DNA from: a virus
IMG/VR virus record: IMGVR_UViG_3300030450_001373
Coordinates: 1 to 34,996 of that record
Length of the DNA: 34,996 nucleotides
Direction: 5' to 3' (one strand)
The notes under the pieces were generated by a model. The model was given only the letters and a program-made list of their open reading frames with translations. It did not search any database and was not told the origin of the DNA. Positions 1-34,996 of this stretch are shown here, in pieces. The translations under genes and the position numbers were made by a program. Position 1 is the first letter of the stretch; every line of letters starts with the position of its first letter.

Positions 1-464
1 TGAAAGGAAGATTAGATCAAGTTTTACCAGATATGAGTAAAACAATGAAAGACAATTTAAACAGGGCATTAAGAAAATCAATAGATGAGGCTAATTCTTT
101 AGGTTTAACAGGAAGAAAAGCAGAAAGATATATTGCTGATGGTATTTCTAAAAGTTTAGGGAAAAAGAATCTGGGGAGAGCTATGAATATAGCTAGAACA
201 GAGGGATCAGCTTTAGCTAATTGGGGAATGAATGAAAGTGCAAAACAAACAGGATTGATCTTAGAAAAAGAATGGATTACCAGAAGAGATGGATTAGTAA
301 GAGAGGCTCATTTGTTTATGGAGGGAGTAAGAGTTGGGCAGAATGAAGATTTTAATGTGAGAGGTTACCTAATGAATTATCCCGCAGATAGTAGCAAAGG
401 AGCGCCAGCTGGACTAATATGTAATTGTAGATGCGCTATGGTAATGCATGAAAAGAGGATATGA
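1..464 (+). CDS. Head morphogenesis protein, MuF / SPP1 gp7 family (5' end missing)
   Basis: The frame is open from base 3 and reads K-G-R-L-D-Q into the visible part, so the gene starts before the window; the full-length version is the gene at 33940-34944. MuF proteins are minor capsid proteins that sit with the portal and act in head assembly or DNA ejection. The conserved block A-R-T-E-G, the E-K-E-W-I-T-R-R-D-G stretch, R-E-A-H, the Y-P-A-D-S-S-K-G-A-P-A block and the Cys-rich end I-C-N-C-R-C are all present. Compared with the other copy about a dozen residues differ, clustered around the R-K-A-E-R-Y-I-A-D segment and the E-A-H-L-F-M-E-G segment. The end overlaps the next start by 4 bases. 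Confidence 0.9.
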   Translation, partial: KGRLDQVLPDMSKTMKDNLNRALRKSIDEANSLGLTGRKAERYIADGISKSLGKKNLGRAMNIARTEGSALANWGMNESAKQTGLILEKEWITRRDGLVREAHLFMEGVRVGQNEDFNVRGYLMNYPADSSKGAPAGLICNCRCAMVMHEKRI

Positions 465-516
465 AATTGAATAGAGATTACAAAGAAGTAAAATTTTTAA
501 CAACTGATGAATCAGA
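1..516. repeat. Left copy of the imperfect terminal direct repeat
   Basis: Bases 1-516 correspond to 34481-34996 at a constant offset of 34480. I count about 42 substitutions and no indel, most of them between 51 and 436; the last 80 positions are identical. The repeat covers the 3' part of the MuF gene and the first codons of the protease gene. This shows that the genome closes on itself, with the two ends sampled from different variants. Confidence 0.95.
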
Positions 517-1249
517 AGGCAAAGTTGAGGCTGTGTTTTCTGTATTTAATGAAATAGATTCTGATGGAGATGTTGTTCTTCCTAAATCAATAAAATCTGG
601 ATATGGAGATAGAGGTGTGGCTATGGTATGGGCTCACGATTGGAAAGATGTTATTGGTAGAGGAGAAATAGTACAAGATGATCATAGAGCAGTTTTTAAA
701 GGTCAATTCATTATGGATACTGAAAGAGGTAGAGATGCTTTTAAAACAGTTCAAGCTATGGGAGATCTACAACAATGGTCATTCGGCTATGAAGTTTTAG
801 ATAGTGAGATCGGATTACATCAAAAAGATAATCAAGAAGTAGAAGTTAGATTCCTTAAAGATGTTAAAGTCTGGGAAGTTAGCCCTGTTTTAGTTGGTGC
901 TAATCAAAATACTGAAACAGTAATGGTCAAGAATGAAGAGAGATCAGAAGAGAAAAAAGGTTTAAGGTTTAATGAAGAAGTAGATGAGTTGCTTACCAGC
1001 TTAACTTCTGTGTTAAAACGCGCTAAGGAGCTTACTGCCTTACGCATAAAGAAAGAAAAGACATTGTCGGAAAATTCAACTTCAATAATTGAAGATCTGC
1101 AAGATTCTGTTCAAGAGGTATTCCAAGATTTAGGAACTCTCTTAGATGTAGCAGGAGCAAATGTGGAAGAAGATGAGAAGTTAGATGATACGACTTTGTT
1201 GTTAGAAACGGAACAAGTGTTGTTAGATACACTTGATCCAGAATTGTAG
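461..1249 (+). CDS. HK97-type prohead protease (peptidase U35)
   Basis: 262 residues. The N-terminal 150 residues look like the herpesvirus-type serine protease fold used by HK97-like phages to cut the capsid delta domain and mature the prohead. His59 in V-W-A-H-D-W and Ser107 in Q-W-S-F-G-Y-E-V are the expected catalytic pair, and V-S-P-V-L-V-G-A-N near 136-145 matches the family's usual W-E-V-S-x-V-xx-G-A-N block. Residues about 155-262 are charged and helical; this may be a scaffold-like tail, as the gene encodes no separate scaffold. It lies directly before the capsid gene, the classical order. The start ATG overlaps the MuF stop as ATGA. Confidence 0.92.
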   Translation: MKLNRDYKEVKFLTTDESEGKVEAVFSVFNEIDSDGDVVLPKSIKSGYGDRGVAMVWAHDWKDVIGRGEIVQDDHRAVFKGQFIMDTERGRDAFKTVQAMGDLQQWSFGYEVLDSEIGLHQKDNQEVEVRFLKDVKVWEVSPVLVGANQNTETVMVKNEERSEEKKGLRFNEEVDELLTSLTSVLKRAKELTALRIKKEKTLSENSTSIIEDLQDSVQEVFQDLGTLLDVAGANVEEDEKLDDTTLLLETEQVLLDTLDPEL

Positions 1250-1254
1250 GAAAA

Positions 1255-2502
1255 ATGAGTAAAATAGTAGAACTCAAAAAGGAACTACAAGAGCTTAGAG
1301 AAAATACTCTTAACGAATTCAAAGATGTTGATACAACAGATTTTGATAGTGAAAAGAAAGAAGAGTGGGCTAAGAGAAACGAAAGAATGTCCGAATTAGT
1401 AGATCAAATAAAAGATGCTACTAAAATTGAGACAGAAAAATCTAAGATGGAAGAGGCAGTTGAGTCTGGAAAGATCGTAGAGCCAAAGGCAATACATTCT
1501 GAAAAAGCTGAAACACCTAAAACACTTGGACAATCATTTCTGGAATCTGATGCTTATAAGTCTTTCATGGACACAGGAATTAAGAATGTTAAATCAGAGC
1601 TTAAGTGGGATCCTAGAGTAGAAACTAAAACTACTGTTACAGAATCAACTTGGCCACCGGGCGTTGTAAGAGCACCTAGAATCCAAGAATCTGCACAATT
1701 AGATCCTTATGTAATTCCTGCTTTAATTGATACAATCACAACTGATCAATATCAATATAAGTACCTAGAGGAAACTACATATACTAATAATGCAGCCCCA
1801 ACAGCAGAGGGATCAGCTCTCGGAGAAAATGCTTTAGCATTTACTGAGAGAACAGAAGAGATCAGAAAGATTGGAGCCTTTATTCCAATGACTGAAGAAC
1901 TTCTTGCTGATGTTTCAGCCGCACAGGGATATATTGACAGTAGATTACGATTTATGGTTAGACAAACAATATCTGATCAAATAATCGGAGGATCTGGAAG
2001 TGGTGTAAACCTAACTGGTATTCTTAATAAAACAGGAATCAACGCATTTAACTATTCTTCTTTTAGTGGAAACTTAAAGAGAATCGGTCAAATATTTGAG
2101 GCAATCACTGAAATTCAGAAAGATGCTTTCATGAATCCTGATGCAATCGTAATGCACCCATCTGATTGGTATCAAGTAGTTACCGAAGTAAATGCAGTTA
2201 CAACAAGTGGAGCTTTAAATCCATTATTTGTTGGAGCTGGATCATTCGGAGATGCTGTACAACCAAGATTATGGGGAGTTCCAGTTGTTAGTTCAACAGA
2301 AACTTCAGCAGGAGATTGCTTAGTTGGTGTTTTTGGCGGAGGTCAAGCTATCCATATTGTTGCAAGACAAGGAATGGAAGTAGCTATGTCTGATAGCCAT
2401 GATGAAAACTTTGTAAAAGATATTATTGTAATGAAGGCTACTGTAAGAATGGGCTTGCCTATTTATAGAGCAGCAGCTTTTGCTAAAATTACAAACTTCT
2501 AA
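1255..2502 (+). CDS. Major capsid protein, HK97 fold
   Basis: 415 residues, the usual length for a capsid precursor with a delta domain. Residues 1-80 are a charged coiled coil (delta domain) expected to be removed by the upstream protease. From about residue 100 onward the protein has the HK97-fold pattern: P-x-I-x-E-S-A-Q, a segment on the E-loop and spine helix including I-P-M-T-E-E-L-L-A-D, a Q-I-I-G-G-S-G-S-G block, the W-Y-Q-V-V-T-E-V-N segment and L-W-G-V-P-V-V-S-S. It is 5 bases after the protease gene, with a weak AGGA ribosome site. Most abundant virion protein by inference. GATC is frequent here, as in most of the genome. Confidence 0.95.
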   Translation: MSKIVELKKELQELRENTLNEFKDVDTTDFDSEKKEEWAKRNERMSELVDQIKDATKIETEKSKMEEAVESGKIVEPKAIHSEKAETPKTLGQSFLESDAYKSFMDTGIKNVKSELKWDPRVETKTTVTESTWPPGVVRAPRIQESAQLDPYVIPALIDTITTDQYQYKYLEETTYTNNAAPTAEGSALGENALAFTERTEEIRKIGAFIPMTEELLADVSAAQGYIDSRLRFMVRQTISDQIIGGSGSGVNLTGILNKTGINAFNYSSFSGNLKRIGQIFEAITEIQKDAFMNPDAIVMHPSDWYQVVTEVNAVTTSGALNPLFVGAGSFGDAVQPRLWGVPVVSSTETSAGDCLVGVFGGGQAIHIVARQGMEVAMSDSHDENFVKDIIVMKATVRMGLPIYRAAAFAKITNF

Positions 2503-2537
2503 GGGCGAAAGTAACTTAGAAATAATAATGACTTTAA

Positions 2538-2572
2538 TAACTCGCTCTAGTTTTAATGGCCAGAGCGAGTTA
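2538..2572 (+). other. 11-bp hairpin after the capsid gene
   Basis: A perfect inverted repeat, TAACTCGCTCT at 2538-2548 and AGAGCGAGTTA at 2562-2572, with a 13-nt loop. There is no T-run after it, so it is probably an mRNA-stabilising or processing hairpin, or a weak attenuator that lowers transcription after the highly expressed capsid gene, rather than a full terminator. It is the most GC-rich element nearby. Confidence 0.75.
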
Positions 2573-2590
2573 AGGTCAGAGGAGAAAAAG

Positions 2591-2785
2591 ATGTTATTAA
2601 AAAAATATGTATGGCAAGATGAAGAAGGCAAAGTAGCTGAAACATCTGATAACCAAATGCCTAAATCTTGGAGAAAAGGAAAGTTAGTTGGTGTAAAAGG
2701 CCATGAAGTTTCAGATCTACAAGTTAAGGAATGGGGATTAGGTAAAGCGAAAGCTAAAGCACCTGCTGAAAATAAAGGGAAGTAA
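2591..2785 (+). CDS. Small structural-region protein of unknown function
   Basis: 64 residues, starting M-L-L-K-K-Y-V-W-Q-D. The frame is open further upstream to 2480, but an AGAGGAG ribosome site lies just before ATG 2591 and the upstream part overlaps the capsid gene and the hairpin, so 2591 is preferred. The C-terminus is Lys/Ala-rich (K-A-K-A-K-A-P-A). Genes in this position between capsid and connector often encode small head or tail fibre-like accessory proteins; no domain is recognised. Expected to be translated with the late structural operon. Confidence 0.7.
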   Translation: MLLKKYVWQDEEGKVAETSDNQMPKSWRKGKLVGVKGHEVSDLQVKEWGLGKAKAKAPAENKGK

Positions 2786-2791
2786 AACCTT

Positions 2792-3412
2792 ATGGCCATT
2801 ACAAATGGCTACTGCACTTTAGCAGAGCTAAAAACCTATCTCGGTTTAAGTGGTAGTGGCCAAGATGATAATTTAGAAAATGCAGTAGAGTCTGCATCTA
2901 GGGAAATAGATTCAATATGTGATCGTTTTTTCTATCAAACAAGTTCCGATACTAAATATTTCACACCAGATAATAATTTATATTTAGAAGTTCCAGATAT
3001 ATCTTCGCCATCTGGATTAGCAGTTTTAATAGATACTAATGATGATGGATCACATGATAAGACTTTAACAGTAAATACTGATTTCTATTTAACACCTTTA
3101 GATGCTGGAAATGATGTTGATGGAGTTCAGTACCAACCAATAACTCATATAAGAATTTTAGATACAAGATCTTCTGAAAGATTTGATCCAACAATAGTTA
3201 AACAAGTGAAAGTAACTTGCCAATGGGGTTGGTCTGGTGTTCCATTCGCAATTAAACAAGCTACATTTCTTCAAGCTACTAGATTGTTTAAAAGAAAAGA
3301 TAGTCCATTTTCAACTTATGGAAATCCTGAAACAGGAACTGCTGAATTGTTTAATAGGTTTGATCCAGATGCTATGAAGTTGATCAAAGGATACGCAAAG
3401 AAAACTCTATAA
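2792..3412 (+). CDS. Head-tail connector protein, HK97 gp6-like / phage connector family
   Basis: 206 residues. The start A-I-T-N-G-Y-C-T-L-A-E-L-K-T-Y-L followed by A-S-R-E-I-D-S-I-C-D-R-F-F-Y is the typical N-terminal helical signature of gp6-like adaptor proteins, which form a ring under the portal. A beta-rich insertion occupies 55-150, and the helical C-terminus has A-I-K-Q-A-T-F-L-Q-A-T-R-L-F-K-R. It lies between the capsid gene and a gp10-like gene, as expected. The stop overlaps the next start by one base. Confidence 0.85.
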   Translation: MAITNGYCTLAELKTYLGLSGSGQDDNLENAVESASREIDSICDRFFYQTSSDTKYFTPDNNLYLEVPDISSPSGLAVLIDTNDDGSHDKTLTVNTDFYLTPLDAGNDVDGVQYQPITHIRILDTRSSERFDPTIVKQVKVTCQWGWSGVPFAIKQATFLQATRLFKRKDSPFSTYGNPETGTAELFNRFDPDAMKLIKGYAKKTL

Positions 3413-3960
3413 TGGCTAATACAGGATTTTCTGTAAAGGTTGAGGGTGCTAATAAATTAAAAAAAAGATTAGATTCTAAAAATCTTTTATATAAACCATT
3501 AAGACAATATTTTAATGCAACAGGTAAATCTGTTAAAGAGTATGCAAAAGAAAATACACCAACAGATACAGGAAAACTTAAATCACAAATAAAATACAAA
3601 AAGGTTGCTGATCGTGGAAGATTGCCCGGTGGTGTTAAAGTTTATGTTACAACTCCTTATGCATCTTATGTTCATGGATCAATGAATAAGAATTTTAAAT
3701 ATAAGGGATTAAGATACCCAGAAAATAAAGATTCCTTTAATAGAACAAAACCTCATTGGCCACCATTTAAGGCATTAACAGGTTGGGCTGATAGACATGG
3801 GATTCCTGTTTATCTGGTTGCCAAATCTATTTCAGAAAAAGGAACAGCAATAGTTCCATTTCTTAAAATGGGTTATGAACAAAGCAAGTCTGATCGGAAG
3901 ATCTTGTTGGATCTAGCCATGAAGAAAGTGGAAAATAATTGGAAAATGAGTAGAAGATAG
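3412..3960 (+). CDS. Head-tail joining / tail completion protein, HK97 gp10-like
   Basis: 182 residues. The segment E-N-T-P-T-D-T-G-K-L-K-S-Q-I followed by V-Y-V-T-T-P-Y-A-S-Y-V-H-G-S is the hallmark of the HK97 gp10 family, whose members join the neck to the tail. The C-terminal P-F-L-K-M-G-Y-E-Q-S block also fits. An insert at about 105-145 (H-W-P-P-F-K-A-L-T-G-W-A) is seen in marine and actinophage members. The gene is translationally coupled to the gene before it. The structural run is interrupted right after it by the 3997-4838 accessory cassette and resumes at 4863. Confidence 0.88.
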   Translation: MANTGFSVKVEGANKLKKRLDSKNLLYKPLRQYFNATGKSVKEYAKENTPTDTGKLKSQIKYKKVADRGRLPGGVKVYVTTPYASYVHGSMNKNFKYKGLRYPENKDSFNRTKPHWPPFKALTGWADRHGIPVYLVAKSISEKGTAIVPFLKMGYEQSKSDRKILLDLAMKKVENNWKMSRR

Positions 3961-3996
3961 CAATAATAGGTTATTTTTTAACATAATTTCAACTTT

Positions 3997-4032
3997 AATT
4001 CCTTTACCTAATTTAAATCACAGGTTTATAAT
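3997..4032 (+). promoter_or_regulatory. 36-nt repeated promoter, copy 1
   Basis: The 36-nt block has a TATAAT -10 at 4027-4032 and a TTTACC -35-like element 18 nt before it. It matches the blocks at 19256-19291 and 26108-26143 at almost every position, with an invariant core ATTTAAATCACAGG followed by TTTA. All three copies stand in front of an accessory cassette and are followed by a GAAAGG ribosome site. Shared use by one sigma factor or one phage regulator is inferred. Confidence 0.85.
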
Positions 4033-4065
4033 GTATATATAAGAAAGAAAAGAGAAAGGCAAAAA

Positions 4066-4293
4066 ATGAAATTCAAAGGAACTTTAGAAAGAAAGAACAA
4101 AGATGTTGAAGTTTTTGAGTTTGAAGAAATATCAAGAGCTAAAGCAACAGGAAAAATGAGATTATTGATAAGAGATAATCAAGAAGTTGGAGTTGTTGCT
4201 AGATTGTTTGAAATTCATAGATCAGATGCTGACTTTATCGCAAGATGGGATATAGATAGCAATCAGATTGTTTGTGAATCTTTTAAGATATAG
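4066..4293 (+). CDS. Accessory (moron-type) protein of unknown function
   Basis: 75 residues, rich in charged residues, with no signal peptide or membrane segment. It begins M-K-F-K-G-T-L-E-R and contains the strand-like stretches K-M-R-L-L-I-R-D and Q-E-V-G-V-V-A-R-L-F; a small beta-rich fold is likely. I do not recognise the family. It is the first gene of a two-gene cassette with its own promoter (3997-4032) and terminator (4815-4846), inserted between two neck genes. A GAAAGG ribosome site precedes the ATG. Its role is probably host takeover or defence-related rather than structural, by context only. Confidence 0.75.
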   Translation: MKFKGTLERKNKDVEVFEFEEISRAKATGKMRLLIRDNQEVGVVARLFEIHRSDADFIARWDIDSNQIVCESFKI

Positions 4294-4313
4294 TTAAAAA
4301 AAGAAAGGTAAAA

Positions 4314-4763
4314 ATGAGAAATACAAGAATGAATCAAAAAGGAGCAGAATATGATCTACAAGATCTTAAAGATGTTCTAGTAAATCAAGAAAGTCCAGAT
4401 CCATATTTGGTAGCTTTAACAAAAATGATTGCTAAATTTGATCTAAACACTGATAAATTCTACATGGAGAAAGGTTATGATAAAGACAAAACATTTTTTG
4501 TAACTTTTGCAGATAAGTGGGATCGTGTTTGGATAAAAGATACAGGTAGAGAAGTAGGAAGAGCTTTTTGTTTTGTTGATGCAAATACAGGATTAGTTTA
4601 TAAGCCAAATAATTGGAAATCTTGTGCTAAAGGAGAAAGAGCAGATATTTTCATTGAAGAATCTTATGAAAATGCTGATCCTCATGGTGGTTGGTTGTAT
4701 AGAACAGAAAGCTGGGGATCTAAAAGAACAGCTAATAAGTTCAGATCTGAAAAGATTTCTTAA
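4314..4763 (+). CDS. Accessory cassette protein with a W-K-x-C-A-K-G-E-R motif, function unknown
   Basis: 149 residues. The stretch R-A-F-C-F-V-D-A-N-T-G-L-V-Y-K-P followed by N-W-K-S-C-A-K-G-E-R-A resembles a motif (F-V-D-x-x-x-G-x-V-x-K-x-x-x-W-K-x-x-A-K-G) that I recall from small unknown proteins of phages and plasmids; no activity is known to me. The first 40 residues are charged and helical. Second gene of the cassette, with GAAAGG 7 nt before the ATG. Three consecutive hairpins follow it directly. Confidence 0.75.
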   Translation: MRNTRMNQKGAEYDLQDLKDVLVNQESPDPYLVALTKMIAKFDLNTDKFYMEKGYDKDKTFFVTFADKWDRVWIKDTGREVGRAFCFVDANTGLVYKPNNWKSCAKGERADIFIEESYENADPHGGWLYRTESWGSKRTANKFRSEKIS

Positions 4764-4808
4764 CTTAATTATGACTTTAAGTTAGGAGAGTTATGAAAAG
4801 ACCATAAC
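4762..4808 (+). other. Two short hairpins preceding the cassette terminator
   Basis: AACTTAA (4762-4768) pairs with TTAAGTT (4777-4783), and GTTATG (4790-4795) pairs with CATAAC (4803-4808). Both are perfect and lie between the cassette's last stop and the Rho-independent terminator, so the transcript would end in three consecutive stems. A 3'-end stabilising role is possible; the stems are AT-rich and weak. Confidence 0.5.
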
Positions 4809-4814
4809 AAAAAT

Positions 4815-4846
4815 AAAAAAGCCCTCCAATAAGGAGGGTTTTTTTT
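4815..4846 (+). terminator. Rho-independent terminator of accessory cassette 1
   Basis: CCCTCC (4822-4827) and GGAGGG (4833-4838) form a stem with a 5-nt loop, preceded by an A-run and followed by eight T. The A-run and T-run can extend the stem, so it could work in both directions. It separates the accessory cassette from the structural genes that resume at 4863. Confidence 0.92.
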
Positions 4847-4847
4847 A

Positions 4848-4856
4848 TGCTAATAT
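4848..4856 (+). promoter_or_regulatory. Extended -10 promoter for the neck and tail genes, leaderless start
   Basis: TGC-TAATAT at 4848-4856 is an extended -10 element directly after the terminator. Its hexamer ends exactly 6 nt before ATG 4863, so transcription would begin at or next to the start codon, and no Shine-Dalgarno sequence is present. The same arrangement is seen before 19859, 21109 and 30042. Confidence 0.7.
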
Positions 4857-4862
4857 AAAGTC

Positions 4863-5270
4863 ATGGCGAGCTTAACAAATATTAGAAATGGGATCGGAAC
4901 TAATTTAGAAAATATATCATCTCTTATGGTGTTCAAGTATGTTCCAGATTCAGTAGAGCCACCTACTGCTGTTGTTGGTGTTGTTGAATCGGTTGAATAT
5001 GATACATCAATGGCGAGAGGTGCTGATACATATACAATTCCAATCTTCTTATATGTTTCAAGAGTTGATGCTCAAGATAGTCAAGAAACTTTAGACAGCT
5101 ATCTTGCTAGTTCTGGAAGTTCATCAATCAAAGCTCAGATAGAAAGTGATCAAACATTAGGAGGATCAGCACAATCTTGCAGGGTTGTTGATGCAGACAA
5201 CTATGGTGTCTATACTGTAAATAACATAGATTATTTAGGCGTAGAATTTGGAGTTGAAGTAATAGCATGA
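4863..5270 (+). CDS. Neck / tail terminator-like protein
   Basis: 135 residues. The opening M-A-S-L-T-N-I-R-N-G-I-G-T-N-L followed by P-D-S-V-E-P-P-T-A-V-V-G resembles the tail terminator or tail completion proteins of actinophages, which cap the tail tube and join it to the head. The middle contains I-P-I-F-L-Y-V-S-R-V-D-A-Q-D-S-Q-E-T-L-D, a pattern also usual in that family. The position after gp6- and gp10-like genes and before the tube genes supports the call. The start has no ribosome site and follows a -10 box at 6 nt. Confidence 0.75.
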   Translation: MASLTNIRNGIGTNLENISSLMVFKYVPDSVEPPTAVVGVVESVEYDTSMARGADTYTIPIFLYVSRVDAQDSQETLDSYLASSGSSSIKAQIESDQTLGGSAQSCRVVDADNYGVYTVNNIDYLGVEFGVEVIA

Positions 5271-5503
5271 AGTATGAAGTACTAATTGGCTTTATGGTTA
5301 AAGATGATATTTTTGAAGTTGGAGATGTTCTTAATGAAGATCAGATTCCAAAAAAATCTAAGAAACTATTAATTGAGCAAGGTGTAATTGCTAAAGTGGT
5401 AGAGAATAAAAAAAGAGCCAGAAATGAAAAAGGTCATTTTATAGCAGATGATCCTAGTACAGAAGTAAATGAGGCTTATGAGAAAGAAGAGGAAGAAGAA
5501 TAA
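5267..5503 (+). CDS. Small virion-region protein with an A-D-D-P-S-T motif
   Basis: 78 residues. The C-terminal half, A-R-N-E-K-G-H-F-I-A-D-D-P-S-T-E-V-N-E-A-Y, matches a short conserved motif found in many phage proteins encoded between neck and tail-tube genes; its role is not known to me. The end is a run of Glu. The start overlaps the preceding stop (ATGA), and the TAATG at 5501 couples it to the micro-ORF that follows. Confidence 0.75.
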   Translation: MKYEVLIGFMVKDDIFEVGDVLNEDQIPKKSKKLLIEQGVIAKVVENKKRARNEKGHFIADDPSTEVNEAYEKEEEEE

Positions 5504-5544
5504 TGGGCGATTGTTGTGGCGAATGTAATTGCGGAGGTAAGTAA
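5503..5544 (+). CDS. 13-residue Cys-rich micropeptide
   Basis: ATG at 5503 opens a frame reading M-G-D-C-C-G-E-C-N-C-G-G-K and stops at 5542-5544. Four Cys in thirteen residues resembles a metal-binding loop. Both ends are fused to neighbours: its ATG uses the last base of the upstream stop, and its stop shares a base with the tail-tube ATG. GCGGAGG inside it serves as the ribosome site for the tail-tube gene, so it could alternatively be a translated spacer whose function is coupling. Expression is unproven. Confidence 0.55.
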   Translation: MGDCCGECNCGGK

Positions 5545-6260
5545 TGGCTTTTAAACATGGTAAGGATACCAAAGTTTATGTTAATTCAAGTAATTACAGT
5601 ACCTATTTTAATAATGTTGATGCGAATAGATCAGCCGACATAGCTGAATCATCTACATTTGGCAATACAAATAAAACTTATATAGCAGGAGAAAAAGATG
5701 GAACAGTAAGTCTTGCAGGATATTTTGATGCAACTGCTGATGGAGTGTTACAACCTTTAATGGGTGGATCTGATTTTGATCTAGCTATTGGAATAGATGG
5801 ATTAGATACAGGAGATAAAGCAACTTTTGCAAAAGGTAATATAACTAATTATGCAGTATCAAGTCCAGTCGGAGATATTGTTGCTACCTCTATTGATGTT
5901 CAGAGTGATGAGGGAATGTGGAATGGATCAGTATTAACTGCATCAGCTTTCACAACAACTGCGGCTCAAGGATCAGCACAAGACAATTCATCATCAACTT
6001 CAAATGGTTGTGGAGCTTTTTTAATTGTTACATCTGTAAGTGGAACAAGTCCAACAGGAGATGTAAAGATTCAACATAGTGCTGATAATGTAACTTATGT
6101 TGATTTAATAACTTTCACACAAGCAACAGGTGCGACTTCTGAAGTCAAATATGTTGATAGTGGAACAACGATAAATAGATACATTCGTGTCTATAATACT
6201 ATCGGAGGATCTTCTACACCGACAATAAATGCTATTGTAGGTTTTGGAAGAAATAATTAG
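5544..6260 (+). CDS. Major tail tube protein paralogue with C-terminal extension
   Basis: 238 residues. The first 125 residues (M-A-F-K-H-G-K-D-T-K-V-Y-V-N, then N-N-V-D, A-D-I-A-E-S-S-T-F-G, N-K-T-Y-I-A-G and I-T-N-Y-A-V-S-S-P-V-G-D) align clearly with the next gene. The added C-terminal half, beta-rich with D-V-K-I-Q-H-S-A-D-N-V-T-Y and a final G-F-G-R-N-N, looks like an Ig-like or carbohydrate-binding domain. Tail-tube proteins polymerise around the tape measure. Having an extended and a short version side by side suggests a decorated tube or two alternating subunits. Confidence 0.85.
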   Translation: MAFKHGKDTKVYVNSSNYSTYFNNVDANRSADIAESSTFGNTNKTYIAGEKDGTVSLAGYFDATADGVLQPLMGGSDFDLAIGIDGLDTGDKATFAKGNITNYAVSSPVGDIVATSIDVQSDEGMWNGSVLTASAFTTTAAQGSAQDNSSSTSNGCGAFLIVTSVSGTSPTGDVKIQHSADNVTYVDLITFTQATGATSEVKYVDSGTTINRYIRVYNTIGGSSTPTINAIVGFGRNN

Positions 6261-6269
6261 GAGGAAGAA

Positions 6270-6680
6270 ATGGCATTTGTACATGGAAAAGACAGTAAGT
6301 TTAAACTAGATAACGCTAGTGCATCTTTAACTGACATTTCAAGTTATGTGAATAATGTAGACTTCCCAGAAACAGCAGATGTTGCAGAAACAAGCGCACT
6401 TGGATCAAGCAATAAATCTTACATAGTTGGTCTTAAAGATGCAACTATTGGTTTATCTGGTCTATGGGATGCTACTGCTGATGCAATATTTGGTGCAGTA
6501 GTAGGACAAAGTGCAACTCTATCGTTTGAATATTCTCCAGAGGGATCAGCTTCTGGAAAGATCAAATACACAGGAGAGGCTATATTGACAAATTATTCAA
6601 TATCTTCTCCAGTCGGCGATGTTGTTGGCTATTCTGCTGATTTGCAAGTATCTGGTGCAGTTACTCGCGGTACACATTAA
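6270..6680 (+). CDS. Major tail tube protein, short form
   Basis: 136 residues, similar to the N-terminal domain of the preceding protein (M-A-F-V-H-G-K-D-S-K-F, N-N-V-D-F-P-E-T-A-D-V-A-E-T-S, N-Y-S-I-S-S-P-V-G-D-V-V). It lacks the C-terminal domain, so this is likely the basic tube subunit. The ribosome site GGAGG is 6 nt before the ATG. It is followed by the tail chaperone genes and the tape measure, the standard order. Confidence 0.88.
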   Translation: MAFVHGKDSKFKLDNASASLTDISSYVNNVDFPETADVAETSALGSSNKSYIVGLKDATIGLSGLWDATADAIFGAVVGQSATLSFEYSPEGSASGKIKYTGEAILTNYSISSPVGDVVGYSADLQVSGAVTRGTH

Positions 6681-6725
6681 ATAAATTAATAGACTACACT
6701 TATTAGATAAGAAAAAGGAGTGTTG

Positions 6726-7064
6726 TTGAAAAGATTAAACAAAGAAGAATTAAATAAATTACCCGATATACCTACTATGGAATTTGAGATTCCAGAGTGG
6801 AAAGTAAGTTTATTATTACAGGGGATCTCTAAAAAAATGCAGATTGATCTTGGTCGTATCGTAAATATAGAAGATTCAGATGCTTTTGAATACCAAAAAG
6901 AATTACTAAAGGCTTGTGTTAAAGAGCCAGAGTTAGATGATGATTTTATTGATAATCTATATGAGAAAGATAGCAAAGTAATTGATCGGATCTTTCTTGC
7001 AATTAATGAGTTGAATGGTATTGGAGGAACAGAGTCTGAAGAAGACTCTGAATTTCAAGAATAA
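6726..7064 (+). CDS. Tail assembly chaperone, gpG-like
   Basis: 112 residues from TTG 6726, chosen because AAAGGAG ends at 6720, which is 5 nt before it; an in-frame GTG at 6720 would overlap the ribosome site. The protein is acidic and helical and ends E-E-D-S-E-F-Q-E. Position between tube and tape measure, and overlap with a second frame, are characteristic of the G / G-T pair that loads tube subunits onto the tape measure. The next frame has no upstream stop-free space before 7015, so a fused product must arise within 7015-7064. Confidence 0.85.
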   Translation: MKRLNKEELNKLPDIPTMEFEIPEWKVSLLLQGISKKMQIDLGRIVNIEDSDAFEYQKELLKACVKEPELDDDFIDNLYEKDSKVIDRIFLAINELNGIGGTESEEDSEFQE

Positions 7065-7251
7065 CCCAGATCTATTTTTTCAATTTAGATTAGCTCGTGA
7101 TCTAGGAATGACAGTCGGAACTCTTCGGACTACAATGAGCAATAAAGAATATTTAGAATGGGCTGATTTCTATATTTATGAGAATAAAGAAAAGAATAAA
7201 GCTCATGCAATAGCAGAGGCTGAATCTAAAAAGAGGAGAAGTAGAAGATAA
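7015..7251 (+). CDS. Tail assembly chaperone T domain, likely made as a G-T frameshift fusion
   Basis: The frame reads K-N-N-P-D-L-F-F-Q-F-R-L-A-R-D-L-G-M-T-V-G then M-S-N-K-E-Y-L-E-W, a pattern like the gpT / DUF4035-type chaperone partner. The frame closes upstream at TGA 7012-7014. It has a possible ATG at 7015 but no ribosome site, so expression by frameshifting from the G frame is more likely. The shift needed is +1 (or -2). The fused protein would be about 176 residues. It ends one base into the tape measure start. Confidence 0.82.
   Translation: MVLEEQSLKKTLNFKNNPDLFFQFRLARDLGMTVGTLRTTMSNKEYLEWADFYIYENKEKNKAHAIAEAESKKRRSRR
7053..7056 (+). promoter_or_regulatory. Candidate +1 frameshift site TTT-C
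   Basis: In the G frame the codons are GAA-TTT-CAA-GAA-TAA. Slipping one base forward at TTT gives TTC, also Phe, so the same tRNA re-pairs well, and reading continues as AAG-AAT-AAC into the T frame. The site is only three codons before the G stop. It is the best +1 candidate within the permitted 50-nt overlap; no strong downstream structure was worked out. Confidence 0.5.
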
Positions 7252-9629
7252 TGGCTATGGGCGATATAGTTCTAAGAATCGTAACTAAGGGTGCGGATCT
7301 TGCAAAAAAGCAATTAGATGGTGTTGGTGGATCTGGAAATAAAAGTGCTAAAGGATTAGCTAAGTTAAGTAAATTCGCAAAAATGGCTGGAGTTGCTGTT
7401 GCTGTTGTTCTTGCTAAAGGTCTGAAAGAGGCTGTTGAGGCTTTTGTAGAGTTTGATGACAAGATGGTGCAATCTCTTGCAATCATGGACACAACTGTCA
7501 AGCAACAAAAGATGATGGAAGATCAAGCTATGGCTGTTTCAAGAACAACCAGAATTGGTGCTAGTCAATCTGCTGAGGCATATTTCTTTTTAGCATCTGC
7601 TGGATTAGATGCTGAACAATCGGTCGCCGCTTTACCACAGGTTGCAAAATTCGCGCAAGCAGGAATGTTTGATATGGCTACTGCAACAGATCTCGCAACA
7701 GATGCCCAAAGTGCTTTGGGATTAACTGTTGATAATGCAAGTGATAACTTAAATAATTTAACAAGAGTTACTGATGTTCTTGTAAAAGGAAACCAATTAG
7801 CAAACGCATCAGTTCAGCAATTCTCTGAGGCTCTTACAACAAAAGCTGGTGCGGCCTTGAAAGTTGTGAATAAAGATGTTGAAGAGGGTGTCGCTGTTCT
7901 CGCCGCTTTTGCAGATAGAGGTGTTAAAGGTGCAGAGGCAGGAGATAAATTAAACCAAGTTCTTAGAGATATACCAAGAGCTACTGCTAAGAATGGAGAA
8001 GAGTTTGCGAAATTAGGTCTTAACATGTTTGATACTGAAGGCAATATGAAGAATGTTGCTGATATTGTTGAAGAGCTAGATAGTGTTCTCGGCCCAATGT
8101 CTGATGAATTAAAAGCATCTACATTAGATCAATTAGGTTTGAATCGTGGTGTTGCTGATGCTGTGAAGATCTTATCTGGAGCTGGAGATCAGATTAGAGA
8201 ATATGAAAAACAATTAAGAGGTGCTGGTGGGGCTACTGATGAAGTAGCAAATAATCAAATGAAAAGCTTGAAAGCACAAACTGATCTAATGAGAAATTCT
8301 TTTGATGAATTAGGAATCTTATTAGGAGATACTATTGCACCAGCTTTATTGTCAATCGTAGGATTTATAACAAAGATAATTACCAAGACTTCTGATTTCA
8401 TAAAAGAACAGAAAGAGCAAAAAGATGTAGTAGTAGATTCTACAAGAGAGTTAGTTATCATGGGTCAAGAAATAGAAAAGCTTGACCATAGTTATAATGC
8501 TTACTCACAAGGAATATTTGAAGCTACTACAAATGTTATTGATAGTAGATCAGCAACAGAAAAAGCTATTGATGCTCAAAAAGGATTAGAGCGTGCTAAT
8601 AGAACAGTTGCACCTAGCTATGCAAATGTAACTGATGAGGCTATTGCATTAGCCCAAGCTAATAGAGAAACAAAAGTATCTACTGAAGAATTAAGTGAAG
8701 AAGAAGAAAAGTTAGCACAACAAAGAGAATCAGAGGGATTACCTGCTTTAAATAAAGTATTAAGTGCATATAGAAAGATTCAAGATATTCAAGAAAATAT
8801 TGCTGATCTTGAAAAAGAAGAAAGAAAAGCTCTTGAAAAATTAAATAAAGAAAAGGCATTATTAACAGATGCTAATGAAGATGTAATTAAAGCAGAAGAA
8901 GAATTACAAAGACAAAAAGATCTTTCAAAGATCGTTACCTTAGAAGAAGAACTTGCAATTATAAAAGCAAATGAAGCATTAGCAGAGGCACAAGAGGAAT
9001 TAGATGGATCAAGATTAGCTCAAATAGAATATGAATTAGCTGTTCAAAAAGTTGAAGAGGCAATCAAGAAATCAACAAGTGCTACAAATGAAGAAATAAG
9101 TGCATTAAAAGATAAAGAAAGAGCCGAAGATGAAGTTGTAAAACAAACAGAATCATTAAAGAAAGCCCAATTAGATTATCAAGATGCACAGGAAGAGTTA
9201 GCGAAAGCAACTGAAAAATCAACAGAAAATCTTATGGAAATGGCTATTGCTAAAATGGAGTTAGATCAAGCAATAGCAGATGTTGAGAGTCTAGGTGCTT
9301 TTGAAATAGCTCTAGCTCAAATGGTCGCTAATGCTGGTGGAGATTTGGAAACTTTAAGAAAATCATTTCAAGCTATTTTTAATATGACAGGGAAGTCTGT
9401 TGATTTAGGATCTGGAGTTGATCTAAGTACAGGAGATGGATCTGTAAAATTTGAAGAAACAGGAGATCCAGAAGTAGAGGCTCAAAGAGAGGCTAGTGGT
9501 AAAGATGGTGCTAAAACATTTATATTAAATACAAGAGTGGAAAGTGGCTTTTTAACAGAAGTTGCTGTTAGCGAGGCAGTTTTCACAGCAGTAGAGAAAG
9601 CAAAACAACTTGGTTTAGAGTTTCAATAA
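7251..9629 (+). CDS. Tail tape measure protein
   Basis: 792 residues. Residues 1-45 contain a hydrophobic stretch (M-A-G-V-A-V-A-V-V-L-A-K-G) followed by a TP901-type tape measure core: A-V-E-A-F-V-E-F-D-D-K-M, S-R-T-T-R-I-G-A-S-Q-S-A-E-A and the repeated A-T-D-L-A-T-D-A motif. A second hydrophobic patch lies at about 355-375 (D-T-I-A-P-A-L-L-S-I-V-G-F), and 500-690 is a long Glu/Lys coiled coil. At about 1.5 angstrom per residue it predicts a tail near 120 nm. The first Met (7251) overlaps the chaperone stop; ATG 7257 is an alternative. Confidence 0.95.
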   Translation: MAMGDIVLRIVTKGADLAKKQLDGVGGSGNKSAKGLAKLSKFAKMAGVAVAVVLAKGLKEAVEAFVEFDDKMVQSLAIMDTTVKQQKMMEDQAMAVSRTTRIGASQSAEAYFFLASAGLDAEQSVAALPQVAKFAQAGMFDMATATDLATDAQSALGLTVDNASDNLNNLTRVTDVLVKGNQLANASVQQFSEALTTKAGAALKVVNKDVEEGVAVLAAFADRGVKGAEAGDKLNQVLRDIPRATAKNGEEFAKLGLNMFDTEGNMKNVADIVEELDSVLGPMSDELKASTLDQLGLNRGVADAVKILSGAGDQIREYEKQLRGAGGATDEVANNQMKSLKAQTDLMRNSFDELGILLGDTIAPALLSIVGFITKIITKTSDFIKEQKEQKDVVVDSTRELVIMGQEIEKLDHSYNAYSQGIFEATTNVIDSRSATEKAIDAQKGLERANRTVAPSYANVTDEAIALAQANRETKVSTEELSEEEEKLAQQRESEGLPALNKVLSAYRKIQDIQENIADLEKEERKALEKLNKEKALLTDANEDVIKAEEELQRQKDLSKIVTLEEELAIIKANEALAEAQEELDGSRLAQIEYELAVQKVEEAIKKSTSATNEEISALKDKERAEDEVVKQTESLKKAQLDYQDAQEELAKATEKSTENLMEMAIAKMELDQAIADVESLGAFEIALAQMVANAGGDLETLRKSFQAIFNMTGKSVDLGSGVDLSTGDGSVKFEETGDPEVEAQREASGKDGAKTFILNTRVESGFLTEVAVSEAVFTAVEKAKQLGLEFQ

Positions 9630-10891
9630 TGTCTGTTGCGTTTGATAGTAATGTAAATTTAACAGTACAGGTTGGGTTTGATAGTGAGCCATTTGATTCT
9701 TCACAATCATTTACTGATATTTCTGCTTATGTAAGAGGGATAAATATATCAAGAGGAAGAAATAATGAGATCGGTCAATTCCCTGCTGGATCTTGTGAGT
9801 TGTTATTAAGTAATGCAGATAATAGATTCAATCCAACTCAAACTACTCATTATTACGATAGTGCTAATTCAAGAACTAAAATTCAACCATTAAAAACTGT
9901 AAAGATAACTGCTACTTATGATTCTTCTGATTATGTGATCTTCTATGGATTCTTAGATCAGATTCCTGTTAGCTATCCTGCTTTAGGGGCTGATAGTGTT
10001 GTTCGGTTTGTTGCGATTGATGCCTTTAAGATCTTTAATGCTCAAACTATACAATCTGTAGGTTGGAAGATTGGTCAAGTTGGGTTTTCTGAAATAGGAT
10101 CTTCTACTAGATTAGGTTATGCTGATGCTGTTGAATTAACTTCTGTAAGGATCGGAAGATTATTAGATTCAATAGGATTCCCAAGTGCTTTAAGAACAAT
10201 AAATACAGGAACAATGAATATTCAGCAAGAAAGTTTAACAACTAATCTTTTAAATGCTATGAAAGAATGTGAAACAGCAGAAAATGCGCAATTCTTTATT
10301 GCATCAGATGGTAAAGCTACTTTTAGAAATAGAGATTATAAATTATCAAATACTAAAGCTATCAATGTTCAAGCTACTTTTGATAATTCTGGATCTAATT
10401 TACCTTTTACCAATGTAGTAACAGGGTTTGATACTAATGAAGTTATAAATGTTTATGAATGGACAAGATCTGGAGGATCTGCTCAATATGTGGCTGATGC
10501 TGATAGTGTTCAAAGATATACTGCTAAAACATCAACTAAAACAACAAAGAATACTTCTGATGCTAATGTTTCATCTATTATTAATCAGAAAATCGCGGAA
10601 ACTGCTTTACCTATTGAAAGAATAGAAAGATTAGAGATCAATCCAAGACAAGATGTTGATCTGTGGCCTAAAGTTCTTGGATTAGAGTTCGGAGATCGTG
10701 TAAAGGTTAATATAACTAATCCAGATGGATCTACTTTTTCTGATGAAGTATGGATTGAAAGCATTAGCCATTCAATAGTGTCTGGATCTCAAAATTGGGC
10801 TTATAAGATCTCTTTAAGTCCAGCAGGATCTTCTGGTTGGGTATTAGGACAAGCAAAAATTGGAGAGGGTACTCGTTTCGCTTATACTTAG
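9629..10891 (+). CDS. Minor tail / baseplate hub-type protein
   Basis: 420 residues. The N-terminal F-T-D-I-S-A-Y-V-R-G-I-N-I-S-R-G-R, then A-G-S-C-E-L-L-L-S-N-A-D-N-R-F-N-P and F-Y-G-F-L-D-Q-I-P, is a signature I know from minor tail proteins that follow the tape measure in actinophages and some other Gram-positive phages. The middle and C-terminus are beta-rich, and L-G-L-E-F-G-D-R-V-K-V near 350 is typical of hub-like domains. It probably forms the tail tip to which fibres attach. The start overlaps the tape measure stop by one base. Confidence 0.85.
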   Translation: MSVAFDSNVNLTVQVGFDSEPFDSSQSFTDISAYVRGINISRGRNNEIGQFPAGSCELLLSNADNRFNPTQTTHYYDSANSRTKIQPLKTVKITATYDSSDYVIFYGFLDQIPVSYPALGADSVVRFVAIDAFKIFNAQTIQSVGWKIGQVGFSEIGSSTRLGYADAVELTSVRIGRLLDSIGFPSALRTINTGTMNIQQESLTTNLLNAMKECETAENAQFFIASDGKATFRNRDYKLSNTKAINVQATFDNSGSNLPFTNVVTGFDTNEVINVYEWTRSGGSAQYVADADSVQRYTAKTSTKTTKNTSDANVSSIINQKIAETALPIERIERLEINPRQDVDLWPKVLGLEFGDRVKVNITNPDGSTFSDEVWIESISHSIVSGSQNWAYKISLSPAGSSGWVLGQAKIGEGTRFAYT

Positions 10892-10900
10892 TGCTAAGAT
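10892..10900 (+). promoter_or_regulatory. Extended -10 box TGCTAAGAT, copy 1
   Basis: GTGCTAAGAT at 10891-10900 occurs again at 15085-15094. TGC plus TAAGAT fits an extended -10 element. It lies just after the stop of the hub gene and 32 nt before the next ATG, which has a GGAG ribosome site. The two copies flank the tail-tip and fibre region. The transcription start is not proven. Confidence 0.5.
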
Positions 10901-10932
10901 GAAAGAAACAGTTTTAATGATGGAGAATATAT

Positions 10933-11403
10933 ATGCCTAGCGGATTTAAAGTATGGACAACAGGTGATCTAGTTTCGGCTAGTGATTTTAATAATTATAT
11001 ACAAGAGCAAGTGATCATGACTTTCGCTAATTCAACTGCAAGAGGAACTGCAATAAGTTCGCCAGAAGAAGGCATGTTCGCTTACTTAGCAGATACAAAT
11101 ACATTAACTTATTATGATGGATCAAGCTGGGCATCTTATATAGGAGATGGAGATATAACAGGAGTAACGATTACAACAGGATCTACTTCTGGATTATCTG
11201 GAGGTGCTACTGCAACATCTGGTGCATTTAGTTCTACTCTATTAGTTGCACCAACACAAGCAACTTCTGGAACAGTAGCTAGTGCAGATGTAATTTTATA
11301 TGCAGATGCAGATGACAGTAATAATTTAAAGAAAACAACAGCAGGAGACATTGCAGGATTAGCGGGAGGAGTTTCGCTAGGATTGGTAATAGCTTTAAGC
11401 TAG
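10933..11403 (+). CDS. Minor tail / tail-tip protein
   Basis: 156 residues. The opening V-W-T-T-G-D-L-V-S-A-S-D-F-N-N-Y-I-Q-E-Q-V followed by F-A-N-S-T-A-R-G-T-A and E-G-M-F-A-Y-L-A-D-T-N-T-L-T-Y-Y-D-G is a recurrent N-terminal module of tail fibre and tip proteins in actinophages and marine phages. The C-terminus is low-complexity Gly/Thr/Ser (G-V-T-I-T-T-G-S-T-S-G-L-S-G-G) and looks like a short beta-helical or collagen-like end. It probably adapts fibres to the hub. Confidence 0.8.
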   Translation: MPSGFKVWTTGDLVSASDFNNYIQEQVIMTFANSTARGTAISSPEEGMFAYLADTNTLTYYDGSSWASYIGDGDITGVTITTGSTSGLSGGATATSGAFSSTLLVAPTQATSGTVASADVILYADADDSNNLKKTTAGDIAGLAGGVSLGLVIALS

Positions 11404-11419
11404 ATCGGAAAGAGGAAAG

Positions 11420-11746
11420 ATGGCAGATACATTACATTCGGTACAAGGAGTACTTGGTACAGGTAGCACAGCTATTTTAGATGCAGTTGCATCAAGCACA
11501 ACTGAAACAGTTATTGGATTAACTTTATCTAATATAAGTGGATCTAGTGCTGATGTAACAGTTGATCTAAGTATTACAAAAAGTGGTGGATCATTAAGAA
11601 AAGTTTTAAATGATGTTTCACTGCCTTTTGGAACTACTATAACAATGAGTACAAAAATGGTATTGGAAACAGGTGACACAATGCAAGGACTTGCAAGTGC
11701 GGCCTCAAGTGTTGATTTTAATTTAGCTTATTTGAAACAAACCTAA
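11420..11746 (+). CDS. Small Ig-like virion protein
   Basis: 108 residues. The pattern S-S-A-D-V-T-V-D-L-S-I-T-K-S-G-G then L-N-D-V-S-L-P-F-G-T-T-I, L-E-T-G-D-T-M-Q-G-L-A-S-A-A-S-S-V-D is one I recall from small beta-sandwich structural proteins of marine phages encoded near fibre genes. It is probably a decoration or fibre-linking subunit. A good ribosome site (AGAGGAAAG) precedes the ATG. GATC is still common here; the depletion begins with the next gene. Confidence 0.7.
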   Translation: MADTLHSVQGVLGTGSTAILDAVASSTTETVIGLTLSNISGSSADVTVDLSITKSGGSLRKVLNDVSLPFGTTITMSTKMVLETGDTMQGLASAASSVDFNLAYLKQT

Positions 11747-11757
11747 AGGGGTAATTT

Positions 11758-12354
11758 ATGTCCTATATAGGTACACAACCAAATAATGTAAAAAAGAATA
11801 TTGGTATATATACACCAAATGATATTACTGCTTTAACCAAAGATGGTCATTGGGGTGGCTCAATAGAACATATTGAAACTGAAACTTTTAGTGGCGTTTC
11901 GACTGTTGACTTTGATGATTTAGGAAATTATGAAACACATCTTTTTGTTATGAATAATATTCATTTAGATGACAACAGAGACCAAAACCTTTATGCAAAA
12001 ACAGGTGGCTCAACAGATACAGGCAGTCATTATGCGAGAGCTTTTGTAGTTGGTGGAAGTGCAGATACCGAAGATAGAGATAATTCTTTAAACAGATTTA
12101 GATTATGGGCTCAAACAGGTAATGCAACAGGAGAAGCATTTTGTGGCTATTTATATATGTATAACGCTTTAGATAGTGCCAAATATACTTTATTTAACCA
12201 ATTCGGTAGTCAAACAATTTATAATGGCGTTCAAGAAATCAGTTTTGGTGGTGGTGCATATAAACAAAATAACACACTATCTGGAATACAGTTTTGGCCT
12301 AGTTCATCAACAATGGCAGGAAGTATTGAGCTGTATGGATTGAAAGAAGTTTAA
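11758..12354 (+). CDS. Fibre-array protein 1 (A type, with anchor motif)
   Basis: 198 residues. The N-terminus Y-I-G-T-Q-P-N-N-V-K-K-N-I-G-I-Y-T-P-N-D-I is an anchor motif that recurs in the fourth gene (G-I-F-T-P-N-D-I). It is followed by a beta-rich body with A-L-D-S-A-K-Y-T-L-F at about 140 and an end G-S-I-E-L-Y-G-L-K shared by the whole array. Tail-fibre or receptor-binding role is inferred from position between the tail tip and lysis genes and from similar marine phage proteins ending in Y-G-I/L-K. It contains no GATC, unlike most of the genome. Confidence 0.75.
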   Translation: MSYIGTQPNNVKKNIGIYTPNDITALTKDGHWGGSIEHIETETFSGVSTVDFDDLGNYETHLFVMNNIHLDDNRDQNLYAKTGGSTDTGSHYARAFVVGGSADTEDRDNSLNRFRLWAQTGNATGEAFCGYLYMYNALDSAKYTLFNQFGSQTIYNGVQEISFGGGAYKQNNTLSGIQFWPSSSTMAGSIELYGLKEV

Positions 12355-12355
12355 T

Positions 12356-12868
12356 ATGAGTAACCTAAGATTAATTAATGAAACTACTGCTAGTTCAAGT
12401 GCAAGTGTTTCAGTTGAAGATGTTTTCACAACTGATTTTAATGTTTATAAAATAGTTACTAATCAAAGAGGAATTTCTAGCGATACTTCAATAGAGGGTA
12501 GGTTTATAGATTCAAGTGGAACTATTGTTAGTTCTAGCAATTATGATTATGCAAGAATTATGATCAAAGCTTGGACAGGTTTTGGGGAAGATAGGAATAC
12601 AGGTCAAACTCGTTTTAGAAGTTTTGGCGAGGCATCTGCTGAAGGTGCATCATCAGTATCTTATGTTTTTAATCCAATGAATGAAACCGACTATACATAT
12701 TTTGTTAATTCTAATTCAGCAGTACAAAGTGGCGACAATAATTTTAATATGCAAGGAATTGCAGTTCTCAAACTTCAAGGTGCAATGTCAGGCATTAATT
12801 TCTTCCCTGATAATGGAAATGCTTTTACTTCTTTTAGTTGTAGAGTTTATGGATTGAGGGTGGACTAA
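12356..12868 (+). CDS. Fibre-array protein 2 (B type)
   Basis: 170 residues. It lacks the T-P-N-D-I anchor and begins L-R-L-I-N-E-T-T-A-S-S-S-A-S-V-S-V-E-D-V-F-T-T-D-F, equivalent to the region after the anchor in the A type. The middle P-M-N-E-T-D-Y-T-Y-F and end G-I-N-F-F-P-D-N-G-N, then C-R-V-Y-G-L-R match the family. It probably packs with or replaces the A-type subunit in a hetero-oligomeric fibre. One of only three GATC sites of the array is in this gene (12562). Confidence 0.72.
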   Translation: MSNLRLINETTASSSASVSVEDVFTTDFNVYKIVTNQRGISSDTSIEGRFIDSSGTIVSSSNYDYARIMIKAWTGFGEDRNTGQTRFRSFGEASAEGASSVSYVFNPMNETDYTYFVNSNSAVQSGDNNFNMQGIAVLKLQGAMSGINFFPDNGNAFTSFSCRVYGLRVD

Positions 12869-13389
12869 TGGGATTAATGCAAGTAGCAACGCATACAGTA
12901 GAAAGTGGAAGTGAAGTACAAACAGTTAAATTAGAAAGTTGTGTAACAGACAATAGTATGTATTTTCTTAGTGCTAATAATATTTGTGTAGGTGCTGATG
13001 GTGGAAGTCTTGATGTAAAGCCATTAGTTGGTAGCACATCAGATGATACTTCAAACATTAATATTGCTTGGATGGATTTAAAAACTTCTGGTGCTTATCA
13101 AGATTTTGGAAATACAGGACAAGATATGTGGCGAGTAACTGATGGATGTACAACAGCACCAAATAAAATTAACTTTGTTATGAATTTATTTAATTGGTAC
13201 AGCAGTTCGGAATGGGCTCATATCACAATGGAAGTAACTTCAATGACAAGTTCCCAATTAAGAGGTTATCAACAAGCAGGAACTAAAGAGGAAACAACTT
13301 CTTTTAATGGAATACAGTTTTACACTAATCAAACAGGTGGTGGTGGCTTTCAAGCAGGAAGTCAATTCACTTTATATAAGGTGGTGTAA
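12868..13389 (+). CDS. Fibre-array protein 3 (divergent member)
   Basis: 173 residues, the most divergent member. It shares I-T-M-E-V-T-S-M-T-S-S-Q-L-R-G-Y-like central strands and the F-N-G-I-Q-F-Y-T and F-T-L-Y-K-V end, with the last block lacking the canonical Y-G-L. The body has C-V-T-D-N-S-M-Y-F-L and W-M-D-L-K-T-S-G-A-Y-Q-D-F-G. A single-base overlap joins it to the gene before. It is probably a head or tip domain of the fibre complex; this is inferred from synteny. Confidence 0.68.
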   Translation: MGLMQVATHTVESGSEVQTVKLESCVTDNSMYFLSANNICVGADGGSLDVKPLVGSTSDDTSNINIAWMDLKTSGAYQDFGNTGQDMWRVTDGCTTAPNKINFVMNLFNWYSSSEWAHITMEVTSMTSSQLRGYQQAGTKEETTSFNGIQFYTNQTGGGGFQAGSQFTLYKVV

Positions 13390-13391
13390 TT

Positions 13392-14030
13392 ATGAGTGAA
13401 TATGGATATATACCAGAAAGCCCTGCTCAAAGTTTTGGAAATAATAAAGGAATATTTACACCTAATGATATTTATGATCTAACAAGAGATGATAAGTTTA
13501 AAAACTTAGGGCAACTTGAATTGATTGAAACTAAAACAGGAAGTGGTGTAAGTGCAATAGATTTTACAGACATAAAAAGTAGCACTTATGATGTTCATTT
13601 TATGACAGTAACAGGTTTCGTTCCAACACAAGATGGGCAACCTTTTGGTATTAGATTATCTAATGATGGAAGTACTTTTATTTCTAGTGGATATAATTGG
13701 GCAAACTTAACTTATAGAGGTGGTGGAACATTTGCTGACAATAGGTCAACTTCATCTTCATATTTAGAAATTGGTAGGTTATGTGGTAACTCAACTAATG
13801 AAAAACTTAGTGCATATATTTATTTTTATCATCTTGGCGATAGTGCTAAGTACAGTTTTTTAACGCAACAAGCTACTTACTATAATGAATTTGGAGAGCA
13901 AATGGGCTCATTTGGAAGTTGTGCTTATCCAACATTAAGTCAAGTAAATGGAATAAGACTTTGTACTACTTCAAATAATATAACTGTTACTGCTGTAACT
14001 CTTTATGGGATTAAGATGTATAAATCATGA
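13392..14030 (+). CDS. Fibre-array protein 4 (A type, with anchor motif)
   Basis: 212 residues. G-I-F-T-P-N-D-I-Y-D-L-T-R-D-D corresponds to the anchor of fibre protein 1, followed by L-E-L-I-E-T-K-T-G-S-G-V-S-A-I-D-F, which matches its I-E-T-E-T-F-S-G-V-S-T-V-D-F. The D-S-A-K-Y-S-F block (about 155) and the final T-L-Y-G-I-K are present. This second A-type gene begins what looks like a repeat of the A-B-type block, so the array may have grown by block duplication. A ribosome site is weak; spacing is 2 nt from the upstream stop. Confidence 0.74.
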   Translation: MSEYGYIPESPAQSFGNNKGIFTPNDIYDLTRDDKFKNLGQLELIETKTGSGVSAIDFTDIKSSTYDVHFMTVTGFVPTQDGQPFGIRLSNDGSTFISSGYNWANLTYRGGGTFADNRSTSSSYLEIGRLCGNSTNEKLSAYIYFYHLGDSAKYSFLTQQATYYNEFGEQMGSFGSCAYPTLSQVNGIRLCTTSNNITVTAVTLYGIKMYKS

Positions 14031-14557
14031 GTACTAATTTACAATTTATAACACAAGTTAGTGCAGAAAGTGTTGTGTATTTAAACACAGGACAAATCTT
14101 TACTGCTGAATATGATAGTTATTTTGTTCAAATGGAAATTGCAGGAAGTTCAACTTATAACGAAATTTATTTAACAGATAGCAGTAATGCAAGATTAAAT
14201 GATAGTTCAGATGACGCACACTACGACAATGCTATGAGGGTTTTAAAATCAGACACAAGTGCAGCTTCAAATAATGGAGAAAATGCTTATGTAGGTTGGA
14301 GAGAGATTGGTGTATATATAAATAATCAGAATAAAGGTTATGGAATGAGCTTTTATGTTCACAATCCTTTTGATAGTTCTAAATATACATTTATAATTTC
14401 TCAATCAGTTGGATATGTTGGTACTGCTATGTGGGCAGGTAAAGCTATTGGCTCATATAAAAGTGCAGAGCAATGTAATGGATTATATTTATCTAATAGT
14501 GGTGGTGGAACAATGGATTATATTAAAGCAAATATTTATGGGATAGTGAAAGTATGA
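14027..14557 (+). CDS. Fibre-array protein 5 (B type)
   Basis: 176 residues. L-Q-F-I-T-Q-V-S-A-E-S-V-V-Y-L-N-T-G-Q-I-F opens like fibre protein 2, followed by the P-F-D-S-S-K-Y-T-F-I-I-S block and the end A-N-I-Y-G-I-V-K. No T-P-N-D-I anchor. ATGA overlap with the preceding gene implies coupled translation and fixed stoichiometry. No GATC occurs in it. Confidence 0.72.
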   Translation: MSTNLQFITQVSAESVVYLNTGQIFTAEYDSYFVQMEIAGSSTYNEIYLTDSSNARLNDSSDDAHYDNAMRVLKSDTSAASNNGENAYVGWREIGVYINNQNKGYGMSFYVHNPFDSSKYTFIISQSVGYVGTAMWAGKAIGSYKSAEQCNGLYLSNSGGGTMDYIKANIYGIVKV

Positions 14558-15084
14558 GTGGAGATTTAGTTTTAATAGATAGTGTTACTTTAACAGGTGC
14601 CGTTGCAAGTGTTGATTTGGGTGGTGCAGATTGGGATGACAGTTATGATGTGTACCAAGTTGTTTGCAGTGATATAGAATTTGATACAGACACAAGAGCA
14701 ATAAGTTTTAGACATATAGATACTTCAAATAATCCAATTACAGTTTCAAGTTATGATGTATCTTTTGAAGTTTTAAAAGCTAATACAGGATTTGAAAATG
14801 CTTATGGAAGTTCAACACACGCATATGTAACTGATTTATATATAGGCAATGGAACAGGAGAATGTGCAAACACTGTTATATGGTTATTTAATTCAAATAT
14901 TGCAGGAGATTATACTTTTCATACAGTAGAAAGTGTTTACTTATCTAATGATCCATATACAAAAGGTCAGCAAGGTGGTGGTGTTTTGAAACAGACTTCC
15001 GCAACAAAAGGTATTCATATCTTCTGTACTGCTAGTGGAAATTTTGACGCAGGCGAATTTAGACTGTACGGACTTAGAAAATAA
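14554..15084 (+). CDS. Fibre-array protein 6 (B type)
   Basis: 176 residues. L-V-L-I-D-S-V-T-L-T-G-A-V-A-S-V-D-L-G opens the same module; G-D-Y-T-F-H-T-V-E-S matches the S-x-Y-T-F block, and the end E-F-R-L-Y-G-L-R-K is the most canonical of all six. It overlaps the previous stop as ATGA and is the last array gene. Immediately after its stop comes the second TGCTAAGAT promoter. It carries one GATC (14949). Confidence 0.74.
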   Translation: MSGDLVLIDSVTLTGAVASVDLGGADWDDSYDVYQVVCSDIEFDTDTRAISFRHIDTSNNPITVSSYDVSFEVLKANTGFENAYGSSTHAYVTDLYIGNGTGECANTVIWLFNSNIAGDYTFHTVESVYLSNDPYTKGQQGGGVLKQTSATKGIHIFCTASGNFDAGEFRLYGLRK

Positions 15085-15085
15085 G

Positions 15086-15094
15086 TGCTAAGAT
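15086..15094 (+). promoter_or_regulatory. Extended -10 box TGCTAAGAT, copy 2
   Basis: Same ten bases GTGCTAAGAT as at 10891-10900, again directly after a structural gene stop and before a strongly SD-led gene (AAAGGAG at 15099). It would start transcription of the lysis region independently of the fibre genes. Confidence 0.5.
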
Positions 15095-15112
15095 AAGGAA
15101 AGGAGAAATATT

Positions 15113-15433
15113 ATGGCTATAAAAACTATTGCACAATTTAGAACTGAAGCTACTTCTGAAATAGAAAGTGAAAAACCTTTATATGCACAAGTAAAAAATG
15201 AGAGAAGAGAGTTTACTAAGGCAGAATATGACCTAGCTATTGAAGATAGAGCACAGTATAAATTAGACCAACAAGATAATGGATATGTTAGAGATAGACA
15301 AGAAAGTTATCCTGCTTTAGGCGAACAACTTGATCTGTTGTATCACGATATGACAGCAGGTAAAGGCGATAAAACAGGCGAATGGTACAAAGCTGTTAAA
15401 AAAGTTAAAGATGACAATCCGAAACCAAGCTAA
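15113..15433 (+). CDS. Small tail-region protein with Y-P-x-L-G-E-Q-L-D motif
   Basis: 106 residues. The motif R-Q-E-S-Y-P-A-L-G-E-Q-L-D-L-L-Y-H-D matches a widespread phage family (usually Y-P-S-I-G-D-Q-L-D-x-L) encoded after tail fibres, sometimes called a tail fibre assembly or host-specificity accessory protein; the function is not settled. The rest is charged and helical. A perfect ribosome site (AAAGGAG) precedes the ATG. Its stop overlaps the next ATG. Confidence 0.75.
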   Translation: MAIKTIAQFRTEATSEIESEKPLYAQVKNERREFTKAEYDLAIEDRAQYKLDQQDNGYVRDRQESYPALGEQLDLLYHDMTAGKGDKTGEWYKAVKKVKDDNPKPS

Positions 15434-16017
15434 TGAAACTTGATGTAGTAAGAACACAATTCGGAATAGATGCAACCAATGGAATGCTTTTTATTGATGG
15501 AGTGTTTGAATGTTATACATTAGAAGATGAAGTTAGAGATGTAAAAGTTCATTCAGAAACTGCGATTCCTTTAGGGGAATATGAGATCAAGTTAAGAACA
15601 GAAGGCGGATTCCATAGTAAATACACTAAGCGATATGGATCAATGCATAAGGGTATGCTTTGGCTACAAGATGTTCCTAACTTTCAATGGATCTTAGTGC
15701 ATACGGGCAATCAAGATTCTCACACTGCTGGTTGTTTGCTTTTGGGAGAAACTCAACAAGATCTGGATAAAGGAAAAGATGGTTTTATTGGTGGATCTGG
15801 AGATGCTTATAAAAAGGCTTACCCAAAGATCGCTGATGCAATTCTTTCTGGAGATAAAGTAACTATTAGATATTCAGATATAGATCTAGGATCTAAAGAG
15901 TTATCAAATAAATCAAGTGATGATGTTATGCTAACAAGCATGGTAGATGCGAAAATGGATAAAATGCTTAAGGAAATTAAGAATATAAAATCTATTATTA
16001 GCAAGAAAATCGTTTAA
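15433..16017 (+). CDS. DUF5675-family protein, putative cell-wall enzyme of the lysis region
   Basis: 194 residues. Residues 1-150 match the DUF5675 pattern: R-T-Q-F-G-I-D-A-T-N-G-M-L-F-I-D-G, Y-T-L-E-D, I-P-L-G-E-Y-E-I-K-L-R and the H-T-G-N-Q-D-S-H-T-A-G-C-L-L-L-G block with His90, His97 and Cys101. That arrangement recalls the catalytic H-x-C motif of YkuD-like L,D-transpeptidases, so action on peptidoglycan cross-links is plausible but unproven. Residues 155-194 are a charged helical tail. Proximity to holin-like genes fits a lysis role. No signal peptide. Confidence 0.75.
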   Translation: MKLDVVRTQFGIDATNGMLFIDGVFECYTLEDEVRDVKVHSETAIPLGEYEIKLRTEGGFHSKYTKRYGSMHKGMLWLQDVPNFQWILVHTGNQDSHTAGCLLLGETQQDLDKGKDGFIGGSGDAYKKAYPKIADAILSGDKVTIRYSDIDLGSKELSNKSSDDVMLTSMVDAKMDKMLKEIKNIKSIISKKIV

Positions 16018-16037
16018 TAAAAAACTATAATTCTAAC

Positions 16038-16046
16038 TATATAACA
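16038..16046 (+). promoter_or_regulatory. Candidate promoter TATATAACA, copy 1
   Basis: TATATAACA followed by an AT-rich stretch and an AAAGAGGAG ribosome site. The same nine bases occur at 32309-32317 before the portal gene in a similar setting. The TATAAC hexamer (16040-16045) is a reasonable -10; no clear -35 was found. Confidence 0.35.
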
Positions 16047-16068
16047 TATTTCAAAGAGGAGTTCCCTC

Positions 16069-16203
16069 ATGCAAATTCAATGCCCAAAATGCAAAAAAGG
16101 TTTATTATATATTGCTAAAACAAGCAAGTTTGTTTGTGGAAATAAAAAGTGCAAAGATTATAATCGTAGGCAATTTGGTGGTAAAGTTGAGGAGGAAGAG
16201 TAG
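16069..16203 (+). CDS. 44-residue zinc-ribbon miniprotein
   Basis: Begins M-Q-I-Q-C-P-K-C-K-K-G and continues to V-C-G-N-K-K-C-K, giving C-x2-C and C-x4-C pairs 14 residues apart, the layout of a small zinc ribbon. The tail is acidic (E-E-E-E). An excellent ribosome site (AAAGAGGAG) lies before ATG 16069. No family is recognised. It opens the holin region, just downstream of the DUF5675 gene. Confidence 0.78.
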   Translation: MQIQCPKCKKGLLYIAKTSKFVCGNKKCKDYNRRQFGGKVEEEE

Positions 16204-16212
16204 GAGAATTTT

Positions 16213-16425
16213 ATGGCAAATGCAAAAGCATATTGGAAGTTCATGCTGTCAAAAGCATTTAGAACAGGATTGCAAAGTGCGATTTCATTATGGTTGGCTA
16301 ATTCAAGTGGGATAATTGATGCAGATGTTTTTCAATTAGTAGGAGTAGCTTTTTTAACAAGTTTTATAACTGTTATTCAACACGCTTTAGAACAATATAA
16401 GCCAAAAGCCACATACGAAGATTAA
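16213..16425 (+). CDS. Holin, phage r1t type
   Basis: 70 residues with two membrane segments (about 15-29 and 38-57) joined by a short turn, S-S-G-I-I-D-A-D-V-F. The pattern F-R-T-G-L-Q-S-A-I-S-L-W-L-A then D-V-F-Q-L-V-G-V-A-F-L-T-S-F matches r1t-type holins, common in actinophages and lactococcal phages. It would form the inner-membrane lesion that releases endolysin. A ribosome site (AGGAG) precedes it and its stop leads into the next ATG with no gap. Confidence 0.85.
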   Translation: MANAKAYWKFMLSKAFRTGLQSAISLWLANSSGIIDADVFQLVGVAFLTSFITVIQHALEQYKPKATYED

Positions 16426-16647
16426 ATGAATATAAAATTAGATGCGAAAGCCATTGGAGGTGTGATCTCTGCATTAGTGATCTCATTGATCTCATGGCTA
16501 TTTAGATCAGTACAACAATTAACCAATGAAGTAGCAGTATTAAAAGCTGAATTAACTTATGGGAATGATAGATTGGCCGAAGTCTTGACAATAATCAATG
16601 GTCTTTCTGGGGAGATAACAGAAATAATCTGGAAAATCGGCGGTTAG
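16426..16647 (+). CDS. Small membrane protein with coiled coil, possible holin partner
   Basis: 73 residues: one membrane segment at about 10-26 (I-G-G-V-I-S-A-L-V-I-S-L-I-S-W-L-F), then a helical region with heptads (V-A-V-L-K-A-E-L). It follows the r1t-type holin with zero gap, so it may be a holin regulator (antiholin-like) or accessory lysis protein. I do not recognise a family. Confidence 0.72.
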   Translation: MNIKLDAKAIGGVISALVISLISWLFRSVQQLTNEVAVLKAELTYGNDRLAEVLTIINGLSGEITEIIWKIGG

Positions 16648-16655
16648 ATCTTGAA

Positions 16656-18722
16656 ATGTTGTACCGATTCAACAAAATTGTCCGAATATTAATAGTATTA
16701 TTTTTAATAATTCCACCAATATCAGTTCAAGCCGAAGAAACAACAGTAACAGAGAATTTCAATGAGGGGGAAATCAATGAAGATATTACTTTCGTTTATG
16801 GTGGTAGTGATACTGCTGTTGTTGCCGAAACTGATTGTTCTACTGCTCAAATACCCGGATCAATCAATATTGAGGATATGGATTGTCATGGATCAGAATA
16901 TTTTGGATCAGATCGTTACCAATTGGGATTACGCAGTTCAACAGATTCATTTACTATTGCATTCCCTAATTCAGAAACTAAACCAATTACTGAAGTTGGA
17001 TTTCTAACTTTAGCTGTTGATGATGCTAATACAGGAACTGTTTATTATGATGATTCAACTTCTGCAACCTTTAATATAGTTGCAAATGCTAGTGGTAATT
17101 CGCAAGTAACTTTAATTGCACCTAGTGGAACTACGATCAATGAAATTGTGATAGCAGGTGCATCAGATAATCTACAAGATTGGTGGTTGTTTGATAATGT
17201 ATATTATAAATATAATGCTGTTCCTGTAACTACAACCACAACATCTAGTACCACTACTACGACAACTACTACATCTAGTACTACAACAACAACGACTACA
17301 ACTTTACCACCAGAGCCAGAAGAAGAATATATACCACCAGAAACAACAACTACAACTATTCCTGTTGTGATCGTTGAGATAGGTGGAGAAGAAGTAGAAT
17401 ACACACAAACAGAAGTAATTGATGGAACAGTTGAAAGAGATCAAGAAAGATTAGATAATTTAGAAGAATATGGGTGCGAATTAACAAATGCACAAATAGA
17501 AAGAGGAGATTGTGATGTTGAGATCTATGAAGAAGATCTATATGAAGAAGAATTTGATGAAGAAGAACAGGGAGTTCTTGATGACAGCATTATCATATTT
17601 GAAATTCCAGATGAAGATGAGCTTGAAGAATTGGAATTTGAGGATCTTAATGAAGAAGAAATTGAAGATCTGGAAAAACAAATGGAGATTGATGCTAAGG
17701 AAATTGAAATCCTTAATGAAGAAATTGAGTTTATTGAAGAATTATCAGAGGAAGAATTAGAAGAGTTTGTTGAAGTAGTCTTAGAAATTGAAGAATACAT
17801 AGATGATCTTGAAGATTTTGAGGAAATAGAAATTATAATTGAAGAGGAAATAGATTTAATAGATATATTTATAGCTAACGATTTATTCCCACCAGATCCA
17901 GAAGATATAGAAAAAGATTTAGAAAAGATACAAGAGGAGATCATAGAAGATGAAGTTGAAATTGAAGAAATATTTGTTGAAGATGAAGTTGAGATTTATG
18001 AAGATGAAGAACAAGTTGAAGAAACTATATTTGAAATATTTGATATTTTTGATTCGCAAGGATCTATTGAAGAGGAATTATCTGAGGAGATAATAGAAGA
18101 AGAAGTTGCAGAATTAGAAGAAGTTATTGAAGAGATCATTGAAATTCCTATTGTTGAGGAAGATCTATCAGAAGAAGAAGTTAAAGAAGTAATACAAGAA
18201 TATGTTGAGGATCTGGAAACCGAAGAAGTAATAGAAGTCTTAGAAGAAGTTAATGACATTGGAGTTCAAAATCTATCCGAAACCACAGAGGAAACACAGG
18301 AGATCATACAGGAAGTAGTAGAAGAGGCTATTGAAGAAATAGATGAATTAACAGAAGAACAAGTTGAAGTAGTTGCAGAAGTTTTACAAATAGAAACAGA
18401 AGATGTTGAGATTATCGCTGATGCTATAAAATCTGATGAAGTAGTTGCTGAGGCAGTTGAAGAGTATGTTGAAAGAGCTGTTGAAAATAAAGATGTAGAA
18501 AATTACACTCTCGCTGATGTTGTTACAGAAGTACAATACGAAGAATTTTTAGAGAATCCAATAGAAGTGTTTGTTGATTTTGATAATTTAAATGAGATCA
18601 CAATTTCAAATGTAGGAGATGACATGACATCAGATCAGCGTGAAAAAGCTCAAGAAGTTGTAGTGCCTGTTATTTTGACTAGAATAGCATCTATGGCTGC
18701 TTTTATGTTTAGGAGAGGTTAG
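16656..18722 (+). CDS. Large secreted, hyper-acidic surface protein with Thr-rich linker
   Basis: 688 residues. A signal peptide (1-27, R-I-L-I-V-L-F-L-I-I-P-P then V-Q-A-E-E) is followed by a beta-rich domain (about 28-188) ending D-W-W-L-F-D-N-V-Y-Y-K-Y, which resembles jelly-roll or carbohydrate-binding folds. Residues about 189-240 form a T/S linker, and about 270-640 are extremely rich in Glu/Ile/Val, probably long coiled helices. The C-terminus V-P-V-I-L-T-R-I-A-S-M-A-A-F-M-F-R-R-G looks like an anchor. Such architecture is seen in actinobacterial surface proteins. In a phage it may coat the infected cell, block superinfection or act in lysis; I cannot choose. It lies inside the holin region. 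Confidence 0.8.
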   Translation: MLYRFNKIVRILIVLFLIIPPISVQAEETTVTENFNEGEINEDITFVYGGSDTAVVAETDCSTAQIPGSINIEDMDCHGSEYFGSDRYQLGLRSSTDSFTIAFPNSETKPITEVGFLTLAVDDANTGTVYYDDSTSATFNIVANASGNSQVTLIAPSGTTINEIVIAGASDNLQDWWLFDNVYYKYNAVPVTTTTTSSTTTTTTTTSSTTTTTTTTLPPEPEEEYIPPETTTTTIPVVIVEIGGEEVEYTQTEVIDGTVERDQERLDNLEEYGCELTNAQIERGDCDVEIYEEDLYEEEFDEEEQGVLDDSIIIFEIPDEDELEELEFEDLNEEEIEDLEKQMEIDAKEIEILNEEIEFIEELSEEELEEFVEVVLEIEEYIDDLEDFEEIEIIIEEEIDLIDIFIANDLFPPDPEDIEKDLEKIQEEIIEDEVEIEEIFVEDEVEIYEDEEQVEETIFEIFDIFDSQGSIEEELSEEIIEEEVAELEEVIEEIIEIPIVEEDLSEEEVKEVIQEYVEDLETEEVIEVLEEVNDIGVQNLSETTEETQEIIQEVVEEAIEEIDELTEEQVEVVAEVLQIETEDVEIIADAIKSDEVVAEAVEEYVERAVENKDVENYTLADVVTEVQYEEFLENPIEVFVDFDNLNEITISNVGDDMTSDQREKAQEVVVPVILTRIASMAAFMFRRG
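17229..17303 (+). repeat. ACN-type Thr linker repeat with 30-bp period
   Basis: Codons ACA/ACT/ACC/ACG repeat through this segment, and the 11 bases ACATCTAGTAC occur at 17241-17251 and again at 17271-17281, exactly 30 bp apart. It encodes the T/S linker of the secreted protein. Slippage or unequal exchange here would change linker length between variants. Confidence 0.85.
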
Positions 18723-18904
18723 TGCTAAAAAAATTATGGAATTGGCTTTTGAGAGCCATTAAAGAAACTTTGAATTTGAGCTGGACTCTGGTTGGTCTAG
18801 TTATTGCTACTTTAACTCTTACAGGATCAGCTCAACAGGTTACAGGTCTTGCGACTTTAATTACATTAGGTATATGGCTACTTACCATAGGATTTAGAGA
18901 TTAA
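18722..18904 (+). CDS. Small two-segment membrane protein, holin-like
   Basis: 60 residues from GTG 18722, which overlaps the stop of the secreted-protein gene. Two hydrophobic segments (about 20-35, W-T-L-V-G-L-V-I-A-T-L-T-L-T; and 42-56, G-L-A-T-L-I-T-L-G-I-W-L-L-T) follow a basic, amphipathic N-terminus. This is a plausible second holin or a holin antagonist. No family recognised. Confidence 0.7.
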   Translation: MLKKLWNWLLRAIKETLNLSWTLVGLVIATLTLTGSAQQVTGLATLITLGIWLLTIGFRD

Positions 18905-18996
18905 TGGCTTCTGATTGTTGTTACACAAAAAAAATAAATGGAACATGGATTACCATTTGCAATAATAAATATGGATATTATGGCCATGTCAGATAA
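18904..18996 (+). CDS. 30-residue Cys-containing micropeptide
   Basis: ATG 18904 shares the final base of the preceding stop and reads M-A-S-D-C-C-Y-T-K-K-I-N-G-T-W, with a third Cys later and a Tyr/Gly-rich end. The D-C-C start recalls the 13-residue peptide at 5503. Its last 11 bases overlap the next gene's start in another frame, so coupling is expected. Function unknown. Confidence 0.55.
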   Translation: MASDCCYTKKINGTWITICNNKYGYYGHVR

Positions 18997-19171
18997 TGGA
19001 TATACACAGAAAGAAATGTTGGCTTTACTTCTGGAAGGCCAAAAGGATCTAAACAAAAGATTTGATCTATTACATGAGAAAGTAAATCAGAAGATCAGTA
19101 GATCTGAATTATTGGCTTGGACAACAGTTTTAGCAGTCTTAATTGCTGGATTAAGTCAATATATGCCTTAA
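18986..19171 (+). CDS. C-terminally anchored coiled-coil membrane protein, XhlA / holin-like
   Basis: 61 residues from ATG 18986 (M-S-D-N-G-Y-T-Q-K-E-M-L-A-L-L). An earlier in-frame ATG at 18938 would run inside the micropeptide gene without a ribosome site. A helix with coiled-coil heptads (K-D-L-N-K-R-F-D-L-L-H-E-K-V) is followed by a single membrane segment at 42-57. This layout occurs in second holin-like proteins of actinophages and in XhlA-type lysis proteins. It closes the lysis region. Confidence 0.72.
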   Translation: MSDNGYTQKEMLALLLEGQKDLNKRFDLLHEKVNQKISRSELLAWTTVLAVLIAGLSQYMP

Positions 19172-19255
19172 TTTTGCCTTTAATAGCCATTTAGAGCTGT
19201 TTTAAGAGGTATTAATGAGGAATATAGGGGTTTTATTATAAAAGAAATATACAAC

Positions 19256-19291
19256 AATTCCTATACATTATTTAAATCACAGGTTTATAAT
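19256..19291 (+). promoter_or_regulatory. 36-nt repeated promoter, copy 2
   Basis: TATAAT at 19286-19291 with TATACA 18 nt upstream; shares almost all of its 36 positions with the copies at 3997 and 26108. The leader after it (ATTATTAAAAGAAAGGCAAA then ATG) is the same as that of copy 3, so both the promoter and the 23-nt leader are conserved. Confidence 0.87.
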
Positions 19292-19314
19292 GAATTATTA
19301 AAAGAAAGGCAAAA

Positions 19315-19458
19315 ATGAATAACAAAGAAATAACAATAAGATTGAAGAGCTGGGGTTATGAAGATAAAACTTCAACTTTTAAATCACAAGAAGAATTTGA
19401 TAATTTCATGGAACATTGTGAGAATATAGGTGTTTCAAGAGATATAGAAGTAGTCTAA
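19315..19458 (+). CDS. 47-residue accessory protein of unknown function
   Basis: M-N-N-K-E-I-T-I-R-L-K-S-W-G-Y-E-D-K, then F-K-S-Q-E-E-F-D-N-F-M-E-H-C and ending D-I-E-V-V. One beta strand plus one helix is likely. First gene of accessory cassette 2, preceded by the conserved promoter, the conserved leader and a GAAAGG ribosome site. Cassette 1 and cassette 3 start in the same way with unrelated proteins. Confidence 0.78.
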   Translation: MNNKEITIRLKSWGYEDKTSTFKSQEEFDNFMEHCENIGVSRDIEVV

Positions 19459-19553
19459 TGAGTAAAAGTTACACACATCACATAAACTGTTTCAAAAGAA
19501 ATAATTGGAATTGTGAAAAAAAATGTAATGTTAAAAGGGGGAAAAGTGAGTAA
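19458..19553 (+). CDS. 31-residue His/Cys miniprotein
   Basis: ATG 19458 shares a base with the preceding stop and reads M-S-K-S-Y-T-H-H-I-N-C-F-K-R-N-N-W-N-C and E-K-K-C near the end. The H-H-x2-C-x7-C-x3-C spacing would suit a metal site. The 3' end overlaps the GTG start of the next gene, so translation may be coupled. Unknown function; existence inferred from tight packing. Confidence 0.55.
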   Translation: MSKSYTHHINCFKRNNWNCEKKCNVKRGKSE

Positions 19554-19701
19554 GAATACAAAAAAAATTAAGAATGGAAAAGATTTAGCTGATGCGTTTA
19601 GGTCTGATGATATGATTAATAAAGATGTGTTAAATGATCCTGAGAAATTAAAAATAATTGAAAAGGCATTAAAAGGTACAATTTACGAAATAAAGGAATA
19701 A
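19546..19701 (+). CDS. 51-residue basic accessory protein
   Basis: Start GTG 19546 (M-S-K-N-T-K-K-I-K-N-G-K-D-L-A-D) is chosen because AAAAGGGGG lies 5 nt upstream; a start at 19513 would overlap the previous gene without a ribosome site. The N-terminus is Lys-rich, and the middle contains A-F-R-S-D-D-M-I-N-K-D-V-L-N-D-P. Unknown family. Last gene of cassette 2, followed by a strong terminator. Confidence 0.7.
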   Translation: MSKNTKKIKNGKDLADAFRSDDMINKDVLNDPEKLKIIEKALKGTIYEIKE

Positions 19702-19720
19702 TAATTCCTTTCAGTTAGAA

Positions 19721-19751
19721 AAGCCCTCTTAGAGATAAGAGGGTTTTTTTT
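19721..19751 (+). terminator. Rho-independent terminator of accessory cassette 2
   Basis: CCCTCTTA (19724-19731), loop GAGA, then TAAGAGGG (19736-19743): a perfect 8-bp stem with a GNRA-like loop, followed by eight T. It isolates the cassette from the operon that starts at 19859. Confidence 0.95.
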
Positions 19752-19846
19752 ATTTATTAAAAGAATCTAAACTTTTACTTTAGATTTATAAACTTTAAGT
19801 AAAATTCCAGAATTTTCTATTTGTTAAAACAAAGATTTATATTCGC

Positions 19847-19852
19847 TAACAT
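19847..19852 (+). promoter_or_regulatory. -10 box TAACAT, leaderless start
   Basis: TAACAT ends 6 nt before ATG 19859, the same geometry as at 4851 and 21097, and there is no Shine-Dalgarno sequence. The upstream region (19760-19845) is very AT-rich. No good -35 was found. Confidence 0.6.
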
Positions 19853-19858
19853 ATTTGT

Positions 19859-21061
19859 ATGCCTAAGAAAAAAATCGGCACAAAAAAAGATCTACCTCAT
19901 AATGAGGAGTTAGGAAATAATTATTATCCAAGCGGGTGGAAACCTCGTAGATCTTGGGATAATGAATCTAATTCTGGAGAAGTTACTCATATACAAAGCG
20001 GATCTGATGATTTTAAATTCAATAGCTTATTAAATGAATGGGGATTTGATAGTGATCATTTTTTTATTGTTGAAGATTCAATTAAGTTTTCTACATGGCA
20101 AACGCAATTAAAGGGAGGTAAAGTTGAAGATCTTTATGCCTTTAAAGCGACAATTAAAAGAAAAAGTCCTAAACATGATCAATTCTTTAAAGAATTACAA
20201 GATCAAGTTAAGAAAAAAAAGCCTATTAAAGTAAGCCAAAAAAAAGGTAATCTTGCTTATTTCTATATTTGTGCTGATTGGCAGTTTGGAAAAGCTGAAT
20301 TTAATACTGAATGGGGAGTTGATGAAACAGTTGATTATATAAAAGAATCAGTTATTAAAGCTAAAAAAAATATTAAAGATCTAAATAAGATCGGAGAAGT
20401 TGTAGATGAGATATACATAATGGGAATTGGGGATCTGATTGAGGGTGTTTGTCATTTCTATGAACATCAGCCATTCAATATAGAATTAACTAGATCAGAA
20501 CAAGAACATATAGCAAGATTGATGGTTTTAGAGATCTTAGATGGTTTATTACCATTAGCACCAAAGATAGTAATCGGAGGAGTAATTGGTAACCATTCAG
20601 AGTATAGATCAAGCAAAGGACAAGTTAGCACAACAAGATTAGATGGATCAGATTCAACAATATTTCAAATAGTAGGAGAGATTATTGATGGAAGAGAGCG
20701 TTATAAACATGTAAAAGTAATAATTCCAGATGAGTTTTATTTAACTATTGAAGTTAAAAATAAGAGGATCACTTTTTATCATGGCCACCAAACAGGTGGA
20801 GGAGGAAATGCTGAAACTAAATTAATTAATTGGTGGAAAAATCAAGCTATGGCTAGATTACCAGCAGGAACATCTGATCTTTTAATAACAGGGCATTATC
20901 ATCATTTAAGAGTTTTAACTGAAAGAGGAAGATCGTGGATTCAGAGTCCAAGTCTGGATACTTCTTATGAGCTTGAAAGTCGTATGGGATTAACTACTTC
21001 TCATGGTGTTTTAACCTTTACTTTATCGGAAGATGGTTGGGATAATTTAAAGATCTTATAA
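19859..21061 (+). CDS. Calcineurin-like metallophosphatase / nuclease
   Basis: 400 residues. Metal-binding motifs occur in order: C-A-D-W-Q-F-G-K (Asp140, with Gln in place of the usual His), G-D-L-I-E-G (191-196), G-N-H-S-E (244-248), Y-H-G-H (307-310) and G-H-Y-H-H (345-349). This is the metallophosphoesterase superfamily, which includes SbcD / Mre11-like nucleases; actinophages carry similar proteins of uncertain role. The first 130 residues are basic and may bind DNA. It begins an operon with an ATG directly at a predicted transcription start. Confidence 0.88.
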   Translation: MPKKKIGTKKDLPHNEELGNNYYPSGWKPRRSWDNESNSGEVTHIQSGSDDFKFNSLLNEWGFDSDHFFIVEDSIKFSTWQTQLKGGKVEDLYAFKATIKRKSPKHDQFFKELQDQVKKKKPIKVSQKKGNLAYFYICADWQFGKAEFNTEWGVDETVDYIKESVIKAKKNIKDLNKIGEVVDEIYIMGIGDLIEGVCHFYEHQPFNIELTRSEQEHIARLMVLEILDGLLPLAPKIVIGGVIGNHSEYRSSKGQVSTTRLDGSDSTIFQIVGEIIDGRERYKHVKVIIPDEFYLTIEVKNKRITFYHGHQTGGGGNAETKLINWWKNQAMARLPAGTSDLLITGHYHHLRVLTERGRSWIQSPSLDTSYELESRMGLTTSHGVLTFTLSEDGWDNLKIL

Positions 21062-21073
21062 TTTAATCTAAGA

Positions 21074-21102
21074 TTGCATTAAATTCAATCTATGCTTAAA
21101 AT
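21074..21102 (+). promoter_or_regulatory. Promoter TTGCAT-17-TAAAAT, leaderless start
   Basis: TTGCAT at 21074-21079 is 17 nt before TAAAAT at 21097-21102, a near-ideal vegetative promoter. The hexamer ends 6 nt before ATG 21109, so the transcript would begin at the codon. It is the best-formed promoter of the leaderless class in the window. Confidence 0.72.
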
Positions 21103-21108
21103 GAATAT

Positions 21109-21297
21109 ATGGCGAAAGAAATAGTAGCTATTGAAAATACAGGAGGGTTGGCTAAGTTAGTCATTAAAGAGGGGGATTCCTTTTCTTCAATGTCTATGCC
21201 TAATGGTATATTACATATAGAGCCAATTGAAGTTGATGATGATAGGAATACTTTTAGCCCTGCAACTGACTTGTTATCCAGTAGATCAAGAGCTTAA
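21109..21297 (+). CDS. Small protein of unknown function overlapping the transglycosylase gene
   Basis: 62 residues: M-A-K-E-I-V-A-I-E-N-T-G-G-L-A-K-L-V-I-K then mixed polar. Beta-rich start, C-terminus Ser/Arg-rich. The last 62 bases overlap the next gene in another frame. It has no ribosome site but a good promoter at leaderless distance, which supports it being translated. No family is recognised. Confidence 0.65.
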   Translation: MAKEIVAIENTGGLAKLVIKEGDSFSSMSMPNGILHIEPIEVDDDRNTFSPATDLLSSRSRA

Positions 21298-21655
21298 TAC
21301 AAATAATTTTCACGAAACAATTAATTGTTTTAAAGGAAATAAACAGGTAGCTGTTGTTAGTAGTTGGACACCTCTAATACAAAATCATTTTAAAGAAGAA
21401 GATCAAAGAAGAGCTTTAAGGATAATTTATTGCGAATCAACAGGAAGATCTGATGCAGTTGGAATAAATAAAGATGGATCTAAAGATGTTGGCTTGTGGC
21501 AGTTTAATGATCACACTTGGGATTGGTTAAAAAATAAGTTAAATATAACAAGCCCAAGAACAGATCCAATAATTTCTACAAAAGTTGCTAAATGGCTTGT
21601 TTATAATGATGGTTGGTATCATTGGAATAGTAGCAAACATTGTTGGGGAGATTAG
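21236..21655 (+). CDS. Secreted lytic transglycosylase-like endolysin
   Basis: 139 residues from ATG 21236; a TTG at 21227 is a possible earlier start. A hydrophobic leader (M-M-I-G-I-L-L-A-L-Q-L-T-C) suggests export or a lipoprotein-like anchor. The catalytic core reads R-I-I-Y-C-E-S-T-G-R-S-D-A (Glu67), then V-G-L-W-Q-F-N-D-H-T-W-D-W-L and W-Y-H-W-N-S-S-K-H-C-W, the SLT / resuscitation-like fold seen in actinobacteria and their phages. It would cleave peptidoglycan glycan strands at lysis or entry. It lies well away from the holin genes. Confidence 0.85.
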   Translation: MMIGILLALQLTCYPVDQELNTNNFHETINCFKGNKQVAVVSSWTPLIQNHFKEEDQRRALRIIYCESTGRSDAVGINKDGSKDVGLWQFNDHTWDWLKNKLNITSPRTDPIISTKVAKWLVYNDGWYHWNSSKHCWGD

Positions 21656-21664
21656 GAGAGATAA

Positions 21665-22366
21665 ATGGGAATATTCAAAGAAGAAGAAAAAATAGAAGAT
21701 CATGATATAAAATACATAAAAATTGATGAAGTAACAAAGGAAGAATTAAATCCTAAAGATCATGACATAGAAGAGATCATTAAATCAATTCATAGATTCG
21801 GTTTTATAGAGCCATTAATAGTAAATGAAACAACAGGGAAGTTAGTGTCTGGACATGGTCGTTTAGAATCTATAAAAACAATTAAAGATAGAGGATATGA
21901 AACACCAGATGGAATAAGAGAAGAAAATGGAGAATGGCTTATTCCTGTTGTATCAAATATAAAATTTAAGAATGATGCAGAGGCTAGAGCTTATTTAATT
22001 GCAACAAATAGATTGGTTGAATTGGGTGGTTGGAACAATGATAAGTTGTCGGAAATGTTATCTGAATTAAAAGAAAGTAGCAATCTATTATTAGAGGGTG
22101 TTGGTTTTACTGAATTAGAAATGGATAAATTAAAAAATAAAAATGAAGTAGTAGAGCCAGAAGTTGATTTTGTTACAGAGCCATTAGAGGCTAATAATTA
22201 TGTGATGTTTTCTTTTAATAATGTTATGGATTGGGCAGTAGTGTCTGAACATTTGAATCTGGAAACTAAAGATGCCTTAGATTCAAAAGAGGGTTATAGA
22301 AGAAGAGGGCTTGGAAGAGTTGTAGATGGAAAAGTTTTATTAGAGATCTTAAATGAAAAAGACTAA
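21665..22366 (+). CDS. ParB-like domain protein
   Basis: 233 residues. The ParB / Srx N-terminal domain is seen at about 20-70 (H-D-I-E-E-I-I-K-S-I-H-R-F-G-F-I-E-P-L-I then K-L-V-S-G-H-G-R-L-E-S), followed by A-R-A-Y-L-I-A-T-N-R-L-V-E-L-G-G-W. The C-terminal part (N-Y-V-M-F-S-F-N-N-V-M-D-W, then G-Y-R-R-R-G-L-G-R-V) is shared by phage ParB-like proteins of actinophages. Such proteins bind or nick DNA, or use nucleotide binding, in phage and mobile elements. ATGA-type overlap with the glycosyltransferase gene (14 nt) indicates a functional pair. Confidence 0.85.
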   Translation: MGIFKEEEKIEDHDIKYIKIDEVTKEELNPKDHDIEEIIKSIHRFGFIEPLIVNETTGKLVSGHGRLESIKTIKDRGYETPDGIREENGEWLIPVVSNIKFKNDAEARAYLIATNRLVELGGWNNDKLSEMLSELKESSNLLLEGVGFTELEMDKLKNKNEVVEPEVDFVTEPLEANNYVMFSFNNVMDWAVVSEHLNLETKDALDSKEGYRRRGLGRVVDGKVLLEILNEKD

Positions 22367-23102
22367 ACAATTCATAATCAGCTTAAATAGAGCAGATAAT
22401 GTTATAACTGCTAAATGGAATAAACTTGCAACAATAGTAGTGAGAGAAGATCAAGAAAAAGAATATAAAAAACACAATGAGAATAAGATCTTAGCTATTC
22501 CAATGGAAGAAGATGGAAACTGTGCTAAAAAGAAAAATGCTGTATTAAACAGATTTGTTGATGAGAATGTTTTGATTTTAGATGATGATATAACTGCTGT
22601 TGGATACCATGAAAAAGGTAGAGTTAAAAAAGTAAGTGATCAATATTTACAGGAGTTTTGCGATAATATGTTTCAAATGACAAAAGATCTTAATACAGTT
22701 CTATGGGGTGTAAATATGCAGAGTGATAAAAAGTTTTATAGAGAATATTCGCCTTTTTCTTTTAATTCAGCAGTTCTTGGCCCATTTACTGCTATAAGAA
22801 ATGTTGATCGGAGTATTAGGTTTAATGAAAAGGATATATTTTTAAAAGAAGATTATGATCTATCTCTTCAAGTCTTAAACAAATACAGAAGATTGTTGAG
22901 AAATAATAAATGGTTTTATATATCAGAACATATTGAATTAGAGGGAGGATTGTCTGGTTTAAGATCTCAAAAAATAGAAATGGAACACAATATAAGATTA
23001 CAAAAGAAATGGGGATCTCGTATAGTGAAGATCAATAGAAAAACACAGAATCAAAATAAAACAATTAATCCGATTGTAAAAGTGCCTATTAAAGGAATTT
23101 AA
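22353..23102 (+). CDS. GT-A-like glycosyltransferase, resembling TET/JBP-associated (TAGT / GREB1-type) enzymes
   Basis: 249 residues. The pattern V-L-I-L-D-D-D-I (Asp77-79, metal/nucleotide-sugar site), preceded by N-C-A-K-K-K-N-A-V-L-N-R, then L-G-P-F-T-A-I-R-N and F-L-K-E-D-Y-D-L-S-L (165-172) is that of a GT-A-fold transferase. The closest family that I can recall is the phage TAGT group, proposed to glycosylate modified bases in DNA. No TET/JBP oxygenase, dNMP hydroxymethylase or other base-modifying partner is visible in this genome, so the substrate is open. It overlaps the ParB-like gene and leads into a nuclease gene. Confidence 0.75.
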   Translation: MKKTKQFIISLNRADNVITAKWNKLATIVVREDQEKEYKKHNENKILAIPMEEDGNCAKKKNAVLNRFVDENVLILDDDITAVGYHEKGRVKKVSDQYLQEFCDNMFQMTKDLNTVLWGVNMQSDKKFYREYSPFSFNSAVLGPFTAIRNVDRSIRFNEKDIFLKEDYDLSLQVLNKYRRLLRNNKWFYISEHIELEGGLSGLRSQKIEMEHNIRLQKKWGSRIVKINRKTQNQNKTINPIVKVPIKGI

Positions 23103-23581
23103 TGAGCAAAAAAGATATTGAATGGCGAGAAGATGAAACATTCTCGGAGTATAAAGCTAGAAAACACGCAGGTATGCAGGGAATGGGACAAAAGAATGTT
23201 AAAAACAAAGATCAATGGACACCTGCACAAAAAAGAGGATTGAATAATAAGAATAAAGGTAGAAGAAAACAAAACCTAGCTAGAAAAAAATTAAAGATAC
23301 CAGATACAAAGTTTAGATCACAAATGGGGCATGAAGAAAATTGGAGAGGTGCTGTTAAGGTTGAAGTAAAAGCAGGGAAACAAGTACAAACTATCTGGAA
23401 GAAATATCAAGATGCTAAAATTCAATCTACTCATAACAATATAATCGGAGATACTAGACCATTTGTATTTGTTGCTATGCCTGATGGAACAACTAATGGT
23501 TTAGTGATATTTGAATTAGATAAGCTAGAGGAAGTTGTGTTTTCTTTTCTGGAAACATGGGAAGAAGAAAATAACAATTAA
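23102..23581 (+). CDS. PD-(D/E)XK-like nuclease, possible Holliday-junction resolvase
   Basis: 159 residues. The block F-R-S-Q-M-G-H-E-E-N-W-R-G-A-V-K-V-E-V-K-A-G has E78/E79 and V-E-V-K (Glu88, Lys90), the arrangement of PD-(D/E)XK nucleases; it is preceded by N-K-G-R-R-K-Q-N-L-A-R-K-K-L. R-P-F-V-F-V-A-M-P-D-G-T follows at about 120. Proteins of this type in actinophages are annotated as resolvases. It could process recombination intermediates made by the Rad52-like protein downstream, or belong with the ParB-like / glycosyltransferase pair. Start overlaps the previous stop. Confidence 0.75.
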   Translation: MSKKDIEWREDETFSEYKARKHAGMQGMGQKNVKNKDQWTPAQKRGLNNKNKGRRKQNLARKKLKIPDTKFRSQMGHEENWRGAVKVEVKAGKQVQTIWKKYQDAKIQSTHNNIIGDTRPFVFVAMPDGTTNGLVIFELDKLEEVVFSFLETWEEENNN

Positions 23582-23616
23582 AACTAAGGTTTAATTCTTA
23601 ATATGTTAATATAAAA

Positions 23617-23664
23617 ATGAAATCCTTTAATCAAACAGGCAACTGCAAGATTAGGGGATTTCAT
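23617..23664 (+). ncRNA. Strong composite hairpin, possible structured RNA
   Basis: ATGAAATCCTTTAATC (23617-23632) pairs with GATTAGGGGATTTCAT (23649-23664), a 16-bp stem with two G-U wobbles. The 16-nt loop holds a mini-stem CAG-GCAA-CTG, i.e. a GNRA tetraloop. It is followed by ATATTTTG, not a clear T-run. A TTAATA-like -10 lies upstream. It may be a terminator for the nuclease operon or a small regulatory RNA. Conservation was not tested. Confidence 0.55.
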
Positions 23665-23681
23665 ATTTTGTCTAGACTTAA

Positions 23682-23900
23682 ATCTATAATTTAAGTATTA
23701 TTAATAAATATGTAAATAAGATTTTAGATCTGAAATGTGAAACTTGTAAAAAAGTTTTAACTTTAGGAAAGTTTTACATAGGAGATGGAATAGTCTGCAT
23801 TTATTGTGGATCTGTTCAGAGATTTACTAGATCTATATTTGGAAGAGTAAGATTAAGATCTTCGCTTGAATGGAGCGTTGATTGGTTAGATAAAAGCTAA
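23682..23900 (+). CDS. Zinc-ribbon reading frame lacking a standard start codon
   Basis: From the TAA at 23679 to the stop at 23898 the frame is open and encodes K-C-E-T-C-K-K-V-L-T-L-G-K-F-Y then V-C-I-Y-C-G-S, a clear C-x2-C / C-x2-C ribbon, followed by a basic stretch. No in-frame ATG, GTG or TTG exists before the first Cys; candidates are ATT 23697 or CTG 23730. It could be a real gene with an unusual start, or a gene that lost its start. A terminator follows directly. The end is certain, the start is not. Confidence 0.5.
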   Translation: MYNLSIINKYVNKILDLKCETCKKVLTLGKFYIGDGIVCIYCGSVQRFTRSIFGRVRLRSSLEWSVDWLDKS

Positions 23901-23902
23901 AT

Positions 23903-23944
23903 GGCGGGTGCCTTTCTTATTCATTTAAAAAAAGCCCGCCTTTT
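23903..23944 (+). terminator. Terminator before the HTH gene
   Basis: GGCGGG (23903-23908) and CCCGCC (23935-23940) form a GC-rich stem with a loop of about 26 nt, then TTTT. GC content is unusual for this genome. It separates the recombination/nuclease block from the HTH gene. Confidence 0.75.
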
Positions 23945-23961
23945 AGCATGAAAGGAAAAGA

Positions 23962-24162
23962 ATGATTGATCCAATAGGAGTTTCAGAAATTGCTGATATG
24001 TTAGGTGTAACAAGACAAGCTGTTAGCCAATATAAGTTTCATGGTAAATTACCAGAGCCAATTAAAGTTTTAGCGCAAGGCCCGATCTGGGATAAGGAAG
24101 AGATTGAAAACTTTATTAATGATAAAGGGATTCAAGATCGTAGAAAAAAAGTGTCACAGTAA
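23962..24162 (+). CDS. Small HTH DNA-binding protein, AlpA / excisionase-like
   Basis: 66 residues. I-G-V-S-E-I-A-D-M-L-G-V-T-R-Q-A-V-S-Q-Y is a helix-turn-helix, and G-P-I-W-D-K-E-E-I-E-N-F matches the wing/helix seen in AlpA and MerR-type small regulators. GAAAGG precedes the ATG. With no integrase in the genome an excisionase role is unlikely; transcription control of early or replication genes is favoured. Confidence 0.8.
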   Translation: MIDPIGVSEIADMLGVTRQAVSQYKFHGKLPEPIKVLAQGPIWDKEEIENFINDKGIQDRRKKVSQ

Positions 24163-24199
24163 GAATTTAATATAAACATATATAAAAAAAGGGAGAAAA

Positions 24200-24853
24200 G
24201 TGAAAGAAAGAAAAACTCAAATAGAGCTTTCTAAGGCTTGGAATAAAAGTTTTGTAAAGCAATTAAAAATGAGCTATGGATCTATAGATTATGTAGAACA
24301 TACTCAAGTAACTCAAAAATTAATAGCATTGATTCCAGATGTTCAAATGAAATTGGAAAGCCACATATACGACAAAGTTGAAGATGAGAATGGTGTAAGA
24401 AGAAAATTCCTAACAGGTGTTGTATATACAATAAGTGGAACAATAGATGGAGAGTTTAGAACTGTTACTGAGGCAGGAATGTGCGATAAGCCATTTTTCG
24501 CTGAAGGCAATAGGAAAGTTTCAAACAATGGAGAAAGACTAAAAGAGTGCATTTCTGATGCAATTAAGAGATGTGCTATGAGGTTGGGGGTTGGGATTGA
24601 GCTTTATGACACTCAATCTTGGCTCTCTTCTTTCTTGTCTGGATCTAAAACTGTTCCTAAAAAAGCAGAAGAGAAAGCACCTCGTAAACAAAAAGGTGCT
24701 ATGGCTTATGATGGGGCTAACAAAGAAAGAAGTGAGTCTGCTGATAGAGTTATTGAAAAAACAAAGAAAACTTCTGATGGTTTAGAAAATGGAAAAAAGA
24801 AACTAGATAAGCTAGTAGAAGAAATATCGGAGAAGAAAAAAATAGATTCGTAG
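24200..24853 (+). CDS. Rad52-like single-strand annealing protein
   Basis: 217 residues from GTG 24200, with GGGAG upstream. S-D-A-I-K-R-C-A-M-R-L-G-V-G-I-E-L-Y matches the Rad52/22 superfamily core (N-A-x-S-D-A-L-K-R-A-A-x-x-x-G-x-G). The N-terminus I-E-L-S-K-A-W-N-K-S-F is acceptable for this fold, and residues 150-217 are a low-complexity charged tail that may bind ssDNA-binding proteins. It would anneal single strands during recombination-dependent replication. No 5'-3' exonuclease partner is evident. Confidence 0.8.
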   Translation: MKERKTQIELSKAWNKSFVKQLKMSYGSIDYVEHTQVTQKLIALIPDVQMKLESHIYDKVEDENGVRRKFLTGVVYTISGTIDGEFRTVTEAGMCDKPFFAEGNRKVSNNGERLKECISDAIKRCAMRLGVGIELYDTQSWLSSFLSGSKTVPKKAEEKAPRKQKGAMAYDGANKERSESADRVIEKTKKTSDGLENGKKKLDKLVEEISEKKKIDS

Positions 24854-24908
24854 ATGTCTAACTGAATAATTAAGATAAGTTATAATAACAATTCAAGTTA
24901 GGGGATTT

Positions 24909-25676
24909 ATGAAAATACAAAGCGAGTTTTACTTCTCAATCGTTCCAGAGTGGTTAATAGAAAGCAAAGTTTCAGATGGTGCTTTTAGGATCTATGCAAC
25001 TTTATGCAGGTTTGCTGATAAAGAAGATGGATCATGCTATCCAAGTATTAAAACAATCGGAAACAGGTGCGGTAAAAGTCCTAGTTCGGTTAAAAGAGCT
25101 TTAAAAGAATTAAAAGATCTTGGAATAATAAAAGTAGAAGAAAGATACATTGATGATAAAGGTCAAACAAGCAATCTTTATACTGTGATTTATGATCAAT
25201 ACAAGACAGGTGTCAAAAATGGACTAACAGGGGAGTCCAAATCTGATCTGGGGGGTAGTTCTAATATGGACTACAAACTAAAGAAGAATAACCATAGTCA
25301 TATAGTAAAAGCTGATAAATCTGGTCGGAAAGAAATGTTTAGAGCTTTATGTGATTCAATAGGTTTTGAGCCACAAACTAAATCTGAAATCGGAGGATTC
25401 AACAAAGTAGTGAAAGAGATTACAGAGGCAGGAGGAACAGTAGATCAGATACAGGAAAGAGTAAAGATCTATAAAAAGAAATGGAAAGGAATGACAATTA
25501 CACCTTATGCTATTTCTAAGAATTGGAGTATCTTAGGAGAGATGGTTGAAGAAAATAGAGAGCCGATTCCTTATAGCTGTGAAGAGAGTGGACACAAATG
25601 GATAGATCTGGAGTATGGAGGAGATTATGAAATTTATCAGTGCTTACATTGTAAAAGTGAGAAAAGTAATGGCTAG
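24909..25676 (+). CDS. Winged-helix replication protein (HTH_36 type) with C-terminal zinc motif
   Basis: 255 residues. The N-terminal winged helix V-S-D-G-A-F-R-I-Y-A-T-L-C then Y-P-S-I-K-T-I-G-N-R-C-G and S-S-V-K-R-A-L-K-E-L-K-D-L-G-I matches HTH_36 proteins, used as phage replication initiators. Residues 100-215 are a separate charged and helical region. The C-terminus C-E-E-S-G-H-K-W and Y-Q-C-L-H-C gives a zinc site. It follows the Rad52-like gene after a TATAAT-containing spacer, so origin recognition or helicase loading is likely. No helicase is seen in the window. Confidence 0.8.
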   Translation: MKIQSEFYFSIVPEWLIESKVSDGAFRIYATLCRFADKEDGSCYPSIKTIGNRCGKSPSSVKRALKELKDLGIIKVEERYIDDKGQTSNLYTVIYDQYKTGVKNGLTGESKSDLGGSSNMDYKLKKNNHSHIVKADKSGRKEMFRALCDSIGFEPQTKSEIGGFNKVVKEITEAGGTVDQIQERVKIYKKKWKGMTITPYAISKNWSILGEMVEENREPIPYSCEESGHKWIDLEYGGDYEIYQCLHCKSEKSNG

Positions 25677-26010
25677 AATAAAGAATATGAAAACATATTT
25701 TTCAAAATATAATTTTGGCTTTGCATCAGTTCTTCATTATGTAGAAGAAACTACTGATCTGTTTTATTTGATTGATGGGTTTGAATGTATTGATCCTAAT
25801 CCAATCTATGAGGGTGGAATGTTGATAAGGGCTTTGGGATCAGTTATTGCAATACATTTAACAAGAGAAAATGCGGACTTTGCTATTCAGATCATAGAAG
25901 ATTCTGAAGTCTATGGATCATCTAAAATTCAATTTTTAATTCTTCCAACAGGAGAAGATCTATTGATCTTTTTAGGATCATTAAGAGAACAAATAGCTAA
26001 TCCCCTCTAA
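25669..26010 (+). CDS. Unknown protein at the end of the replication operon
   Basis: 113 residues from ATG 25669, which overlaps the stop of the replication gene; the frame is open to 25615 but that part lies within the upstream gene. It reads M-A-R-I-K-N-M-K-T-Y-F-S-K-Y, then hydrophobic-rich strands such as A-L-G-S-V-I-A-I-H-L-T. No recognised motif. A terminator follows immediately. Confidence 0.7.
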   Translation: MARIKNMKTYFSKYNFGFASVLHYVEETTDLFYLIDGFECIDPNPIYEGGMLIRALGSVIAIHLTRENADFAIQIIEDSEVYGSSKIQFLILPTGEDLLIFLGSLREQIANPL

Positions 26011-26024
26011 ACAGGACACATACT

Positions 26025-26044
26025 AAGCCGCTAAGGGCGGTTTT
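26025..26044 (+). terminator. Terminator of the replication operon
   Basis: CCGC (26028-26031), loop TAAGG, GCGG (26037-26040) then TTTT. A-run and G-U pairs extend the stem to 7. A second inverted repeat, CGCTAAG (26029-26035) with CTTAGCG (26063-26069), overlaps the stem and could form an alternative fold. Confidence 0.75.
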
Positions 26045-26107
26045 ATTTAATTAGGGTATGTACTTAGCGAATCAATAATCTATAAAATATATAAAAAAAA
26101 TCTACTT

Positions 26108-26143
26108 AATTCCTATACTTTATTTAAATCACAGGTTTAAAAT
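26108..26143 (+). promoter_or_regulatory. 36-nt repeated promoter, copy 3
   Basis: TAAAAT at 26138-26143 with TATACT upstream at an 18-nt spacing. It differs from copy 2 at only two positions in the 36-nt block; the 23-nt leader with GAAAGGCAAA then ATG is also nearly identical. It heads the long accessory operon 26167-29942. Confidence 0.87.
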
Positions 26144-26166
26144 AGATTATTAAAAGAAAGGCAAAA

Positions 26167-26496
26167 ATGAAAAATATAAAAGAAATAGATCTAACTAAAG
26201 GTCTTGAAGTAAAAGAATACGCAAAGGAATTAGCTAAGAAAGAATATGATTCTGAAGTAGTTAGTTTTGATAATTGGAATAAAGAAATTCGTGCAGATGT
26301 TACAGTCTGTTGCGGTGATGATATTGAAGATATTACTTATGATTTCTGCTTAGAAGATTCTGATAGTGGAGAAATTTATGATGTATATTGTGGAAGTAAG
26401 TGTTTCATAGTTCAGCATAATTTTGTAAATCGTTTTAATGATGATTGGAAAGAAATCACAAAAGAACAAATAGATCTTATAAGTGTGAATTGCTAA
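26167..26496 (+). CDS. Accessory operon protein of unknown function
   Basis: 109 residues, acidic: M-K-N-I-K-E-I-D-L-T-K-G-L-E-V-K-E-Y-A-K, then T-V-C-C-G-D-D-I-E-D-I and Y-C-G-S-K-C-F-I-V. Several Cys; no C-x2-C pairs in ribbon layout apart from the loosely spaced ones. First gene of cassette 3. GAAAGG ribosome site. I do not recognise a family. Confidence 0.75.
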   Translation: MKNIKEIDLTKGLEVKEYAKELAKKEYDSEVVSFDNWNKEIRADVTVCCGDDIEDITYDFCLEDSDSGEIYDVYCGSKCFIVQHNFVNRFNDDWKEITKEQIDLISVNC

Positions 26497-26894
26497 TGGA
26501 TCATAAAAACAAAATGAATCCATATTTTGTAAGAGTTAAAGGATCATATAAAAGATTTTCAGATACGCCAATACAAAGATTCAATGAAACATTCTTAGTT
26601 AAATTAGGCAATGAAATGGATAATGTAGATGCGCAAAATATTGTTTCATCTTATATCGGAAGAGTTACAGGTTTTACAAGCATGGATATTTATGAAGTTG
26701 AGATCGGAGAAAAAGAATTTCAAACACCTAAAAATTATTTTCATGTTAATAATGAAAGCAAAGATTTAATGACACAAGCTAGTCCAAAAGAGATCGGAAA
26801 AGATCTTATAGTTGGAATGGAAAGTTACATTAAACAATGTAAGAAATTAATTAAAGATCATGAAAAGCTCATGGATCTTAAAGGGGGAAAATAA
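26496..26894 (+). CDS. Unknown protein with C-terminal helical region
   Basis: 132 residues from ATG 26496, which overlaps the preceding stop by one base; the frame is open further upstream but only inside the previous gene. M-D-H-K-N-K-M-N-P-Y-F-V-R-V-K-G opens a beta-rich region; residues 95-132 are a Lys/Glu coiled coil ending L-M-D-L-K-G-G-K. No motif recognised. The stop shares a base with the next start. Confidence 0.72.
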   Translation: MDHKNKMNPYFVRVKGSYKRFSDTPIQRFNETFLVKLGNEMDNVDAQNIVSSYIGRVTGFTSMDIYEVEIGEKEFQTPKNYFHVNNESKDLMTQASPKEIGKDLIVGMESYIKQCKKLIKDHEKLMDLKGGK

Positions 26895-27376
26895 TGAGCA
26901 GATCAATGAAAAGCCTTGAAGAAACTTTTGAATCTATTATTACAGAAGAATATACAGCAAGAGATATTGAATTTGATCTTTATGGAAATAATATTTATTA
27001 TAGAAAATTTCTTGGAATGAATTACAGAATCGTTGAGGGAAGATTACCAAATAAAAAAAGATATGGAAGTGAAACTTTCTGGTATTTTACAAATGGAGAA
27101 GTAAATGATAGGCAATGTTCTTCAATGTTGAAATATAAATATTCTAATTCTTTAAAAGCACAAGCATTAATAAAATTTACTTGCAAAGAAATAATATCAG
27201 CCGAACAGGGATATCAAAATGCTTATTATGTTCATGCAACAGGAGGATCTGATGGCCTTCCAGTTGATTATAATCCAGAAACATTCTGTGATCCAAAATG
27301 TGCTATGAAATGGAAATCACAAGATTATATAGATCTAATGGCTAAAGAAGAACAGGAAAGATTAGACAATGAATGA
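26894..27376 (+). CDS. Unknown protein with C-x3-C motif
   Basis: 160 residues. The body is rich in Tyr (N-N-I-Y-Y-R-K-F-L-G-M-N-Y-R-I-V), with F-T-C-K-E-I near 95 and P-E-T-F-C-D-P-K-C-A-M-K-W near 138. The late C-x3-C could be half of a metal site. No family recognised. Tail overlaps the small gene that follows by 8 bases. Confidence 0.72.
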   Translation: MSRSMKSLEETFESIITEEYTARDIEFDLYGNNIYYRKFLGMNYRIVEGRLPNKKRYGSETFWYFTNGEVNDRQCSSMLKYKYSNSLKAQALIKFTCKEIISAEQGYQNAYYVHATGGSDGLPVDYNPETFCDPKCAMKWKSQDYIDLMAKEEQERLDNE

Positions 27377-27488
27377 TTCTAAGATTCTTCAGTTCTTATT
27401 AGCAAGTAATGATCTAGACAAAGAAACAAAAGAAAAAATTGCAAAAATTGTAATTGAAGAAATGAAAAGAAGAATAAATATGTCTTAA
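27369..27488 (+). CDS. 39-residue helical miniprotein
   Basis: ATG 27369 overlaps the previous gene's end. M-N-D-S-K-I-L-Q-F-L-L-A-S-N-D-L-D-K-E-T-K-E then a Lys-rich helix (A-K-I-V-I-E-E-M-K-R-R). Probably two helices. Unknown. Too short for most gene callers; tight packing and a good reading frame in the accessory operon support it. Confidence 0.6.
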   Translation: MNDSKILQFLLASNDLDKETKEKIAKIVIEEMKRRINMS

Positions 27489-27530
27489 TCAGAGGTTAAG
27501 ATAGTAATAAGAAAAAAAAGGGAGAGTAAA

Positions 27531-27884
27531 GTGGTGAAACAATTTGATAAAGATTGGTTACTAAATAAAAATAAAAAAAGCATCTTTAATTATGGATATA
27601 GTTATCCAGAGCCAGAGGTAGTTGTAGAAGACATAATTAAAGTTGTTGAAAAAGAAATTGAATATCTTAAAGCAAGAAAGAAAGGCTATGTTTTAAGATC
27701 AAGAAATTTATTCAATAAAATGACTAATCAGATTACAGGATTAGTTTTAGATAAGGAAATGGAAAGATGGAATGGGCTTTTGTTGATTCTAAAAACTCAA
27801 TTAAATGAGATCAAAATGTCTGAAGTGTTAGAGGGAGAGGCTATGGCTAATTCTGGACAAATGGATATTGATAATCATGTTTAA
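27531..27884 (+). CDS. Unknown accessory protein
   Basis: 117 residues starting GTG 27531 or GTG 27534, with AAAGGGAGAG upstream. E-P-E-V-V-V-E-D-I-I-K-V-V-E-K-E-I-E-Y-L opens a helix-rich protein, followed by L-L-L-I-L-K-T-Q-L-N-E-I-K-M. A TTAAGATAG -10-like element lies at 27497-27505. No family recognised. Confidence 0.68.
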   Translation: MVKQFDKDWLLNKNKKSIFNYGYSYPEPEVVVEDIIKVVEKEIEYLKARKKGYVLRSRNLFNKMTNQITGLVLDKEMERWNGLLLILKTQLNEIKMSEVLEGEAMANSGQMDIDNHV

Positions 27885-27990
27885 CCCAATAGGTTATTCC
27901 AAAAATTGTGTATTGTGTAATGAAGAAAGCGATATTATGGTTGGAAACATCTGTAAAGATTGCTACATAAATAAAGAAAAGGGGAAATAG
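27877..27990 (+). CDS. 37-residue zinc-ribbon miniprotein
   Basis: ATG 27877 overlaps the preceding gene. It reads M-F-N-P-I-G-Y-S-K-N-C-V-L-C-N-E-E then I-C-K-D-C-Y-I-N-K, giving C-x2-C and C-x2-C pairs spaced 11 residues apart, a classical short ribbon. Ends K-E-K-G-K. Function unknown. Confidence 0.72.
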   Translation: MFNPIGYSKNCVLCNEESDIMVGNICKDCYINKEKGK

Positions 27991-27992
27991 TA

Positions 27993-28208
27993 ATGAATGA
28001 ATTTGAATTTATTTGGCTAATGTTCTGGACTTTTTCGGTCATCATGAGCATAGGTCTTTTAACTCAATTAGCAATCTATCTTGCTTTTCAATATTATAAA
28101 TGGAATACAAGTCCATTTGATTTTGAAAAGAGATTAGATAGTGGAGAGATCTTAGATAAAGATAATATTTTTAAGATCACATATAAAGGTTGGGCTAATG
28201 AAAATTAG
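27993..28208 (+). CDS. Single-span membrane protein
   Basis: 71 residues. Residues about 6-35 are hydrophobic (F-I-W-L-M-F-W-T-F-S-V-I-M-S-I-G-L-L), followed by a soluble tail that contains F-D-F-E-K-R-L-D-S-G-E-I-L-D-K-D. A membrane protein in an early-type operon could affect host envelope or superinfection; unknown. GGGGAAATAGTA precedes the ATG. Confidence 0.72.
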   Translation: MNEFEFIWLMFWTFSVIMSIGLLTQLAIYLAFQYYKWNTSPFDFEKRLDSGEILDKDNIFKITYKGWANEN

Positions 28209-28302
28209 AAATTTTTTATTAGAAAAAATATATTCAAAAAAATATAACAAGTTTTTAGATAGGTTATTTATTAAATTGTTTTTATGGATAGAGGATAAAT
28301 AA
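28198..28302 (+). CDS. 34-residue basic/aromatic miniprotein
   Basis: ATG 28198 overlaps the previous gene; M-K-I-R-N-F-L-L-E-K-I-Y-S-K-K-Y-N-K-F-L-D then L-F-I-K-L-F-L-W-I. Strongly amphipathic, Phe/Leu/Lys-rich, so it may associate with membranes. Stop and next ATG are separated by one base. Unknown. Confidence 0.5.
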   Translation: MKIRNFLLEKIYSKKYNKFLDRLFIKLFLWIEDK

Positions 28303-28303
28303 T

Positions 28304-28579
28304 ATGAGCATTCTTGTTAAATACATTGAAGATAAAAAATCAGATAGAGAAAAGATCTTGGAGATCTTAGATAAGCCGAATGGATATATCTGTTCTAAAA
28401 CAAAAGATTTCGGAGGTAATGTTCGGAAGATCATATCTAAATTAAATTTAGAAGATGGAATGTTCATTGAAAGACTTCCATGTGATTTATGTGATCATAA
28501 AAACAAGCATGGAATGTATTGGAAAGAATGGGCTATGGATTACAGAGAAGTAAAGGAGAAGATTAATGGGATTTTATAA
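28304..28579 (+). CDS. Unknown protein with C-D-L-C-D-H motif
   Basis: 91 residues. M-S-I-L-V-K-Y-I-E-D-K-K-S-D-R then Y-I-C-S-K-T-K-D and P-C-D-L-C-D-H-K-N-K-H-G-M. The C-x2-C-D-H-x4-H layout resembles a metal site. No family recognised. Its 3' end overlaps the next ATG. Confidence 0.68.
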   Translation: MSILVKYIEDKKSDREKILEILDKPNGYICSKTKDFGGNVRKIISKLNLEDGMFIERLPCDLCDHKNKHGMYWKEWAMDYREVKEKINGIL

Positions 28580-28745
28580 TGATAGTAAGAAAAAATTACC
28601 AGAAAAAGTATTAGATCTAATTGATCAGAGAAAGAAAAAAGAAAAAGCAATAGATAAATTAAAAGAAAATATTATTGATCTGGATATTCAATTAAATTAT
28701 TTGATCTATAAGTTGAGTGATGATGAGTTACAGAAAAAGAATTGA
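28566..28745 (+). CDS. 59-residue coiled-coil protein
   Basis: ATG 28566 (M-G-F-Y-N-D-S-K-K-K-L-P-E-K-V-L-D-L). Residues 10-50 form a Lys/Glu/Leu coiled coil. Overlaps the previous gene by 14 bases and the next by 26. Just under the usual 60-residue cut-off, so it would often be missed. Function unknown. Confidence 0.62.
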   Translation: MGFYNDSKKKLPEKVLDLIDQRKKKEKAIDKLKENIIDLDIQLNYLIYKLSDDELQKKN

Positions 28746-29163
28746 GGAGATTCTTTCTGATGGGAATTGGCATTGCGTTCTAGGTATTATTGCTGAAACA
28801 GGTCTTTCTGCTAGGAATCGTATTAGTGAGATGAATCAAGATTATCAAGAAGAGATGGGATATCCAGTAGGATCTAAAGAGATAGATCATTTAAAATATC
28901 TAGGAGTTAAATGTACATTAGAGAAATGCACACATAAAGCTAAATTATTTATGTATATCCTTAATAGACCATATTACAAAGGATCATTAGTTCAATTAAA
29001 AAATCCTCATAATTTAGATGAAGATGCTTTAAAAATAGAAGAAGATATTGATGATGCAGGATCTGAAGAAATGAATAAAGAATGGGAAGATTTCAACAGA
29101 GAAGAAAAGAAAGCCAGAATTAAAAAGATGTTATCGGAGGCAATAGAAAATGCCGAAAAGTAA
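28720..29163 (+). CDS. Winged-helix-like protein of the accessory operon
   Basis: 147 residues from ATG 28720 (or 28723). R-K-R-I-E-E-I-L-S-D-G-N-W-H-C-V-L-G-I then A-R-N-R-I-S-E-M-N is a winged-helix start, similar in form to phage HTH domains that begin I-L-x-D-G-x-W-H. V-K-C-T-L-E-K-C follows. The C-terminus is acidic. It may regulate cassette genes; the target is unknown. Confidence 0.72.
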   Translation: MMSYRKRIEEILSDGNWHCVLGIIAETGLSARNRISEMNQDYQEEMGYPVGSKEIDHLKYLGVKCTLEKCTHKAKLFMYILNRPYYKGSLVQLKNPHNLDEDALKIEEDIDDAGSEEMNKEWEDFNREEKKARIKKMLSEAIENAEK

Positions 29164-29350
29164 AAATAAATATACATGGCGGTATGTATTTATTTATAAA
29201 AAAGATGATATGAAAGATACTTTTTATTTTGATATTTTTACCAACAAAGGTAAAGAAATGGCAAGAAAACTAGCTATGGAGTATATGCAAGATGTTGATG
29301 GTTGGCTATTCTTTAAATTTATTAAAAGGAAAAAACAAAATGGCTTATAA
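29150..29350 (+). CDS. Small basic unknown protein
   Basis: 66 residues: M-P-K-S-K-N-K-Y-T-W-R-Y-V-F-I-Y-K-K-D-D, with F-Y-F-D-I-F-T-N-K-G-K-E and A-R-K-L-A-M-E-Y-M. Strand-strand-helix pattern. The start lies inside the preceding gene's end and the 3' end overlaps the next gene by 11 bases. No family recognised. Confidence 0.66.
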   Translation: MPKSKNKYTWRYVFIYKKDDMKDTFYFDIFTNKGKEMARKLAMEYMQDVDGWLFFKFIKRKKQNGL

Positions 29351-29606
29351 ATATAAAATGGCTAAACCAAGTAATGTACTTGCAACAACTAGAAAAACTG
29401 TTGAATATAAATTTGGTAATGTTCCTAAACACTTTTTTAATAAAAGAGTTGATAGGTACACAAGAGCAGGACATTTAGGTAAAGACATCATTTGTCCTTT
29501 ATGTTGTAAAGATTTTACAGTTTATCATTTTAGGTGGTCTGCTATAGTCTGTGATTATTGTAATAAAATTATAAGTAAGTACGAATTTTTTGTTAAAGGC
29601 GAATAA
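29340..29606 (+). CDS. Zinc-ribbon protein
   Basis: 88 residues from ATG 29340; an upstream in-frame start at 29292 would run inside the previous gene. D-I-I-C-P-L-C-C-K-D-F-T-V then A-I-V-C-D-Y-C-N-K-I form a C-x2-C / C-x2-C ribbon at about 57-76. The N-terminus is basic (M-A-Y-K-Y-K-M-A-K-P). Likely nucleic acid binding. Stop overlaps the next ATG. Confidence 0.72.
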   Translation: MAYKYKMAKPSNVLATTRKTVEYKFGNVPKHFFNKRVDRYTRAGHLGKDIICPLCCKDFTVYHFRWSAIVCDYCNKIISKYEFFVKGE

Positions 29607-29674
29607 TGTGTGATGATTGTGGAGAAGAATTTAATGAAGAATTGCATAAGTGCATTCATGTAACAGGAGAATAG
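29606..29674 (+). CDS. 22-residue zinc-finger-like micropeptide
   Basis: ATG 29606 shares a base with the previous stop and reads M-C-D-D-C-G-E-E-F-N-E-E-L-H-K-C-I-H, with C-x2-C, then H-x-C-x-H; every metal ligand fits within 17 residues. The next gene starts one base after its stop, and the ribosome site for that gene (ACAGGAG) lies inside it. It may be an expressed peptide or mainly a coupler; no homologues are known to me. Confidence 0.5.
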   Translation: MCDDCGEEFNEELHKCIHVTGE

Positions 29675-29675
29675 A

Positions 29676-29942
29676 ATGACAGAAATTAATAGCCATTTAG
29701 ATCTATATAAAGCAGTAGAAAAAAGAAAGAAAGAAAGAAAAGAGCCAGAAAAAAAGTTATATGAAATAGATTTTACTTTATCTATTGAAGTTCCAAGCAA
29801 TGTTGGATCAGAAAAGATCAAAGAAATAGCCGATTTATTGTTAGAAATAGGAGAAGATGATAGATCAGATAATAAGTTTATTAAATATCTGGGATTAAAA
29901 AGAAAACAAGTTACAGCTTTTAAATATTACGAAAAAGACTAA
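29676..29942 (+). CDS. Unknown charged protein, last gene of accessory cassette 3
   Basis: 88 residues: a helical, Lys/Glu-rich N-terminus (Y-K-A-V-E-K-R-K-K-E-R-K) then L-Y-E-I-D-F-T-L-S-I-E-V-P-S-N-V-G and E-I-A-D-L-L-L-E-I-G. Ribosome site AGGAG. A terminator region follows at 29984. No family recognised. Confidence 0.68.
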   Translation: MTEINSHLDLYKAVEKRKKERKEPEKKLYEIDFTLSIEVPSNVGSEKIKEIADLLLEIGEDDRSDNKFIKYLGLKRKQVTAFKYYEKD

Positions 29943-29983
29943 ACTTAATCTATACATAAAAACCCCCTTTTTTTTGTATGGAA

Positions 29984-30020
29984 AAAAGACAAGCCCTCTT
30001 AATTGGGGGCATTGTCTTTT
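29984..30020 (+). terminator. Terminator between cassette 3 and the terminase operon
   Basis: AAAAGACAAGCCC (29984-29996) pairs with GGGC-A-TTGTCTTTT (30007-30020), 13 pairs with one bulged A. CCCCC-T8 at 29963 nearby allows an alternative fold with the G-run at 30005-30009. The end is a T4. Confidence 0.75.
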
Positions 30021-30028
30021 AGTATGTA

Positions 30029-30034
30029 TATAAT
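30029..30034 (+). promoter_or_regulatory. -10 box TATAAT, leaderless start of the terminase operon
   Basis: A consensus TATAAT ends 7 nt before ATG 30042, and no ribosome site exists between the terminator and the ATG. The geometry matches the other leaderless starts at 4863, 19859 and 21109. Confidence 0.62.
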
Positions 30035-30041
30035 TAAATCT

Positions 30042-30542
30042 ATGAGTGAAGAAGTATCAAAAGAAGATCAGTTAAAAAAAGAAGAAGAAAAAGAAATATA
30101 TGATCAGAGATTAAAAAAACCTTATAAATTTAATGAAAAAACCAGAAAAAGACTTTTGGATTCCATTCGGTTAGGTGCTTTTATTGAACACGCTTGTTAT
30201 TATGCAGGGATCAATTCATCTACCTTTAGAAGATGGAGAGATCAAGCAGATAAAGGAATAGAGCCATTCGCTAGTTTTTGGAATGAAATTACTGTTGCTG
30301 AAAGTGAGGCAATTATAAGGAGAGTTGCAAGAATAGAACAAGCAGGAGTTGATGGGAATTGGCAAGCAGATGCTTGGTTTTTAGAAAGAAAACACCCAGA
30401 TAAATTCGGAAGAAGAGATCGTGTTGAATTATCTGGAGATCCTAATGCACCAATAGAAATTGATTTAGCTTGGGCAGATGGAAATATAATTAATAGAGAA
30501 GAAACAGTAGATGCTGAAATTGTTAAAGGAGAAGAAGAATAA
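30042..30542 (+). CDS. terS: Terminase small subunit
   Basis: 166 residues from ATG 30042; the frame extends to 30003 without a ribosome site. The HTH region L-L-D-S-I-R-L-G-A-F-I-E-H-A-C-Y-Y-A-G-I then T-F-R-R-W-R-D-Q-A and A-E-A-x-I-I-R-R-V-A-R-I (here A-I-I-R-R-V-A-R-I) and W-F-L-E-R-K-H-P-D-K-F-G-R-R-D are typical of small terminase subunits, which recognise packaging sites. It precedes the large subunit, as expected. The C-terminus is acidic. Confidence 0.85.
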   Translation: MSEEVSKEDQLKKEEEKEIYDQRLKKPYKFNEKTRKRLLDSIRLGAFIEHACYYAGINSSTFRRWRDQADKGIEPFASFWNEITVAESEAIIRRVARIEQAGVDGNWQADAWFLERKHPDKFGRRDRVELSGDPNAPIEIDLAWADGNIINREETVDAEIVKGEEE

Positions 30543-30619
30543 TGGAAGATGAGGCAAATGGCTATGATAATGAAAATGCTTGGTTTTATTTGGAAGAAGA
30601 AAAAAAATGAGTATAGATA
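30542..30619 (+). CDS. 25-residue acidic peptide frame
   Basis: ATG 30542 shares a base with the small-terminase stop: M-E-D-E-A-N-G-Y-D-N-E-N-A-W-F-Y-L-E-E-E. Overlaps the next gene's start. It is poor in any motif and may be only a coupling stretch. Included because of the exact stop-start fusion. Confidence 0.35.
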
Positions 30620-30858
30620 GATTAAAGAAGTTAAAGTCTGCATTAACAACAGTAAAGCCTTATTTAAGTAAAGAAGATTTTATTCATCTGGAAAAGAAAA
30701 TAATAATGGATTACAAGAAAGCAATGATTAAAACAGCAAATATAAATAGCAATCAAGATATACATGATCTATTTGGAAAAGAATTAGCTGGATTAAAAGT
30801 TGGAGTATTCTATGATGAAACCAATTATAAGGGAGATGAAAAAGGAGAACATGTATAA
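30607..30858 (+). CDS. Unknown helical protein between terminase genes
   Basis: 83 residues from ATG 30607 (M-S-I-D-R-L-K-K-L-K-S-A-L-T-T-V-K-P). Helix-rich: L-S-K-E-D-F-I-H-L-E-K-K-I-I-M-D-Y-K-K-A. The end overlaps the zinc peptide gene. No family recognised; position suggests a packaging accessory role. Confidence 0.66.
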   Translation: MSIDRLKKLKSALTTVKPYLSKEDFIHLEKKIIMDYKKAMIKTANINSNQDIHDLFGKELAGLKVGVFYDETNYKGDEKGEHV

Positions 30859-30970
30859 AAAAGAATGCGAAGTTTATAGATGCGATACTGTTTTAGATCT
30901 TAAATATAAAACAAAAGATCCTGTAATGTGTGGCTTTCATATCGCAAATAAGCGAAATGCACGATATTAA
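30851..30970 (+). CDS. 39-residue Cys/His miniprotein
   Basis: ATG 30851 follows an excellent AAAAAGGAG site. It reads M-Y-K-K-E-C-E-V-Y-R-C-D-T then V-M-C-G-F-H-I-A-N-K-R: C-x4-C and C-x2-H form a possible zinc site. The terminase large-subunit ATG lies 12 nt after its stop with its own GGAAA site. The family is unknown. Confidence 0.65.
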   Translation: MYKKECEVYRCDTVLDLKYKTKDPVMCGFHIANKRNARY

Positions 30971-30982
30971 AAAAGGAAAATA

Positions 30983-32251
30983 ATGGAAACATCTATCGGT
31001 GTTAATCAAGACATTAAGAAATATAAAGTTACCTTACCAGATCTTCATGATGGACAAATGGAAGTTGCTAAGTCTAATGCGAGATTCAAAGTTCTTTCTG
31101 CTGGAAGAAGATGGGGAAAGACTAGATTGGGTGTTTGGTTATGTTTAGAACAAGCATGGAAAGGCAAGAGATCTTGGTGGGTTGCACCTACTTATGCAAT
31201 GGCTTTAGAGGGTTGGAAAGATCTAAGGAATATCGGAATTGAATATGGAACAGTAATAAAAGAATCAGAAAAAACAATAATTACTCCTCTTGGTGGAATG
31301 GTGTCAATTAGATCTGCTGATAATCCAGATAGATTAAGAGGTGCAGGGCTTGATTTTGTTGTTCTTGATGAATGTGCCTTTATGAAAGAGAATACATGGG
31401 CAGAAGTAATAAGGCCTACTCTCACAGAAAGACAGGGAGGAGCTTTATTTATATCTACTCCAAAGGGATTTAATTGGTTTGAAAAGATCTTTCATGATGC
31501 TGAAAACAGAGAAGATTGGGAAAGGTGGCAATTACCAACTGATACAAATCCATTTGTGCCTAAATCAGAATTAGAAATAGCAAGAAAAGAGATCGGATCT
31601 TATTTATATAGTCAAGAATACTTAGCAGAGTTTGTTGAATTAACAGGAGGAATGTTTCAGAATAATTGGTTTAAACGATTTAATATTAAAGAATCAACAG
31701 AGCTAGATGATCGTGGCTATTATGAGGTTAATAAATATATAAACTTTGATAATGAGAGGATTAATGAAAGTTCTATTAGAAAAATTGCAACAGTTGATCT
31801 CGCTACTTCAACAAAAGAGCAAGCAGACTATACTGTGGTTACAATCTCTGGAGTTACGCCAAAAGGTAATATCGCTATATATGAGGTATTTCGGAAAAGG
31901 CTAGAGGCACCAGATATAATTCCTGTCTTAAAAAGATATCTTAATGAATATGAATTGGATTACATTGGTATTGAGAGAGCAGGATTTCAATTAGCTTTAA
32001 TTCAAATAGCAAGAAGAGAGGGATTACCTGTTAAGGAATTAAAAGCTGATAGAGATAAGATCAGTAGAGCTATGCCTTTATCTGCAAGAATGGAACAAGG
32101 GCAAGTTTATTTTCAAGAAAATGCTTTGTGGTTTGATGATCTACAAAGAGAGATGTTGCAATTCCCAGAGGGAGAACATGATGATCAAGTTGATAGCTTG
32201 GCTTATGCAATATTAGAATCTCAAAAAGGAAGAAAGTGGAGAGCTTACTAA
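30983..32251 (+). CDS. terL: Terminase large subunit (ATPase and nuclease)
   Basis: 422 residues. Walker A S-A-G-R-R-W-G-K-T-R (39-48), Walker B F-V-V-L-D-E (125-130, Glu130 catalytic), and the C motif I-S-T-P-K-G (158-162). The nuclease half has V-D-L-A (Asp272), G-I-E-R-A-G (Glu331) and H-D-D-Q-V-D-S-L-A-Y (Asp400/401/404). It powers DNA packaging into the prohead. Length and motif order match terminase_6-type enzymes. Start ATG 30983 with GGAAA upstream. Confidence 0.96.
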   Translation: METSIGVNQDIKKYKVTLPDLHDGQMEVAKSNARFKVLSAGRRWGKTRLGVWLCLEQAWKGKRSWWVAPTYAMALEGWKDLRNIGIEYGTVIKESEKTIITPLGGMVSIRSADNPDRLRGAGLDFVVLDECAFMKENTWAEVIRPTLTERQGGALFISTPKGFNWFEKIFHDAENREDWERWQLPTDTNPFVPKSELEIARKEIGSYLYSQEYLAEFVELTGGMFQNNWFKRFNIKESTELDDRGYYEVNKYINFDNERINESSIRKIATVDLATSTKEQADYTVVTISGVTPKGNIAIYEVFRKRLEAPDIIPVLKRYLNEYELDYIGIERAGFQLALIQIARREGLPVKELKADRDKISRAMPLSARMEQGQVYFQENALWFDDLQREMLQFPEGEHDDQVDSLAYAILESQKGRKWRAY

Positions 32252-32308
32252 ATCTTAAAATAAAAGATTAACATACTACCAGAAATTCAATTAATTAGCT
32301 ATTATCCT

Positions 32309-32317
32309 TATATAACA
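32309..32317 (+). promoter_or_regulatory. Candidate promoter TATATAACA, copy 2
   Basis: Same nine bases as at 16038-16046, in the 84-nt spacer after the large terminase gene, followed by AAAAAGGAAAG and the TTG start of the portal gene. A weak TTCAAT lies upstream. It would let the portal-capsid run be transcribed separately. Confidence 0.35.
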
Positions 32318-32335
32318 ATTTAAAAAGGAAAGATC

Positions 32336-33943
32336 TTGGCTGAAAGAAGAAGTTTTAGAGAAATTATTGAGGGTAGAGTAAGATTTACAGATCGTACAAA
32401 TGAAAAAAGATCAACAGGATATAATTTCTTTAGAGATGATGTTAATGAAAATATTTCATTCATACAGGGGTATAACACAACAGCAGGTAATTGGAACATA
32501 GATGGTCTTGGAGATGGTCAATCCAATTCAGCAGTTGTTGCCTGTTTAGGAGTTTTAGGAGTTTCGTTTAGTGAGGCTACATTACAGGTATGTGTAAAAG
32601 ATACTGATGGAGAAAAAGAATTAGTACCTAACCACCCATTCAGTTATTTAATGAGAAGGCCTAATCCTTATATGTCTGGAGATGTAATTCAAAATTATAT
32701 TATTAATGCTATGCATGTATCTGGAGATGCTTATTTATTAAAACAGTTCAATGAAGTAGGTCAATTAGTTTCGCTTTATCCTCTAATGCCAGATCAGATA
32801 ACACCTAAAGGATCTTCAGAAGAATTGATAACTCATTATATTTATGAAACACAAGAAGATAAATTTAGATTAGAGATCAATGATATTGTGCATTTTAGAT
32901 TGGGATTAGATCCAACAAATCATAAACAGGGATTCAGCCCACTGAAGTCTGTATTAAGAGAAATATATGGAGATGAGAGTGCAGGTCAAATGGCTACTGC
33001 TTTATTATCTAATATGGGAGTTCCTAGTGTAATGATCACACCGAAAGATGAATATGGCCCATCTAAAGAAGAGGCAGAACAAATAGCAAAAACATACCAA
33101 CAGAAAGTAAGTGGAAAGAATAAAGGAAAGCCATTGGTATTATCTGGGCAAATGAATGTTGAGAAATTATCTTTTAGCCCAAAGGATTTAGATATAGGAT
33201 TATTAAGACAAGTACCAGAGGAAAGGATCTCTGCTGTTCTAGGTGTTCCTGCTATTCTTGCTGGTCTTGGAGCAGGATTAAAGAATGCAACTTATTCAAA
33301 TGCAAAAGAGTTGAGAGAATTTTTTACTGAAAATAAATTAATTCCATTATGGAGAATGGTTGGAGAAGAATTAACTCAACAGGTCTTATTAAAAGATTAT
33401 GAAGAAGATAATGATAGTTATTATGCTGAATATGATTTTTCAGAAGTAAGAGCTTTACAATCTGATCAGAATGAATTGTTTGAAAGATTGAATACAGGAG
33501 TTGCTGGGGGTTGGATCACAGTAGCAGAGGCTAGAGAAAAAGTAGGATTACCTGTAAATGATAGCCAAGAAGTTTATCTATTAAGCCAATCAGTAGTTCC
33601 AACACCTGCTGATTTAGTTGTTCCAGAGGTATCAGAAACAAGAGATCCAGAAGTAGAAGATACTCCAGAAGTAATAATTGAAGATGATGTTCAGTATTCA
33701 AGTAAAGTAATAAGAAAAATAGAGGATCAGTTCTGCGTTATAGCTGAAGAGTCTGGGAGAAACATGGGCTGTTATGCAACAAGAGAATTAGCTGAAAGAA
33801 GATTAAGGCAAATGGAGAGCTATTCTGATGATCCTAAAAAATCTAAAAAAAAAAATAAAAGAATAGAACATACTTATTCTTTTACAGAAGATGGATCAAG
33901 AGTTCATAACTCATGGCTAGAGAAAGAAGAAGAAGAAGAATGA
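32336..33943 (+). CDS. Portal protein, HK97 type, with C-terminal motif extension
   Basis: 535 residues starting TTG 32336, with AAAAAGGAAAG 3-8 nt before it and no better start. The portal domain spans about 40-440: N-S-A-V-V-A-C-L-G-V, N-H-P-F-S-Y-L-M-R-R-P-N-P, S-G-D-A-Y-L-L, V-H-F-R-L-G-L-D-P and E-R-I-S-A-V-L-G-V-P-A-I-L-A-G. Beyond it (about 470-505) is F-C-V-I-A-E-E-S-G-R-N-M-G-C-Y-A-T, then R-R-L-R-Q-M, a short module found at ends of several phage virion and protease proteins. The end is K-rich then Glu-rich. ATGA overlap leads into MuF. Confidence 0.93.
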   Translation: MAERRSFREIIEGRVRFTDRTNEKRSTGYNFFRDDVNENISFIQGYNTTAGNWNIDGLGDGQSNSAVVACLGVLGVSFSEATLQVCVKDTDGEKELVPNHPFSYLMRRPNPYMSGDVIQNYIINAMHVSGDAYLLKQFNEVGQLVSLYPLMPDQITPKGSSEELITHYIYETQEDKFRLEINDIVHFRLGLDPTNHKQGFSPLKSVLREIYGDESAGQMATALLSNMGVPSVMITPKDEYGPSKEEAEQIAKTYQQKVSGKNKGKPLVLSGQMNVEKLSFSPKDLDIGLLRQVPEERISAVLGVPAILAGLGAGLKNATYSNAKELREFFTENKLIPLWRMVGEELTQQVLLKDYEEDNDSYYAEYDFSEVRALQSDQNELFERLNTGVAGGWITVAEAREKVGLPVNDSQEVYLLSQSVVPTPADLVVPEVSETRDPEVEDTPEVIIEDDVQYSSKVIRKIEDQFCVIAEESGRNMGCYATRELAERRLRQMESYSDDPKKSKKKNKRIEHTYSFTEDGSRVHNSWLEKEEEEE

Positions 33944-34944
33944 AATCATCTAGTGCAGAAGAGTTGATCAGTAGAAGAAACCAATTAAGAGAATTGGAAT
34001 GGGAGAAAAGGATCAATCGTTTTGAATCTAAACAAGCAAGAGATGATATATGGAATGCCTTTAATGATCTTCTGGGTAATTGGGATTACACATTAGCTAG
34101 GTTATATAATTATTTATTAACAAAACAAGTTAGATCAATAAATAAGATCATGAATGAAAATCCTCCAACAATATCTGGGATCTTAGCTATAACCAATTCA
34201 ACAATAGATAGAGAATCCAGAGTTGATTGGAGAAAAGAAGTTGAGCCATTTTATATGAGTATGATGGAAGATTTTGCTTATCTTCAAGTTGAAATATTAT
34301 TACCAGATGAATTAAAGGAGAATTATGTTTATTCACAAGAAGAACAAAATCAAATAGAAAGAAATAGAAGAAGAAAGCCAAGAAATGAGATCATAGAGAG
34401 TGGATTCCACCCACGAAGAAAAAGAGGTCAAGCTCTACCGATTAATACAAATAAATACAATAGATCTGCTAATGCTTATATGAAAGGAAGATTAGATCAA
34501 GTTTTACCAGATATGAGTAAAACAATGAAAAATAATTTAAACAGGGCTTTAAGGAAATCAATAGATGAGGCTAATGCTTTAGGTTTAACAGGAAGAAAAT
34601 TAGATAAATATTTAAGTGATGGGATCTCTAAAAGTTTAGGAAAGAAGAATCTGGGGAGAGCTATGAATATAGCTAGAACAGAGGGAACAGCTTTAGCTAA
34701 TTGGGGAATGAATGAAAGTGCAAAACAAACAGGATTGATATTAGAAAAAGAATGGATCACTCGTAGAGATGGAATAGTAAGGGAGGCTCATATCTATATG
34801 GATGGAGTTAGAGTAAACCAAAATGATGATTTCAATGTAAGAGGTTATTTAATGAATTATCCCGCAGATAGTAGCAAAGGAGCGCCTGCTGGACTAATAT
34901 GTAATTGTAGATGCGCAATGGTAATGCATGAAAAGAGGATATGA
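33940..34944 (+). CDS. Head morphogenesis protein, MuF / SPP1 gp7 family (complete copy)
   Basis: 334 residues from ATG 33940, which overlaps the portal stop as ATGA; an in-frame ATG at 33913 lies inside the portal gene. The N-terminal part (residues 1-170) is helical with I-N-R-F-E-S-K-Q-A-R-D-D-I-W; the conserved MuF region with A-R-T-E-G, E-K-E-W-I-T-R-R-D-G, R-E-A-H and the final I-C-N-C-R-C lies in the last 150 residues. Minor capsid protein associated with the portal; some MuF proteins carry C-terminal toxin domains but none is seen here. The 3' part differs from the left-end copy by about 8 %. Confidence 0.92.
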   Translation: MKSSSAEELISRRNQLRELEWEKRINRFESKQARDDIWNAFNDLLGNWDYTLARLYNYLLTKQVRSINKIMNENPPTISGILAITNSTIDRESRVDWRKEVEPFYMSMMEDFAYLQVEILLPDELKENYVYSQEEQNQIERNRRRKPRNEIIESGFHPRRKRGQALPINTNKYNRSANAYMKGRLDQVLPDMSKTMKNNLNRALRKSIDEANALGLTGRKLDKYLSDGISKSLGKKNLGRAMNIARTEGTALANWGMNESAKQTGLILEKEWITRRDGIVREAHIYMDGVRVNQNDDFNVRGYLMNYPADSSKGAPAGLICNCRCAMVMHEKRI

Positions 34945-34996
34945 AATTGAATAGAGATTACAAAGAAGTAAAATTTTTAACAACTGATGAATCAGA
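34481..34996. repeat. Right copy of the imperfect terminal direct repeat
   Basis: Corresponds to 1-516 with about 42 substitutions and no indels; the final 80 bases are identical to 437-516. The pattern shows that the genome is circular or circularly permuted, and that the two ends of the window came from close variants. Confidence 0.95.
34941..34996 (+). CDS. Prohead protease, 5' fragment (continues at the left end)
   Basis: ATG 34941 with the first 18 codons of the protease, identical to 461-516. The gene is cut by the end of the window and is complete at 461-1249, so this is the closure of the loop and not a second gene. Confidence 0.9.
   Translation, partial: MKLNRDYKEVKFLTTDES

Follow-up and report, generated by a model that had tools for sequence, protein, structure and literature searches.

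A block of six genes that probably encodes receptor-binding proteins is depleted, across a family of related environmental phages, in the union of the short words avoided by the various members of that family, and among the gene families tested this union avoidance is confined to the block. In the genome analyzed here, virus record IMGVR_UViG_3300030450_001373 (34,996 bp, probably complete as judged from its overlapping ends, and called the window below), it takes the form of a hole in the distribution of GATC. The reading that we favor, and regard as probable, is that fibre modules circulate among phages whose restriction regimes differ, and bear the union of the corresponding site avoidances. 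All positions are given on the whole stretch.

The window contains 293 GATC sites. The interval 11761-15090 holds only three of them, at 12562, 13476 and 14950, and every 3333-bp segment outside the hole holds at least 24. An earlier note on this DNA had already counted three sites in that interval, with the third at 14949, and its sample counts (17 in 9629-10891 and 11 in 20341-21060) proved to be exact. The sharp boundary that it described is equally borne out, as GATC remains dense right up to 11589 (11541, 11564 and 11589) and again from 15332 onward (15332 and 15585). The hole bounded by sites 11589 and 15332 matches six head-to-tail genes located at 11758-15084, and the three longest GATC-free gaps of the window (1474, 973 and 914 bp) fall within or adjoin this block.

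The six genes are all encoded on the plus strand and are best described as an exchangeable, putatively receptor-binding array made of two triplets, each headed by a gene with a conserved N-terminus. The first triplet is composed of A1 (11758..12354, 198 aa), A2 (12356..12868, 170 aa) and A3 (12868..13389, 173 aa), and the second of A4 (13392..14030, 212 aa), which is the second anchor-type gene, A5 (14027..14557, 176 aa) and A6 (14554..15084, 176 aa). An N-terminal stretch of about 40 residues of A1 is conserved in relatives while the rest is variable, and the nucleotide homology of A1 to close relatives stops at about 11876-11913. The predicted structure of A4 (pLDDT 87.8) displays a short helical N-terminus followed by a beta-sandwich of lectin-like shape. 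Its matches at E <= 1e-3 among viral models numbered 110, with a tail-fibre annotation in a few cases. A weaker likeness to galectin-like carbohydrate-binding folds was found in the PDB, with Z scores of 7-8 that lie within the range expected of a common arrangement. A4, as modeled, fits the tip of a fibre or receptor-binding protein, since a beta-rich binding domain of this kind is also found in annotated phage fibre proteins. Receptor binding by the array proteins is therefore likely, given the resemblance of the A4 fold to phage fibre domains and, more weakly, to carbohydrate-binding folds. From the gene order one might guess that the two triplets form two mixed trimers. The array is preceded by a conserved gene encoding 108 aa (11420..11746, plus strand, 3 GATC) and directly followed by a gene encoding a DUF5675 protein (15433..16017, plus strand), whose 8 GATC sites are core-like and whose homologues are devoid of array-like avoidance.

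The GATC deficit of the array was corrected for codon and amino-acid use in successive steps. The density observed elsewhere predicts 31.5 sites where 3 are observed (Poisson P 1e-10). The array proteins written with the codon usage and the GATC preference of the core would contain 24.8 sites (P 5e-8). The array's own codons combined with the core's GATC preference predict 13.0 (P 0.001), and the same codons with zero GATC preference predict 6.7 (shuffle P 0.05; Poisson P 0.10). Amino-acid and codon use thus bring the expectation down from 31.5 to 13, which covers about two thirds of the raw deficit, and the missing GATC preference of the core accounts for the step from 13 to 6.7. The residual from 6.7 to 3 is not significant from this genome alone but becomes decisive once the arrays of 27 GATC-rich contigs are pooled (45 observed against 114 expected). 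The possibility raised in the earlier note, namely that the depletion vanishes after such a correction, is consequently realized in part only: much of the raw deficit goes, but a remainder persists. The array of the window mostly shows an absence of the excess found elsewhere, plus a mild depletion. The expectation of 6.7, as well as that of 143 used below for the genes outside the array, was obtained by shuffling synonymous codons within genes. Arrays being short and fast-evolving, codon-pair or structural constraints, which lie outside the synonymous-shuffle model, could cause some depletion in them.

The major tail protein, a tail gene and an array gene served as queries in the scans that yielded about 150 distinct related contigs, mostly fragments and related to one another. 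The ratio of observed to expected GATC in the core of 55 cluster representatives is exactly 0 in 18 of them; a single one has 0.27, and the remaining values span 0.63-2.80. Close relatives may differ completely in this respect: L093 and L094, whose major tail protein is 92% identical to that of the window, have zero GATC, whereas L096-L098, at 86% identity, reach 2.2-2.6 times the expectation. The conserved 108-aa gene located upstream of the array follows the same rule: the copies from GATC-rich phages carry 2.35 GATC each on average, and all 18 copies from GATC-free phages carry none. The family therefore exhibits both an on/off avoidance and an excess of GATC, each specific to the lineage.

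The arrays behave differently from the core. A profile search of the related contigs retrieved 444 array paralogues, displaying the two-triplet layout wherever the array is complete. Upon synonymous shuffling, the ratio of observed to expected GATC in the GATC-rich class is 2.00 in the core (2023/1012) and 0.39 in the arrays. In the GATC-free class, which also comprises 27 contigs, it is zero in the core (0/504) and 0.01 in the arrays (1/97). The ratios for GANTC in the arrays of the rich, intermediate and free classes are 0.09, 0.21 and 0.20, versus 0.50, 0.76 and 1.11 in the core. TCGA and ACGT are likewise low in arrays, whether or not their own core avoids them. More generally, the share of contigs banning a word predicts its depletion in the arrays of the contigs that do not ban it (134 tetramers; array/core rho -0.66, P 3e-18; rho -0.45 for 5-mers). 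The tetramer correlation is unchanged on 50 lineage clusters (-0.66), amounts to -0.50 when CpG and G+C are controlled for, and is weaker for non-CpG words alone (-0.38). Nothing comparable was observed in eight core gene families submitted to the same test (rho -0.15 to +0.12). These include the families of the genes at 9629-10891 and 15433-16017 that flank the array, which argues against an effect of position. The words banned in no cluster have a median array/core ratio of 1.00, indicating that the null is calibrated.

These figures bear on a rather unlikely alternative, according to which composition alone is responsible: with their abundance of Ser, Thr, Gly, Asn and Tyr and their scarcity of Lys, Glu, Leu and Ile, the array proteins would rarely leave room for GATC. 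The correction described above, which lowers the expectation from 31.5 to 13 (6.7 without GATC preference), speaks in its favor. It is nevertheless at odds with the arrays of GATC-rich phages, which reach only 0.39 of the synonymous expectation for GATC and 0.09-0.21 for GANTC, with the near-zero arrays that accompany the core in GATC-free phages, and with the median of 1.00 for never-banned words.

According to the favored reading of circulating modules, the hosts of each lineage would impose their restriction-modification (R-M) repertoire on it, and its core would lose exactly the sites concerned. An array moving between lineages would have to survive each repertoire in turn; the copies carrying a banned site would be lost, and the modules that survive would end up free of the combined set of sites. 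Where a lineage tolerates and accumulates GATC, as that of the window does, an incoming array would then stand out as a GATC hole. The absence of words suggests restriction enzymes as the cause of their avoidance, and exchange would be the cause of the union pattern in the arrays.

The exchange itself is apparent in several pairs of relatives. A segment of 1027 bp, comprising array gene 3 and the beginning of gene 4, is 94.6% identical in L052 (52 GATC) and L119 (none) and contains zero GATC. Of the three core proteins matched between these two phages, two are only 27-53% identical, the third being the conserved 108-aa neighbour (95%). Further exchanges were detected in the pairs L052/L141, L052/L045, L051/L072 and L030/L033, and full-length array genes are nearly the same, with up to 97.5% identity, in GATC-free and GATC-rich phages with diverged cores. 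Array genes have moved between the two kinds of phages. In the genome L002, identity to the window is 99% over 8.3 kb and 95% over another 3.4 kb, but the similarity is lost at 11894 inside A1, just past the conserved N-terminus, and returns briefly near the start of A4 (81%). The conserved N-termini of the array genes may plausibly serve as crossover points. The donor of the window's array was not found, the best relative of A4 sharing 57% amino-acid identity.

The window core shows what a lineage-specific ban looks like. The ratios of observed to expected occurrences on both strands are 0/47 for TCGA, 0/23 for ACGT, 0/25 for GACG+CGTC, 0/30 for GAACC+GGTTC and 2/35 for GGATG+CATCC; such depletion on both strands, beyond the codon and amino-acid expectation, is of the kind taken to mark avoided restriction sites. 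In the window genome GAAGC is also rare (4/46), and hexamer palindromes, TCTAGA, CTGCAG and CATATG among them, are nearly missing. Several absences are common to array and core: the array counts are 0/2.7 for ACGT, 0/4.9 for GGTGA+TCACC and 0/7.0 for ACTGG+CCAGT.

The earlier note had placed the block in a different sequence background, most likely acquired by recent transfer from a phage with another host. A different recent history of the block is supported by the break at 11894 and by the near-identical array genes found across diverged cores. The array is not, however, of foreign composition, since it shares absences with the core, and a single transfer is not retained either, every array examined in the relatives being GATC-poor or GATC-free. 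The sharp boundary and the break in homology within A1, which is seen even with a genome 99% identical to the window, would suit a single import from a phage of an unrelated host, but homologous arrays of identical layout and equal GATC poverty sit at this location in the relatives, and all the detected exchanges lie within the family; the import is accordingly hard to credit. The best reading is that the block was drawn from a stock of arrays that phages of this family exchange among themselves. A time lag, in which arrays evolve or turn over too fast for a slow gain of GATC and avoidance is unnecessary, appears improbable as well: arrays are indeed far more variable than the core, and the GATC densities of the lineages differ by many independent substitutions, but a lag predicts about 1.0 of the expectation instead of 0.39 for GATC and 0.09-0.21 for GANTC.

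The GATC enrichment outside the array, left unexplained in the earlier note, is genuine and represents a larger effect than the hole. The genes outside the array contain 277 GATC versus 143 by synonymous shuffling (z about 18), making it the most enriched tetramer. The description of several times the expected level holds for a zero-order model (3.1-fold), but the factor falls to 1.6 with a maximal-order Markov model, both for the whole window, and to 1.94 with synonymous shuffling outside the array. None of the core genes departs significantly from the common excess, which is visible in all three reading frames. CTN codons are used for Leu in 56/71 cases (79%) after GAT versus 96/258 (37%) after other NNT codons, TCN codons for Ser in 92% after NGA versus 62% after NAA, and ATC for Ile in 70/144 (49%) after NNG versus 34/267 (13%) after NNA. 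Because it is present in all three frames, the excess is a preference at the DNA level. The NGATC and GATCN contexts are all raised with the exception of CGATC and GATCC (GGATC 81/39 and GATCC 19/21 in the window core). Site-by-site conservation of GATC between relatives was not found, the sites turning over individually; it is thus their density and not their position that is at stake. Across lineages the excess is stronger where GAACC and GANTC are avoided (rho -0.63 and -0.41; about 38 words tested), a relation that may only be a marker of host groups.

The excess is most likely a lineage-level pressure on density, and the likeliest class of cause is a modification, on the host or phage side, that makes GATC harmless or useful. 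As a tentative extension, GATC density would be positively selected in the GATC-rich lineages, because in their hosts modified GATC would protect the DNA or label it as self, and sister lineages would face GATC-cutting enzymes; the family would thus switch between zero and excess, and the fibre modules crossing both states would stay nearly clear of GATC. It is doubtful that the excess is instead a compensation, that is, a side consequence of the ban on dozens of other words. Synonymous-codon swaps penalizing the words depleted on both strands in this genome do raise GATC from 143 to 152-164, and an excess of GACGC in relatives resembles a side effect of GATGC avoidance. This explains, however, only 10-21 of the 134 extra sites, a lenient and partly circular word set still yields only 196-209 against 277 observed, and nearly all the NGATC and GATCN contexts are raised.

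Candidate modification genes were searched for in the window. No Dam, N6/N4 or C5 methyltransferase of its own was found there as a cause of the excess, with no profile match to PF02086 or PF01555 for a GATC adenine methyltransferase. Among the relatives, a single N6/N4 methyltransferase match was obtained, in a GATC-free phage. A TET-associated glycosyltransferase (TAGT) is encoded at 22353..23102 on the plus strand (PF20691, E 1.4e-12, above cut-off), so that DNA hypermodification is possible. It adjoins a gene for a ParB_N-like protein (21665..22366, plus strand), one of whose PHROG matches is annotated as a DNA methyltransferase. The record gave no match to a 5mC methyltransferase (PF00145), which would make the substrate of a TET/TAGT pathway, and no TET/JBP oxygenase was matched among the ORFs scanned, which took in part of the small ORFs. 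As a driver of the excess TAGT was rejected, as it does not track the excess across phages: the window and two relatives with a milder excess have it, strongly GATC-rich records of about 30 kb (G025, G028 and G030, possibly incomplete) are without it, and distant TAGT phages are often GATC-poor.

Short, often palindromic words, GATC among them, are known to be depleted in phage genomes (Rusinov et al. 2018, PMC6286503). The words depleted here are likewise of restriction type, but bans are switched on in some phages and off in their close relatives, and a single gene block follows the family-wide union and not its own genome. The avoidance of R-M targets by plasmids, stronger with a broader host range (Shaw et al. 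2023, PMC10359461), obeys the same logic as that proposed for mobile fibre modules, although it concerns whole plasmids and plasmid genes and not a phage module. HF1-group haloviruses lack GATC and CTAG, avoid many palindromes and possess a divergent region with tail-fibre genes that correlates with the host (PMC7230728); in the portion of that report considered here, neither a GATC-rich member nor module-level avoidance is described, unlike the present case. No report of union avoidance at the level of a module inside phage genomes was found in the open-licence literature. If the reading of circulating modules is right, the words that a phage gene avoids reveal whether it passes from one restriction regime to another, any gene with fewer banned words than its own genome demands is a travelling one, and the pressure of R-M systems on gene exchange can be measured from metagenomes without hosts.

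Subcluster B3 mycobacteriophages display a fourfold, unexplained genome-wide excess of GATC that is missing in close relatives (PMC4841201). The window resembles them by its own genome-wide excess, but here the excess follows lineage across dozens of clusters, with GATC-free relatives as their counterpart, persists after synonymous shuffling and is interrupted by a hole at the fibre array. The family would, if our reading is right, provide a comparative system for such an excess, that of B3 included, with close relatives at zero and at 2-2.8 times the expectation. B3 phages infect actinobacteria, and weak but convergent signs point to actinobacterial hosts for the window also. The relatives of its tail proteins are mostly Arthrobacter phages, plus a Prauserella genome and an actinobacterial MAG, and a prophage scan returned two distant actinobacterial matches only. 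Isolated phages gave no nucleotide match to the window and none to A4, and only distant tail-protein and terminase matches. Genes for WhiB were detected in 5 of 30 relatives and none was matched in the window itself. The uvMED group G13 of marine phages (35.4 kb, low G+C) was tentatively assigned to Ca. Actinomarina, partly through a WhiB gene (PMC3861242); likened by description, the window is similar in size and low G+C, WhiB match excepted, and the phage family is probably of marine origin.

GANTC is wholly absent from most of the contigs of the same phage family that rank highest in core GATC (2.4-2.8 times the expectation after synonymous-codon shuffling; examples are L038, L044, L161 and L167), whereas it occurs at normal levels in most GATC-free relatives. 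GACGC is enriched about twofold in many relatives, a doubling that is probably a compensation for the avoidance of GATGC, its transition neighbour.

The GATC-poor fibre array displays a regular layout of two triplets of genes, shared by the window and the related contigs L007, L033, L049 and L167; in all five arrays, each triplet opens with a gene whose N-terminal stretch is conserved. Taken together, these features suggest two fibres of three subunits each.

Since the ends of the record overlap with about 92% identity (1-300 and 34481-34780), the window probably represents the whole of a circularly permuted genome, about 34.5 kb long, in which the junction would display strain variation. Contig L002, near-identical elsewhere, lacks alignment over a short block of the tape-measure gene (8318-8540). 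A Glu-rich protein of 688 aa with internal repeats is encoded at 16656-18722; no PHROG matches were obtained for it and all Pfam matches were below threshold. Finally, a 74-nt element (AATTCCTATAC...TTTAAATCACAGGTTTA) is present in three mostly intergenic copies (3997-4070, 19256-19329 and 26108-26181) and may constitute a common promoter or operator.

Follow-up and report, generated by a model that had tools for sequence, protein, structure and literature searches.

The window, the whole analysed stretch of 34,996 nucleotides of viral DNA, carries at 16656-18722 an ATG-initiated open reading frame for a 688-residue hyper-acidic protein (net charge -185) that is predicted to be secreted, C-terminally anchored and exposed at the cell surface; this gene and all features described with it lie on the plus strand. 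As the initial annotation had it, the frame is present and its 2067 nt occupy about 6% of a ~34.5 kb unit genome. Aspartate and glutamate account for a fraction of 0.30 of the residues, and the net charge per residue is -0.27; the other window proteins checked have far lower D+E fractions of 0.11-0.17. The protein begins with a predicted Sec signal peptide without a lipobox cysteine (residues 1-26, 16656-16733), namely MLYRFNKIVRILIVLFLIIPPISVQA cut ahead of EE, and an equivalent is found in all 85 distinct complete homologues, 76 by pattern and 9 by eye, a count that depends on a looser pattern and on reading by eye since stricter patterns gave 18/85 and 27/85. The signal peptide noted earlier is thus a family trait. 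It is followed by a beta-sandwich head (residues 27-190, 16734-17225) and by a T/S-rich linker (17226-17360) that includes the 30-bp repeat previously reported, at 17228-17302 (2.5 copies, 77% match).

The remainder had been described as about 370 residues of Glu-rich helices, which is correct as to acidity, but two parts have to be separated. The first is a low-complexity acidic stalk (17361-18197; residues ~236-540 hold 134 D/E vs 8 K/R) whose composition is kept while its sequence drifts, with a median dN/dS of 0.29. The second is an all-helical C-terminal domain (residues ~515-688, 18198-18719), conserved at 75% mean column identity in an alignment of 41 sequences and under strong purifying selection (median dN/dS 0.11), for which the AF2 model reaches a pLDDT of only 63. 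This C-domain ends in a 27-residue hydrophobic helix (18630-18710) followed by RRG, a predicted stop-transfer anchor. The anchor-like C-terminus of the initial annotation is supported by a KD 19-residue mean of 1.75 in the window protein, by means above 1.6 in 94% of 174 distinct C-termini, and by at least two K/R among the last six residues in every one of the 174. The simplest reading of this topology, predicted from sequence, is a type I anchored surface protein.

The C-terminal part matches at least 593 IMG/VR stretches and the N-terminal part finds 35 loci. No family in Pfam or PHROG describes the protein when the full sequence, the head or the C-domain is scanned; matches to Phasin_2, DUF2252 and New_glue were rejected as low-scoring, compositional and under the cut-offs. 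Searches of INPHARED phages by tblastn with the whole protein and the C-domain gave none, although low-complexity filtering may hide the acidic portion, and profiles of the head and the C-domain found nothing convincing among PDB sequences. A phage protein of this type was not found in the literature searched. The gene and the partner gene described below are thus undescribed in these libraries and publications, and phage-encoded exported exclusion proteins are already a known kind.

The lectin-like beta domain that had been proposed is borne out by an AF2 model of residues 27-190, a beta-sandwich with pLDDT 87 and pTM 0.86, whose best PDB fold matches are largely carbohydrate-binding modules: CBM61, CBM29 and CBM22 (VIA Z 10-11), aligned over 126-137 residues. 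The fold is common to these modules and the head; the head differs in sharing only 8-14% sequence identity with them and in matching no CBM family in a Pfam scan, and viral folds are also among its structure matches. As modelled, it thus resembles a CBM-type fold, with sugar binding putative. Two head families of 66 and 19 members are distinguished by sequence, and relatives carry other CBM-like variants or an unrelated domain that is fibronectin-III-like by eye. The largest homologue, of 899 aa (L185:5269-7965), has a head region of ~458 residues, apparently of several tandem beta domains. Heads are freely exchanged on constant C-termini: in 46 pairs of homologues the C-domains are at least 90% identical and the heads less than 40% identical (e.g. 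99% and 25% in L062/L064), and conversely L055 and L088 have near-identical heads (98%) on diverged C-domains (78%). The net charge of the homologues ranges from -101 to -209.

Immediately downstream lies a gene for a 60-residue membrane protein (18722-18904), missed in the initial annotation; its start codon shares 1 nt with the stop codon of the acidic gene (TAGTG). The product has two hydrophobic stretches with basic ends, is predicted to form an N-in/C-in hairpin, and matched no holin family in profile scans. This 60-mer is found downstream of the acidic gene in 102/102 loci with readable downstream sequence, two divergent loci included, with the start/stop overlap in 92 of the 100 loci parsed. 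A reverse search with the 60-mer found an acidic C-terminus upstream in 79/80 loci, the lone exception beginning at a contig edge, and among 43 records obtained by way of other genes 24 have both genes, 19 neither and none one alone. The two are therefore an obligate gene pair. Divergent C-termini are accompanied by divergent 60-mers (L008, L025, L124), and C-domain and 60-mer distances are correlated over 169 loci (r 0.71, or 0.69 after removal of the DUF5675 signal described below; C-domain vs DUF5675, r 0.34). Head distances do not track those of the 60-mer (r 0.03). The 60-mer is the most constrained part of the pair (median dN/dS 0.08), and it may be in physical contact with the C-domain.

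The placement in a lysis region given by the initial annotation is confirmed by the neighbouring genes. In window order these are a DUF5675 gene (15433-16017; PF18925, E 2e-25), an r1t-type holin gene (16213-16425; PF16945, just over cut-off), cl8, coding for a small one-TM coiled-coil protein at the left border of the cassette slot (16426-16647), the pair, and cl7, coding for a small protein with a C-terminal TM that is XhlA-like by eye, at the right border (18938-19171); an SLT domain is found at 21227. The DUF5675 alignment has an invariant H-x-GN ... T-x-GC pattern, HTGN...T.GC in the window, that is reminiscent of YkuD/L,D-transpeptidase enzymes and suggests this protein as the endolysin.

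The pair is absent from several related phages that keep the lysis genes. L339, which is related to the window through its TerL (66%), has DUF5675, holin, cl8, cl7 and exonuclease arranged as in the window, cl8 and cl7 being just 25 bp apart; L338, of a ~40-kb lineage, keeps DUF5675 and the holin; and L354, L377 and L405 likewise keep lysis genes. A protein essential to lysis is expected wherever the lysis genes are, and in these five the pair is lacking. It occurs in 14 of 15 DUF5675-anchored loci flanked by 3.5 kb or more on each side. The pair is thus common yet accessory, and lysis does not require it. A 160-173-aa coiled-coil protein with an N-terminal TM lies in or near the slot in L354 (3743-4264), L377 (7818-8339) and L405 (5801-6283); strict mutual exclusion between this protein and the pair was considered and is mostly true, but L071 carries both.

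The pair is also spread over three phage backbones. Of 36 pair-bearing records, 34 show no match to the TerL of the window, and in the ~40-kb lineage the major head protein belongs to a PHROG other than that of the window. The third backbone is a 29.7-kb phage contig (C11) in the probable Actinomarinales genome G038, with 35.45% GC and a 215-aa WhiB-like gene; its endolysin is an amidase, unlike the DUF5675 protein of the window, so that the pair also sits beside a different endolysin. This contig fits a phage described in the single-cell genome AG-919-G14 (PMC7771536), 29 kb long with 35.5% GC and a WhiB of double length, and is likely the same record. The r1t holins of this phage and of the window are 83% identical, by which the window phage most likely infects Actinomarinales; its GC content of 32.6% fits such a host. 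WhiB as a host marker was absent from the 36 pair-bearing virus records. The C-terminal half of the WhiB-like gene on the contig (L413:7964-8611) matches endonuclease VII profiles, and a WhiB fusion that is ADP-ribosyltransferase-like was reported in a similar phage in 2020 (PMC7771536). Several tandem paralogues on this contig are placed like six in the window (11758-15084, 170-212 aa) that have a similar C-terminal ending and are likely tail-fibre heads; homology of the acidic-protein heads to the six was considered and rejected (hhalign probability 0.1%).

The likely host order was sampled as the order of the Actinomycetota MAG RS345, taken as Actinomarinales from WhiB and genome size (42 genomes, 0.6-1.1 Mb, all WhiB-positive). 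The initial annotation proposed a search of actinobacterial genomes for the architecture and C-terminal motif and allowed for a host-derived protein; the C-domain has no match in 40 of the 42, in the other two (G001, G038) it is on phage-like contigs, and profiles of C-domain and head find no chromosomal homologue in any, which speaks against a host origin. Only six MAG loci matched in a search of genome contigs, and those read (L114, L112) are phage. The pair-bearing contigs L112, L113 and L117 are in MAGs labelled Gammaproteobacteria and Flavobacteriaceae and look like mis-binned phage.

Accessory status, export, a tether with a matched partner and exchanged heads together indicate that the protein is displayed at the surface of the infected cell. 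The reading favoured here, at a probability of roughly 0.4, is that of a tethered surface lectin that serves superinfection exclusion or prevents readsorption. In this scheme phages of marine Actinomarinales would carry the two genes as an accessory cassette within their lysis region. The acidic protein would be exported by Sec and its signal peptide then removed, and its C-terminal helix would remain as a type I anchor in the host membrane, next to the 60-residue hairpin to which it is matched. The exchangeable CBM-like head, carried by the helical C-domain and its long polyanionic stalk, could then reach through the wall to the surface, where it would most likely bind host envelope glycans while the polyanionic coat masks or repels. 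Infected cells, and later their debris, would as a result stop adsorbing progeny or competing phages. The one conserved flexible island of the host order is devoted to sugar decoration of the envelope (PMC7771536). The proposal of the initial annotation, that the protein is of cell-surface type and belongs neither to the virion nor to the core lysis proteins, is favoured by the signal peptide, the stop-transfer-like C-terminus, the dispensability for lysis and the CBM-like heads, with the membrane topology predicted and the glycan binding and exclusion putative.

Exclusion or anti-readsorption is considered the most likely use of such display because the comparable portable Cor and Llp cassettes act in this way in coliphages. 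These occur in T1, T5, HK022 and N15 (PMC9586334, PMC13164509), as portable, non-essential loci for an exported protein and membrane proteins, downstream of tail-fibre genes in unrelated phages (PMC13164509, PMC9586334), and are thought also to keep progeny off debris (PMC9586334, PMC13164509). The pair is likewise a portable accessory cassette of an exported protein and a membrane-protein gene in unrelated phages. However, Cor and Llp are small lipoproteins that act early on outer-membrane transporters, whereas the window protein has 688 residues and is a non-lipoprotein, the lipobox cysteine of Cor and Llp being absent at its VQA-EE cut site; nor do they have its lectin-like head and anchor, its lysis-region site or its probably monoderm host. 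The main doubts about the exclusion reading are the lysis-gene neighbourhood and the lack of a link between heads and tail genes. Receptor-matched exclusion would predict some match of heads to adjacent tail genes; this was looked for and discarded, as head and upstream-gene similarity show no correlation by a crude measure (partial r 0.02, p 0.24, 41 loci). The cassette is also late by position, vs the early Cor and Llp. As to glycan binding, many proteins have CBM-like folds, and likeness of fold is no proof that sugar is bound.

The same neighbourhood lends weight to an accessory or timing device of lysis, which is the foremost alternative though a doubtful one: the exported acidic protein would work from outside on the 60-mer, a holin-like hairpin, as a regulator or a wall disruptor. 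The head might then sense outside conditions, or the polyanionic stalk sequester wall cations. In the backbones seen, the pair adjoins genes for an r1t holin, an endolysin-type protein and small TM proteins, the strongly constrained 60-mer co-varies with the C-domain, and the antiholin RI of T4 is similarly a protein with a cleavable signal peptide that is paired with, and binds, a phage membrane protein, the holin T (PMC8385771). The likeness to RI and T has its limit in that a holin role of the 60-mer is only putative. RI is also much smaller than the 688-residue protein and is not known to have a lectin head or an acidic stalk. Against such a device stand the occurrence, in both main lineages, of lysis genes with no pair, the holin that the phages already own, and the absence of any obvious need on the part of a regulator for heads of such variety and a polyanionic stalk of 300 residues.

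Surface display for adhesion or conversion rather than exclusion is unlikely, though the anatomy would suit it. The protein could glue infected cells to cells, particles or progeny virions, or alter buoyancy or grazing, and so aid spread; adhesin-like anatomy, swappable CBM-like heads and the high negative charge throughout the family are in keeping with this. LPXTG-type adhesins of Gram-positive bacteria also have a signal peptide (here predicted in every complete homologue, as in sortase-anchored proteins), a binding head, a T/S linker, a long stalk and a hydrophobic, basic-tailed C-terminus. The window family differs from them in having no LPxTG-like motif in any of 174 distinct C-termini, in its dedicated 60-residue membrane partner and in being phage-borne. 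Nothing specific speaks against adhesion, but with the genes in a late lysis cassette it would have little time to take effect.

A virion fibre or decoration that merely starts with a hydrophobic segment is very improbable: the gene lies downstream of tail genes and tail proteins often have beta-sandwich heads, but the signal peptide in every complete homologue, the basic-tailed anchor in every C-terminus and the obligate pairing with a membrane protein are against it. Least probable of all is a host surface protein acquired by the phage, for although the T/S-rich linkers and acidic stalks resemble actinobacterial surface proteins by eye, the 42 host-order genomes hold no chromosomal homologue of either profile and the genome-contig matches read are phage-like, some of them in mis-binned MAGs.

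The favoured tethered surface lectin allows a broader proposal, offered tentatively, of a new kind of surface-display machine in which a constant membrane base, made up of the helical C-domain and its co-evolving hairpin, bears interchangeable lectin-type heads on a polyanionic stalk. Such a machine, carried on a cassette that unrelated phages of an abundant ocean bacterium have in common, would control what adsorbs to infected cells. To our knowledge almost no phage biology is known for this abundant marine actinobacterial host, and the pair points to phage action on its surface. A gene pair that is very common in ocean phages and has gone unannotated thereby becomes a testable unit, and its co-evolving C-domain and 60-mer offer a direct structural prediction. 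If the pair excludes phages, superinfection exclusion would extend to tethered lectins and to marine bacteria that are probably monoderm; a role in lysis control would instead make it a new type of regulator, one that faces outward.

The ends of the window are themselves related. Positions 1-516 and 34481-34996 align over 516 bp with ~92% identity, an imperfect terminal redundancy that looks as if a circular genome had been assembled from two close strains, and an open reading frame of this end repeat is present as a whole copy at 33913-34944 and a cut copy at 33-464.
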